A stretch of DNA of 64,000 nt from Thamnidium elegans (lineage: Eukaryota > Mucoromycota > Mucoromycetes > Mucorales > Mucoraceae): assembly GCA_025201345.1 (NCBI GenBank), contig JAIXMG010000001.1:2604001-2668000 (forward strand), written 5' to 3'. Shown in pieces: positions 1-64,000 of this stretch. The notes beneath the pieces were generated by a model. The model was not told where the DNA came from. It searched no databases and saw only the letters and a program-made list of their open reading frames with translations. Position 1 is the first letter of the stretch. Each line of letters begins with the position of its first letter. The translations under genes and the position numbers were made by a program.

Positions 1-2
1 CC

Positions 3-608
3 TCACTTTCAGCCTTCTTTTATATCGCTTCAGCAGCCGATATCGAAAAGGGAGGATTTTCCCTTGTTAAAAGAGATCATGGACTTCCTTACGCTACTTT
101 ACCTTCCACTGCTTGTGCTAAACCAGCAGCATGTTCTAATATTGCCACTCCAGTAACTTGTCGTTGTAGTGATATCGTAACAACTTGCCAAAATACTGCT
201 GGACAATTCTGTTGGGGATCTCAAACGTTAAACTCAACTACTTGCCCTACTATGCCTAGTAGTTGTGCAGAATCATCATTTGGTACAAGAACTGCTTCTT
301 GTCTTTGTAACTCACAAAATATTCTTTGTGTTGATAACGCTAATAACTATTGTTATGGTTCAGTTACTGGAAATACTGTTAACGTTGCTCCCATTCCTAA
401 TGCTGCTCCTGGTTCTTCTCCAAGTGGTGCCTCTTCTGCCGCTCCACCTGCCGCTGAATCTACTGGTATCCCTACCATGTCCGTCATCGGTGCTCCTTCA
501 AATACTAACGCTAATACTCCTACCGTTTCTTCTGGGTCAGATAAACTTGTAACCAAGTCTATTTTAACATTTGGTTGTGCTTTAGTTGCTTATATAGCTA
601 TTCATTAA
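3..608 (+). CDS. GPI-anchored Cys-rich surface protein, 3' part
   Basis: This is the last 201 codons of an open frame entering from the left edge; the start codon is outside the window. The visible N-terminal part is hydrophobic (SLSAFFYIASAADIE) and looks like the end of a signal peptide, followed by LVKRDHG, a possible Kex2-type Lys-Arg processing site. A Cys-rich domain follows (residues about 38-110, with repeated C-x(5-12)-C spacing such as CRCSD and CLCNS), then a Ser/Pro/Ala/Thr-rich stalk typical of O-glycosylated wall proteins. The C-terminus is a short polar linker and a hydrophobic tail ending AYIAIH, as expected of a GPI-attachment signal. I infer a plasma-membrane or cell-wall anchored glycoprotein of unknown function. 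The family is not recognised. Confidence 0.75.
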   Translation, partial: SLSAFFYIASAADIEKGGFSLVKRDHGLPYATLPSTACAKPAACSNIATPVTCRCSDIVTTCQNTAGQFCWGSQTLNSTTCPTMPSSCAESSFGTRTASCLCNSQNILCVDNANNYCYGSVTGNTVNVAPIPNAAPGSSPSGASSAAPPAAESTGIPTMSVIGAPSNTNANTPTVSSGSDKLVTKSILTFGCALVAYIAIH

Positions 609-1858
609 ATAGACAATAGAACGAAACAAACGAAAGAGACAATATTATTAAAAATATAATTTCGTACTTTTTTTTTTTTTTTTCTTTTCAATCTATTATA
701 ATTCCCCCTGCTTTTTTTTCTTTTCTTTTTTTTCTTATTATTAAAAGGATAGATAACTAAAATAAGTATCATAACACACTTACACGTAATTATTACATAT
801 TATATATATATTATATTATATTCATGAGACAATAAAATTAACTTTTGTTCATTTTACTATTATTAGTAATATATCAAAAAGGAAGCTATTATTAAAATAT
901 ATTCTGTGCACATTATCTTGATGACCCAATAACGCCTAGTTAAATTATACTTTGTATTAAATACACATATTACCTTACTTTTTCCTTTTTATAAAATAGA
1001 TGAATAGGCTTACTTCTATTTTACCTTAAAACAATTCTTTCGTTTCTAAAAATACTATAGTTGATCCAATAAATTGTGTTGTTCGGTCCGAACAAAAACC
1101 TTCCTTTTTTTTTTGCCGGACACGGCATATCTAGATTGTGGATACGAGAATTAGTGATGAGATGTGATGGAAAACTTACTTTCCAGTAGATAAATGGCGT
1201 TTTCACCGCAATAAATCGATGAGCAGTAAAATTTTTTACTGTTCTGTTATATCTGAACCCAATAAACTAACAGTATTCCAATAAAAGCGGACCAGTGGTC
1301 TCCAGCTCATAATTTTCAGTGCTTAAAAATAGAATACTTTTTAAAATACCCAAGGTGTTTTGGAGACACGGAGTCCACGATTGAAACGCAGTTTAGCCAA
1401 TAAAAACGAAAACTCCGCCCACTTTTTTTGAGGTCAAATTGCCCAGCTTAACTAACTTACCATCATCATCTAATTAATACACAGAAACTATAGGGTACAA
1501 AAGATCAGATTTGACGCGCGCATTAATACATTAGGATAGATAGTTTGAAAAACATTTGCAAGTCGAAGAGAAACATCTTTTTTTCGCTCTTTTTTTTAGA
1601 ACTTCCCATTCACCTCTTCTACGTACATCCTATCTCAATCACTCAGATCGCTATTACAAAAAGACATCCTTTCTCTTTACTTATTCTTCCCCTTTTTTAC
1701 TTTTACAATTGTGCTAATAACTTTTATAATCCATTTATTAACTAACCTGTAGTGATAAGACTCTCGCAGCTTATCTCTATTTCATTCATACATTTTATAT
1801 AATGTGTTTCTTTGGTTAATCCTTGGTACACCACCATTTACACCACCAGTTTCAATTT
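609..1858. other. intergenic, no gene seen
   Basis: This AT-rich stretch has T-runs and no convincing gene on either strand; small open frames here lack coding character. Three CCAAT boxes occur at about 1258, 1276 and 1396. The 14-base string CACCACCATTTACA occurs near 1829 and again near 1863, just before the transposon block. It may hold the terminator of the GPI protein gene and remains of transposon flanks. Confidence 0.6.
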
Positions 1859-1880
1859 ATGGCACCACCATTTACAAAGA

Positions 1881-3225
1881 TAAATCCCACGGAAAAAGTC
1901 ATGGTCTTTTTTTAAAAGCCAGAAATAAATTTTAAATATCATTCTTACGTACGTTGTTTTATAAACTGCTTTTCTCTCTTTTTTATTATTCAATAAAAAA
2001 CCTAAAACATGTATAAATAATGCCTCTCTCTAATATAACAAAACTCAAAAGAAACTAACTCTATGAATACTAGTTAGGAGAAATTTCTGGCTTCATTAAA
2101 GGTGGTTGCCATAAATTAATTAAAATTTTCGAAATTTTGAATATCCCTTATTCTACTATCAAACACGCTAACAGTCGATTCAAGGAAACCGGTAGTACTA
2201 AACCACAAGGTATACGTACTAGACGTCCTCCTCATTTGAGTGAACGTGATTTGAGGTGTTTGGAGAAAAGTGTTAGGACAGGTCAATTCAAACCTTACAG
2301 CTACCATCTGTCTAACATTCATGCTTCTGGTATTAACATATGCCGTGAACCCATGATCGAATATATTCATGGTATGGGGTATAACTCGCGTGTACCAGCC
2401 AGAAAATCTGCTTTGACTGAAAGACAGGTAAAAAAAAAACGCTTGGAATGGGCCCAAAGTAAAAAGGATTGGACATTCGATCAATGGAAAAAAATTATCT
2501 GGTCCGACGAGTCAAGATATCGAGTTGTAGGGAATGATCGTGGCATCCATGTCATTATACTGGCTGGAGAAAGATACAATCCTGAGAACATAACAGACGT
2601 AGAAAAGCTTGGAAAGGGTTCTGTGATGATTTGGAGTTGTTTTGTCGCAGGAGAGTTAGGTCCTCTCGTCTTTATGAAGGAAACGTCGATTAAGACTAAT
2701 ATGTCGATTGCTTGTAAAAGTACTTTCTTCCTTGGCTCAATACATTGAAAGAAAACAATCCCGGAGCTCAATATTTATCCCAAGAGGACAATGCGAGCTC
2801 CCATAAAGGTTGGTATGTCATTTGGTATAAAGAAAGAGCGATGATTGACTTGATTAATATCTGGCCTCCACAAAGTCCGGATTTAAATCCAATCGAACAC
2901 CTGTGGGCAGTATTGGAAAAGCAGATAGAAGAAAAAAGGTACTTGATTAAGAGCGCCAGTGACCTCAAGATTCACCTAAAAAAAGAATGGGATTGCCTTG
3001 ACGTTGAGGTCACTAACAAATTAGTCAAGACCATGCCAGATAGATGCGCTGCAGTTATTCAGGCAAAAGGTGGAAACACCCATTATTAATCCCTTTTTTT
3101 CTCTTTTTTTCTCTTTTTTTTTTTTCAGCAAAATACTACGAGAAAACAGACTTTCCGTAAGATGGTATTTAAATTTTATTTCTGACTTTTAAAAAAAACT
3201 ATGACTTTTTTCGTGGAAATTTATA
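1881..3225 (+). mobile_element. Tc1/mariner element with about 65-bp terminal inverted repeats
   Basis: The left end at 1883-1948 and the reverse complement of the right end at about 3158-3221 match over roughly 65 bases with few differences. Both contain the cores AAAAAGTCAT and CAGAAATAAA. Both ends sit at TA dinucleotides (1881-1882 and 3222-3225), the target site used by Tc1/mariner elements. Between them lies a decayed transposase frame (see the pseudogene at 2074-3089). The repeats are still easy to align, which suggests modest age. The exact outer base at the right end is uncertain because TATA follows the repeat. Confidence 0.75.
2074..3089 (+). pseudogene. Tc1-family transposase, frameshifted
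   Basis: The frame opens right after a TAG at 2071 with an HTH-like region (GFIKGGCHKLIKIFEI, then PYSTIKHANSRFKETGS and a Pro/Arg-rich linker), as in Tc1 transposases. The first catalytic Asp is in WSDESRY at about residue 147. The frame breaks near 2,740-2,748 and continues one register over with the second Asp in QEDNASSH and the catalytic Glu in SPDLNPIEHLW, 35 residues later, so a DDE triad of the Tc1 type is present. There is no good ATG; an ATG at 2063 is out of frame and hits a stop. I see no intact open frame, so this copy could not make transposase itself. Confidence 0.85.
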
Positions 3226-3970
3226 ACTGATGCTGTAGAAAGTTTGACAGAAGCTTTTGAAAGGCTTGGTATTAAGAAGTCCAGAATACATAAGTTTATG
3301 AAAGACGAATGGAATCTCTCTTTGAAAATCGCCACGTTGCATCTAGGACCTCGTAATGATGAAAAAAATTTAGAAAAGAGATCGAAGTGGGTGGAAGCGT
3401 GGATGAACACCGACATGGACTTTACAAAGAACTGTATATTTATTGACGAGTCCGGGTTTGACATAAGCATGAGACACAGTAGAGCTTGGTCTAGAAAGGG
3501 TACCGAAGCTATAATTCCTACTGCAAGTTCTAGAGTAGTAACTTATACTGTAATTGGAGCAATTTCGGCCATAGCCATTGTTAATATAACTATGAAAATA
3601 CCTATAACACCTAAAAAAATTAAGATCCAAGGTAAAAAAAAAAGTTGCTCCACCTAAAACTCCCCAAACGAAATGTACAACAGCTGGCCATTATCTTAAT
3701 TTTATCAGAGAGACCTTGGACATCATAGACAGATATCCTGAAATTAAAGGTTTTTACCTTATTATGGATAATGGCCCGATCCATTCATCGAGTGAAGTAA
3801 ATCAGGCGGTAAAAAATAGAAACAAAGACTATAAACGCGAATATCTTCTTCCATACTCTCCAGAATTGGATCCAATTGAACAATTCTGGGTTACAGTTAA
3901 GCATAAAGTAAAGCGTAACCAGCTTATGGGGTTTGAAACGTGTTATATACGGATAAACATATGTTCGTAA
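3205..3970 (+). pseudogene. second DDE (Tc1/IS630-like) transposase, broken
   Basis: This is a different transposase from the one at 2074-3089. The readable frame begins inside the right repeat of that element. It carries the first catalytic Asp in FIDESGFD, then breaks at an A-run near 3,634-3,642 and resumes in another register with the second Asp in MDNGPIHSS and the Glu in SPELDPIEQFW. The C-terminus ends early after NQLMGFETCY and the following sequence is not coding. An ATG at 1859, just left of the inserted Tc1 element, has a frame that could be its original N-terminus (see findings). The A-run frameshift and the interruption make this a dead copy. Confidence 0.8.
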
Positions 3971-6900
3971 TGATTTAAGACGAGTTCAAATTAAAGAATA
4001 AATAGCAGGGTATACACAATCAAGGATAATGGATTGGCTGTAATGGATTGTGATAAGAAATATTGGAACGATTATCAAGCTTGCAATGCTTAAATAATAA
4101 TCGTTGGGGCTGTTATCGTCCAATTGCACTGAGATCAATCATTATCATGATTACGAATAGGTAGCTTAGATCTAACTTATTTATATACTTATTACTTTTT
4201 TATATTGTCAAAAAAGCATATAAGCATAGACCATTTTCATTTCAATAAAGATCGTAACATATTTGGACCTGTTAATTTTATTACAGTCTTTTTACATTTC
4301 CCTTTTTTTTTTTCGAATTTAATAAAGCGCTCGCATAAAGAATAACTGAAGCGTATAGTGATGTCCCTTTATCTCACCTTGTCAACATCACTCAATGCTC
4401 TAAAATTCATTTTGGAAACTGCTTAAACAAAGCCCATATTTAAACAAATTGTTCCATATTACTTTCAAGAAGTGTTTAGATTGGGTTGAATGTCCCATTT
4501 TATTTTCCATTTGAGAGTGGATGCCACATCACAATAAAAACCTTATAAAGTGAATGTACTGGGAAAATATGAATATTATATATGGAAAGGTCACCAGTAT
4601 AATATATATAAAGGAAGAGATATGCATAGTTTAGAGAATGAAATCTTTTTCTTTAACTCTGATACATGATAAACCCCTTTTAACGATATTCTTCTTTATT
4701 TTTTTCTCTTTTTTATTTTAATTTAACATGGCAAAATCAGCTCCTTGAGCCATATAGTAAATGTCTCAGGACCTGGAAATTGTGAAGGGAAGGGAAAGGG
4801 GAGAGCAAGATTGTAAAGGAGTGAACAGGAAAGTGGTATTTAAATTGAGTATCCGCAAATATCTGCTATTGTAATTTTAGTTTGATGATGATTTCTTTCG
4901 CATTTTAAGTGCATGCTTGCAAACATCGAAGGGTGTAAGTGATACAGGCTAGAACAATAAGTGCGAATACATCAACTACTACTACAGCCCTCTGCGACCA
5001 AGTGTTGAAGTAGTACTGCTAGAAAGATTGAATAAAGCAAGATCATACTAATCTTGATAGCACTTCATACCGCGAACGTCAGCATCAATCTTTCATACAA
5101 CAAACTTGCCATACAGCGAGCTTGCCATACAAACCAAACGAATAAGATCAGTGATGTATCCACAAAACAAAAAAAAAGAGTTGTCCATACCGCAAGCGGA
5201 TCACATTATTGTTAAACTATTGAAAGATTTGAAACTGAAAAAAGAGAGTCTTCGTAGCAAATCTAGCTTCTTTTTTACATGCTAATGTTGTTTCTTTTCA
5301 ACTACAAAAACAAAATCAAATTGAAAGGTTTATTATGGTTGAAAAAAACTGAAAAACAATCTACTATAAACTGATTTCACAGTAATCACACAATGTCTTT
5401 CAAATAAGCTTACCTTTTAGCTATAAGTTAAAGACACATGTAGTTATAGTTAAAATAAACACCAGTTTGTCATCCATAAACATTTTCTCAAGGTTACCAA
5501 ACAAATTAATAAACAAGATACATTATAGACAAGTCATTTTATTATAAAAAGAAAAATAGTAACTGAAGAAAAGTAAATGAGAGACACATTAGCCAATTTC
5601 TTTTTAAATTGTTTCCAGGTCTGACTACGTGGAAGTTTGTCTCTATACAGACCCAAAAGTGATCTTCTCCAAGGAAAACGTCTTTTTGTCATAAAGAAGC
5701 TTTTACACCTCACCAAGACAAAAAGATGGTATAGTTAAACACTATACCAAAGTGTAACCACATGAAAGGGAAAAAACCTAGTAAACCCGGCATACGTTAA
5801 TATGAGGGCGTCGTGCCAGAGTTATATCAAATAGCACGATCATACACGGATGAGGAAGAAAGTAAGTGACTGAAACCGCAATCCCAATTTTTCCAATCAC
5901 CCCCACGCATGCATTGCTGCGGCCGTTTTCCAACCAGTTATGAAAGAAAAATATATTAGTGAAGGCTCTACTTGCAATATTATTATTCATAAAGATGCAT
6001 ACCAATAAGATCCATGATGGCATATGACTACCTTGACCTCGTTATAACTCCTTAACGCTTCAAGATAGCCATACAGAACTTTTCACCGATTAAACTACTA
6101 ACATACACAGGTGATCATCACCCTCCCCATCCTCATCCTCAAACCTAGCGTATAACTATCTTTTATGTCACCACTATAAGACGACCGGTTTTACTTTTGG
6201 TAGACATTCACGAAGATTATCAGCTTGGTAAGCCGTCACCATACCAACTACCTACTCTTCTAGTATATATTATAAATAATATATTTAACAGTGACGGGAG
6301 GTCATCAGCTTGATAGGTGGCTACCCTAACAACTACCCTGCTCTCCATAAATGATCAATATAAGCGAGTTTGTGAATGGCTCCAGTTTTAAAGAGGTCGA
6401 GCTAATTACTCCATCATCGAATGATTACTAGGACAGCTCTGTATGAGAAGGTAAAAGTAGTTTAACCCTTCAATATATAATACCATAATCAATTTAGAGC
6501 TACAACAGTTAGTGATACCATATAGATAAAAAGAAGGATATTAACATTGGAAAGACCATACAAGAAACGCCCTTTTAATAAAATATAACAATGTGTGAGT
6601 TTGAAAATGACGGAAGTTCATTTTTTATGGCGGTGATTACTTACTTGAATACCCATTGAGTTTATTTCTACTTGCTAATGAACATGCATACTTTTTTGGA
6701 AGTTGACTTGAACGCGATTGTTTAAAAAGAAAAAAGAGAGACGAAGAAGAAGAAGAAAAAAAACAAAATAGTTCTTCAGAAGCGTGATGTCATATTACCA
6801 TTACTATATTAGGAAAAAGCGTGACATACACGTGAATATCACGTTTAATGATTCTGATTGGTTAGAAATACATTTTATGATTATATCTTTAACTTTGAAT

Positions 6901-8013
6901 AAATAAGCTTTTACTTTGAATTATATTTTTGTAACTTGGTTTTGATACTACATTTTTGGAAGGAAACATATTAGGATTTGAAAAGACAATCGTTAGCACC
7001 GGGAATAATATTACCACAGCCAACACTACTTATATATAACTTTAATACTATTTATCGATCCTTTTTACAAGTCTCAGGCATAGATAAATCAGGAACAATC
7101 AGCTATCAATTTCACAACTAACTACCGTAATTTATCATCACTTTCAAAACTCAACAAATCCAATTTTGAATAAAATTCACAGGGTATGTGCATACAATGA
7201 TAGGTTTAGTTGTTGACTGAGATAATTTTTTAGCGTATGCAAAATAGATCAATGTATTATTTTAACATAATAATAAACTAACAATCATATCTTGTTTACC
7301 TATATACTAGCTATTAACCTTTCAACTGTATAGTATCTATGATGTTCTAAAACGGAATATATGTAATAAGTCTTCTTATTAGTTTTAAATTGAGTAGAAG
7401 AGGATTATTAGCTACAGTATAATTAGCTATTGTTGTGAATAAATAGGCAGTTTTCAAGGTATTTAAGTACTATCAAAGGAATTCAATTGACTTACATTAA
7501 ATCTAAACAATAAAAGAAAGTCAGAAAAATAAGGTGTAATGTTGGCCGTGAATCGACAGTCTCTGATCGAAGACTATTGATGAGAGATAAAAATAAATAG
7601 ATACGGGACAAAGCTATCCTGACTGTTGGAAATACTGTTGTGTCCAAGAAACAAGTTTAAACAGAAAAGTAACGTTTTCTAGGGGTAGCAGCTATAAGAA
7701 CCTCTTTCTATAAAATGGCTTATTCTGCTTTTATACTTCAAAAAGCTTATAACCTCCAAAATTATTAGGACGGAAAGAACTAGTGTTTTATTTCTGTAAA
7801 AGTTTAAAAAGCTTTATACTCTAGAGTTACACCAGTCATTCTTAAGATCAAACTCAAATTCATCACAAGAGAGAGTTGAAAAATAAAAAAAGGGTTTAAC
7901 ATATAGTTATTATTGGCGCGGTTTTCAAAAAATCATGAATATTTTTTAAAAAAAGGAGGGAAACCTTGTACTTTTAGACTTTGTATCTCTTACAAGAAAA
8001 AACTACAGAAAAA
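3971..8013. other. 4-kb gene desert
   Basis: I find no gene with credible coding structure in this stretch. Structures seen are a pair of diverged direct repeats (6219-6262 and 6304-6347), an 8-bp perfect inverted repeat with a 7-base loop (5727-5749, arms TGGTATAG and CTATACCA), and a promoter-like block near 7,030 with TATATATAA followed by a GTATGT donor-like site at about 7184. A 60-codon minus-strand frame at 5534-5716 has a basic N-terminal half and a hydrophobic C-terminus but no recognised family. Old transposon debris is the likeliest content. Confidence 0.5.
6219..6347. repeat. diverged direct repeat, about 43 bp, two copies
   Basis: The segments starting at 6219 and 6304 both begin ATCAGCTTG and continue with recognisably similar sequence, including CAACTACC in both copies. 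The period is 85-86 bases. I see no open frame through them. They may be a decayed tandem duplication. Confidence 0.5.
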
Positions 8014-8457
8014 ATGGAGGATACACTTGATCAAGTTCGCCAAAAATGTGCTCTTCAATTAGAAATGTATCAAAAATGTATCGAAAATTATCCTCATACT
8101 TGGGATAAAAGTTGTATGCAACAAAAGAAGGCTTTAACAAAGTGCTCTGAAGACAAGTAAAGTATATTTTTTTTTGACATGACATTTATTTATTTTAGCC
8201 ATTGCTAACTATATTCTAGTGTTGGTATTTTAAAATACGTAAAAGAACGTTGTACACTTCAAATCAACGCTTATGACAGATGTTTAAGTGCTAATTCCGA
8301 AGATCCCGAGCAATGTGTTCAAGTATTAAAGGAGTTATATTTCTGTACTGAAGCTACTTCCATCGCTTACCGTGACGAACAAAAAGAAAAGGCTGAAGCA
8401 CAAAACCCTAAACCCGTTGCTCCTCCTGTCAAGGAAGAACCAACAAAGACTGAATAG
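8014..8457 (+). CDS. twin-CX9C (double CHCH) protein, CHCHD5/Mic14-like
   Basis: There are two exons, 8014-8156 and 8220-8457, joined across a 63-nt intron with branch site GCTAAC just before TAG; the product is 126 aa. The protein contains four CX9C motifs (CALQLEMYQKC, CMQQKKALTKC, CTLQINAYDRC, CVQVLKELYFC), which form two CHCH domains at about residues 10-44 and 55-90. This layout matches the CHCHD5/Mic14 family of small mitochondrial intermembrane-space proteins imported through the Mia40 disulfide relay. A charged, Pro-rich tail follows. No N-terminal presequence is visible, as expected for Mia40 substrates. The exact function of the family is poorly known. It is tail to tail with an SDHAF1-like gene 96 bp away. 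Confidence 0.85.
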
Positions 8458-8553
8458 ATTTTTTTTTCTTAATTATTACGATATCTAGCCTTTTTTTAAT
8501 AGTAATAAATGAAAAGTGTATATATACAATAGAATAGTATTTTTTTTTGGGTT

Positions 8554-8856
8554 TTAAAGATGGATATCTTTGACACCTTTTTGAGAGTACGTGTCAAATT
8601 GTTTTCTTCCTTTTCTCAACATATATTCTATAGTGGCAAAATCGGATCTTCTAATATTATGCTCTTTGAATTCTTTACGAATAAATGCATGAAAACGGGG
8701 TCGAGTTTCCTACAGACGATTTTGTTACACTTTGGTTATCATTACAATTTTTTTTATTTTTATTACCAATGGTTTTTCTCGGACTGCTCTAAAGCATTGT
8801 CTGTAAAAGCTGATAACTTCGTTTTGTAATCCGGAACGCTTCAGTGGTGCAGGCAT
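8554..8856 (-). CDS. SDHAF1: succinate dehydrogenase assembly factor 1 (LYR family)
   Basis: There are two minus-strand exons, 8856-8767 and 8709-8554, with a GTAATA donor and TAG acceptor; the product is 81 aa. The protein begins MPAPLKRSGLQNEVISFYRQ and carries the LYR-type motif as FYR near residue 17, then CFRAVREKP. A second half follows with RKEFKEHNIRRSDF and IEYMLRKGRKQF. That pattern matches SDHAF1/Sdh6, the LYR-motif factor that helps insert iron-sulfur clusters into the Sdh2 subunit of complex II in the mitochondrial matrix. The length fits the family. The intron and small size make the gene easy to miss. It converges on the CHCHD5-like gene. Confidence 0.85.
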
Positions 8857-11340
8857 ATTTTATATATTTCTACGGAAAAAAAGATTTAAAACAATTCCGA
8901 ATGAAAGGGTTGACCTGGGGGGTTTTCTAAATTGCTATTTCGTGACGTATACGGGATTTCGGGCAAAGAAAATATGAACAATAACTATAAATTACCTATA
9001 AAAATATCCAAATCATCAGTGAAAATGAGAGTTGCGCTAGATACAATAATATACACAATTTTCCTTCTAAGCTTAAAAAAACCAGGAAAAGTTTTACTTC
9101 TATGTTTAATAACCAATATAATCTTTATCAAATATACTAGCCAGACTCCAGAATCCCATTTATCGACAAAAAATCAGAAAAAGCGTTTTGAAAAAAAAAA
9201 AATGGATTTAGTCAATAAAAGTTCAATAGAAAGATAATACTGATAAATATAATGGTTTTACAATGTATTAACTTTAAGCTAGCTATCTAACAATACACAT
9301 TTTATTATTAATCATAAAAATATCTAGAAACCATGAATGAAGAAATGTCGACTATGAATGTAATCTATATTGCCTAGCCTGTCATAGGTTTATCAGGGCA
9401 ATTGTTGATACAAAAGAAGAAACTATGAAATCTTGCCTGAGTGTTATATATCCATACAAGAAGCGATAGGGCAGTTGAGAAAACCCCTATCCAAAAGGTG
9501 AAGGAGTATTCAATCGGTTCGAGTGTATCTTTCGGTAATCAAGATACAAATTATGCATATATATAAAAAAAAGAATCAATTTTGTATAGTCGAGATACTG
9601 AGAGGTAATAATTAATTACCCTTTTCATTAACTTGCAATATGCTGAAATTCAACATGATCAGATAAGGATTATTATTAAATGTTTGGGAAAGATGAACTA
9701 GATTAGAACGCGTGTCATTTTCTATTAACAATTTTCAAAGCGATAGTTTTCTCACTTAACGTTATATCATGCTAATATTAAAGTATTAAATACTTTATAA
9801 TGTCTACCAGTTGCTTTAAACGTACAATCAGTTCCTACTCAGTCTTCACAAATCAGATTAAATATTGCTGCCAGTTGTTTTCATATAAATAAAATAACGA
9901 AGAAGATGCGGATACTTAAAGTAAACTCAAAATGTACTCATATAGTACAGACATTGTTAGTTATGTGGCTTGATTTTTTTTAATAGTATTTTGGTATGAC
10001 TTACTAGCGTATGCACCCGTTAAATAATACCATCTTGACGAAGTGTTTATTTGAAACAGAGATGAGCTGAGAGTGATACACATGCATAATCAACCAGTAT
10101 TTTATTGATATGCGACATCTGCTGTGATACAAGAGTATTAATACCATATTTATATATCCAATGGATGAAAAATGGCAGGCGTAAAATACTTTATCTTAAA
10201 GTGGGATCATGTTCTTTGTGTATCAATACCCGTATTTTTTTCATCTTCATTTTTTTTTTCTTATGATTTTTTTTTCTCTCTAAAAAAATAACCAATATCT
10301 ATACGTAATGAATTTTCTTGCTCTTAGCTCTTTTCATTTTTAAACCAATTAATTCATATTAACAATTTGAAGCGAAGTTGCAAATTTATATTTACCCGAA
10401 GAACCTCTTTAACGGTATCGTGTCAGGCTGGTTTGCTTTAAAAGGAAACAACTGTTGTACTTTTTGATTGGCAAAATAATATGGCCGTTCACAAGTGTCA
10501 TAAGTGTCCACAAACTATATTTGCCTACAAGATCGACCGGTAATATACGTAACAATTTTAAAATCAGATATTGTATTTTGCACGATAGCATTCGCTATTA
10601 GAAAACATTGCGGGTAATATTATTTATTCAGACGTCAAATGATAAATGATTTAAGGTTACTAGTGTAGAAAATTTATGGCTTTAGAAGATTCATTTGTAA
10701 TATTATATATGTATATATATTCTTTTTTTAAAAAAAAAACTTTGTTACTGGTAAAAAATGTTTGATTCTAAAGTAAAACAAGACAGCTAATATTTTATCG
10801 GAAAAATGGAAAGTGTGAAATAGATTAAATGAAAATAGGTAATTAGGAAGGCTCTTTAAACTGAGTACATGGAAGGATCTGATAATTCTACTAACTAACC
10901 AACTAAACTCGATTTGAGGTATATATACTTAAACGGATCTATAATTCAAAAAAGATCTCCCTTACGAAAAAAGATATCAGATTTCATTTTAATCATATGC
11001 TCATTTAACTTTAAACCTTTTTTTTTTATTATTGTATTTTATATATATACATATATTATATACTTCTTTTTCAATTGTATGATGATTTTATTTTGGTTCT
11101 TTCTGTAATATATTACCAATGTATGAAATAACCGGGACTCGACTTTAATAGAGTAAAACTTTTACTGTGTAACGCCTAAACGATCCCCCCAGTGAAAAGG
11201 AGATAATAAAAATCAGATAAATTTTTTTTTTTACTTTAATTGGACAATATAAATTCGACTTTTTTGGATATATATACCAGATAAAAAAAAAAAATCCGAA
11301 TAAAGTTTTCCTTTTTCTTTGATAAAATAAAAAAATAAAA
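8857..11340. other. intergenic, 2.5 kb, no firm gene
   Basis: This AT-rich stretch separates SDHAF1 from the ferric reductase gene. A plus-strand frame from the ATG at 8974 to 9237 (88 codons) has one hydrophobic segment and a Lys-rich tail, but no family and no coding bias, so I do not call it. The last 300 bases before 11341 contain TATATATA strings and T/A tracts suitable for a promoter. Confidence 0.5.
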
Positions 11341-13276
11341 ATGGGGTACACTATTAGAAGTACGTCAAACTTTTTTGTTTGTGGTATATCCTATGCTTTC
11401 TTTTGTTGGGCTTTGTTTGCTATTTACTGCATTGGCTATCAAATAAACAAAATCCGTGTTTACAAGGTGAGACAGGCAAGAATTGCGGGCAATGATGCAA
11501 AGGTGGTTCAACCTGTGGTACACTCCAAGTTTCTCTCTTATATGAATATGGTTGTCCGTATTCCTTTTGTTACTGAAATGATTGCTGTCAAGCATATCAT
11601 TGGTATGTCTTTATTTGTCGTCGTCAATATGCTTTTCATGTTCTTTGCTCCATTCAAATTAAATGAAGGCATGGGTTATGTTCTCCCTGCTATCGGTCAA
11701 TTTGATCGTCGTGCCGCTTTCGTAGGAATGGTCAATTGGGGTTTCGTATTCTTCCTTGCTCAAAGAAATTCTGTTTTACCAAGAATGTCAGGCTTTACTG
11801 TTGAAGAACTCCTTCCTTTCCATCGTTGGATTGCTCGTGTAGGTATGGCTCAGTTTCTCCCCCATTTCGGGTGGCGTATGTAAGTAAACTGTATAAGTAG
11901 TTTTTTTTTCTTCTGTTTAACTAATTATCGTATTTTTGATCAAGGTATAAGGGTTATATCAAGCATTTTGTAGCAGCCGATGCTCTCTTTTATAATGCTG
12001 AATATACTTCAGGTACTGTCTCCATGTTGGGTTTCCTTCTCATGTTTGCCACTTCATTAGAATACATTCGTCGTAACTACTTTGAAGTTTTTTATTACAC
12101 TCATGTCATTGGTATGATTATTGGTGTTGCATTTGCTTGCTGGCACGAGCATACTTGTTTAGTTTTCTTTGTGCCTGCTCTTATGCTCTGGTTTGTGGAT
12201 CGTGTAATCCGTTCTTATCAATCTTGGTATATCAAATCATCCTATATTAAGGTGGATCAAGTCTTGCCTTACTCCGCTGTTCAAGAGGGTATCGTTAGAA
12301 TTTTATTTGAAAATACTAGTCTTAATAGATTCAAACCTGGTCAATATTATTTCGTATCCATCGTTAGGGACGGGGGTCGCAAACTTTGGGAGTATGCTAA
12401 CTGGCATCCTCTTACCGTGTCAGAAACATTTCGTGTCAATAATAACCAGTCTATAACTGATTCTATCATCGAAGAACGTGTCATTGGTAGCACTGAAAAG
12501 GTTGCTGGAGATGAAAAGAAAGCATCGGCCTCAGTAGCTAGTACTTCAGATACAGATTCATTTTCAGATGTTTCAAATCTTCGTCGTCGGGCCAATAATT
12601 ACTCGAACGAAGAGTCTACCACAGTTGGTTCTTTCCATATTAAGGCGTTGGGTGGCAAAACTCGTGATTTGCTTAAGGCTGCTGCTGCTCATGAAGAACT
12701 TGGTGTAAGAATCGATGGCCCTTACGGACCTCACCTCGAATATCAAGACTACCAAATCATGGCCTTGTTTGCCGCTGGTATCGGTATCACTCCTGCATTG
12801 GCTATTGTAAAAGATTGTATTGAGCGTAGATCAGACGGTATTAAAACAGTAGCCATTGAACACATTTATCTTACTTGGGCTATCCGTTCAGCTGGTACGT
12901 AATTTTTTTTTCTTTTTTTTTTAAAAAAAAACATAATACTAATACGATTTAAATAGATGAGATCAACCCGTTTATGGACATGTTCACTTACTGGGCAGAT
13001 AAAGCTAAGAACGGTATTCAAAATATCCAACTCCATGTTTCTATTTTTGTTACTCGTATGAATGAAGGTCCTGACCACACAAAAGATCTCAATGGTTTCC
13101 AAATCATCTATGGCGCAAGACCCAATATCACCACTAGCATGGACAAGATCAAGACAAGCAACCCTAAACAAACCGTTTGGGCACACGCATGTGGCTCTAT
13201 GTTATTTACTAGAACTGTAATTAACGAAGCTATTCGACATGACTTTGACGTACATAACGAAACTTTCGAATTTTAA
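11341..13276 (+). CDS. ferric reductase / NADPH oxidase-type transmembrane oxidoreductase
   Basis: There are three exons, 11341-11879, 11945-12894 and 12957-13276, coding for 602 aa. Several hydrophobic helices fill residues 1-270. Two bis-histidine pairs, H161/H175 and H233/H247, are each 14 residues apart, the spacing that binds two hemes across the membrane in FRE and NOX proteins. The FAD-binding motif is HPLTVSE, and the NAD(P)H-binding part has GPYGPH, FAAGIGITPALAI and a C-terminal HACGSM. A low-complexity Ser/Arg-rich insert lies between the FAD and NADPH regions (about residues 350-385). The family moves electrons from cytosolic NADPH to extracellular ferric or cupric ions, or to oxygen. 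Without EF-hands or recognised NOX markers I favour ferric/metalloreductase. Confidence 0.85.
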
Positions 13277-13595
13277 AAAAAAAAACATTTATACATATTT
13301 CAATTATATTCCCCACTCTCCCCCCTACTTTTACATACTTACACTAGCATAATATAGCAACCCAAACTGTAATTAATTATATTAAACATAACATTTCAAC
13401 TAATAGTAATTTACTATTATATAAAATACAACAATAACTATTATGACAATAACTCTTTCGTGGTTTATATAAATCAGTATAGTTCTACTAAGCTTATGTG
13501 ACTAAATAAGCCTCAAGTCCTAAAGTTGAGAAGTTTTTTTTTTATCAGTCGTAAGAATAGCTGTAAAATGATGAGTCTCGTAGTTGCTATAAAAT

Positions 13596-13757
13596 ATGTC
13601 TAGGGAAATCTTATTGAAGGCATGTCGTATACCTATAACTATAATTATTCTTATAATGACAGTAACAAATGTATATTATGCAGAGACAGCAGAAAAAATG
13701 ATAAAAGCGGCCGTCGATGCGCTAACTGCAGCTGGAGCTGGTGAACCCCTTCGGTAA
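13596..13757 (+). CDS. small ORF, 53 aa, one hydrophobic segment
   Basis: An ATG at 13596 opens an uninterrupted 53-codon frame ending TAA at 13757. The product has a basic start (MSREILLKACR), a strongly hydrophobic stretch (IPITIIILIMTVTNVYYA) and a neutral Ala/Gly-rich tail ending GAGEPLR. This resembles a signal peptide or anchor plus a short mature peptide. Base composition of the tail is clearly more GC-rich than the surroundings, which argues for coding. No family is recognised. It could be a secreted peptide, a small membrane subunit, or chance. Confidence 0.4.
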   Translation: MSREILLKACRIPITIIILIMTVTNVYYAETAEKMIKAAVDALTAAGAGEPLR

Positions 13758-13808
13758 ACTAAAAGAAGAATACCAAAACTTATATGTAATTACTAATATT
13801 CTATTTAC

Positions 13809-13840
<32 letters not shown>

Positions 13841-14216
13841 CCTACTTTCCTCACTCATTTTTCTTTACCTTGCTATTGTCATTACCATATTTTCTTTTTT
13901 TTTAACTCCCTAATTAAAAACGAACCTATTGATTGCATTTAAGGAGTATATTTATCTGTATAAGTATACTTCAAGTGCTAGTGAAACACATATATTGATA
14001 GAAAATGATAACACGGGCATGAAGGACTTGTTTAGCAAATGATTCGGAATTGGTTGTATACATACTTTAACATTATTTTGCGCAATTTATTTAAGATATT
14101 TACACGTATTGAAATTGTTCTTTTTTCTCACTTGATAATACTTCCAATATTTATAATATAATACATACAGTAAAGAAAAAGAAAAAGAAGGAGTATCTTC
14201 TGCAAGGCTTATGAAC
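13758..14216. other. intergenic between the small ORF and MSH1
   Basis: This contains a run of about 29 A at 13809-13837 and ordinary AT-rich sequence. It is probably the 3' region shared by the small ORF and the convergent MSH1 gene. Confidence 0.6.
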
Positions 14217-17047
14217 TTATACAGTAGTCTTTTTTTCATCATAATCTGATTCTGTAAAATGAGGTACTATAGGTACTTGACTTTTTTGTAAAATATTCCA
14301 CATAGATTCAGCCTTTTCAATCACCTGAGTTGGCAAACCTAAAAAAAAAAAAAAAAAGTACATAATATATAAATATAACCATTATCCCGCCATATGTAAG
14401 TTACGTACCTGCTAATTGAGCCACTTTTAATCCATGGGATTGTCGGCAAATACCCGGCTCTACTTTATGTACAAAACGGAAACCTCCCAACGAGTTTTCT
14501 TCGATACTTGTCTTATAACACTTAATCTTGTCATAACCAGCCACTGTATCGGCCAATTCATGATAATGAGTTGCATAGATAGTACGGCATTTGATTTGGT
14601 TGTGTAAGAAATCCAATATACCAAAAGCTAATGAGAAGCCATCTGTAGTTGATGTACCTCTTCCTACCTCATCCATAATGACAGTTGATCTAGCAGTGGC
14701 TTGTTTAAGAATGGTAGAAACCTCAGACATTTCAACCATAAAAGTAGATTGATTCTGTGCCAAGTTATCGGCTGCACCAACACGACTGAATATTCTATCT
14801 GTAATCCCAATCCAAGCACGGTCGGCAGGTACGAAGCATCCCATATGTGCCATTAACACTATAATCACATGCTGGCGCAAAAAAGTACTTTTTCCTCCCA
14901 TATTAGGGCCAGTTAAAAGCCAAATCCGCCGATCAGCACCAAGATCACAATCATTGCGTACGAAAGTTTGTCCCTTTCTCGATAAATTAGCTTCGACTAC
15001 AGGATGTCTTCCACCTAAAATCATTGTCCTATTAGCATGCGTCATACGAGGTCGCACATATCGATTTTGACGAGCAAGATGCGAAAAAGATGTAAGCACA
15101 TCTAATTCTGCTAATTTTCTGCAGCTTTGTAAAATGGTTGCACTTTGATCCAATACTTTATCTACAACCTGATCAAATACTTGACTCTCGATATCAATAA
15201 TTTGTGATTCAATAGAACCAAGTTGAACAGATATATCAGTCCATTCTTTTACTTGGTATCTCTTTTTACTCTTTGTACTGTTTAAAAGTATAGCATGAGG
15301 AAACTTTTCTACGAGATTTAGTGCTTTTCTAGAGTTAATTTCAATAATGTGCTTAAGTGGACCATCAGCCATAAGTGATAAGGAATTACCACAAAGTATA
15401 CGAAGTTCATTCTGAAGGTTTAATCGTTGAGTATCCAATTCATCTAGTTGATTATGAAGCTGCAATAGATCAGGGTGGAATGCATGATTTACAAAGCCAT
15501 AATCCTTGATCTCCTTGGCCTGAATTCGTTCATGATCAAATGCATCGCAAATATACTTGGCTAATGATTCATGTGGATCCATTGATGTTACAAGATCTTG
15601 TGTTGGTTCAGAAGTAGTTTGTTGTAATTTGTCATGAATATTTTTCATAATATCTAATGTATACCAAACTTCCATTAAATCGGAATGTTGGCCTCTTTTT
15701 AAGGCAAGTCTCTGTATCGACCTTTGAGCATCAGTACTTTGACGTAATAGGTTTCGTAAATCATCCAGCAAGAATTTATTATCTTTAAAATACTCTACAA
15801 TGTCTAGCCTATTTCTAATACTATCGACACAAGTCAATGGAGAAGATATCCAACGTGTAAGTAACCTCGAACCAGCACTTGTAGATGTACAATCTAAAAC
15901 CCCTATTAGACTGTCTGTTCTTCTACCTTGTAAATTTTTGACAATTTCTAATGACGCCATGGCTGCACTGTCAATACAGACTGAATCATGTACACTAAAC
16001 CGGGATGGGTTTTGCCATTTTGGTTTTCTATTGATATGTGTTTCATTAACGTACATCATTAAGGCCATTCCTGCAGCTAATTCAATTTGACTAAATTCGA
16101 GGGCATTACTCTTGAACATGTTCTGTAATGTCCTTACAGCAGCACCAGCATTATACTGGTCATTATCGACATAACTGATAGCAATATTTGGATCAGTTAT
16201 CAATAGCCTCGTGACAGGATCATATACTTCTTGATCAAACAGTCCTTGTTGTAATAGAGCATCAGAAGGTTTCATTGATTCAGGTAAAATAACTTCTCTT
16301 GGCCTAATTCTTGCAATATCATCTTTTAACGCATCCAAAGTTGTTTGTTGCATAACAAATTCCCCTACAGAAACATCGACCCATGCCAGGCCAATGGTAG
16401 AATCTTTATTGGGAAAAACAGATAATAGGTAGTTATATTGATTAGACTCTAGAAAGCGCTCTTCTATCACTGTACCAGGAGTAATAATTCTAGTAATTTT
16501 ACGCTGAATTCCTAGAGCTGATTTATCTTGTCTTGATACAGAACCAAATTGTTCACAAAGAGCTACTTTACAACGAAGTCTATTGACAAGTATATCGAGA
16601 TACCTATCTAATGCTCTTAAAGGAAATCCAGCAAAATCTACTATTGTGTCTACAGTAATAGATTTCTTGGTTAACTTTAAATCAAGTTGCGGCGCATATC
16701 TACTTGCATGCGATTCGTATAGCTAATTTTATAAAAAAATATTCAGGGAATTTTTTTTTTTGTATGTATGCACGATTTCTTCTTACCTCATAAAAATCAC
16801 CTACTTGAACTAACAGTACACATAATGGATACTTCTTCGTATATTCGCGCACAGTATCTAATACAATAGAACCTGTCGAGATCTCTTTTCTTACGAGAGG
16901 AGTAACTGGTTTACTAGTTTCAGTTTCTAATACTAGTTCACTTAGTTTTATTTTCGATACTCGTTTATTTAGAGGTGTAGTGGTAATGAATGTTCTTGAC
17001 CATGTCAAGTTCCTGACAATAAGAGTTTTACTTAAAATACGAAACAT
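14217..17047 (-). CDS. MSH1: mitochondrial DNA mismatch repair protein MutS homologue
   Basis: There are three minus-strand exons, 17047-16787, 16722-14409 and 14338-14217, coding for 898 aa, close to fungal MSH1 lengths. The N-terminus (MFRILSKTLIVRNLTWSR) is basic and amphipathic, as in a mitochondrial presequence. MutS domain I follows with GDFYELYESHA, keeping the Phe and Glu of the mismatch-wedge motif. The ATPase core has Walker A TGPNMGGKST near residue 685, IMDEVGRGTSTTDG near 770 and ATHYHEL after it. The protein recognises mismatches in mitochondrial DNA and uses ATP for clamp movement. The MutS domain-I motif is formed exactly at the exon 1/2 junction (GDFYE|LYE), which supports the splice. 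The end runs into a short charged tail, not a GIY-YIG nuclease as in plants. Confidence 0.93.
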
Positions 17048-17055
17048 ATTAAACA

Positions 17056-17058
<3 letters not shown>

Positions 17059-17097
<39 letters not shown>
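17059..17097. repeat. poly(A) tract, about 39 A
   Basis: A near-uninterrupted run of about 39 A lies directly upstream of the MSH1 start codon. Tracts of this size exclude nucleosomes and occur at several other gene starts in the window. Confidence 0.9.
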
Positions 17098-17099
<2 letters not shown>

Positions 17100-17738
17100 G
17101 TGACTGGGTGTACGACACAGCTTTTTTTTTAAAAAAAAAAAAAATATGTTACTGCGAGTGAAAGTATATATTCATATATATATATATATGTATATATTAA
17201 TAAATGTACGAAGGAGGAATGGTGAATCCCCCTATTAAAAAGCTTTTTTTTACGGTGGGATAAAATATAAAAGAGATGATTTTATAAGAATCGTTCTCAG
17301 CGCATAGGGCCTCATAATTTATTAATAATTCCTAATCAAGTGTAGATTAAAACACGACAAAAATCACCATGGGTTACTAGAATATTCTTGGATATAGAAG
17401 AGACATGTGATGCAGAAGAAAATGTTCAATATCCGAGATCGTCTCTAATGATGAAACCAGCAGAGTATTACAAGATTCTCGGATGTATTTTAGTAAGGGG
17501 AAGAAAAAGAAGAGAAAAGAGGGGCTGAGTTCTGCTTATTATAAATGTGTAATTTTTCTTGTACAAAAATAAGCCTGTGTATCTTTACACTTCGCTCTCC
17601 TCCTTCTTTAGATCAATTTCGAATTCAGAACAATAATATATAGCTTCTTTATTCCCCCCCCCCCCTTTTTTTTTTTTTTTTCTTTTATAAAATTATTTAT
17701 ACATAACAAAAACAACAAAAAAAAACTATCCTCGTAGC
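17098..17738. other. divergent promoter region, MSH1 and WD40 gene
   Basis: This has TA-repeat blocks (about 17177-17198), a C-run followed by a T-run at about 17656-17691, and an A-rich leader just before the ATG at 17739. No gene is seen in it. Confidence 0.5.
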
Positions 17739-19742
17739 ATGGTATACTATGAGGAATCGCAATCTATTTCTAGTGATAATAATGATTGGTTTTTGGCAGC
17801 AACAGAGGAAAATTCGTTAGAACAGCAAGACGATGAAGCGGAATCTGATTATTCTCTTGACTACGAATATTTAGGCCCGCGTAAACCAAATTACAGAAGC
17901 GAACAAGACCCTGATTCAGATGCATCCGAATTGTCTTGTTCTTCTCCAGATCATGAAGGTTTCGACATGTGGGACGAAGATCCTTATTCCACAAACGATT
18001 TTACTTGGGAATCAAACGATATGAGATTAACTGGTTTTATTAAAGAAAGACAAAAGGAACTAAATAAGCTCAATAAAATCGCTCCTTGGAAAAATTCTAC
18101 TTTTTGGAGGAAAGAAAAAGGTTGGCCGAAGCAATTACCTTGTTCAAGTTCAACAACAAACCATGATCAATCTGCTAGTGCTTTATCACTTGTATTATCA
18201 GACTATGGATTATCAGAAAAACTACATGCTGTTTATAGAGATCGTATTGTAGAATGTGGAAAATTTAATAACAATAGTAATACAGATATTAAAGTCACCG
18301 CAAATACTGATAATGTCACTACTTGGTTAGAAACAAATGACTACCATGGTAACAATTTTAGCTCTTCTAGTATCAAGTTTAATGAAACTCATGCATCTGT
18401 ATCACTACCGAAACAACCAACAACAATGCAACAACAAAAACAACAACAACAACAACAACTGTGCTCACTTGAATCATCAACAAATAACGCTGACGATAAT
18501 TTTGTATCTAAATTTATACCTTATACAAAATATATTAAAAGATCTCAATTTCCTGTTGTTTTTCCTCAAGATGCGTACCTTGCTTTAGATTTTGAACCTT
18601 TATGCTTAGCTGAAAAGTATGGTTATATGGCTATTGGTGGTGTTGAAGGTGAATTTGAACTATATTGTTGTATGGACGAAAATAAACCTGTTAAGATTTG
18701 GGGAACTAAATTTAAGGGAAAAGATAATGTATTATTAATGACAAATTCTGTGCAAATTGTACGTTGGAAAAAATCTGATTCTGATCAACAAGAAGATTAT
18801 AGTTACTTTTTACTTGCTTGTATGAATGATGCCGGTATATTAATTTATGATTTACCTAGTCATCGTAATTGTAATACAATCATTTCAACCTGTCACTTGA
18901 ATTATCATATTCGTTGCTTCGATCACGTACCTATCAATGATGCTCGTGTAAGTCCAAACGGTCAACATTTAGTTTGTGTCGGTGATGATGCTTGTATATT
19001 TCATTTATCTGTTTCATTTAACCAACAAAAAAATCGTCTTATATTTGGAACACCACAAAAACTTAAAATTCCAACTTCCATACCTACTTTTTCTTCTCAA
19101 TACCTTACTTGGAGTAAATCTTCTTTGTTTTTCGCTCATACTTCTGATACTCATAATGCTGTATTTATATGGAAAACGCAACCTAAATTTGAAATGTTGC
19201 ATAAAATTGATGCTGGAGGTTACACCTATGCCATCCAATTCCATCCGGAACAAGAAGGGGTTTTGGCTTTTTCAAATAGATATGGTTATATACATACTAT
19301 CAATTTGGATGAAGCAATCTTTAGAAATGACCCAAATAAATATGTTAGTATAACTGATTATTATCAAAATACAAATATCGTTACAAGGCACGAAATCACT
19401 ATGATATCATTTCGCGGTGAAAAGAATAGAAAACTAAGAATCTTAGCTAAAATTAACGGTTTACAATGGTCAAAAGAAGGTTCTTATTTATACGTCTCTA
19501 CGAAAAAACGGGTACTAGCTTACGAATTCATACAATCTTCTCGCCATGTACAGAGTCTCGAAAAAATGGCCGGAAAAAAGGCTTTATCTATACTGGAAGA
19601 TCAAAAAAACAAGAGAAAAAAAGATAAAGAATCTCCTGAAAAGAGAAAAAAGAGAAAACTGTGGTCAGAGAAATGGGACAAGGTGCCAGCACATGTTCGA
19701 TATAACGTGCTGGGAAACACTCATTTCGCAAGCCATTGGTAG
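17739..19742 (+). CDS. WD40-like beta-propeller protein of unknown function
   Basis: This is a single uninterrupted frame of 667 aa. Residues 1-110 are acidic and disordered (many D/E/S), followed by a linker with a Gln-rich stretch near 230-240. From about residue 265 the sequence shows beta-propeller repeats: segments such as ACMNDAGILIYDLPSH, DARVSPNGQHLVCVGDD, YLTWSKSSLFFAHTSD and QFHPEQEGVLAFSNRYG have WD-repeat spacing. The C-terminus is very basic (KKRKLWSEKWDK) with probable nuclear-localisation signals. It may belong with fungal DUF2415-type WD proteins, but that is a guess from memory of the pattern. It converges on the eEF2 gene. Confidence 0.75.
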   Translation: MVYYEESQSISSDNNDWFLAATEENSLEQQDDEAESDYSLDYEYLGPRKPNYRSEQDPDSDASELSCSSPDHEGFDMWDEDPYSTNDFTWESNDMRLTGFIKERQKELNKLNKIAPWKNSTFWRKEKGWPKQLPCSSSTTNHDQSASALSLVLSDYGLSEKLHAVYRDRIVECGKFNNNSNTDIKVTANTDNVTTWLETNDYHGNNFSSSSIKFNETHASVSLPKQPTTMQQQKQQQQQQLCSLESSTNNADDNFVSKFIPYTKYIKRSQFPVVFPQDAYLALDFEPLCLAEKYGYMAIGGVEGEFELYCCMDENKPVKIWGTKFKGKDNVLLMTNSVQIVRWKKSDSDQQEDYSYFLLACMNDAGILIYDLPSHRNCNTIISTCHLNYHIRCFDHVPINDARVSPNGQHLVCVGDDACIFHLSVSFNQQKNRLIFGTPQKLKIPTSIPTFSSQYLTWSKSSLFFAHTSDTHNAVFIWKTQPKFEMLHKIDAGGYTYAIQFHPEQEGVLAFSNRYGYIHTINLDEAIFRNDPNKYVSITDYYQNTNIVTRHEITMISFRGEKNRKLRILAKINGLQWSKEGSYLYVSTKKRVLAYEFIQSSRHVQSLEKMAGKKALSILEDQKNKRKKDKESPEKRKKRKLWSEKWDKVPAHVRYNVLGNTHFASHW

Positions 19743-20185
19743 AAACAATAACTATAATGTGTAATTCAATATATAACTGTATAATAATTTAATAATAAAG
19801 TCTATTTTTTTTTTCATGTATATTGTTAATATATTTTGTAATTAAAAACTATACTTGTTTGTTGTTTGATAATAAGAGCTTTTGAGAATAACTGCTAAGC
19901 ATATGATTGGCTTTCAATTTTTATACTTTCCAGGTTCAGAAATGTCTCGTTTTCATATTGAGCTTATTTAATTCATGCAACAACCTCATTTTATGGATAA
20001 TTCGTCATACCACTTTTTTTTAATCGACCATACATATATAAAACACAAAAAAGTAAAAAAAAAAAACCAATATTTTGTATACATATTTATAATAATATCA
20101 TCTTTTTATTTAACACAACAAAATGGCAATAGATTTTTTAAAACTATCCCAATTTTTTTTCCCAATTAAAATACTAAAAAGCAAT

Positions 20186-22748
20186 TTAAAGCTTATCGTA
20201 GTACTTATCAAGACCGGGAATATCTTCAACAAGACCCTTTCTCTTACGGACGGTACGAATGATATCGTAAACCTTGTTTCCGGGTTCGGTAGGGTTTCCG
20301 GGCATAATTTGCCAATGATCGAAGACAGCTTGAGGGAAAGCTTGACCACCAGTAGCGGCACGAAGATCAGCAGTGAAACCGAAAGATTCGTTAACGGGCA
20401 AGTAGGCCTTGACAGCAACCATGGGGGTACCGGGCTTTTGTTCTTCAGAGAAGACTTGACCACGACGTCTGTTAAGACAAGAGTAGATACCACCGATAGC
20501 GGAATCGGGACATTGGATTTCGACGAGGTAGACGGGTTCTTGGATACCGGGGGTAGCGGTAAGCATAGAAGCATACATGACACGACGACAAGTAGGGATA
20601 ATTTGTCCACCACCACGATGGATAGCATCAGCATGAAGAGTGACATCGAGGATGTTGAAACGAACGGAACGGACGTTTTCTTCAGCAACGGGACCTTCCT
20701 TGGTAGCCCATTGGAAAGCGGCAACACAAGAATCCTTGATTTCACCGAGGTATTGGACTTGCTTGGTAACATCAACAAGGACGTTAGGACCAGTACCGTC
20801 AGGACCGAAACACCAGATCTTACGAGCTTCAGTAACATCCCATTCGTACTTATCGGCTAAGACACGAGCACGGAGCTTGAAATCATCCTTGGCAGAGATC
20901 TTACCAGCATCAATTTCATCAGCGAGTTCATCGTTAAGAGGAAGAGCACGCATGTAGATACGGTTATGCTTGTTAGGAGACTTGGAAAGACAGTCAATGG
21001 TAGATTCAGCAGTGACGGTTTCACGGTATTGGACAACGGGGTCACCAGTCTTAAGAGGAACTTGAGCGTGATCCTCTTCCAAATCCTTCAAACAAATTTC
21101 AAGATGGAGTTCACCAGCACCGGCAACAATATGTTCACCAGAATCGGAAGTGAAAGTCAAGACACAAGGATCGGACTTAGCGAGACGCTTAAGACCTTCA
21201 ACAAGCTTGGGGAGATCGTTAGCGTTCTTAACATCAACAGCAACTTGGACAACAGGTGAGACAGAGAACTTCATGACCTTCATGTTGTGAGCAACTTCGG
21301 AGGTGGTAATGGTACCAGACTTGACCAAGAATTGATCAACACCGACAAGACCGATAATGTTACCAGCGGGACAATCCTCAATGGCTTCAACGTTACGTCC
21401 CATCATGAGAACAGTACGTTGGATAGACTTGACAGCGAGATCAGTCTTGGAACCGGGAACGTAGTTAGGACCTTGGATTCTGACCTTCATACCAGCACGA
21501 ACGGTACCGGAGAAGACACGACCGAAAGCGTAGAAACGACCCTTATCGGAGGTGGGAACCATCTTGGAGACATACAACATAAGAGGACCGTTAGGATCAC
21601 AAGCAGTAATACCACGAGCACACTCATCATCAGCGGGACCTTCGTACAATTGAGCACAACGGTAAGCTTGAGAGGTAACGGGAGAGGGAAGATGGATACA
21701 GATCATTTCCAAAAGAGCATCACCAGCGGGCAAGAACTTACGCATAACGACCTTAAGGAGGGCCTTACCTTCCAAATCCTTCTCATCAGCAGCAAGGTTA
21801 ACTTCCAACTTTTCGAGGAGAACCTTGGTTTGATCCTTCTTGAAGTTCATGATAGAATCAAAGACACGGTAGATAGGATCCAAAATGAACATGTTGAAAG
21901 CACGTTCGAGTTGCTTACCCTCAGCATCAGTAGACTTGGTGGTCCACTTCTTGGTCTTAGGGTTGAAGTAGTTTTCACCCCAAAGCTTACCCATCATCTT
22001 CTCCTTATCGACACCAAACTTCTTGGCATAACGGATAGCGAATTGACGAAGAGTGAAACCCCAACCGTGAAGACCGGAAGCGAAAGCAACGGTACCCTTT
22101 TCGGGGTAGACTTGACAATCACCGAGAGCTTCATCAACATAGGTGGCGATGATAACGTTAACGGATTCGATAGTACGAGAGAAAGAGTTGTAAAGTTCTT
22201 CCTTATCCAATTGGAGTTCGAGAAGAGCACGATCCATCTTGTTAAGACAGATAACGGGCTTAATACGTTCATTCAAAGCTTGACGCAAGACAGTCTCGGT
22301 TTGGACACAGACACCATCAATACAATCAACAACGACAAGGGCACCATCGGTAACACGAAGGGCAGCGGTAACTTCAGAAGAGAAATCGACGTGACCAGGA
22401 GAATCGATCAAGTTAATCAAGAAAGCGGAACCGTTGGTCTTTTGGTTCTTGATTTCCTCAATATCCTTGGGGTCGCTCATTTGGAAATAAAGAGAAATAG
22501 CAGTAGACTTGATAGTAATACCACGTTCTTGTTCATCCTTACGGGTATCCATGAAACGGGCCTCACCGGCACGACCGGAAGAGATAATACCGGCCTTGGA
22601 GACAAGGGAATCGGTTAAGGTAGACTTACCGTGATCGACGTGAGCAATAACAGACATGTTACGCACATTGGTAACCTTGTCCATCAAAGTACGGATTTCT
22701 TCAATTGTGAAATTCTATACATAAATACATTGAATTAGCTCGTGTTTT

Positions 22749-22783
<35 letters not shown>

Positions 22784-22968
22784 TTTGTCAATTATTCCAA
22801 ATACTTACAACTAAATGGTCATAGAAAAAAAAATAAAAATAAAAATAAAAAAATAAAAAAAAATAAAAGTGTTAGTTTTTGAATGATTTTTTGAATGATA
22901 ATACATCCATCAATTAGATGTTTAGTTCTTGATGGATGATATCGTTTGAGGTGTCAATACGTACCCAT
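20186..22968 (-). CDS. EFT: translation elongation factor 2 (eEF2)
   Basis: The main exon, 22714-20186, encodes 842 residues from [16 protein letters not shown] to the conserved end DKYYDKL. G-domain motifs are clear: [17 protein letters not shown] and NKMDR, with the conserved [13 protein letters not shown] loop. The diphthamide-site histidine is present in [10 protein letters not shown]. eEF2 catalyses GTP-driven ribosomal translocation. Codon usage is extremely biased, as expected for a very highly expressed gene, and this creates long antisense open frames. The start Met and Val are not adjacent to the main exon. The best model is ATGG at 22968-22965, an intron (22964-22811), a two-base exon TT (22810-22809), an intron (22808-22715) and then the main exon, giving 844 aa beginning MVNF. 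If that is wrong, translation would have to start at MDKV (22684) and lose a conserved segment. Confidence 0.92.
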
Positions 22969-24750
22969 TTTGACTTATAAATGAAATTGGAATGAACAAA
23001 GAGATTTTTTTTCTAACATTTTCTTACTATCTAATACCTTCAAGTCCGAGGCGAAATCGGAGTTGAGTATAATTCATCCATTTCCAGCGACAGTTAGGCT
23101 ACTTCCGGGTACATAAAAAAAAAGTTTTCCGACACATTTTTTTTTAGAAGTATCCTGTGTATAGTTCTTGGGCTTTAACCCAAATATAGTAAATCATTAC
23201 AATATCGCAAGACAATAGCGAAGAGGATTAAACTGGTTTTGTTAAACTTCTTTTTAAAAAAGCGTTATTGGAGATATATATACTTTTTTGGCACTGAACC
23301 AAAGATAAAAAAAAAATGGTTGAGAGCGCGATTAATATGTGATAAAACTCACTAAAACAAAAAATAATACCCAGTTTAGGAAACCCCAGTAAAATGACAT
23401 TAGTTCCAACAGCCCAAACTCTTGGTGCAATAATACATAAATAGCCTCCAACGCATTTTCAGATGCTAAATGATGATCGTACAGCTTGTATGTATATCGC
23501 TCCACTGGTAAAGCTGAGCATTTTATTTATTTATCTTTTATGTTTGAATTAAAGTATTTTATTCTAACATGCATGAAAATTTTCCTCTTCAACTAAAGTT
23601 ACTAGAGTCTAATAGTGATTATATCACTCTGATAAAACAATACCAATTACAGATAGAAATATATCGCTTGATTTCCTGGTGCTAATTTACCGTTCTTTTT
23701 TTTTTTTTTTTTTGGACTAATTACTAAAAGACATACTTTCGGGACTATATTTAAAAGACGTAAATGTATGACATTTTAAAATAATAGTTTGTTAAAAAGC
23801 ATATTTCCAAGTATGCGAAATCATTTCTTATCTACCTGATGAAAGTCACCGGTACTTTTTTAAACTGGCTTTTTCTTATGAGGGTTTCAAATTCTGTCTT
23901 AAATCCCAACTTTCGGGGCATACACGCACAATACAGTAGCCGCTTGATTTAGTGGTCTGGAATTCGCAAAAGTTCAACCTTAAATCGAACAGCTGACGAG
24001 ATGGTTATATTTATATATTCACTGAAATAAATATTTTTTGCAAGCATCAACAATTCTAAAGTTAATATTTTCGCTTCAAACAAGTCCTTCTCTCTTAAAG
24101 ACAGACCAAAGTTGCTTAAAAGGTAAATATAGCCGTATATTCGACTAACGACGAGTCTTTCAATATTAGCAGATGTACGAATAAGAGCTACGAATATGAG
24201 CTTTATCAATAATGATACAGTACCCTTTACTCGCGAAGATATAAAGTACTGGCAATAAGGTTGAAATAATAGCCTATAACAGATCCAGCGCTTTTTGTTG
24301 CTTTACCCGCCTTGTTTCTGGATTAAATATATCTCAAGAGTAAATTAACCTTCTATTTTATCATAAATAAAAGTGACTCCCCATTTTGCCGCACTTATTT
24401 ACTCCATCTTTTTACTTCTTGTTTTTTATGTTCAATACAAAGTTATACGGTTCTTTTTAGAACAGATGGGGGGGGGGGGCGATTACTAGCCACTAGACGA
24501 TCAAGGATTGTTTTTTTATTAGAGCAACCGCCATTAAAAAAGATACACGAAAAGTAATACGTTAGGTTTTTTTTTTTTGAACGTAGTTAACAGAAAATTG
24601 ATAAACAGTTTTTTCTTTATTTTCCACAACGGGTTGTAGCGGGTGCTACATACTACAAAGACAAGTAATCATAATGAGCCGTTCACAAAAACTGTAACAA
24701 ACGGACAACTAAAAACCAAGTTTTTTCTCTTTTCTCCTCTCGAAAAAAAA
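22969..24750. other. eEF2 upstream region and intergenic DNA
   Basis: This should contain the eEF2 promoter on the minus strand. I see TATA-like strings and the imperfect palindrome TTGGGCTTTAACCCAA at about 23169. Beyond 23.3 kb there is no gene; an 86-codon minus-strand frame at 23949-24209 has no family. An 11-base G run lies at about 24469-24479. Confidence 0.45.
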
Positions 24751-24754
24751 CTTC

Positions 24755-25485
24755 AGGTCTTCGTGCTGATTCCCTTAAACTAATTAAAATTTTTCTGAAA
24801 TTCAAGACGGCAGCCAAGTCTCTACTCCATAATCTAAACTTTGTATCCTCTTCTGTAAGCACCTTAGGATCTAAACATTTTCGATTTTTGCATCTAAAAC
24901 ATTAACGCGGGTTATATATAAGCTTTTTGATTCATATAATAATAATATATTGCTTTTACCTTAAAAGTCCATGACACTTTACAGCAGTGAGTGATATCTA
25001 ACTGAGGTTGTTGTGTAACCACCTCAGATATATTTAGAGTGATATCTTGCGTTAGTTTTTAGTTAAATACCACATATGTCTCAAGTAAGAATCCTTGTAC
25101 TTTTGAATTATTATTTTGTACAACGTCACTTTGTTTGACAACTTTCCGCCATCTTGAACCTTTTTTTCAACTAAAGATAAAAATACTTTAAAAAAAATCC
25201 TTGAACAGTATATTCTTCCAAATTAAATGCAGTATTACAGCCAAGTTCTTGAATAGATATATATCTACTGAAAAGGTACGTATGTGTTACCAAAGCGTGA
25301 ACATCCGATACTAGTTTCTTCAAAACGGACACATATTCCGGCTTCCATTCAATACCAGTTACAGAAGACTTAACAGTAATAATTTTTTTATCAGCTCGTT
25401 TTGATGTATTTATCTACATGTATATATTTGAGTAAAATAATATATGTTTGAGTTCGGTTTAGTAACTTACCGTTTCACCAGACAT
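24755..25485 (-). pseudogene. decayed Fanzor-like (eukaryotic TnpB/OrfB) transposon protein
   Basis: A 5' part is readable on the minus strand: MSGET (25485-25471), an intron with a GTAAGT donor to 25414, then KKIITVKSSVTGIEWKP and LVSDVHALVTHTYLFSRYIS and a stop at 25171. One register shift lets the sequence continue to about 25,060 (EKKVQDGGKLSNKV, IIIQKYKDSYL). After a gap of about 200 bases a C-terminal part is readable at about 24,895-24,755: RCKNRKCLDP, then LWSRDLAAVLNFRKILISL. The latter combines a CxxxxC half of a zinc ribbon with an acidic residue in the RDLAAVLN motif, matching the zinc ribbon and third RuvC motif at the end of TnpB/Fanzor proteins. The middle with the other catalytic residues is deleted. 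Assignment rests on these short motifs and is tentative. Confidence 0.5.
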
Positions 25486-25838
25486 GTGAAGAAAAAACGA
25501 AGAAAAAAGAAAAAAAAATTAATCGCGTTATATTTTTTACTTGTAAAAAAATTGACGACTTTTTTTGTATTTAGTTTTACGGAATAATAAAGAAATATAA
25601 ATTACTTTGACAAATTTTTGTGATAAATAGAATTCATATATGTATAACTAAGTCATTTGGTAATAAGTGCTGTCTCAGAAGTATTAATAAACTTAACTAT
25701 TCTGATGTAATTTTTACATCTTTTTTTATTAAAAATACAAGTTTTTATACAATAAATGAATGAATCCTCTTCTATTAACGAAGGCTTACTCGCATACATT
25801 TCTCTTCGACGTAGAAGACAACAACAACAAAAAGCATT

Positions 25839-26689
25839 ATGATTACTGGTTCATCTTTTAGAACCAGATACATACGTCCTGATTTGAGCTCTTGGTCAGA
25901 TAGTAGATGCAAAAGTATGTTTCGTTTTACTTACACCGAGATAAAACGTATGTGCAGATTAATTGGATTGGAACCAATGCTAAAGTTTAACGATCTAAAT
26001 ATCAAAAGAGAATTTGCTATGGCAGTTTTTCTCGATTAATAGTAGATATGGTTGATATATTTGATATGTCAGAAGATAACGTAGGACGTACCATAAACAA
26101 ACTTTCAGATCTCTTGATGGATAACTTTAAAAATAGTCTTGAATTTGATGAAAGACAATTCAGCAAGGAGAACTTACAGCGCTTCTCCAAAAGCCATTTT
26201 CGAAATAGGTGCTTATTACTCAAATTTAGTCGGATTTATAGATGGAACAATGGCACAAACTTGCAAGAAACGGTTTAGAATGGATGGAAACACATGCATT
26301 GTGTAAAGTTCCAAACTGTTAGCACACCTGACGATATAACCAGTAACTTACATGGACCTTACAATGGAAGTAGAAACGACAGAGGAATGCTAAAACGTAA
26401 CCAATTAGTTGCAAAAATTGCGTCACATTTTGAAAAGGTATCACCTGAAAAGCGTTACATATCGTATGGCGATGAAGGCTACTCTTATATCAGATATATA
26501 AGGGCCCCATTTCCTAAAAGTTTATGCACTAGTTATCAAAAGAAGTCAAACAAAGCAATGTCAAGGGTACGAGTGTCTCCTACTCTCGAAGAGTATATTA
26601 ATGGGCTGATGATGGATACAAATCAGCTCGATATTGATGCATTACAAGATAATATTAGTGATGATGATAATATTTTATTTATTTATTGA
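25839..26689 (+). pseudogene. PIF/Harbinger (DDE_Tnp_4-type) transposase, broken
   Basis: Three segments in different registers together resemble a Harbinger transposase. The first (25839-26039) has FRFTYTEIKRMCRLIGL. The second contains NLVGFIDGTMAQTCKK, with the first catalytic Asp in FIDGT. The third has HCVKFQTVSTPDDI, LHGPYNGSRNDRGMLKRNQL with the usual [HN]D position, and YGDEGYSYIRYIRAPFP. These match the order of motifs in HARBI1-like DDE nucleases. At least two frameshifts or stops (near 26,040 and 26,270-26,310) interrupt it. The end DALQDNISDDDNILFIY is followed by its Myb-like partner on the opposite strand. Confidence 0.7.
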
Positions 26690-26699
26690 TATTTTTTAA

Positions 26700-27491
26700 A
26701 GCTTCAATTAACTCACATCCTATCTTTTTCAATTCAAGGTTGTCTTGGTGAAATTGATCAAGCTTGCAAAACTTTAGACTGATCAGTCTCTCGTTTATCC
26801 AATGATTGTTTGAAAAGAAAATCCGGATTATCAACCTCAATTGGATTATCTTCTTCTTCACCTATGACATCCTCATCACTGTTCAAAAACTTTATAATCT
26901 CTGGAGCTTTACCCTTTCCCTTACCCTCCTTCTTCTCTTCCTTTCTTTTGTTCTCGTGAGCTCTTCTACCAGCAATCGAATCTCGTTCTAATTCTCTCAT
27001 CTCCTTTTCCTTCCTGTCCAAATTGTCTTTTCTTCGCTTTTTTTTCAGCAGCACGGATACTCTTATCCTCTTCTACATAAAAATGAGCGTGGTAAGTTGC
27101 TTCTTCTTCAGGATTATTTCCTTTGTTACTGCCGAATCTTTTTCATTTTTAAATTGATCAAAAAAAGGTCTATACATGCCGATAGGCTCCACCAGCTTTT
27201 CATGAACATATTTTACAGAAACGGGATTTGCCCTCACACCCTCTTCTAAATCTTCTGCATCTACCTTATTGACAGCAGCAGTCAAGTCTGTCCATTTACG
27301 GGTTTTTTCATTGTGGAAAACCCCAAGAGCTCTGAAATCCTTGTATAATTTGAGAACTGCACTACGTCGACGGGATGTGTAATATACAAAACACTTCTAA
27401 GGATAATACACGATAAGGGCTGTTTACTTGGGCTAGTTGGTTTCTTTTGTAGACCACCGTGGTGTCGCATATTTAACTTTACAGATACCAA
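26700..27491 (-). pseudogene. Harbinger Myb/SANT-like accessory protein, broken
   Basis: On the minus strand, RRRSAVLKLYKDFRALGVFH, TRKWTDLTAAVNKVD, VHEKLVEPIGMYRPFFDQF and a long charged coiled-coil-like region (KDNLDRKEKEMRELERDS) can be read across two or three registers. PIF/Harbinger elements carry a second gene for a Myb/SANT-like DNA-binding protein that assists transposase import and binding. This arrangement, convergent with the transposase and about 10 bp away, fits that. Breaks near 27,055-27,075 and 27,285-27,300 show decay. I could not find matching terminal inverted repeats. Confidence 0.6.
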
Positions 27492-27960
27492 AATATTTTA
27501 TCCTAATTATCCTATAAGCACACCTAAAAATAAAGTTAAGCACCTATCAAAATTTTCCCGAGATTCGTGTTACATGTAGGCTTATGAACAAAAAAAAAGT
27601 ATAAACTGGGCTTAAATGTAAAATAATAGCTTTTTATTTTTTTTAAAAAAAAGTACATTGTAATTGCTATATTGATAAAGTACTGTCAGTTTAATTTTAC
27701 ACTAGATACTTAGTTTATAAAGAATGTCAAATAAAGCCATTGTGTAAAATAAATACGCAGCGAAGTATTACAAATAAATTGTACATTGTACTCTTAAAGT
27801 GAAACGATGATCACTGGCTATTGGTTACGGATTTTAAATACCCAGAAAAAAAGTTTTAACTGTAAAAAGGCTTTTTTTTTTCTTTCTTTCTTTCAAATAT
27901 AATTCTTTGCCCTTTCCTTTATATATAATAACTACAAATAATAATAATAATAATAATATA
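27492..27960. other. intergenic, promoter of the sugar transporter
   Basis: No gene is seen. The region ends in a CTTT-rich stretch and a run of AAT repeats directly before the ATG at 27961. Confidence 0.5.
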
Positions 27961-28047
27961 ATGTCAGTGTATCAACAATCACGGCGGACGTTTGGTAACA
28001 AGAGTGTTTTACCTACTTCAAACGACACAGACTCAAAAAACCTGAGT

Positions 28048-28082
<35 letters not shown>

Positions 28083-29141
28083 ACCGTTCAGGTCATCTCA
28101 TCATCTAGTTACTTATACACTTTTTGATTAGGTCAAGCAGTTCTTTTCGGTTTAACTCGAAAGCAGCTGTCACTGATTGTGTTGGTAGTTCAAAATAGTA
28201 CACTTGTATTGATGATGAGGTATTCACGCATTGTGCAAAAACCGGGACAAACCATGTATATTGCTTCAACAGCAGTGTTTTTAGCAGAGGTATTAAAAAT
28301 TATTGCATGCCTAGTAGTCATGCGACATCAACAAGGTAGCTGGGATAGGTTTAGTACAATGGTTAGAAGAGAGATATTAGGGAAACCTAGCGAAACACTC
28401 AAAATGCTTATTCCATCTGGTCTTTACGCACTTCAAAATAATTTATTATATGTTGCATTAAGTAATTTAGAGGCAGCAACATTCCAAGTAACTTATCAAA
28501 TGAAAATCATGTCAACAGCTATATTCAGTGTTGCTTTACTGGGAAGAAGTTTAACTCGAGATAAATGGTTAGCTTTGTTACTATTAATGATTGGTGTCAC
28601 ACTCGTTCAATCTCAAAGTATGTCGTCTTCTAGTACAACATCGAAAGTGGAAGATATTTTATTGGCACCTCAAAACCCTTTTATTGGTTTAATGGCAGTT
28701 ATTACAAGTTGTATTTCGTCTGGTTTTGCTGGCTGTTATTTTGAAAAGATTTTAAAGACATCAGATACTTCAATGTGGGTACGTAATATTCAATTGGGAA
28801 TATCAGGAGCCTTATTTTCGCTGGTCGGGATGCTGGCTTATGATATACAACCTATCATGGAAGGTGGTTTGTTACAAGGTTACAATTGGCTTACTTGGGT
28901 TGTTGTTGCTAATCAAGCATTAGGCGGTTTATTGGTTGCTATAGTTGTAAAATATGCTGATAATATTTTAAAAGGCTTTGCTACAAGTTTGTCGATCATT
29001 GTGTCTGGTGTAATCAGTATTTACTTATTTGGTTTTCAACCTTCTGGTGTCTTTATCGTTGGTGCATTTATTGTCATGTCTTCGTCCTACCTCTACGGTC
29101 TGGATTTTTCAAAACGATTTGCTCGTGTAAAACCACTTTAA
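27961..29141 (+). CDS. nucleotide-sugar transporter, SLC35A family (UDP-Gal/UDP-GlcNAc type)
   Basis: There are two exons, 27961-28045 and 28132-29141, coding for 364 aa. The protein is a polytopic membrane protein with about ten hydrophobic helices. Family motifs include VQNSTLVLMMRYSR near the first helix, LKMLIPSGLYALQNNLLYVALSNLEAATFQVTYQMKI split over helices 3-4, and NPFIGLMAVITSCISSGFAGCYFEKILK. The end has KYADNILKGFATSLSIIVSG. These are hallmarks of SLC35A transporters, which exchange UDP-sugars for UMP across the Golgi membrane. In fungi UDP-GlcNAc and UDP-Gal carriers are hard to tell apart by sequence, so the substrate is left open. The intron contains a run of about 30 A right after the GTAAGT donor. 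Confidence 0.88.
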
Positions 29142-30267
29142 GCGGAAAAGAGAGAGAGAGAGAGAAAGAGAGAATATACACCCTACTTTTTTTTCGTCTT
29201 TTTTATAACAATAATACTAAATAATAATAATATATCAAATCCTTTTTTATTCTTCACTGCTTTTTTTTGTAAATAATAATAAAAAAACACACATACATTT
29301 TATTTTTAGCATCAATTTGTGCTACATGGGACAACAGGGAAAAAACTTTCTAACTGCTGATTGTACAACAAATTGCTGATTACTTGATTACTTACAACAC
29401 ACGAACCATGAATTATTCCCACAGCAAATTCTATTAATACACCTCTCTTAACTCTTCTGACCGTCAATAATAGACGGCGTGCTGTAGATGTTTATAGTAT
29501 AGTCGCCATATATACTCCTGTTTATTGTATCTCTTCGCTCATATAGCTCATGCTCTAACTCAAATGTAAGTATCAGCCAAAGTTTAACACTGATATTTCA
29601 AGATGATTATTAATATCTTTATTTAAAACTGCTTTCATTTGTCTCTAGTTCGCCTGACTGCTTGATAAAAAATTCTTACGTAAGCCATTACTTATCACTG
29701 ATGTTACAATCGGTTTTTTTTTGTTTTGATAGCCGTTTCCAAAACCAATGGTTTAAATATTTAACATTGGTATGAATGGATAGCTAACGATTTTAATGTT
29801 TATATAGGGCGAACGACAAATTAAAAAATAATGAGAATAAAGTGTATTAGTCTCATTTATAGTTTGCAGTATATTCGTAAATGTTAAGTGTGTTATAATT
29901 ATATCCGAGTTTAAGCCTCCAAAGAAAACCTCAATAATGGTAAAACTTGAAAGGCAGATACGTATTACATACAACGATCTAGTGATAAATTGAGATACTA
30001 ACCCTATCGTTTGTCAGCGTTTGTCATGGATCTAATTTCACCTAAACTATACCGACAGATCAAGCTCTCTAAACTGGATATACTCCGTAACTTCGACCAT
30101 CACTGAACCCTTTTTCACGATACCATTTAGCTTAATGCAGAATAAGTGTATTAAATAAAAACACCGCACAGAACTTTTTTTGTGACTGAAATGATTTTTA
30201 AACATATAAAAAAATATACTGCGGTTCTTTTTTATTTTATTTTCTTTCTATTCTTTTAGTAAATATA
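29142..30267. other. intergenic, 1.1 kb, no gene seen
   Basis: This starts with AG repeats in the 3' region of the transporter gene and ends in the T-rich leader of the XPB gene. A short inverted repeat (CCGTC-AATAATA-GACGG) lies at about 29461-29477. No coding signal is seen on either strand. Confidence 0.5.
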
Positions 30268-32945
30268 ATGAGCAAAAGAAGAATCGATGGTAGTTTTAAA
30301 AAAAATCTACAGTAGATAATAAACTTTTTTTGATAACTCATAAATAACTCATAGAAATCAACAGTGACGAAGAAGATAGTGATATTCAATTAGACGATAC
30401 TTTACAATCAAAGCTTTATGGTATGTACACATAATGTATACCGGGTTTTTTTTTGTTAGCTCATATTTTCCCTTAGTTCCAAAGAATGCCAATCTTGAAA
30501 TAAACTCTTTAAAAAACACAGAACATGAAACCAACAAATCCGATTTTATTTCACACATCTTCGGTCGTGAAGATTATACCAACCTACCTTTAAAGAAAGA
30601 TCATGCTTCAAGACCTTTATGGATCAGTCCAGAAGATGGTCATATTATTCTTGAAGGCTTTTCAGCTATTGCAGAACAAGCACAAGATTTCTTGGTTGCT
30701 ATTAGTGAACCTGTTAGTCGGTAATGCCAAAAAAAAAAAACAAAACTTTTTGCAAAATAGAAGTAATAACACTTTTTTTTTTTTTAGTCCTGCACATATT
30801 CATGAATATAAATTAACACCTTATTCACTTTATGCTGCTGTATCGGTTGGCTTAGAAACAGAAGATATTATTGAGGTTTTGAATCGTCTTTGTAAAGTAC
30901 CTGTTCCTGATTCAATCACACAATTTATTAGACAGTGTACATTATCTTACGGCAAAGTAAAACTTGTCTTGAAGCACAATCGTTATTTCGTTGAATCTTC
31001 TCATCCAGAGACATTACAAATGTTGTTAAAAGACCCTATTATTAATTCAGGACGTATTGTACGTGATGAGAATGATTTAATCATTAGCGCTCCAGCTGGT
31101 GCATCTGCTCTTCTGGTCACTTCTAAACCTACTGGTAAAGATTTAAGTATTCCTGGTATTGCTAAAATCAAAGAAGTGGATGAAGGTAGTATCGAAAAGA
31201 TTAAGGAATTAACCGCTGAAGAAGAAGAACGTAAAAAAGAAGAAGCGAAATATTTTGGTGCAGTTGTAGGTATTGACAAAGAAGATGAAGAAGATGATTT
31301 TGGTGGTGAGCAAGTACATTCATTTGAAATTGCAGCAGAGCATGTTGAAAATATCAAAAAGAGATGTAATGATATTGATTATCCTATGTTGGAAGAGTAT
31401 GATTTCCGTAACGATACACTTAACGCAAACCTTGAAATTGATCTTAAACCTACTACAACTATTCGTCCTTATCAAGAAAAGAGTCTTTCTAAAATGTTTG
31501 GTAATGGTCGTGCTAGATCTGGTATTATTGTGTTGCCTTGTGGTGCGGGTAAAACTTTAGTTGGTATAACTGCAGCATGTACTATTAAAAAGAGTTGTCT
31601 TGTATTATGTACATCTTCTGTATCTGTAATGCAGTGGAAACAACAATTTTTACAATGGAGTAGTGTTAAAGAGAATCAAGTAGCAGTATTTACATCGGAT
31701 TGTAAAGAAAAGTTTTCAGGTGCTTCAGGTATTGTTATCTCCACTTATTCTATGGTAGCTAATAAGCGTAAACGTTCTTATGATGCACAAAAAATGATGG
31801 AGTTTTTAGAATCAAGAGAATGGGGTTTCTTACTTTTAGATGAAGTCCATGTTGTGCCAGCCAATATGTTCCGTACAGTAGTTACTACAATTGCAGCACA
31901 TGCAAAATTAGGTTTAACGGCTACATTAGTACGTGAAGATGAAAAGATTGATGATCTTAATTTCTTGATTGGACCTAAATTATATGAAGCAAATTGGATG
32001 GATTTGGCTAGTCGTGGTCATATTGCTAATGTTCAGTGTGCAGAAGTATGGTGCCCAATGACACCTGAATTTTACAAGGAATATTTGTATGAAAATTCTC
32101 GTAAGCGTACATTACTTTATGTCATGAATCCAAAGAAATTCCAAGCTTGCCAATATTTAATTGGTTACCATGAAAGACGTGGTGATAAGATTATTGTATT
32201 TTCTGATAATGTTTATGCACTGATTGAATATGCAAAGAAATTAGGAAAACCTTATATTTATGGTGGTACAGGTCAACAAGAACGTATGCGTATTTTACAG
32301 AATTTCCAATACAATCCTGCTGTCAGTACCATCTTTTTATCTAAAGTTGGTGACACAAGTATTGATTTACCCGAAGCTACTTGCTTAATTCAAATCTCTT
32401 CCCATTATGGTTCTAGACGTCAAGAAGCTCAACGTTTAGGTCGTATCTTGAGAGCAAAAAGACGTAATGATGAAGGTTTCAATGCTTTCTTTTATTCTCT
32501 TGTTTCTCGTGATACTCAAGAAATGTATTATTCTACTAAACGTCAACAGTTTTTAATCGATCAGGGTTATGCTTTTAAAGTAATTACAAATTTGGAAGGT
32601 ATGGATAGTGATCCCAATATTGTCTTTAGAACTCATCAAGAACAAATGGATCTCTTAAAGGCTGTGTTATTAACCAATGATACTGATTTGAGAGACGAAG
32701 AGTTGATTAATGTCGATGATGTTGGTAAAATCACTGATCGTAAGGTCGCTGCCAAGAATCGTACTTCGGGTTTGGTAAAGAGACAAGTCACTAGTACCAA
32801 AACATTGGCTGGTGGTGATAATATGGCTTACCTTGAATACAATCGTAATTCAGGTGGTCAATTCTCTGGCCGTGGTCGTGGTAACGGCGGAGCTCCTCCC
32901 AAAGAACATCATAACCTTTTCAAGAAATTTATGGGTAGAAAGTAA
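30268..32945 (+). CDS. SSL2: TFIIH helicase subunit XPB/Ssl2 (3'-5' DNA translocase)
   Basis: There are four exons, 30268-30289, 30355-30420, 30477-30720 and 30788-32945, coding for 829 aa, a normal size for fungal XPB. The helicase core shows Walker [12 protein letters not shown] near residue 364, DEVH near 461, [10 protein letters not shown] with the XPB-specific RED motif, and motif [14 protein letters not shown]. The N-terminal damage-recognition-like part has [14 protein letters not shown] and [22 protein letters not shown] across an exon joint. XPB is the ATP-driven translocase of TFIIH; it opens promoters for RNA polymerase II and DNA around lesions in nucleotide excision repair. The C-terminus ends FKKFMGRK after a Gly/Arg-rich stretch. 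The first three exons are tiny and end in phase 1 or 2. Confidence 0.95.
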
Positions 32946-33096
32946 ATACATTATACATACAAAAAAAAACATCTCATTATACATATAAATTAAAGGAACC
33001 ATTATTAAAAATAACATGTATTGTTTATATGAGATTCATTGTCTTTTATATTTGTATATAAATACTCGGATTCTCTGTAATTATAATTCCATAAAA

Positions 33097-33255
33097 ATGC
33101 TTTCTCTTTTTCGACTCAATCTGATAGTACTTGTCTTTATCCTCTGCTTACTTGGTCTGCACCATGAACCAACAAAAACTTTTACCATTTATAATATCTC
33201 CAAGCCGTTAAGACCTCGAAATATATACCCATCATCCTTTGAAAGCGTAGCTTAA
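33097..33255 (+). CDS. small ORF, 52 aa, signal-peptide-like
   Basis: A frame from the ATG at 33097 to the TAA at 33255 starts MLSLFRLNLIVLVFILCLLG, a textbook signal sequence. It continues with a short basic/polar tail (KPLRPRNIYPSSFESVA). A longer version could begin at 33016. It sits between XPB and the proteasome gene on the same strand. I recognise no family. It may be a secreted peptide gene or a chance frame in the 3' region of XPB. Confidence 0.3.
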   Translation: MLSLFRLNLIVLVFILCLLGLHHEPTKTFTIYNISKPLRPRNIYPSSFESVA

Positions 33256-33486
33256 CGAAACTAAAGAGTTTTGTTGATACAGGAAACAATATCAGACCTT
33301 AAATAAAAAATGCTTTTAAACCAATCAATTCAAAAAGACTCCGCTATTACGAGTTGGGAGGTGGTGATGACGTTGTTAAAAAGCGTCGAAGGACGCGTAT
33401 TAATCTTTTTTTTTTTATTCGTATATTTTATATTCCTTTTTATTTTTACTTTTTTTTATATATATATTTTTAAGAACTAGTTCAAA

Positions 33487-34594
33487 ATGTCTGGATACGA
33501 TCGTGCTTTAACCGTCTTTTCACCTGATGGTCATTTATTTCAAGTAGAGTACGCTTCTGAAGCTGTTAGAAAGGGTACCTGTGCTGTATGTAGTTTATTA
33601 TTCGACAACCATTTTTTTTTCTTGTTGTATATACTTATACTCTATATATATATATAGGTTGGTGTACGTGGACAAAACGTTGTTGTTCTCGGTGTTGAAA
33701 AGAAGTCTGTTTTAAAATTACAAGACGCTAGAACTGTTCGCAAGATTTGTATGCTTGATGATCATATTTGCATGGCTTTTGCCGGTTAGTTTCTCTTTTT
33801 CTTTCTTTTTCTTTTCTCTAGATAGCTAACTCTTTTAGTTTAGGTTTAACCGCTGATGCCCGTGTTTTAATCAATAAGGCTAGAACTGAATGTCAAAGTC
33901 ATCGTTTAACTGTAGAGGATCCTGCATCTGTTGAATATATTACGCGCCATATTGCTCAAGTACAACAAGTAAGAGAAAGAAAAAAGCAAGGAAAAATATA
34001 AAGGAAATACTGATGTAAACATTTTATTTTCATTAGAAATATACTCAAAGTGGTGGTGTTCGTCCCTTTGGTATTTCAACATTAATTGTCGGTTTTGACA
34101 ACAAGCAGCCCAAGTTATATACAACTGAACCCTCTGGTATTTATACTGCTTGGAAGGTAAAAAAAAAAGAAAAAAAGAAGAGGATTTTAATGCAAATTAT
34201 AAGAGAGAAAGAGAAACTTATATGTATATTTATATTTTAGGCCAATGCTATCGGTAGAAGTTCCAAGACTGTTCGTGAATTTTTAGAAAAGAATTATAAT
34301 GATGAAATGAATGAAAATGAAACTATCAAGTTAGCCATCAAGTCTTTATTGGAGGTTGTTCAAACTGGTGCTAAAAATATTGAGATTGCTGTCATGACAT
34401 CTGATAGCACTGTTAAGGTAAACATATATAACTTTTTTTTTTTTCTTGATTGTGTAATTGATATTTTTATTATTATTATATAGCGCTTAGAACAAGATGA
34501 AGTCGAAAGTGTTGTTGCTGAGATTGAGAAGGAAAAGGAAGAAGAAGCTGAGAAGAAGAAGAAGAAGCCTTCTGTAGCTTCTGGAAGCAGTTAA
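33487..34594 (+). CDS. PRE6: 20S proteasome subunit alpha4
   Basis: There are six exons, 33487-33585, 33658-33784, 33844-33968, 34037-34156, 34241-34417 and 34484-34594, coding for 252 aa. The protein begins [20 protein letters not shown], the standard proteasome alpha signature, continues with [18 protein letters not shown] and has [33 protein letters not shown] and [14 protein letters not shown] segments match alpha4 (yeast Pre6, human PSMA7) better than other alphas. The basic KKKKKPS tail is also typical. It forms part of the outer alpha ring that gates the 20S core. Five introns in a 759-nt coding sequence make this one of the most interrupted genes in the window. Confidence 0.93.
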
Positions 34595-34810
34595 ATTAAT
34601 CATTGAAAATATTAAAAAAAAAGAAAAAGGTGTTCCTGTAAAAATAAAAAACATGATTAAAAAAAAACTTTAAAAAGGGAAAAGAGTCTCACAACGTTAG
34701 GTTAAAAAAAAAAAATTGGCCGTATTTTTACTTGAAAGTAAAAGGTTTTTAAAAGATATAAAATAGCAATCTTACTTTTGAATCAGTAACAAAATTATCA
34801 AACTATAAGT

Positions 34811-35086
34811 ATGAAACCGGTCGTATTGATATCAGAAAATGGAGAAGAGTTTAATTTGCTCGCCTCTCAAGAAAGTATCGATAAATTAGTTGCAAATCAA
34901 CCATTCCATGTCACAGCTATACGACGATTATATGCAGGTAAGTACTGACGCTCATTATGAGCAAATAATTCTTCTAGCTGCAATGCATCTGTCTTTCTTA
35001 TATGAAGTCAGATAGATGTCGTTCCTGAGTTGGAGCTTGTTATCAATAACTTACTCGACTTTTCCCCTGAATATTACATCGAATAG
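34811..35086 (+). CDS. small spliced gene, 65 aa, unknown
   Basis: There are two exons, 34811-34937 and 35016-35086, joined by a 78-nt intron with a GTAAGT donor, CTGAC branch-like element and TAG acceptor. The product, 65 aa, starts MKPVVLISENGEEFNLLA and continues PFHVTAIRRLYA|DVVPELELVINNLLDFSPEYY. The two parts make one amphipathic, protein-like sequence only with this splice, which supports the model; other acceptors give immediate stops. It is acidic and appears soluble. I cannot name a family. A TATA-like string (AAAAGATATAAAATAG) lies about 60 bases upstream of the ATG. Confidence 0.5.
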
Positions 35087-35674
35087 AATTCAAAAACGTC
35101 AGGCTCAAATTAGATCCTCAAATAAACCGAACTACAATACTTGTTTTTTTTCATGTAAAAAAATAAACTCCTTAAAAGTATGTAAGTATATTCAGCTGTT
35201 TGACAGAGCTTTGGTCTTTAGTTATTCCCCGTTAGATTATTCAATTATAGGGCATGCTAAACCTTCGGGATTTTTTTTTTCCTGGTAATACTTTGATATA
35301 GAAACCAATTTTTTTTTTTCTAATACGAACAATACCACTTCTGAGGAGTCCAAAGTAAAGATAACAAGGATCGTATTAGCCACATAATATAATACAGAAT
35401 CCGCCGAAGCGAAGGATGAAGAAATGGTATACATCTGAAAATAAAGCTCACAGAGAACTTTAGTCACTTTTGCACCAGCACGTACGGATGATTTCCAATA
35501 CGCGTAATAAAAAAAAACCCAGCTTTTTTTATTTTTTTATTTTTTCGACAGTCCACCTTAAATATTTTTATTGCCACATACTCTATTTTTTTATTTTTTT
35601 CCTAGCATTTAAAAAAAGAAAAAAGAAAAAAGAAAAAAAAAGACTTGCACATTCATACTATATAAAAGCAGAAA
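35087..35674. other. intergenic before the Dbf4 gene
   Basis: No gene is called. A 76-codon minus-strand frame at 35237-35467 has no family. The last 100 bases before 35675 are rich in A/T tracts and contain TATATAAAAGC, a possible TATA element, about 15-20 bases before the start codon. Confidence 0.45.
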
Positions 35675-37617
35675 ATGTCTTTTGGAAAGAATCAATTATC
35701 TAATATATCCAACAATAATTTGATCAGCAATAGTAGCAAGCTATGGAGAAAGAACGATGGTCAGCAAGCTCGTTCAGCAGCACGTGAACTAGACCTCCAA
35801 CAAAAATTAAAACTTCAAGCTGGATTAAAGGACAAGGAGAACGCTCATAATGCTTCAGAGGATGCCATTAAGCATCTCACCACTACTGTTCAATTATCGG
35901 ATGCTGAATTAAGTGCTAAAAAGAAAGAGTTTACACAATGTGTATTTTATTTAGATAGTTTGGAACCAAGTGCAACTGCAAGTATTGAAAGAGCCATTGT
36001 ATTATTAGGAGCAGTAAGTTTTTGTACTTTTTATTTTTTTTTTATTTTTGGTGTACTAAAAAAAAAGCTTTTTCCTTAGACGCAAGAAAAGTTCTTTTCT
36101 AAAAAGTGTACGCATCTCATTACTACGAAGAATATACCAATTCAAGAAAATATGTTGCGATCTTATAGTGATACAAGGTAAGTAAATTAATTTCCCTGAG
36201 CATGTACGTATCAACTAACCTATAAATAAAACTCTTTTTCCTAGTAAACAAAAATATAAAAAGGTACTCACTTTTGACAACAAATGGATATCATATTTTT
36301 TCTTTATACTAATGTATATATAATAGGCCTTAGCAGAGTTTAAACCAAGAGATTCGATTGTAGAAAATGCATTATCTTGGGGTATCATCTTATGGAGTAT
36401 GGAAGGTAAAATAAAAATATATAATAAAATGCTTTTATATTTAATTTCCCCTGTATTGTATGTATATTATAGTCATGTTAAAAACAGTGGATTATTTTAT
36501 GAAGGTGTCACCTTTTAAAAAGAAGAATAAACAACTATTGGAAAAAAAGGCATTAGGAAAAGTGTACCAAGAAGAAAAGCTCTTTGGACTATCGACAGGA
36601 GTAAACAATGAGACGCACTCAAGGCGACCTCATTTTGTTGCATATACTGGACATTATCTTTCGATTGAAGATGCAAGCCAAACACATCGACCTGTAGTGA
36701 CTAGACAGTACACTGATACATTATTTAAAAAGAAACCTTTAGACTATCCTTGGCCTTTCCTAAAAATAACACCAATGGGTAGATCACCCTTTGGTAAACG
36801 TGCACCACCTCCTAAAAAAGAAAGTTTACCTCCATCACCACAACCACAACCACAACCACAACCATCAACACTACCTCTTCCATCACCAGCTGTTACAAAT
36901 GCTTCAATTCAAATCACAACCCCTCCTGATACACCCATTGCTGGTAATGTTAATACGGAATCTCAATACAGCTTACGTGCTTCTGGATATCAAAAATCCT
37001 GTACAAATAACACTCAATCTGTATCTACTGCCATGCAAAATGAAAAACGATTAACACCGGGGGAAAGTGTAAATCGATTAGATAAACGTATGGTAGAGAA
37101 TGTAACTCAAAACGAACATCAAAAGATGCATAAACAAGTCATTAAAGATAAAGAAACTCGTGCACGAAAAGAAAAGGAGAAGAGGAAGGATATGCGATAT
37201 TGTGAAAATTGTAATTGTCACTTTGAGACACTAGAAGAGGTATAGTAATAATAATAATAATAGTATTATTGAGTAGAATATGTAAATTAATTTTTTTATA
37301 TAATATAATAGCACTGGAAGGATAAAACACATCAAACATTTACTCGAGATCAAAATAACTTTAAAGTACTTGATAATTTGCTGGATAAAATTCATCGACC
37401 TTATAAGGAACCATTACCTGATCACTGGAAAAACTTGGTTGATGTAAATGTTGATGGAAAAAATGTCAAATTTGTATCTGATATCAAAAGACCTCGTCCT
37501 GATGACACTATCGAAAACATAAACAAACTCAATGCTGTAAATATGTTGAAAAAACAAGCTACTCCTCCTGTCCAAGAATTAGGTTGGGGCAAACACTATA
37601 CTGTATTTCTTAATTAA
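35675..37617 (+). CDS. DBF4: Dbf4, regulatory subunit of the Cdc7 (DDK) kinase
   Basis: There are six exons, 35675-36013, 36080-36177, 36245-36263 (only 19 nt), 36327-36405, 36473-37239 and 37312-37617, coding for 535 aa. An N-terminal BRCT-like motif N region lies around residues 95-175 (VFYLDSLEPSAT, KKCTHLITTKNIP, LSWGIILWSME). Motif M appears as DYPWPFLKITPMGRSPFG near 270. Motif C, a Dbf4-type zinc finger, is RYCENCNCHFETLEEV plus HWKDKTHQTF, with C-x2-C and H-x5-H at about 420-445. Dbf4 binds and activates Cdc7 to phosphorylate MCM helicase at replication origins. The zinc finger is split by the last intron. A Pro/Gln-repeat linker precedes motif C. Confidence 0.92.
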
Positions 37618-37701
37618 TATATTATTTTAAAAAAAAAAATAATAAAAAAAAAAATCATTTTATTTATTTGTATTTTCTTCTTTTTTCTTGTATAAAACAA
37701 A

Positions 37702-38093
37702 ATGGTAATATTTTATACTAGCCATCAATACAATGTTTTCTTACTCTTTTCAACTTAGACAATTGACGTAGATGAAACTTTAAAACGTATTTCAGCTAGA
37801 AAAGGTGTAAAAGCTGTAGTTATTTTAAACAATGAAGGTCAAGCTATTCGTTCTACTCTAGACCAAGAATTAACTAAAAAGTACGGTCAGTTGATTTCTT
37901 CTCTTGTTGAACAAACACGAACGACTGTAGCCACTCTAGATGATCAAGTAAATCTCTTTCTTTTCTTGTTCTAATCCCTTGTGTGATTAACCTTCTTTTT
38001 GTTGTTAGAATGATTTAACCTTTTTAAGAGTACGAACCAAGAAACACGAAATCATGATTGCACCAGGTAACAAACCCGTTTATTATTATTATC

Positions 38094-38136
<43 letters not shown>

Positions 38137-38202
38137 TGACCATTAGATCACGATTATTTATTAATTGTAGTTCAAAATCCCACCGAAGTTATGCAACAAT
38201 AA
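37702..38202 (+). CDS. dynein light chain, roadblock/LC7 type
   Basis: There are four exons, 37702-37704 (just the ATG), 37759-37947, 38009-38066 and 38147-38202, coding for 101 aa. The protein reads TIDVDETLKRISARKGVKAV, LEQTRTT-like middle, NDLTFLRVRTKKHEIMIAP and DHDYLLIVVQNPTEVMQQ, which is the full roadblock fold. The family forms dimers on the dynein intermediate chain and helps assemble the motor. Length is normal. The last intron contains a long TTA repeat (about 38081-38131). The next gene, TFIIIA, converges and its stop is only 31 bp away. Confidence 0.93.
38081..38131. repeat. ATT trinucleotide microsatellite in an intron
   Basis: About 13-16 TTA/ATT units fill the third intron of the roadblock gene, broken by one irregular spot. 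It is likely to be length-variable. Confidence 0.85.
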
Positions 38203-38233
38203 TATATATGGATATATATATATATATATATAT

Positions 38234-39579
38234 TTAGGGTGGAGTTACTCGACTTTGTTCAAATGATTTGACATCTTCTACATGATTTTTTCCTTCTATA
38301 TGACGACGTAATAAATGAGAGTTTGTAAACTTGAATTGACATTGAAGGAAAGGACACTCGAATTTTTCGTTTTTTGTGTAATGATTAAATCCTGTCAATT
38401 GTTCTATGATTGATTTCTTAGGTCTAGGTGAAGCTGATTTGGATTTCTTTTAAAAAGATTATTAGATTATTATTATTATTATTTTGAAGAGAAAGAAAGC
38501 ACTTTTAACTTACAGGTGTATGTGATCCTTTATGCCTATCCAGTATAGATTTATAAGGAAAGCCTTTATTACATATCTCGCACTTGAATCGGATATCTTG
38601 TTCATGCACTAATGCCACATGCATTTTAAAACTTCGTTTCTAAAATAGAATATTATTCACTTGAACAACAGCAATAATAATGATAGAGTGTATGCTTACC
38701 GTTTGAAGCACGGATTCACATCCAGGCCAATCACAGGGTATAATTTCTTGTTCCGTATGCTTTTCTTTAATATGCTGTCTTAGATTAAATGTCTTTGAAT
38801 AAACTTTTTTACACAAGGTGCATCGGATAGGATGATCTGTTTGTATATGTTTTCTTAACTCGGTCCATTTAGCAAATACATTTTGACATAGGCTACAGTT
38901 GTAGGTAACAGGATCTATGGTATATGTCAATGTATCATTCTAGCCATATAAAAGCAACCCTTTACTTACTCTCATGAACTCTGTCTTGATGCTTTTCTAG
39001 AGCAGGTAAAGAATCAAATACGGTTTGACAAACGGGACAAGGATGTGCACTCTTTTCGTGAGAAGCTTTATGCCAACGTAGTTGAAACCTCTTGGTAAAC
39101 TCTGCATTACATCCAGGAAACTCACACTTTTTTTTTTTTTTTCATAAGTAACTAGTAAAAAAAAAATGGTATGTAGTATAATAATAATAAAAATATATTA
39201 CCTTAATAACAGGAGAGGCATGTATCTTTTCGTGTCGTGATAAATGTTGTTTAGTAGAAAAGGCAGCAGTACAGTCATCAAATGAGCAACAAAAGTCTTT
39301 TATATTCAAATGTATACGTTCATGAGCTGTTAAATGACTCGATCTAAAGTATGCTTTATCACAACCAACATGAGCACATTTAAATGGTCGCTATAAAGAG
39401 AAGAAGAAGAAAAAAGAATAAACAATCGATCTCAACTTGAAACTTTTTTTTTTCTTTTTTTTTTCTACCTCGCCAGTATGTGTTCGTTCGTGCTCAGCTA
39501 ATCTACTAGGTTTTTTATAAGATTTATCGCAGTACTGACAAGTATACTCGACTTTTCTTCGTTTACTGCTATCTGACAT
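38234..39579 (-). CDS. transcription factor IIIA, C2H2 zinc-finger protein
   Basis: There are six minus-strand exons, 39579-39469, 39390-39202, 39126-38970, 38914-38700, 38639-38514 and 38446-38234, coding for 336 aa. Ten C2H2 fingers are visible in order, nine in a TFIIIA-like array with short, varied linkers and one near the C-terminus (CPFLQCQFKFTNS). Finger spacings differ (C-x2-C and C-x4-C mixed, H-x3-H and H-x4-H) as in TFIIIA rather than in regular KRAB-type arrays. TFIIIA binds the internal control region of 5S rRNA genes and recruits TFIIIC and RNA polymerase III. The third exon starts after an unusual AAG acceptor in an A-run, so its edge is slightly less certain. It starts MSDSSKRRKVEYTC. 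Confidence 0.85.
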
Positions 39580-39985
39580 GGTTCAAACGAAAAAGGTATT
39601 TTTTAAAAAAAAAAGTAAAAAAAAAAAAAAAAAAAAAAAAGTAAAAAAAAAATACGGTGTTTCAAATCATGAGTACCACTTAAGAATGAAAGGCTTGTTG
39701 AGAGCAATAACATTCGTTTAGGTTTTCGATTCAAAATAGTAAAAACCTAAATTTTTGAGCGATTTCTTATTTCCAAGGTGAGCTATTTTACAGTGACTGA
39801 ATCTGTCTCACTTGCACTTATTAAAAAAGTGTTCAGTGTGCCTTAAACTAAATTTTGATCAACAAAATTTTTTTTTGTTTATTGACACTAGAGGTTTTCT
39901 AATTTTTTTACCTCCTGATTTTTAAAGAATATTGTATTCGCAGTACTTTTTCTGTGCGTGTGTGTGCATGTATAAAGAAAAAAAT
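39580..39985. other. intergenic between TFIIIA and the AGC kinase
   Basis: No gene is seen. This holds the TFIIIA promoter (minus strand) with long A-runs at 39603-39650, and the 3' region of the kinase gene. Confidence 0.55.
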
Positions 39986-40607
39986 CTATAAAACGGAGGA
40001 GTCTACATAACTGAAATTTAAGAAATGACTATTTGATTCAGGTGCTTGTAAATCGTTATTTCCAGGTGATCCTTCTACTACTTCAGTTGTAAAGAAAGGA
40101 TCAAAATTCTATATAAATATTTAAGGAAGTTTTAGATAACAGGTTTTTTTTTTAATTCTTTTTGGGGTTTTTTACCTCTGCTGATTCAGGGTCAGTCTTT
40201 TTTTTTTGTGTGTGATTAAATAAAGTTTTGTTTAGTTATATAAAGCTCCTATTTGTCATTTATCCCTTAAATATATATAGTATTATACTTACAACAATAG
40301 GAACAATGGGAGGAGAGATCTCACGACGTTCTAAAGCAGCCCAGTCAACAGAACGAAAGAATTTATGTCGTCTAATAGCATCAGCTTTCTTTGGTTTTGA
40401 ACCAAGGCGCGCATTAGGGTTTTTACGCAACAACTATTTCCAAACTTAATTAACATTTCTGTTTCCGTCATCATCGTACTTACCTTTGATAATATATCCT
40501 TTGCTTCCGCTGTCATATAATATGGCATTGGAATCTTTTTCGTTAAAATTGAATCAATTGTCTTTTTACGATTATTTGAACTAAAAGGTGGCTATTTTGT
40601 ATTTGAT

Positions 40608-40638
<31 letters not shown>

Positions 40639-41654
40639 GTCGGTAAAAAAATAAATACTTACTGATCCTGTCATCATATCATATATCAAGATACCTAAAC
40701 TCCACCAATCTACTGTAATATCGTACTCTAATCCCATTAAAATCTCGGGTGCCATGTATTCTGCTGTACCACAAATCGTATTCGTTTTTCCATCTACTGG
40801 TACTTTAGATAATCCGAAATCTGTCAATACTACATGACCATCTACATCTAATAAACAGTTTTCCGGCTTCAAATCACGATACACAATACCTAAAGAATGT
40901 AAATGTTCTAAAGCCAACACGAGCTCAGCAGCATAAAATATAGCCATTGATTCCGAAAACATGCCCTCTACCATTTTTTTTTTAAAAAAAAAATATATAT
41001 ATATATTATTATTATGTAACTTTGCCATGTATATAAATAAAAGCTTACCATGATCTAAATGTCGAAAGAGTTCACCACCAACAGCATACTCTAACAACAT
41101 GTGAAGTTCAGTAGGTGTTTGAAATGCATAACATAATTTAACAATGAAAGGATGTTCAACTGCTTCTAATATTTCTCGTTCAGTCTTTGCTTGCTGTGCT
41201 TGTTTACCGTGAACGATAAGTGAAGCTTTTTTTAAAACTTTCATTGCATATAATTCTTTTGTTTTCCCATGCTTTACTAAAAACACTTTCCCAAACCTTT
41301 ATTAAAAACAAAATTTAATTAAATTTACTGATAAAAAGGAAAGAAAAAAAAAAAAAACTAAACTTACGCTCCTCGACCTAAAACGCAAATGGGTTGAAAG
41401 TCATCACGGGAGACTTGTGGTTTGTTGGTTGGAGAAATGAAATCTTGATCAAGGATAACCTCGTGTTTAACCCTATCTTGACGATCGCGTTTACGGGGTT
41501 TTGGTTCGTCAGTGTCACTGTTGTAATTACTTGGTGGATTGGAATCTTGATCTTGTTGCAGTCTCTTTTTTAAAAAAGAGTTTCCGATACCAGAAGGCAA
41601 CTGTGATAACTTTAATTCTTCTAGGCGTTCATTTAGTTGTTCTTCATTGATCAT
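39986..41654 (-). CDS. AGC-family serine/threonine kinase, S6K/Psk1-like
   Basis: There are seven minus-strand exons, 41654-41368, 41296-41049, 40967-40663, 40591-40484, 40433-40293, 40196-40176 (21 nt) and 40108-39986, coding for 410 aa. The kinase core has the Gly loop LGRGAFGKVFLV formed across a splice, the Lys in AMKVLKK, catalytic loop YRDLKPEN, DFG and APE. The activation loop contains KTNTICGTAEYMAPE, so the PDK1 site Thr is kept. The C-terminal extension has NFDPFFTTEVVEG and ends with a hydrophobic motif HFLNFSYV, where Ser is the expected TORC1/TORC2-type phosphosite. This architecture matches S6 kinases. An alternative is a Sck/Ypk relative, but there is no C2 domain. Confidence 0.85.
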
Positions 41655-41737
41655 TTTTTTTTCTTTTTTTTTATATATGTATATATTTTTATGTGTATAA
41701 AAAAAGAGAGAGAAAAAAAAAAAAAAAAAAAAGGTGA

Positions 41738-41796
<59 letters not shown>

Positions 41797-41912
41797 GAGA
41801 AAAAATTCAGGCTGTAAACAGTTTGAATTACACGTGTAATTAACAACAGTAGTGTCACCTATATAGCCCTTGACATATGTATTTGATAGATGAAGTGGTT
41901 GGTCTGTTGTGC

Positions 41913-41943
<31 letters not shown>

Positions 41944-42165
41944 GTAGATAGAAATTATATAGTTGATTGGTGGTAAAAACTGTTCTACTATGATACACGT
42001 GCAAACATCTCAAATTGGTTGAAACCCACAGATACAAAAACGTCATTTTACCATGTATAAATATACAACAAGCTTTTTATTTTCTTCGTTTTTCTTTTTC
42101 TTTTTCTTTTTCTTCTTCTTTTTCTTCTTCTTTTTAACTTTTTTAAGAAAATAAAGTAGCAACAA
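41655..42165. promoter_or_regulatory. divergent promoter with two E-boxes and a poly(A) tract
   Basis: This 511-bp interval serves both the kinase (minus) and the RhoGAP gene (plus). It has a run of about 51 A at 41742-41792, a second A-run at about 41920-41943, a 16-bp perfect palindrome AATTACACGTGTAATT at 41826-41841 with a CACGTG core, and another CACGTG at 41996-42001. A CTTTTT-rich pyrimidine stretch (about 42070-42135) leads into the RhoGAP leader. CACGTG is the core bound by bHLH factors. Confidence 0.55.
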
Positions 42166-42947
42166 ATGGCGATGGTAATTAAAGAAACAACAGTGATTAC
42201 AACCGAGTCAATACCAATTTATCCAGTATCAAAACGAAATAGCAAGTCTCTTGATTTGTCTATTCATACAGATACTACTAATTCGATACGTCAACATACA
42301 AGATCTACATCAGATGGAGGTAGTATTCATACAATAGATCAAGCAGTAGAAGGTACATCATTATCATCAGTATTACCAATTCCACAAAGTAGTGATAGTA
42401 GTCCAACCAATGCAACTAGTTTATTATTTAATTTTGGACTTGGAGTTAAAAAAACCGTGCCTTCAAGAAAGCAAAGTTTTTGTTCTTCTATAAATCAAAA
42501 GGTATATATATATATATAAATACATAACTCCTTGAAAGCTAGTTATTAAAATTTTTTCTTGTTTTATTTAAATTTAAAAATAATAAGGAGCCTATTAGCG
42601 ATATTCAATCAAGTAATAGGTCAAGAAGAGGTTCCCATTTTTCTGCTTTTTCTAGTTTTACTAGAACCAGTAAATCTTCTACCAGTGGTAGTACAAATCC
42701 ATTCAAAAATTTGGTTTCGCGATCATCAGGTACTTCCCCTGCAGCTAGCAGATACTCTATATCTGTCAGTGCTCCAATGAATAATCCTGGTTAGTTTCTT
42801 CTTTTCTTCTTTTTATATATTTACTCAATGTTAAACTATTTATTATTATTAATAGAGGCTGCTGTTGCAATGCACCCATTAAATCAAATTGATTGCGAAT
42901 CAAATATTTCTCCAGGCACAACTATTCGCAAGTAAGTTGATTATAAA

Positions 42948-42982
<35 letters not shown>

Positions 42983-44483
42983 AACAAAAAAAAAAAATTT
43001 AATAGGCCTGTATTACCAGTTGGTTTACAACAAGAGATTAATCGTTTTGCTATCGATGGATTTGCTCATAAATACTTTTCTACTCATAAACGAGGATTAT
43101 TTCGAAGAAGAGTACCAATGAACGAAATGTTAAAATGGACAAGAGATTCAATCAAACAACCACTTATTATGCTAAACAAAGATTTATATAAAGATGCTTT
43201 AAGGTGCTTTAAAATGATTCAAATGGTGATGGGTGATAGACAACGTCCTCGTCACTGGAATGAAATTGACGATTTACAAACTATTTTAACTTGTGGTATA
43301 ACAAAAGGTCAAATGCGTGATGAAATTTATGTTCAAATATGTAAGCAACTTCATGATAACCCCAGTGGGTAAGTTACTTGCTTAAAAAAAATAAAAAAAA
43401 ATTGCTTAGTTACTAATTTCATTATTCTTAATAGGGAGAGTATTAGAAAAGGCTGGGAAATCTTATGCATTATCAGTGTCACTTTTCCCCCATCCAAAAA
43501 TCTCGAAGCTTATTTAACAGATTTTGTTCAACAAAATCACAGAGTATCTGAAAACCATGTTGATATTATGAGTCAACACGTTTCTACTAAATTAAAACGT
43601 GTTTGTATTCGTGGATCAAAAGGAAAAGTATTAACTAGTGCAGAAATTTATCGTGCCAAAGTAAGTAAAAAAAAAAAAAAAAGGAAATATATAATAACAC
43701 TAGACTTATAATTTTATTAGGAAGCACCGTTTAAACCTTCCGTATTTGGTGAATCATTACCATTTATTATGCAATTACAACATACACTAGACCCTAACTT
43801 ACAAATCCCCAAAATTGTTCCATTCTTGGCTGAAACTGTAAGAGAAACGAATGGTCAATTATCAGAAGGTATATTTCGTGTACCTGGTGATGCGGACGCT
43901 GTTACAGATTTGGTAAGTTTGCCATCATATATGCATTTATAATTTGTTTATATTGACTGCTTTTTAGCGGGTTCGAATAGAAAATGGCAATTACGATGCT
44001 ACTGGTATAACTGACCCAAATGTACCTGCATCTTTATTAAAATATTGGTTACGAGATTTAGCTGATCCAATTATTACTTGTGAAAATTACGATGATTGCA
44101 TTCGATATGCTGAAGATGCTGAAAAAGCCATTGCTATTATTAACGGATTACCTGATACCAATAGACGTATTGCATTATTTACCATTAGTTTCTTGCAGGT
44201 AAACAATCAATTTACAAGCATAATTTGTATAGTATACTTATTTTTTTTTTTATTGCAGGAATTTACTGATCCTTCCATTATCAAACATACCCTAATGAAC
44301 GTCAATAACTTGGCCATGGTCTTTGCTCCCAACTTTTTAAGGTGTCCTTCTGAAAGTTTAACGACTGTATTTGAAAATTCAAAGTACGAACAAGCGTTCC
44401 TGAGGACTTTAATCAACGAAATGATTGTTGATTCTCAACAGTGTATTTATGATCTTGATAGCACTAAAGTTGCTGGTATTCTC

Positions 44484-44492
<9 letters not shown>
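42166..44492 (+). CDS. MyTH4-RhoGAP protein
   Basis: There are eight exons, 42166-42501, 42588-42789, 42856-42931, 43006-43368, 43435-43660, 43721-43912, 43968-44198 and 44259-44492, coding for 619 aa. The first 200 residues are Ser/Thr-rich and disordered. A MyTH4 domain follows (about 230-395; LLMLNKDLYKDALRCFK-like, GDRQRPRHW, MRDEIYVQICKQ). The RhoGAP domain (about 430-610) has VPFLAETVRETNGQLSEGIFR with the arginine finger and MVFAPNFLRCP near the end. The MyTH4-RhoGAP pair is known from ARHGAP39/Vilse-type proteins; here the WW domains are absent. It should switch off a Rho GTPase and may bind microtubules through MyTH4. The fourth intron contains a CA repeat. Confidence 0.88.
42951..42978. 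repeat. CA dinucleotide repeat in an intron
   Basis: About 14 CA units lie in the third intron of the RhoGAP gene, shortly before a run of A and the TAG acceptor. Confidence 0.9.
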
Positions 44493-44527
<35 letters not shown>

Positions 44528-44695
44528 TACGAAAAAGAAAAAAAAGTATTTATGGTCTAAAATCCTAATCTTAATAATAATTTTGATCGTATATATGTTT
44601 ATACATATAAAAAAAAACAAAAAAGTGTGTGTACGTGTATATATTATTATTATTGTGTGTGTAAAAGAAAAAAATAGGGGGGTTATTATAATTAT

Positions 44696-46379
44696 TTAAA
44701 TGTCATTCATTTTAACGAATGTACCCTCAACGGGTTTTCCTCTTCTCTTGTACTTGAATACACCAAATGCAACTAATGCTGCAACACCAATAATAACACC
44801 TATTGCTATACCGACTTTACCACCAGTAGATAAACCTTTATTACTCGTGGCCGTATTGGCTGCATTGATATCTGTGCTGTTTGGTTCAAATGGACCCATG
44901 CTACAAATATTTGTATTAATTCTAGGAACAGGGTTAGTACAACTAGGATAGGTTTTGCTGGATACAAAACCAGATCTCTTCATTTGAGCAAAAGTACGAA
45001 GCCAATTCATGTTATACGAAGGTTCATAGGTATTGTAAACCATATGAATGACATCTGAAATAGCAAGATCTGCTCTAGCAGAATGACGAATAGGCCAGTC
45101 TATAAAAAAAAGCCCCTTTTGATTTAGTTTATATACATATATATATCTTATATGAGTATAAATTACCAGAGTATCCACCAGCATTGATCAATAGATCGGT
45201 ACGGAATACGTTTTTCAAAGCGATAAAAGAAGCAGCGTTATTTGGTTTATAAGCACCTGCTTTAAGCCAATCGGTATAAGCAAAATCCTTTTTAAAGTTG
45301 GCGGCTGGTGTATCATCAATAACAAAATCCGCTTTAGAAAGAGCGCTGTGGAACTCGGTTGTATTTTGAAAGATGGTTGATTGATTATTAGGAGCAATTA
45401 ACTTCATACCTTTTTATATAGTTAGTATTCTGCTTCAACTAGAATAAAGAGGGGGGGGGTGGTTACCTGCATCATGTACAAGTGTTTGAAGATACTTATC
45501 AGAACGAATGGTCCAGGCTTTACCTACTGCATCATATGTAGTCCACGCAATATTCTTACTACCAGATTTAGCTAAATTCTTTTTATGACAGTTGTACATT
45601 TGTTTGACAAGTTCATAAATTTCTTGACCGTAAGATTCTTTTTCAAAGAAATGTGCGACAAAAATAATCCATGCTGATTGCTAAGCAAATATAAAAAATC
45701 CGATCAGGGTCCATATATATTTCCCTTTTATAGCAAAAAAAATTTTTTTTACCTGAAGAGGTGTTAATTCATTACTGCCAGCAGAAATACTAATATATTG
45801 AGGATTAGCACCCACAACACCATTTACAGCTTTTCCAGTAAAGATTGCGTCAATGACCATACTAGAATTAGTGGGACCATCTGCGATATCGGGAAAGCAA
45901 GGAGAGGTCACATTGGCTCTTGGTTTTGCTGATTTAATTACATCTTTTAGTTCTAACAACTAATATATATAAACCAGTCAATACAAAATTAGATGAGATG
46001 CAAAAAAAAAAAATAGATGGCTTACTTCGAAAAAGGGTAAAGATTCTAACTCGGTCTCAACACCGACATTGGTTAATGGAGTATTTACAACAGCATGGTA
46101 TCCAGTTTTAAAATCGTCAAGTGCACTATTACAGCATACTAGTGCGTAGGATTGGTTGGTTATTAAGTTTCTAAGTACTTTGTAAGTATCAAAGTATTCT
46201 ACACTGAACCCGGTACTTGGATCTATATTAAATAATTAGATGGGAGTTTTTTTTTTTTTATATATAAACAGGTAATATATACCAGTTTCAACTTCGGTGG
46301 TGTAATGGTTTTGAGAAAAGACTCCGTATATTAAACCAGTTAATATAATAAATAAGGTTGGTCTTTGAAGCAATCTCAT
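44696..46379 (-). CDS. surface glycoprotein with periplasmic-binding-protein-like fold
   Basis: There are six minus-strand exons, 46379-46283, 46222-46026, 45959-45753, 45680-45467, 45409-45167 and 45099-44696, coding for 453 aa. A signal peptide is clear (RPTLFIILTGLIYGVFS). The ectodomain opens with GFSVEYFDTYKVLRNL, continues VNTPLTNVGVETELESLPFF and has PQYISISAGSNELTPLQ. These segments recall the fungal proteins annotated as iron-hydroxamate or TroA-type periplasmic binding proteins; that link is from memory and tentative. Several N-x-S/T sites and paired cysteines suit a glycosylated ectodomain. A single TM helix (GKVGIAIGVIIGVAALVAFG) and a basic cytosolic tail ending VKMNDI follow. 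It could be a nutrient-capturing or wall-linked receptor. Confidence 0.7.
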
Positions 46380-46631
46380 TTCATCAAAATATATATATAT
46401 GTATATAAAAGAGAAAAGGAAAAAAAAGATAGTTTTTTTTTTAATGGGGGGGGGGATTTGGTATAAAAGATTTTTTTTTTTTTTTTTTTTTAAGGCGGAG
46501 TGGCATGAGAATTATTTTTTGTTGTACAAGAACCTCTATTGTAAAATATTGATTAATCCATCAATACGATAATATTTTGCCTAAATTTATATGTTAGTAC
46601 TTGTGTTTAAAAAAATAAAATAAAAAGAAAA
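46380..46631. other. short intergenic region
   Basis: Only promoter of the binding-protein-like gene and the 3' end of the BTB gene fit here. T-runs and a 9-base G run (about 46445-46453) are present. Confidence 0.6.
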
Positions 46632-48210
46632 TCACATTACTTCTTGTAGTAATTCTTGTCGACTATAGAAAAAAAAAAATTAGAATATACTTGTGTAATG
46701 ATAAAAGTTTAAACTTACATCTTGACATCTTGAAGAACAGTTGGTGGAATCTATTATATATAAAAGTATTTAAATAACTTCTTTTTTGGCAGAAAAGAAT
46801 TACGTACCCTTAGATCTCTTAGATAGTTCAATACAAGTCGAAAATGAGATGGGTCACGATCTATAAAGTAAGATCCATCTGATTCAGCTGAAATTGGATG
46901 TCTCCCAGAAAACATGGTAGCCAATAAGCTATTTGTGTCACGTCCAAGTGTACTTTGAGATGTCTAAACAAAGCACAATAAGTACTTATAAATGTATATA
47001 AAAAATACTTACTTCAAACATATTTCCTCCAATATTCAATCGAACTTTTTCATTGATAAATGCTTTGCCGTCTAATAACAAAAAAAAATTAATAAAGATA
47101 TGTCTCTCTTTTTTTTTTTTTTTTTTTTTTTTATTGTAGTACCTTGCTCTGGCTTTAATGTAGAGCAAACGAATTCCTTTTGTTTTGTAAGCGTTTTACA
47201 CTGTAAAATCAGCTCATCTGTCATTCTTAAATAATCTTTTTCCATCTCTAATTGATATCCAATTTTGGTTTTATTAAACTTGTGATCTAATGCTTGCATT
47301 TTTTCTATAGTAGCGTATATTTCCTTGTACACTTCTAATTTTTTTTTTTAAAAAAAAAAAGTCATTATTATTGTTATTATGCACGGTTTGTTATGCACTT
47401 GCCTTTTTTTACATTGTCATAAGATTCATTTAATAGTCGATATTGCGGTCTATAATCTAATTTTACTTATTAGAAAGACTATATTGTTTTTTAAAAATAT
47501 AGTTTACCTTCCCAAACAATGGTTGTTTGTACATTTAGTTTCTTTATCATTGTATCAATTGGTTCGTGATCTTCATACTGCTGTGGTAAATATCCGTGAC
47601 GTAAATTTTCTGTAGAACTAGCATCATCTTCTTGATCACTCACTTCTAAATGATCTACTGCGGTGAATAATGAATTGGATATACTCACATTATCTGTTTG
47701 TCTTTGAAATACATGTTTATCTACACTCTCGGTATCTTCAATATCATCATAATGATGTACTTCATATTCATTTATGTCTTCGTTTTGATCACTGGTTGAT
47801 ATGGTGTGCAATGACAATGAACTGTTTTCAAATCCGTGTAGTCGGGAATCACTACCACTGCCAGATGAATCAATAAATGAGTGTCGCTGATGAAGCTGGC
47901 GTCGGTCTTGATACATCGGGTAAACTAATAAGGGCATTTTTATTTATTTTATTTTTCTTTTTTTTCTTTTTTTTTGCAACAAAAAGTGTGCTTATTTACC
48001 ATCTTGAATCTCGGAATTGTTACTATAATCTTGGTACACAATTTCAGAAAGAGAAGGGTGGTGATGAATAGGTGATCGATGAGCAGCATGAGCATGGTAA
48101 CCTGCGTTACCACCGCCGTTGTTGCTGTGCGCTACCGTAGTTCTCCATTGTGGTGTAGGTTCAAATATATTATCTAAAAAGAAATGTTGTTGTTGTTCTC
48201 TTTTTCTCAT
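46632..48210 (-). CDS. BTB/POZ (KCTD-like, T1 domain) protein
   Basis: There are seven minus-strand exons, 48210-48000, 47924-47508, 47334-47143, 47071-47013, 46963-46808, 46750-46719 and 46662-46632, coding for 365 aa. The first 210 residues are His/Ser-rich and acidic disordered. A coiled-coil-like stretch follows (EVYKEIYATIEKMQ to KQKEFVCSTL), then the T1/BTB domain at about 290-360: VRLNIGGNMFEVTSQSTLGR, MFSGRHPISAESDGSYFID and RDPSHFRLVLNYLRDLR. This is the KCTD signature (N-IGG-F-T, FIDRD, LNYLR). KCTD proteins often act as Cullin3 substrate adaptors or scaffolds. Two exons near the end are only 32 and 31 nt. Confidence 0.82.
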
Positions 48211-48854
48211 TTTTTTGTTTTTTTTGTTTTTTTGTTTTTTTGTTTTTGGGAAAAGGGTTATTAAAAGAAAAGGAAAGAGAAAGTTTTTTTTTTGTTTTTA
48301 TTATTGTTTTCGTTTTTTGTACCATGCTCAGTCGCGTGATGATAGCCCGTGTGTAATATATAATAGCTTAAGTATTAATAACAAATAACATCGTCTGGTA
48401 TCATTGGCGTTTTCACATGCCTTTTGCTTCATATGTATATCCCGTAATATATATATATATATATATATTTGCAGTGTGTGCGCAATTTACTGAAAATTGA
48501 AATTTGGGAAAAGTAAACAAAATGCTTTTTTGTAACCTGCTTCTTACTTGAAATGTTATTAGGCTGCAAAAAAAAAAAAAAAACTCATAATCATGTTGCA
48601 CAGTAAATAGCCACGTGAATTGTTTATTCCTCTTTACTGGATTTTTTTTTTCTTCAATAAAACCTGCTTTCATGAAGAATACTTCCTTTTCAATATGGGT
48701 TCTTTTTGCATTAATCCCCTCTCTTAAAACAATAAAATATCGTAACAGTCACGAGACATTTTTTTTTTTGTTTTACCTACTCTTTTTTTTTTTTTTTTTT
48801 TTTTGTATGTTGTTTCTCTTTTTCTTTTTCTTTGTATGCGCTTATAAAAAAAAC
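48211..48854. promoter_or_regulatory. divergent promoter, BTB gene and RhoGEF gene
   Basis: This 644-bp gap is the shared upstream of two genes going apart. It holds T-runs, a TATA repeat (about 48449-48467) and a CACGTG at 48612-48617. No gene is seen in it. Confidence 0.5.
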
Positions 48855-51800
48855 ATGTCGAATGCTCAAAAAGACGAAGACATTTATATTTTAGACGCAG
48901 GGTTAACAGAACTTATGCGTGATGTTGACACTTACATTGCTGAATTAAGTCAAGAGAATACCCCAACCAGAGCTTATTCGTTACAACAGCCTCAAAGAGG
49001 AACTCCTCACCCAACCACATATCGATCGCATACAATTCATAGAACACACGTAAGGGGCATATTTCACACATAAAGGAATTGATTTTTTTTAAATATTATA
49101 AAATAGAACGTAGAACATCATCCATCATCTTATCAGCCACCGGGTACACAATCGGCTTCCCCCGCCACACTTGTGGAACCTAGTTTTCAAGGCTACGGTC
49201 AATACAACCACTCAGACTATGTAAATACTTATTTAGCTAGAACCCCACGAGAAAAGACAATAGATGATACGCCTAGTAGGTCTTCTTCTACGAGTTCGCA
49301 TATAAACCATGCTGGGGCAGATACCCGTCATTTAACTTCGCCGTTAATCACACAAATCCCGTCTGCTTATGCGTATCTGTCTGTGTTGAGCAGAGCGTTT
49401 TTAAGACGTATACGGGCTTTAGAAAACGTAAGAGATTTGTTTTGTGCTAATGAGTATCCAGAATCATTTACTGGACAAGAAGCCATTGTAAGTGTTTTGC
49501 TTTATATATATATATATATATATACTGATTTTACTTGGTTTTAGAAAATGTTGACGGATTTGTTAGAGAGTATTCCTGAAGCTTACTGTGTATTAATTGC
49601 TAATACATTAATGGGAGCTAGGCTCTTTGAACCTGTACATTATTCACAAAAATCAATTATTCGGGGCATCGTGTTTAATTCACCAGACGAGTATTATACG
49701 TTACAGGAAGATATGGCCGAAAATGAGGTACCAACAGGTATTTTAGCAAGCCTATTAGAGTGCTATAGCTATACGTGTGTGCCAGGTCAAGGTGGATGTT
49801 ATTCACCTCGATGTCCAAATAAATTTGAAGTGTTTGTATCTGACTTTAACGTAGTAGATACAACCATCAGTAGCCGACGGCCTTCCGAACAACTACTACC
49901 GCCACCATCCAACAGCAGCAGCAATTCTCAACTGGCTTGGGTTCAACGTGTCCCCAAAGAGCTTTTATCCAGTCTATCCAAACGAGAAATCGCTCGACAA
50001 GAAGCCATCAATGAACTTATTTATTCAGAGCAAGTATATAAAAACGATTTGGATACGCTTGTTGAAACGATTGTCAATCCTTTGCTGGCGAAATCGAATA
50101 TTATTCCGTCAGCCAAGAAACGAGAGGAGTTTATAAAGGAAGTGTTTGGCAACTGTAAAGAGCTGGTAGAGGTCAGTTGTGCATTGTTGAAAGACTTGAT
50201 TGGGCTGCAAAGAGAAAGTGAGTTTGTGCCCATGGTAGGCGATACATTGATTCAGCACATGGCCTATTTTGAAAACCCGTTCTCGCAGTACTGCCCTCGC
50301 GTTTCGCTGGCCGAGTATTTGGTGAAGGAAGAGCAAAGGAACAACCCGGATTTTGAAAGGTTTATTGTACAGGTGGAAAAAACTAAACGGATGCGGCGGT
50401 TGCCGTTTCGTCATTTCTTGTTGAACCCCGTCACTCGCATGCAAAGGTACCCGTTGCTGGTAGAAGCCATTTTAAAAAAGACCGATAGAGATCATCCTGA
50501 TCATACTTATTTAACCCGGTGCTTGGATATGGTCAAAAAAGTAGCATCGCAGTCAGATACGCTAGCAGAAGTGTTTAAAAAACGGGTTCAGATTTTGGAA
50601 ATGAATGATAGGATTACGTTTAAGCAAGGCGAGTTTCAGAATTTACAGTTGACTGATCCGCATCGAAGATTGTATTATCAAGGGGATCTTAAACGACGCA
50701 GTAATGGAATTGAAGTCACTGAGAAATCAGATATACGTACTTTTTTATTCGACCATTTGTTATTGATGACCAAAGTACGTAAGTCGACCAATAATGCAGC
50801 TGTAGCTCATCCGATAGAGGTCTATCGGGTTTGGAAAAACCCTATCCCGCTTCAAATGCTACATGTTGTTACCAACGATACAGTATCACATCATTCTTCT
50901 TCAACAGCACGAAGCTTACTTTCGAATACAACCACTGGGTACTTGCACGTATCTTCTCTATCGTTTCCGTACGGGCTGGTACCATTGACGTTTTATCATC
51001 TGGGTAAGCGAGGTGGAGTATATTCGTTTTCTTGCTTGCTGGAGGAAAGACAGAAATGGGTGGGTGCTATTGAAGAAGCAAAGACTTTGATGAAAAAAAG
51101 GTCCGGTGAAGATGTGTATGAAGTCATTACGTTGGACGATACGTCTTTCAGAACTGTGGCTGCTGCTAGTAGTTCGACAAAGCAAGGCAAAGTCAATTGT
51201 ACAGTTCCATTTTGTAAGTTGTAAAAAAAAAAGTAGGAAATTTAAAGCATAGTAACATATTGTTGCTCCTTAGATACCATAAATAATGAAGCACACATTG
51301 CAGTGGGAACAGATACAGGAGTTCATTTTAAGAGTTTACATAGACTTAGTACACGAAAAGTGTTGTCTTGTGAAAATGTAACCCAATTAGCAGTTTTAGA
51401 AAAGTATCACATCTTGTTGGTTTTAGCAGGTAAATACATATATATATATATATATATATATATTAAAGTTGGAGATGTATATACTAATTAAAGGATTGTA
51501 GATAAAACTTTAAAGGCATATCCTTTAGATTTATTGGTTTCGCCGGCTTCCAATGGAAAAGCACCTGTAAGACTTGGTCAGGAATTAGGTCAACATATTC
51601 ATTTTTTCCAAGTAGGGTTTTGTAATAATCGAGATTTGGTGCTGTTTAAAAAGAAGAAGAATACGATGAGTATTTTCACTTGTTTAGAGCCTCTGTATGA
51701 TTTAAGAGACAGTAAAAATCAGAAGTATATTACTCAAAAGACGGGATTTCTGTTGAGTAGTAGGTCAAATCATTCTTGGTTTAAAAAATACAAGGTAAAA

Positions 51801-52548
51801 AAAAAAAGAAAAAAAGAAAGAGAATGGGCAGTAACAAACATTATTTATTAGGAATTTTATGTTGGAGCAGAAGCTAGTAATGTTCATTTTTTGAAAACTA
51901 AAATGTTGATTGTTTGTGAACGTGGATTTGAAATTATAGACCCAGAGAATTTAAGCGTGGGAGGAAGAGATATTCCAGATAAAGGAGATCCACAATTTAA
52001 TTTTGTGCATCGACAAGCTGAATCGATTAAACCGTTGGCCATGTATCGTGTTCATGATAAGTTTCTGCTGTGCTATGATAAGTTTTGCTTTTATGTGAAT
52101 AATCGAAATGGGTCGTTAGTTTATCGTGGTCCACAAAAGTAAAGTGTATATATATATGTGTGTGTGTGTATAAGTTAACCAAGTGTATTTTTTTTCCTTT
52201 TTTAGGTTACCTTTGTTATGTGAATGGGAAGGAAACCCGGAAAATATAGTGTTTCAGTATCCGTATATTATCGCATTTGACCCACAGTTTATTGAAATAC
52301 ATCATATAGACACAGTAAGTTCATCTTTAATTAAAGAGAGAAATAAGACTAACATTTATATATATATATAGGGTGATCTGGTACAAATTATTCCTGGAGA
52401 TCAAATTCGATTAACATATTTCCAAACATTAAACGATATAACAGTGATACAAGGTTGTATGACACACACACAAAGACCAGAAATACAATCCATCTTTTAT
52501 TTAAAACTTAATCCACAACGCAGTAATAATGTACGCAAATTTATATAA
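48855..52548 (+). CDS. Rho guanine nucleotide exchange factor, Rom2-type (DEP-DH-PH-CNH)
   Basis: There are eight exons, 48855-49049, 49107-49487, 49545-51213, 51274-51429, 51502-51794, 51852-52138, 52206-52314 and 52372-52548, coding for 1088 aa. The domain order is DEP-like (about 160-260; RRIRALENVRDLF, SFTGQEAI, ARLFEPVHYSQKS), Dbl homology (about 340-530; RQEAINELIYSEQVYKNDL, RFIVQVEKTKRMRR, LLNPVTRMQRYPLLVEAILK), PH (about 560-730), and a CNH domain (about 770-1075; VGTDTGVHFKSLH, ENVTQLAVLEKYHILLVLAD). This set is that of fungal Rom1/Rom2, which activate Rho1 in the cell-wall-integrity pathway and answer to wall stress and TOR signals. The protein is somewhat short for the family. Exon 3 carries DEP end, DH and PH together. 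Confidence 0.92.
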
Positions 52549-52627
52549 TTTTTTATTACTTTAAAAGAGGAAGAGGGGGTATATATATAATGTAAAATAA
52601 AAAAGTATACATGTTATTAAAATTCTA

Positions 52628-52651
52628 TTATGTGTGTGTGTGTGTGTGTGT
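52628..52651. repeat. TG dinucleotide repeat between convergent genes
   Basis: About 11 TG units lie in the 107-bp space between the RhoGEF stop and the GNA1 stop, 5-28 bases from the GNA1 coding end. Confidence 0.85.
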
Positions 52652-52655
52652 ATGT

Positions 52656-53219
52656 TTATAAGTGAGATTTTTCTTGAGGAGGAGGAATATACCAAGCCAT
52701 TTGACTTTCCTTTGGTGAGAAACCACACTTTTCATAAAACGGAATGTTTTTAATAGCACAGTCTAAAATGACCTTGTAACAACCAGTAGCTTGACCAATG
52801 AATTTTAAAGCCTCAATGATTCTAATACCTAGCTTCTTTCCTTGATGAGAAGAATCAACTGCAATATCTTCAATATGACCGACCAAACCATTTTTATGGA
52901 CAAATTTGTGTTCGATCAAGATAGTACCAGTAGCAGCAACACGGTTTGTGGTTTCATCCATAATGGTAATTGTAAAGTAAGTATCATTATGCTTCTTCAT
53001 AAATTGAAATTGAGTGTTCCAAGTATCAATTGAGTGCGCACCAACTTCAGTCAAGACAGAAAGAACGTCAAGATATCCTCTTTCGAAATCGTTGGATCGA
53101 AGTGGATAAAGTTTGTATCCTTCATGTAAATTGGCTTGAACTTCAGGTGAAAGATATTTATCTTCGAATAGACTATCTTCGAATAAAATGGATTCGTATT
53201 CAGTGTTAAAGTTAAGCAT
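52656..53219 (-). CDS. GNA1: glucosamine-6-phosphate N-acetyltransferase
   Basis: This is a single-exon minus-strand gene of 187 aa starting at the ATG at 53219. The GNAT fold is clear: YKLYPLRSNDFERGYLDVL, then TILIEHKFVHKNGLVGHIED with the acetyl-CoA-binding strand, AVDSSHQGKKLGIRIIEALK with the Q/R-x-x-G-x-G/A-type pyrophosphate loop, and CAIKNIPFYEKCGFSPKESQMAWYI. These match Gna1, which acetylates glucosamine-6-phosphate on the way to UDP-N-acetylglucosamine, the precursor of chitin and N-glycans. Length is slightly above the yeast protein due to an acidic N-terminus. Three CCGCGGAA motifs lie upstream. Confidence 0.93.
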   Translation of the reverse strand: MLNFNTEYESILFEDSLFEDKYLSPEVQANLHEGYKLYPLRSNDFERGYLDVLSVLTEVGAHSIDTWNTQFQFMKKHNDTYFTITIMDETTNRVAATGTILIEHKFVHKNGLVGHIEDIAVDSSHQGKKLGIRIIEALKFIGQATGCYKVILDCAIKNIPFYEKCGFSPKESQMAWYIPPPQEKSHL

Positions 53220-53310
53220 TTGACTATAAGAGAGAAGGGGAGGAGAAGTTTGCTGTTATAAAGAGAAGAAGAGAGAGTGAAATTGACTTCTTTTTTATAT
53301 GTTCTCTTTT

Positions 53311-53446
53311 TTTTCCGCGGAAAACAATAAAGTGTATTTTTATCACTGAATTCCGCGGAAACGAAAATCCCTTGAAGTATACACTGGGGAGAAAGGAAAA
53401 AACTATTTTTAGAGCACAAGGTGGAAATAACCCTTAACCCGCGGAA
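53311..53446. promoter_or_regulatory. three CCGCGGAA palindromic sites upstream of GNA1
   Basis: CCGCGGAA occurs at 53315-53322, 53353-53360 and 53439-53446. The first is inside the 14-bp perfect palindrome TTTTCCGCGGAAAA (53311-53324), and the second inside TTCCGCGGAA. In such AT-rich DNA, three copies within 132 bp is far above chance. Everted CGG half-sites like TCCGCGGA are known targets of Zn2Cys6 factors (for example the yeast Pdr1/Pdr3 drug-response element). They sit 92-227 bp upstream of the GNA1 ATG and could also act on the PX-PH gene. Confidence 0.55.
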
Positions 53447-53817
53447 TATAAATAAAACTTTGTTGACTCCTTTAGTGTGTAAACATATGTTCATTGCTTG
53501 CGGAGTTATGATTGGTTGCTAATAAAAAGGAAAATCTGCAAACTATTTTTAATATACACTGCATAAGTTTTTTTTTTTTTCTTTTTTGGCTTACATGCTC
53601 GCTATTTCATTATTTTAAGGAATACATATTTGTCTACTACTGCAACAACAAAGTGTCGTCATTATTTTTTTATTGTTCCCTTTTATGGGGGGGGGGAATT
53701 ACGTTTTCTTTTTTTTTACGCACGTAATTTAGTTTTAATGTAGCACACCCTGTGTGTACTACTTTTTTTGCTGAGCAAAAAAAAAAAAACTTTTTTCTCA
53801 TTTCAGGCATCTTGTAA
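53447..53817. other. intergenic, promoter of the PX-PH gene
   Basis: No gene is seen in this 371-bp stretch. It contains a T-run around 53569, an 8-9-base G run near 53688-53696 and A/T tracts just before the ATG at 53818. Confidence 0.55.
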
Positions 53818-54926
53818 ATGACAAAAGTTGAGATTACTGATAAAATAGAAAGCTTACAAAGTTGTACTGCTACATTAGTGGCAAAACCAGAAGATGTATT
53901 GTATAATGTACGTGTTGCTGTTGTTGGTATTGGTATTGAACATTTTGGGAAAAGTGGTAAACCGATTTTTGTTCGTTCGTTATCTGTTCGATTGTTGGCT
54001 CGAAACAATAAACAAGATTTAATCAATGATAGATTTAAAGAAATAAGTTGCATTTCAAAGAGTTATTCTGACCTGGTTAAACTTGATACGCTAGCAAGTA
54101 TTATACCTTTTTATTTCTTCTTTCTATCTTACTTACTCTTACTTAGTTACGATCACAAGAATATGATGGAGAACACTTAATTTCTGAAACTATATTTTCT
54201 AGTCATGCGCCTTTAATGATTGACCAAACAAAAGTAATTTAAAACACCTAATTAAAAACTTTATTTAAACAAGTTTTTTTTTTTAGGTTCAATTGGAATT
54301 GTACTTTAAATGTATTCTCGCTTCACTTCCACAAATAAAAGATATAACTATTTTATATAACTTTTTAAAATTATCAAACAAAAAAGCAAAGACAAAGGTA
54401 CACACAAAAAAAAAAAAAAAAAAAATTCGCTTCTATTCATGCATTTTTGTAAAAGCGACTTAACTCAGCTCCCGCCATGAAAGAAGGTTACTTATCAAGA
54501 AAAGAAGGCAAGTTATTTGGAAAGTGGAAAGCTCGGTATTTTATATTGAATAATAATACACTTGATTATTATCATTTTGTAAAGTATTAGTAACAAGTAT
54601 ATTGTGCGTCTCTAACATTATTAAAAAAAAAAAAAAAGAAAGGTGGAGCCCGTAAAGGTGTAATTGAATTGACAGATGCACTTGTTGGTCGTCAAGCGAA
54701 AGATGACACAATCACTACGGACTATCGTCATGCATTAACAATTAATGAACTGGTAACCTCGAAACAGTTTCACCGACATTTACTCTGCGCTTACAATGAT
54801 GAAGAACGTGATGAATGGGCAGACGCTATAATAAAAGTGATGCAATCATTAGGTTCTACATCTGCTGGTACTAGTAACATTCTAAAGCGATTTGCTAAAA
54901 AGCAAGATTATTCTTATAACTCATAA
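53818..54926 (+). CDS. PX-like and PH domain protein
   Basis: There are five exons by my model, 53818-54093, 54147-54233, 54287-54397, 54456-54578 and 54639-54926, coding for 294 aa. The first intron has a GC donor (CTA|GCAAGT), the only reading that keeps the frame open. Exons 1-3 resemble a PX fold (FVRSLSVRLLARN, ISKSYSDLVKLDTLL, LPQIKDITILYNFLKLS). Exons 4-5 form a PH domain (AMKEGYLSRKEGKLFGKWK, RYFILNNNTLDYYHF, GVIELTDA, ERDEWADAI). The PX-PH pair resembles the front half of Bem3-like GAPs, but no GAP domain follows; the frame ends SYNS. It probably binds phosphoinositide membranes. The start of exon 4 uses an AAAG acceptor and is the weakest joint. Confidence 0.7.
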
Positions 54927-55021
54927 AAAAAATAAAAATATACCATTTTCCCTTTCTTTTTATTATTAGTACAATAGGAGGAATAAATGAAAAAGGAGGA
55001 GGTTTGATGGGGAAAAAAAAA

Positions 55022-55803
55022 TTATACTTGTTGCTTCTTTTCATCAGGAACAAACTCTTGACCAGCTACGTAGATGGGTTGGTCTTTAACATCTTTGGTA
55101 CTGATTTGAGCGATAGGATAAGGAGCAACAACAAGGACTTGATCCATAGACTCTTCTTCTTGTTCAGCTTGTTTAGCAGACTTGGTGTAGGCATGAATAG
55201 CAAAAGCAAAATGAAGTTTCAAAAGCATGTTGAGTGCCATGGCTAAAGTAACAATCCATGCACTGGAAATATAGACACTTTCACATACTTCCATATCAAA
55301 TTCTTCATCCTTGGCTTCGCTCACAACTTGGTTACAGATTTCAGTATGAAGACTGAAAAGCATTACAGCACTGGCAATTGAGAACATGGTGTGTAACCCT
55401 AAATCGGCCCAATAGAAGCTAGAGAAGAAACCAAGCTGTTTAACATTATTCTATTTTTATAAAACTGCTTAGTTATTTTGTTTTAATATATACAAATATA
55501 TCTATTACCTTTAAGACACCAATAATACCTGCTAAGCAGGCAAAACCGGAGAGGTAAGAGTAAGCGGTGATACCAAACATGGCTGCAGTATCTGCTTCAT
55601 CAAATTCGTCTGATAAAACAGTTAAAGTCATGGCACTATAAAGATTAGTTACTGCACCTAATGCTGCCAAGACTAATGTCGCAGTACTATAAAATAAAAT
55701 AAAAAAAAAGACTGGTTAGCTTGCTTTAACTCATTTAAAGTAAAAGTTCATCTCTTTCTTGTTATTACCGAAGGTTAATACAAAAACAGCAATTTTTGAG
55801 CAT
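55022..55803 (-). CDS. four-transmembrane-helix membrane protein
   Basis: There are three minus-strand exons, 55803-55769, 55686-55509 and 55435-55022, coding for 208 aa. The N-terminus MLKNCCFCINLRTATLVLAA has a Cys cluster suited to palmitoylation followed by helix 1. Further helices lie at SYLSGFACLAGIIGVLK, HTMFSIASAVMLFSL and WIVTLAMALNMLLKLHFAFA. An extracytosolic loop has paired cysteines (ICNQVVSEAKDEEFDMEVC). The C-terminal tail is acidic and polar, ending EKKQQV. The CC-x-C-hydrophobic start and four-helix layout are common in fungal tetraspan/MARVEL-like proteins, but I cannot name a family member. Confidence 0.75.
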
Positions 55804-56093
55804 TTTAATATTATTATTATTTAATGAAGAAGAAAAAGAAAAAGAAAAAAAAAAGAAGGAAAAAAAAAGAGGTTTATAAAAAAGTATGATGAAATAAATT
55901 ATAGCTCCGCAGTGACCCCGTTTTTTTAAACATGACCAAACTGGAAAATAAAGAGAAAAAACGCCGAATTATACAATGGTTTGATAAAAATAGTATGTCT
56001 TTATAAGTACAAAGGTATAAAGTATATGTAAATATATATATATATATAATAAAATAATATGTAATAATAATAAGAATAATAATAATAAAAGAC
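55804..56093. other. short intergenic region
   Basis: This holds the upstream of the four-helix protein and the downstream of the Zn2Cys6 gene. TA repeats at about 56034-56047 and AAT repeats before 56093 are the only features. Confidence 0.6.
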
Positions 56094-59000
56094 TTAATCA
56101 ACCCAATATTCTTCATCGCCTACTTTCTCAGAATTTATCCAATGAACAGTACCAGAATTATTTGAGGTCCCTTGTTGTTGTTGATAGACCGGTGGTGGTA
56201 CTCTATCATTATTTTCCTCCAAACTGCTAATGGAAGCAGTAGTCGAGTCATTGTACTGTCTGCTATTCATCTTGGGAAATGAAACGGCCGTCGAAGCCCA
56301 CACGGCCACGGCAGCCGCAGCAGCAGCATCCGTTGTTTCTTCAGTAGAAGCGGATGACGAATTGACTACGTTATTTAATAACTGATGATGACTACCGCTA
56401 CTACCACTATGATCTGAAACAATACTTGCTCTGTGACTGGGGTACATCAAGTTGCTGTTTGTATTGGTTTCTTGGTCCACTTCTTGAATTACGTTGAGTC
56501 CGACCATAGGGAACGATGTATTGGTGTCGAAATTAACAAGTGGTGGGGTTTGGTAGTGAAGTGTTTGAACTTCGGAGTGGAAGAAGATGTTGTTGTTCTT
56601 TTGAGCTTGCGCTGAAGTGAGCCATCTTTTGGAAAGCATCGAGGTTTGTTTGGATGGTTGCGGTAAAGGTAGTTTGGTAAGACTGTTGTTGTTTATTTCT
56701 TGTTGAGGTGGTGGTGGTAGTGGTGGTTGAGGAGGCTGCGGTGACAAAAACGACATGTTGTTATTGTACGAATGGTGTGCTTTTAATTGTTGACGGTTAT
56801 CGTATATCTCCTCCGTAGGTGTAGGTGTAGCACCTTCCAACATCCACATATTGTACATAAATTCATCACTGGTGGGCTCAAGTTCAATAAATTCAGTAGT
56901 AGCTACGCTCTTTGACCTCTCGTGCTGAGACCCTTCCATCACCACACCTTGGTTATTCGGCTTGGTTGGATACATATCATACGAAATAGCAGTATTGGAC
57001 CGTTGTCGTTTTAAGGCAGGTTGAGTTATACTATAATCAAACTGGTTATACAATTGTTGTTGTGGTTGATACGACCTTTTTTGACCTTGATTGTTCTTGT
57101 AGTAATAACATGGATCGTTTAAAGGCTGTTGTTGTGCATTAAATCCATTTTCAGTTCTCTTTGTGTATTTTGGTAAATAATATGAATTTGGTTGTTGTTG
57201 TTGTTGTTGTTGTTGTTGCTGTTGAAGCTGGAATTGATTTAATTGTTGTTTTTGAAGCAACATTTGTTGATGTTGTAATTGCAACTGTTGTTGTTGTTGC
57301 ATGTTTTGTTGATGTATGTTCTGCTGCTGTTGTTGATGATAGTTTTGGTGATGATGATTGTGATGTGATTTCGTATGTGATAATTTCTCCAGTTGCTCTC
57401 TATCAATATCAGCTCTGGAACTTATACCGCCTGCCATAGGCAAATTCATTGTCATATGCTGGGAATCGTTTGCTATTAATAAATCACTATGGTTATTTGT
57501 ATGAAAAGATGATAAAAAGTGGTTTGTTTCTGACGCTAGCGTTGGGTTCATGACGACAGCTGCGCTACTACTAGAAACTTGTAATGGGTTCGTGGTATGA
57601 GTTGTGGTAGAGGACGAAGTTGATAAAGAAGTTGGAGACGGTGAAATGGTTGATGTCTTGTTTACACTGGTGGTATCTACTCTCTTTGGTGTTGTCGGGT
57701 TAAATTTGTTGTGCAAGATTTGAAATGCTTCAAAGTAAGGAGAAGCAGTCTTCAATACTTTTATTAGATTTGATTGTAAAGTATCGATTTCTTTACGCAT
57801 TGTAATTGACGGTTTAAACAAAGTAGATGCTGATTTCTTGTTTTTCAAAAAGTGTAGATTGATTTGAGAAACAAGACAAGTAGAATAGATGATGGAAAGC
57901 GGAATATACTTTAATGGCGCGGTTGCGTTATCAGCAAATATAACCTTGTTTATATTTTTCAGTATATTTTGAGAGGAAGAGATGCAAATATTTAATGTAT
58001 CTAGGGTTGTATAATCGTTAGTATCAAGCGTGTCCTCGGCTATACTTTGTAAGTTGTTGTCAAGTTGACTAGAATGTAATTGAATTGTAAGTATGTCATG
58101 GTATACTTGGATAATACGGTTGGGAACAAAGCCATCTTCTTCGTTTGGCGTGCCAAGTGATTTTAATGAATCCTAAAAAAAAGAAATGTATAATATATTT
58201 TTTTGTTTGAGTATTTAAATTTAGTAAAATACACAAGAGGTAACATAAAAAAAGAGAAATAGTACGCAAAAAACGCATACACACACCCATATATCCCCCC
58301 CCCCTCCTCCTCACCCACACACATAATATATATACACACAACACACACCTTGATAGCATTGATATTGAGATGCTGAGTTGATTTTTTCTTTTTTAATAAA
58401 TTTTTCAAAAAAAAAGTATACGAATCCAAGACGGATAGGGCCCAGCGTTGTTCTTTACTCTTGCGTTCAAACATGACATCATACTTGATCGTTGCGATAG
58501 GCGTTATGTCCAATTCGAGCGCTGAATAAGGTTTCTGTAAATAAAAAGCCAACCAAACGTACCAACCATCGAGTGATTTTAGTAACGCAAACAAACTTTC
58601 TTTTTCATCGACATCGTCATCAATTACGGTCAATGAACCTTGCTGCACCAAGTTGATGCCCATCTTGATGGTTAGAAACGCTTGTTCTTCACTAATGGCT
58701 GTAGCTTGAAAATGAGTTAAAAGAACAGACGCTTGCACAAGTAAGATCAAATGTCGTTTCTTTTCTTCTGGCTTGTTGGTGGTGGTTGGGTCAGCAGGAC
58801 TGGTAGGGAAGCAAGCAGCAAGAAATAATTTATGTGCCTCTCTGTAAAACAAATGAGAGTAAGCGTACAGATTGTTGGTAAAGTTTTCATTCATGTTGGG
58901 CAGTGATTGATAAGCAGATTGAAAAGTGATTGCTAAAATACAATAAATAACAATAGAGTAAAAGGGTAAACAAGACGGGTGGAAAGGTAGTTCCTTGGTT

Positions 59001-59792
59001 GTTATTGTTTGAGATAAATTGGATTGTTGCATATATGGAAACATTGAAACGGAACTAATGACAAACAATAATAAGGGTGTATCAATAAATAAGCTGTATA
59101 GTAAGTTGTGCGTGATAAAAATTTGAAAGGCTTCTTTTGCAAGCTCGCTGGATTCTTCTTCAGGTGCGTCTCGCAAGATGTATGGGTTATCAGTGATAGG
59201 CTGGATATCGTAAATCTTGTCGAGGCATAAAATAAAATAGGACCAGATGGTTTGAGGTTGGGATGTGGTGTTGAAAAAGTCTAACAGTAAAGGAGGTATT
59301 GATGTTCCATATCTACGTGTTTTGGGAGTTTGGTGCAATCTAAGCGTTTCATATAATTCATTTACAAATGTTATTTTATTTAAACAAAGAGGTTCTTCGA
59401 TTTTAGGTGTTATAACGCCAGTAGTAGTAAGAGGAGGAGGAGGAGGAGGAGGAGGAGGAGGAGGCGATAAAGTAGCAGATGAATTGGATGAGGATGATGG
59501 GTTGGGAGATAATTGAACGGGCTTTTTAACTACAGGCGTTGAACGCGATCTCGCTGGTTTATCGTTATATGTACATTTGATTTTATTTGATTCACATCTT
59601 TGACACGGGTTATCTTGAATATGAAAGTTAGTTTTTACGATATGAAAAATATATATATATGTGGACCCAAAACTTACTGCCATCGCAACGCATCTTCTTT
59701 CCACGACATGCTTCACATGCCTTTGAAACTTTATGTCGTTTAAGCGGAAAGTCATTTGTTGAACAGGAATGCCATCTCAATGTACCGGTCAT
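56094..59792 (-). CDS. Zn2Cys6 transcription factor with Gln-rich activation region
   Basis: There are three minus-strand exons, 59792-59678, 59613-58349 and 58172-56094, coding for 1152 aa. The binuclear zinc cluster is assembled across the first intron: ACEACRGKKMRCDG then NNPCQRCESNKIKC, with the six-Cys spacing C-x2-C-x6-C...C-x2-C-x6-C at about residues 26-53. A proline run (11 Pro) follows near 100. A fungal-specific transcription-factor-like alpha-helical region lies at about 140-640. The C-terminal 450 residues are low-complexity with long Gln, His, Asn and Ala stretches (for example about 11 Gln near 775) and likely act in activation. The target genes are unknown. Confidence 0.85.
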
Positions 59793-62091
59793 GAAGAAAA
59801 ATTATAATTGTATTTAATATTGAAAGTGCAAAAAAAAAAAAAAAAAAAAAAAAGTGAAAAAAGAAAAAGGAAAAGGAAAAAAAGGGGGGAAGGTGGAGGT
59901 TAGGCGAAATTGTATGGAACAAGTGTGTTTGAACATAAGTATTTGTTTACTTTGTGTACCAAAAAAAAAAAAAAAAAGGTTCCCCCCTTCTGATGCGATC
60001 ACAATAACTTTTTTTTTTTTTTACTAATGATAGTTTTATTTATTATTTATTTTTTAAAAAAAAAAGCATTAATTACGAAAAAAAAAAAAAAAAAAAAAAA
60101 GTTAAATCATACTCTCTGCTATTGTGAGAGAAGAGAATGGGGGGTTATTTTTAAAGTTAAAATGAATAGTGTACGGGTATCGGATTTTTCGGGTAGTTCA
60201 GTGTAGGACAGAAAACGTTAATATTATATATATAACATCACAATATCATCAAAAAGTTTTAGAGTAACAATAAACATCATTTGATTATTATTTTATTTTT
60301 TTTGTATGGTGCGGTTTATTTTAAAAAAACATGTACATCTTTTAATAACCTCAAGTTTTTGAATATTTGTTGGCCCACAACTGCGGAACCATGATCCCAA
60401 GTGAACATGATCCGAGCCGACCGGTCTTCAATCATATGGGTAATACAACTGTGTCACACGGACTTTTTCAGTGAATGTAAGTGGTTTTGATAAATTCTGA
60501 GAATAAAAGATTTCATGTTTGTTAAATGGTTAAATGAGAAAAGATATGATACATTTTAACATATATGCGTAAAAAGAAAATAGAGAAAACAGAGAAAAGA
60601 TATATGAATATACATATAAAGAGAAGAATATTTATATAACCTTTTAGTAGTAGTAGTAGTAGTAATTTTAAGTTTGGCTCTTTTATTATTAGTTCAAATT
60701 TTTTTGGATTAAAAATCAATGGTTCAGTGACACATGACAAGCTGTCATTTTTTTTTTTTATATGTAAAATAGTAATATACTATTTCTATCGATCGTTTCT
60801 CTTTGGCTGAGTGTGTTTCAGGTACTGTAAAACTCAAATTATTTTGTTTCTATAGCATTTATATATTCAATTATCTCTTTTTTGGGCTTAGTTACGAGAC
60901 TAGTCTCTGCAAGTTACAAAGTCTGTATGAAACAGTAGATCACTTTTTCTAAAAAAGATATGCATACATCCGATCGCTTTTAAAAAGAAACTTTACCTCT
61001 AGATTCTAAAACTTTCCCTGTACATGTATACTATACTACTTTTTTTTTTAAAAAAAAAATATCATCAGATAGAATACCATGATTACCTATTTAAAAAAAA
61101 AATGTGATGCCAATAACAACAACAAAAAAACTTATTAGCCAACAGATATATTAAGTTTTTTAGCTAATTAAAAAAGGGTCCCCGCGAATTTATATCTAAT
61201 GTTATTATTTTGCAAATTATCAAGCTCAGCTTTGACTCTTGTTGTTGTTGTTGTTGTTGTTGTTTTTTGTGTTGTACTACCGCTTTATTACCACTGTTTA
61301 TTGATAAAATAACAAAAAAGTGAAAAGACTCGGAGCCTAGCTTTTATGTAATAAATCAAATGGCAAATTAGCATGGATGACAATAACCCCATATATACCG
61401 TGTATGACATATAATTGTGGGGTTTGGGGACACAAAGTTGACTTTTTTTTTATCTCTGCACTTTGAAGTTTATATTAAGCTTACGTTTGTGTTCCGAATA
61501 TTAAACATATACATGTGTGTGTGTGTGTGTGCACCTTGTTCAAGGTATCTTACTCGTTTTTTTATTTTTTTAAAAAAAAATGAAATAAACGCTGTTAGAC
61601 AATTGCATTTTTTTTTTTTTTTTTTTTTTGTTAAATGTTTAAATCTTTATCAAATAGTTCGTTCGCCAAGAAAGCGGCGGGAAAAAAAACTAAAATTTCA
61701 GCCTCGCGTTAAGACTAGGTATTACTATCATCACTTTGCACAAAACCTTCAAGTTATTCTTATCGTGCACACACACGAACGCACATACGTCATTTGAAGA
61801 AATATTTTTCCTTTTTACAGTACAAGCAGTGGGAAAAAAAAAAGAGAAGGTGGCCATTTAAGCGATTAAAAAAGAAAGGCTAGACCTCTTAACCAAAAAA
61901 AAAAAAATGTACACGAAACAGTTGGTTATAAAAAAAAACAAAGCTAAAATGAGAAGGGCTCCACGAGTAAAAAAAAAATATATATATATATCTACGAAAA
62001 AAATTCATATGTATTAAACTGGAGACAAGTGACAATAGTAATATTGTTATTATTTATCTCGAGGTTTTTACCCAAAAAAGAATATGTTTTA
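59793..62091. other. 2.3-kb intergenic region
   Basis: This is the upstream region of the Zn2Cys6 gene; long A-runs lie at about 59829-59851, 59960-59976 and 60079-60100. A GTT repeat lies at 61241-61263 and a TG repeat at 61514-61531. A GC-richer patch at about 60381-60460 and a GCGGCGGGAAA string at 61673-61683 look regulatory. No gene with coding character is seen on either strand. Confidence 0.5.
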
Positions 62092-63344
62092 TTATTTTTT
62101 AACTTTTTTTGTTTGAGAGTCTTCAAATTTAGCCTTTAAGGAATCGTTTGTATTTATTATTACACGAAGGCCGAATCTTCTTCCATAATTGTAGTAGCGT
62201 TGCCAAAAGGTCGACAGAATCCATAACCCCATTACACCACACAGCATACTATTGACAGCTGTATTAATTGTATAATGTGCATAAAACTCCGAGCTACTGT
62301 ACGGTCGTTCTATCGCCGCATCCACATAAACATTCCCACCGCCTTCTTGTAAATGTCGATTAAAATCCAAAATGTTTTTAAAACCAATCAAGAAACCAGT
62401 CTTTATGAATAAATCTAATCCCAACACAAAAACATACGCACCAATAAAAGACGTCGACAAGATGATAGTAACAAACTCAATAAGGACAAACCCCAATATA
62501 AACACAAACCCTATTGCTAACCCAATGATATTTCGTGCGAGGATATTGGTAAATACAAAGTCTTCTTTCCACGTCCAAATGTAAATCGAGAGCAAGTAGC
62601 CGGCACCGCCGCATAACATGTATACCGTAACCTTCCACCAAAATAACGAGGCAACTGCGAATAAAAGTCCTATGCCTAATGAGACCGCTAGATAGAATAC
62701 AGATGGTGCCGGATAACCGTGTGCAGGTTCCGCTGCGTGCAGACAAACCCAAGCAGCACACGCTTTATTATTATTATTAGTGCGTGATAAACAAAAAAAA
62801 AAAAACGGATCATGTAAATTTTTACTTACAGCCTATTAAAAGTCCTGTAAATGCCATTGTCACTATAAAAAATGGAAATCCCATAATCATTAAAAAGACG
62901 CCTATAACCATCAGAAGAATTGCCACAGCCATCACTTGTGGTTCGAACTTAGGAGGAGCTACGTATAAAAAAAGGCGCGTCAGTTGATTGCGACGTATAA
63001 TCGATACTGTTTTACTTACGAGATTTATAAATACATAATACATTGCAAGGACTATCTTTACATTGATGCTTGCAAGGTTTATCTTGACATTTGTGATCAC
63101 AAGCGCTCTCTTGACAACTATGACAGGCATGATTTTCGGTAGCTGCCGTACTTGTAGGCCTTAATCTTCTTGTTGTTAAACTGGTTATAGTACGCGTACG
63201 GGTCGGTTTTGAAATCGTTGTGCTCTTTTCTTCATCGCAATCATGTTTTCCGCCTCTTTTATAAATTTTCTCGGTAGATGTAGTTACCGTGACAGCAACG
63301 TGGAACAATACAAGTAACCATAACAACCAATTTGATTTAAACAT
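62092..63344 (-). CDS. TMEM198-like (DUF4203) multipass membrane protein with Cys-rich ectodomain
   Basis: There are three minus-strand exons, 63344-63020, 62958-62830 and 62762-62092, coding for 374 aa. A signal peptide (FKSNWLLWLLVLFHVAVTV) leads into a Ser/Thr/Arg-rich and then Cys-rich ectodomain with repeated C-x3-C units (CHSCQESACDHKCQDKPC). About seven hydrophobic helices follow: ILLMVIGVFLMIMGFPFF, FIVTMAFTGLLIG, VFYLAVSLGIGLLFAVASLF, GFVFILGFVLIEF and others. The alternation of Gly-rich helices and short loops is that of the TMEM198/DUF4203 family; metazoan TMEM198 is linked to Wnt/LRP6 signalling, but fungal roles are unknown. The basic tail ends KKVKK. Confidence 0.72.
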
Positions 63345-63597
63345 AATGAAGAGTGCAAAAAAAAAAAAGAATCATATTACCCTTTCCTCCCCCCTCTCTT
63401 TTATATATATTATGGTTTCTATATGTAGTTTCTTATAAAAACATTGAAAATAAAGAAATTGAACAATGAATTTTTGTTGCATGTCTGTTCTCTTTTTTGG
63501 GTATCATTTTATTTTTAAATATCCGCTTTGACCCAGTGTCGAAATAAAAAGGAAGGAAGGGGGTGTGTGTGTGCATTTTGTTATTATTATAAAAATT
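63345..63597. other. divergent promoter region
   Basis: This is the shared upstream of the TMEM198-like gene and of the plus-strand gene starting at 63598. It contains pyrimidine-rich stretches and a short GT repeat near 63562-63572. No gene is seen. Confidence 0.55.
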
Positions 63598-64000
63598 ATG
63601 TCAAGTCAAGAAGATATCAAGCTGGAGTTAATTAATTATAAACCTACTGACGAAGAAAAGCTTGTGATTAGGTCTGCCATGTTTAACTTTATTACATTGG
63701 GTAAAAATAGAATGTCTTTTGTTGGATGAATGAATACTCAATTGTTTTATATTTAGCAACACTTGGTGCGGCCTCATTAGGTATGTCTGCTCGTCTTTGG
63801 GGTAAGTGACCGATATAGAAAAGTTATATATATATATATATATATTTACTAACGTGCACGAGTAGCTAGTTCCAGAGCAACACCTTTAAAGCCTAGAACT
63901 GCGATCCCTACTATACGTAAGTTTTTTTTTTTTTTTTTTTTTTTACTGTATAAAAAAATACTTACAAAAAAAGAATAGTTGGAACATTTACAGGTTTAGC
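63598..64000 (+). CDS. small membrane protein gene, 5' part
   Basis: There are three complete exons, 63598-63700, 63757-63801 and 63866-63916, and a probable fourth from about 63994 that runs off the window. The 5' part reads MSSQEDIKLELINYKPTDEE, then KLVIRSAMFNFITLATLGAA with a hydrophobic segment (MFNFITLATLGAASLGMSARL), then SRATPLKPRTAIPTI. Phases match at each joint (1, 1, 1). It looks like a small mitochondrial- or ER-type membrane protein, but I cannot name it. Confidence 0.6.

Follow-up and report, generated by a model that had tools for sequence, protein, structure and literature searches.

A putative two-nucleotide exon within codon 2 of both eEF2 genes of a fungus close to Mucor

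eEF2 is an essential and very highly expressed gene. In the stretch of DNA analysed here (the window, 64,000 nucleotides in total), its main exon opens with AAT TTC ACA ATT directly after a TATAG acceptor, and the locus raises the question of how the start codon and the conserved Val2 are joined to this exon in frame. The best explanation, which we consider very probably right, is that both eEF2 genes of this genome carry a genuine, obligatory exon of two nucleotides, TT, and that the introns on its two sides are most likely removed singly. The organism is placed near Mucor by the closest matches listed (94% to a Benjaminiella eEF2 entry and 96% to a Mucor flavus EFL1 entry).

Layout of the eEF2 gene and competing gene models

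The landmarks that the first-pass annotation had described for this gene were all in place (Table 1). The main exon, beginning at 22714, runs open for 842 codons to a stop that ends at 20186; GTAAGT at 22808 directly follows ATTTAG and the TT (22810-22809); and ATGG is followed by GTACGT (22968-22959). GT-AG introns flank TT in both eEF2 copies (ATTTAG/TT/GTAAGT), and AAAATGGGTA around exon 1 of copy 1 was also found in copy 2. The frame argument of the first-pass annotation holds as well. The joining of ATGG, TT and AATTTC in copy 1 gives a protein of 844 amino acids starting with MVNFT, whereas the direct joining of ATGG to AATTTC shifts the frame and ends after a few residues (MEFHN and a stop in copy 1, MEFHY and a stop in copy 2). 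Retention of intron 2 in copy 1 yields MVVSIWNN and a stop, and retention of intron 1 yields MGTY and a stop. The TT is required both for the frame and for the conserved Val2.

Table 1. Features of the two eEF2 genes. Positions refer to the window, except for those on L009, the locus of copy 2 on contig C45.
Feature	Position	Strand	Details
Exon 1, coding part	22965..22968	-	ATGG (start codon and base 1 of codon 2); context AAAATGG
Intron 1, 154 nt	22811..22964	-	GTACGT...ATTTAG (end CATTTAG); 3' half T-rich
Candidate branch site, intron 1	22871..22875	-	CTAAC; motif match only
Two-nucleotide exon (predicted)	22809..22810	-	TT, second and third bases of the Val2 codon; also TT in copy 2 (L009:4027-4026)
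18-nt block	22800..22817	-	CATTTAG/TT/GTAAGTATT; same in both eEF2 copies
Intron 2, 94 nt	22715..22808	-	GTAAGTAT...CTAAT...TATAG; TA repeat inside
Main eEF2 exon	20186..22714	-	842 codons and stop; expected translation-GTPase domains present
Main exon of copy 2	L009:1336-3864		2529 bases

Starting from ATGG, we enumerated gene models with GT-AG introns no shorter than 35-40 nt and one internal exon of at most 59 nt. TT alone restored the frame in a three-exon model of copy 1, while copy 2 allowed TT and a 53-nt exon; TT is the sole enumerated micro-exon that restores the frame in both. The first-pass annotation had regarded this ATGG as the only suitable start, and a search for an alternative start common to both copies returned none within 886 nt upstream.

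Other ways of beginning the protein were weighed against the two-nucleotide exon. A single intron could connect another upstream ATG with the main exon, as with ATGGAT/GTATTA at 22910, which would produce MDNFT. There are eight frame-preserving one-intron models in the 886 nt upstream of each copy, including a copy 1 candidate with a good donor (GTGAGT) and a 638-nt intron, and the ATG of ATGGATG (the 3' arm of a hairpin described below) is in the lists of both copies. Nevertheless, exon end, donor and peptide were never the same in the two copies, Met-Val was never produced, and the ATG common to both lists leads to MD in copy 1 but to MDECF and longer peptides in copy 2, all of which makes such a start highly improbable. 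The interval could also be read as a [D1,2] stwintron, in which removal of intron 1 generates ATGGTTGTAAGT and the second step uses ATG/GTTGTA, leaving TT intronic and the protein beginning with MNFT. This reading keeps the frame, resembles the donor-splitting introns known from ascomycete fungi, and agrees with the MNFT start of two of the 36 listed Mucoromycotina annotations (Radiomyces and Chlamydoabsidia). We give it very little credence, as (i) GTTGTA matches the GTAAGT consensus at GT only, with a perfect GTAAGTAT starting 3 nt further on, and (ii) Val2 would be lost, though 44 of the 57 listed proteins outside Mucoromycotina begin with MVxF. Translation from the internal Met13 (MDKV, 22684), with the upstream introns all in the 5' UTR, appears just as implausible. 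In 14 of the 36 listed Mucoromycotina eEF2 entries the annotated protein indeed begins at an internal Met, MDKV for instance, but a missed micro-exon has been reported to shorten the N-terminus in the same manner (plant VPS55; PMC8831610). In addition, the codons upstream of Met13 are in frame in both copies and match those of relatives, MVNFT begins 12 of the 36 listed Mucoromycotina entries, and a transcript that skipped TT would offer MEFHN and a stop first.

The second eEF2 copy as an internal control

Among the matches listed for the genome (34,138,715 bases in 64 contigs), the whole main exon is covered by two, namely copy 1 and the locus on contig C45; the 20 others are partial and weaker. 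The main exons of the two copies differ at 11 of 2529 bases, nine of them third positions, and at two of 842 residues. Upstream of its main exon, copy 2 carries AAAATGG followed by GTAAAATATT, an intron 1 of 152 nt ending with CATTTAG, then TT and GTAAGTATT, and an intron 2 of 161 nt that ends with GCTTAG before AATTTC. The ATGG/TT/AATTTC architecture is common to both copies, and intron 1 is of nearly equal length (154 vs 152 nt).

The intron sequences themselves have diverged. When intron 1 without its last seven bases was aligned between the copies, 42 of 300 shuffles aligned equally well or better, and for intron 2 without its first nine bases 145 of 300 shuffles equalled or beat the alignment. 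Despite this divergence, CATTTAGTTGTAAGTATT, an 18-mer spanning both splice sites, is identical between the copies. Not one of 3000 dinucleotide-shuffled pairs reached a shared word of 18 (the maximum was 17, seen twice), and in a separate run none of 300 did so (maximum 14); T- and A-rich runs favour long chance words in shuffles, and the shared 18-mer is not such a run. Its exact sequence occurs at two places only in the 34,138,715 bases, both in eEF2 genes. Matches with up to two mismatches are uninformative (8 genome sites vs 10 for the reversed control). For eEF2, the sequence, the frame and the conservation between the copies are directly established, and the predicted two-nucleotide exon recurs in a related gene of the same genome.

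The motif taken alone is unremarkable. Bare YAGNNGTAAGT was observed once in the window against 0.99 expected and is not significant by itself, and TTTAG-N1-5-GTAAGTAT is not enriched genome-wide (25 matches; reversed control, 21). Of the 23 sites of the latter pattern outside eEF2, 15 have an open frame of 50 or more codons that reaches from 100 nt or more upstream through TTTAG, as expected for ordinary donors inside exons. A general enrichment of tiny exons is rejected on these counts. With the looser spacing N6-35, 161 matches were counted vs 109 for the control, among the matches listed. One site, L036 (G000:C25:264228-264244), shows a long T tract ending with TTTTAG, followed by GTTT and GTAAGTATT; in this intron-like context a 4-nt exon is possible. 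For the eEF2 exon, what appears decisive as an excess over chance is the recurrence in the second copy with diverged introns, and this copy lends strong support to the two-nucleotide exon and the ATGG start put forward in the first-pass annotation.

The eEF2 copies belong to a duplicated block. Near both of them are a nucleotide-sugar transporter (63% protein identity), in opposite orientations at the two loci, and a gene of uncertain family, 47% identical as protein, whose weak beta-propeller match is below the Pfam cut-off. Because these two neighbours in the block have diverged to such an extent, the two-nucleotide arrangement is probably old. In contrast to the diverged neighbours, the eEF2 main exons share 99.6% DNA identity, which would point to gene conversion confined to the eEF2 exon. 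The shared 18-mer is an island outside the near-identical exon, which would point to selection on the splice sites. Gene conversion is unlikely as the source of the 18-mer, as the island is flanked on both sides by non-aligning sequence and the near-identity of the main exons stops about 11 nt past their border. An assembly artefact is likewise unlikely, since contig and flanks both differ between the copies. Elsewhere in the window, pieces of transposase (window:2074-3970) gave weak, below-cut-off Pfam matches to HTH_Tnp_Tc3_2 and DDE_3, and on C45 relatives of the DDE_3-matching piece lie ~25 kb away from eEF2 copy 2.

Splice signals and the route of intron removal

Both U1 family matches in the genome begin with ATACTTACCTG, which is complementary over 8 nt to the donor GTAAGTAT. 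Since TT itself contributes no consensus pairing to U1, the intron side of this donor is maximal. The first donor of copy 2 (GTAAAATA) is weak. In intron 1, the A of the nearest branch motif, CTAAC, is located 61 nt before the last base in copy 1 and 50 nt before it in copy 2, and the sequence from CTAAC to the acceptor is free of AG in both copies. In intron 2, the motif CTAAT is found at 20 nt (copy 1) and 23 nt (copy 2). For comparison, five introns of EFL1 were fitted in this genome with the Mucor flavus protein as guide. They measure 58-76 nt, and their nearest branch motif lies at 20-25 nt in three of the five and is missing in the other two; this set represents a single gene and includes one intron fitted with the unusual donor GTTTGT. 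A hairpin, CATCCAT...ATGGATG, is possible in both first introns (window:22964-22880; L009:4179-4095). Its excess over chance is suggestive and we do not claim it (z -3.05 in copy 1, with two of 200 shuffles equal; z -1.36 in copy 2, with 16 of 200).

From these data we infer the actual splicing, its order and the constitutive inclusion of TT as follows. Exon 1 would give ATGG and the tiny exon TT, which together encode Met-Val before NFTIEEIR of the main exon. The flanking standard GT-AG introns would most likely be taken out singly, by intron definition, and the missing exon contacts would be replaced by strong intronic signals, that is, the U1-matched donor GTAAGTAT and a T-rich acceptor tract with a far-upstream branch site. 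If intron 1 is removed first, ATGGTT/GTAAGT would result, leaving a strong donor for the second step; removal of intron 2 first would work too. The recursive order with intron 1 first is plausible, and the opposite order fits the sequence equally well. Stepwise splicing seems the likeliest route, because intron definition has been demonstrated for fission yeast and deduced from stwintrons for filamentous ascomycetes (PMC6616335), and stepwise intron definition has been proposed for APC11.

Alternatively, the two sites of the same exon could be recognised together, in a manner resembling exon definition and with no fixed recursive order. The distant branch site and upstream pyrimidine tract of intron 1 would leave room for U1 at the donor, and CTAAC at 61 and 50 nt indeed stands apart from CTAAT of intron 2 at 20 and 23 nt and from the 20-25 nt of EFL1. 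The 4-nt exon of human MPC1, whose branch points lie at -68 and -63, has been reported to undergo splicing by exon definition (PMC9929638). In the light of this report, the first-pass annotation goes too far in stating that both splice sites cannot define a two-nucleotide exon at the same time. Nevertheless, the branch sites of eEF2 are motif matches, the comparison set comes from a single gene, with a branch motif in three of the five introns, and intron definition is the mode established in fission yeast and deduced for filamentous ascomycetes (PMC6616335). We regard joint recognition as an unlikely route, albeit one that deserves some weight.

Related fungi, known ultra-short exons and significance

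The comparison of eEF2 starts in related fungi that the first-pass annotation proposed was made on protein N-termini. We used the best 120 of 7994 scored homologs, which are cluster representatives with several per species and mixed annotation methods; groups were assigned from organism names, and 27 nameless entries (21 of which begin with MVxF) were excluded from the test. An MVxF start was found in 44 of 57 named entries outside Mucoromycotina vs 12 of 36 Mucoromycotina entries, with a Fisher p value of 3.4e-5 that is indicative only. Of the other 24 Mucoromycotina entries, 14 start at an internal Met, two with MSVIAH and two with MNFT; two have a different residue 2, and in four the first residues are unrelated or missing. 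This pattern would fit a missed tiny exon or a split codon 2; an ordinary intron near the start would shorten annotations too. Before NFT, mucoralean annotations carry MPFPLQF- (P0005), M- (P0008), nothing (P0014), MG- (P0016), MDRSCKE- (P0018), MA- (P0020), MVDRLLLIV- (P0024) and M- (P0026). Such inconsistency suggests annotation trouble at this junction. In the search of other genomes with eEF2 DNA, one distant match to a bacterial record (35% identity) was found, and none on viral contigs; putative conservation beyond this genome is therefore read from protein N-termini. It is attractive to speculate, although we place this somewhat short of an even chance, that an obligate two-nucleotide eEF2 exon is ancient and Mucorales-wide, predates the duplication of the block, has been kept by an intron 1 with a distal branch site, and causes the inconsistent annotation of N-termini.

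Several comparable systems have been published. Arabidopsis APC11 contains a 1-nt exon, for which a combination of intron definition and recursive splicing was proposed, and the same paper recounts a 9-nt exon of potato invertase whose second intron is removed first (PMC4674806). A 1-nt exon with a conserved strong GTRAGT donor is reported for plant VPS55 (PMC8831610). Like eEF2, APC11 and VPS55 carry, with an ordinary intron on either side, an ultra-short internal coding exon that restores the frame; this exon is missing from annotations, and shortened or different N-termini are predicted; stepwise removal, as we propose for eEF2, was proposed for APC11 (PMC4674806). The plant exons, however, are of 1 nt and proven by RT-PCR, whereas that of eEF2 is of 2 nt, lies in codon 2 of two diverged copies in a mucoralean-type fungus, and is known from DNA. 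Among fungi, the 1-nt exon of Fusarium CYP621A, which its authors call the first for a fungal gene, was similarly inferred from frame and a conserved motif, and the paper cites exons of 2-5 bp in Arabidopsis, Drosophila and humans (PMC12940212). CYP621A differs in being a rarely expressed P450 with SRA read support and a single G between AG and GT; eEF2 is an essential gene with 2 nt and a duplicate as internal control. Xlr2 of Trichoderma virens likewise has a functional micro-exon in a filamentous fungus, with none described before according to the abstract (PMC11121469), but its glucose-dependent inclusion switches protein forms, while inclusion in eEF2 looks obligatory.

MPC1 shares with eEF2 a micro-exon that is not a multiple of three, a distant branch site (in eEF2 the predicted ones at CTAAC) and a displaced pyrimidine tract; its sites are still spliced with an exon of 2, 1 or 0 bp, and the authors suggest that the distant branch site helps to overcome the closeness of the two sites (PMC9929638). 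The 4-nt exon of MPC1 is constitutively included (PMC9929638), as we infer for eEF2. The two differ in that MPC1 has kilobase introns and reported exon definition, whereas the eEF2 introns are 94-161 nt with predicted branch sites. Recursive zero-nucleotide sites also present an acceptor and at once a donor, and are removed stepwise (PMC13149111, PMC8605326), but nothing is kept in the mRNA; in eEF2, two frame-required nucleotides lie between AG and GT and must be kept. Fungal stwintrons resemble eEF2 in placing two standard introns in one interval with consecutive reactions (PMC6616335). They differ in that one intron lies within a splice signal of the other and divides it, whereas the eEF2 introns interrupt no signals: with TT kept, the signals of both are intact, and only the very weak ATG/GTTGTA reading would qualify.

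Among the best matches of a mostly non-subscription literature, where absence is not proven, we found no earlier report of this case, be it under fungal micro-exons in general, exons of 2 nt, micro-exons from Mucorales or Mucoromycota, or micro-exons of eEF2. As 1-nt exons are already published in plants and Fusarium, eEF2 adds a predicted 2-nt case whose internal control is unusually clean. If splicing proceeds as modelled, an essential gene contains an exon close to the minimum length, and every productive eEF2 transcript must cope with the steric constraint of an acceptor-donor spacing of 2 nt. Mucor, in or near which the organism belongs, has genetic tools, and two diverged copies in one genome offer a natural test of the removal order or of the distant branch site. 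The two-nucleotide exon may also explain why mucoralean eEF2 proteins in databases start at an internal Met (14 of the 36 listed).
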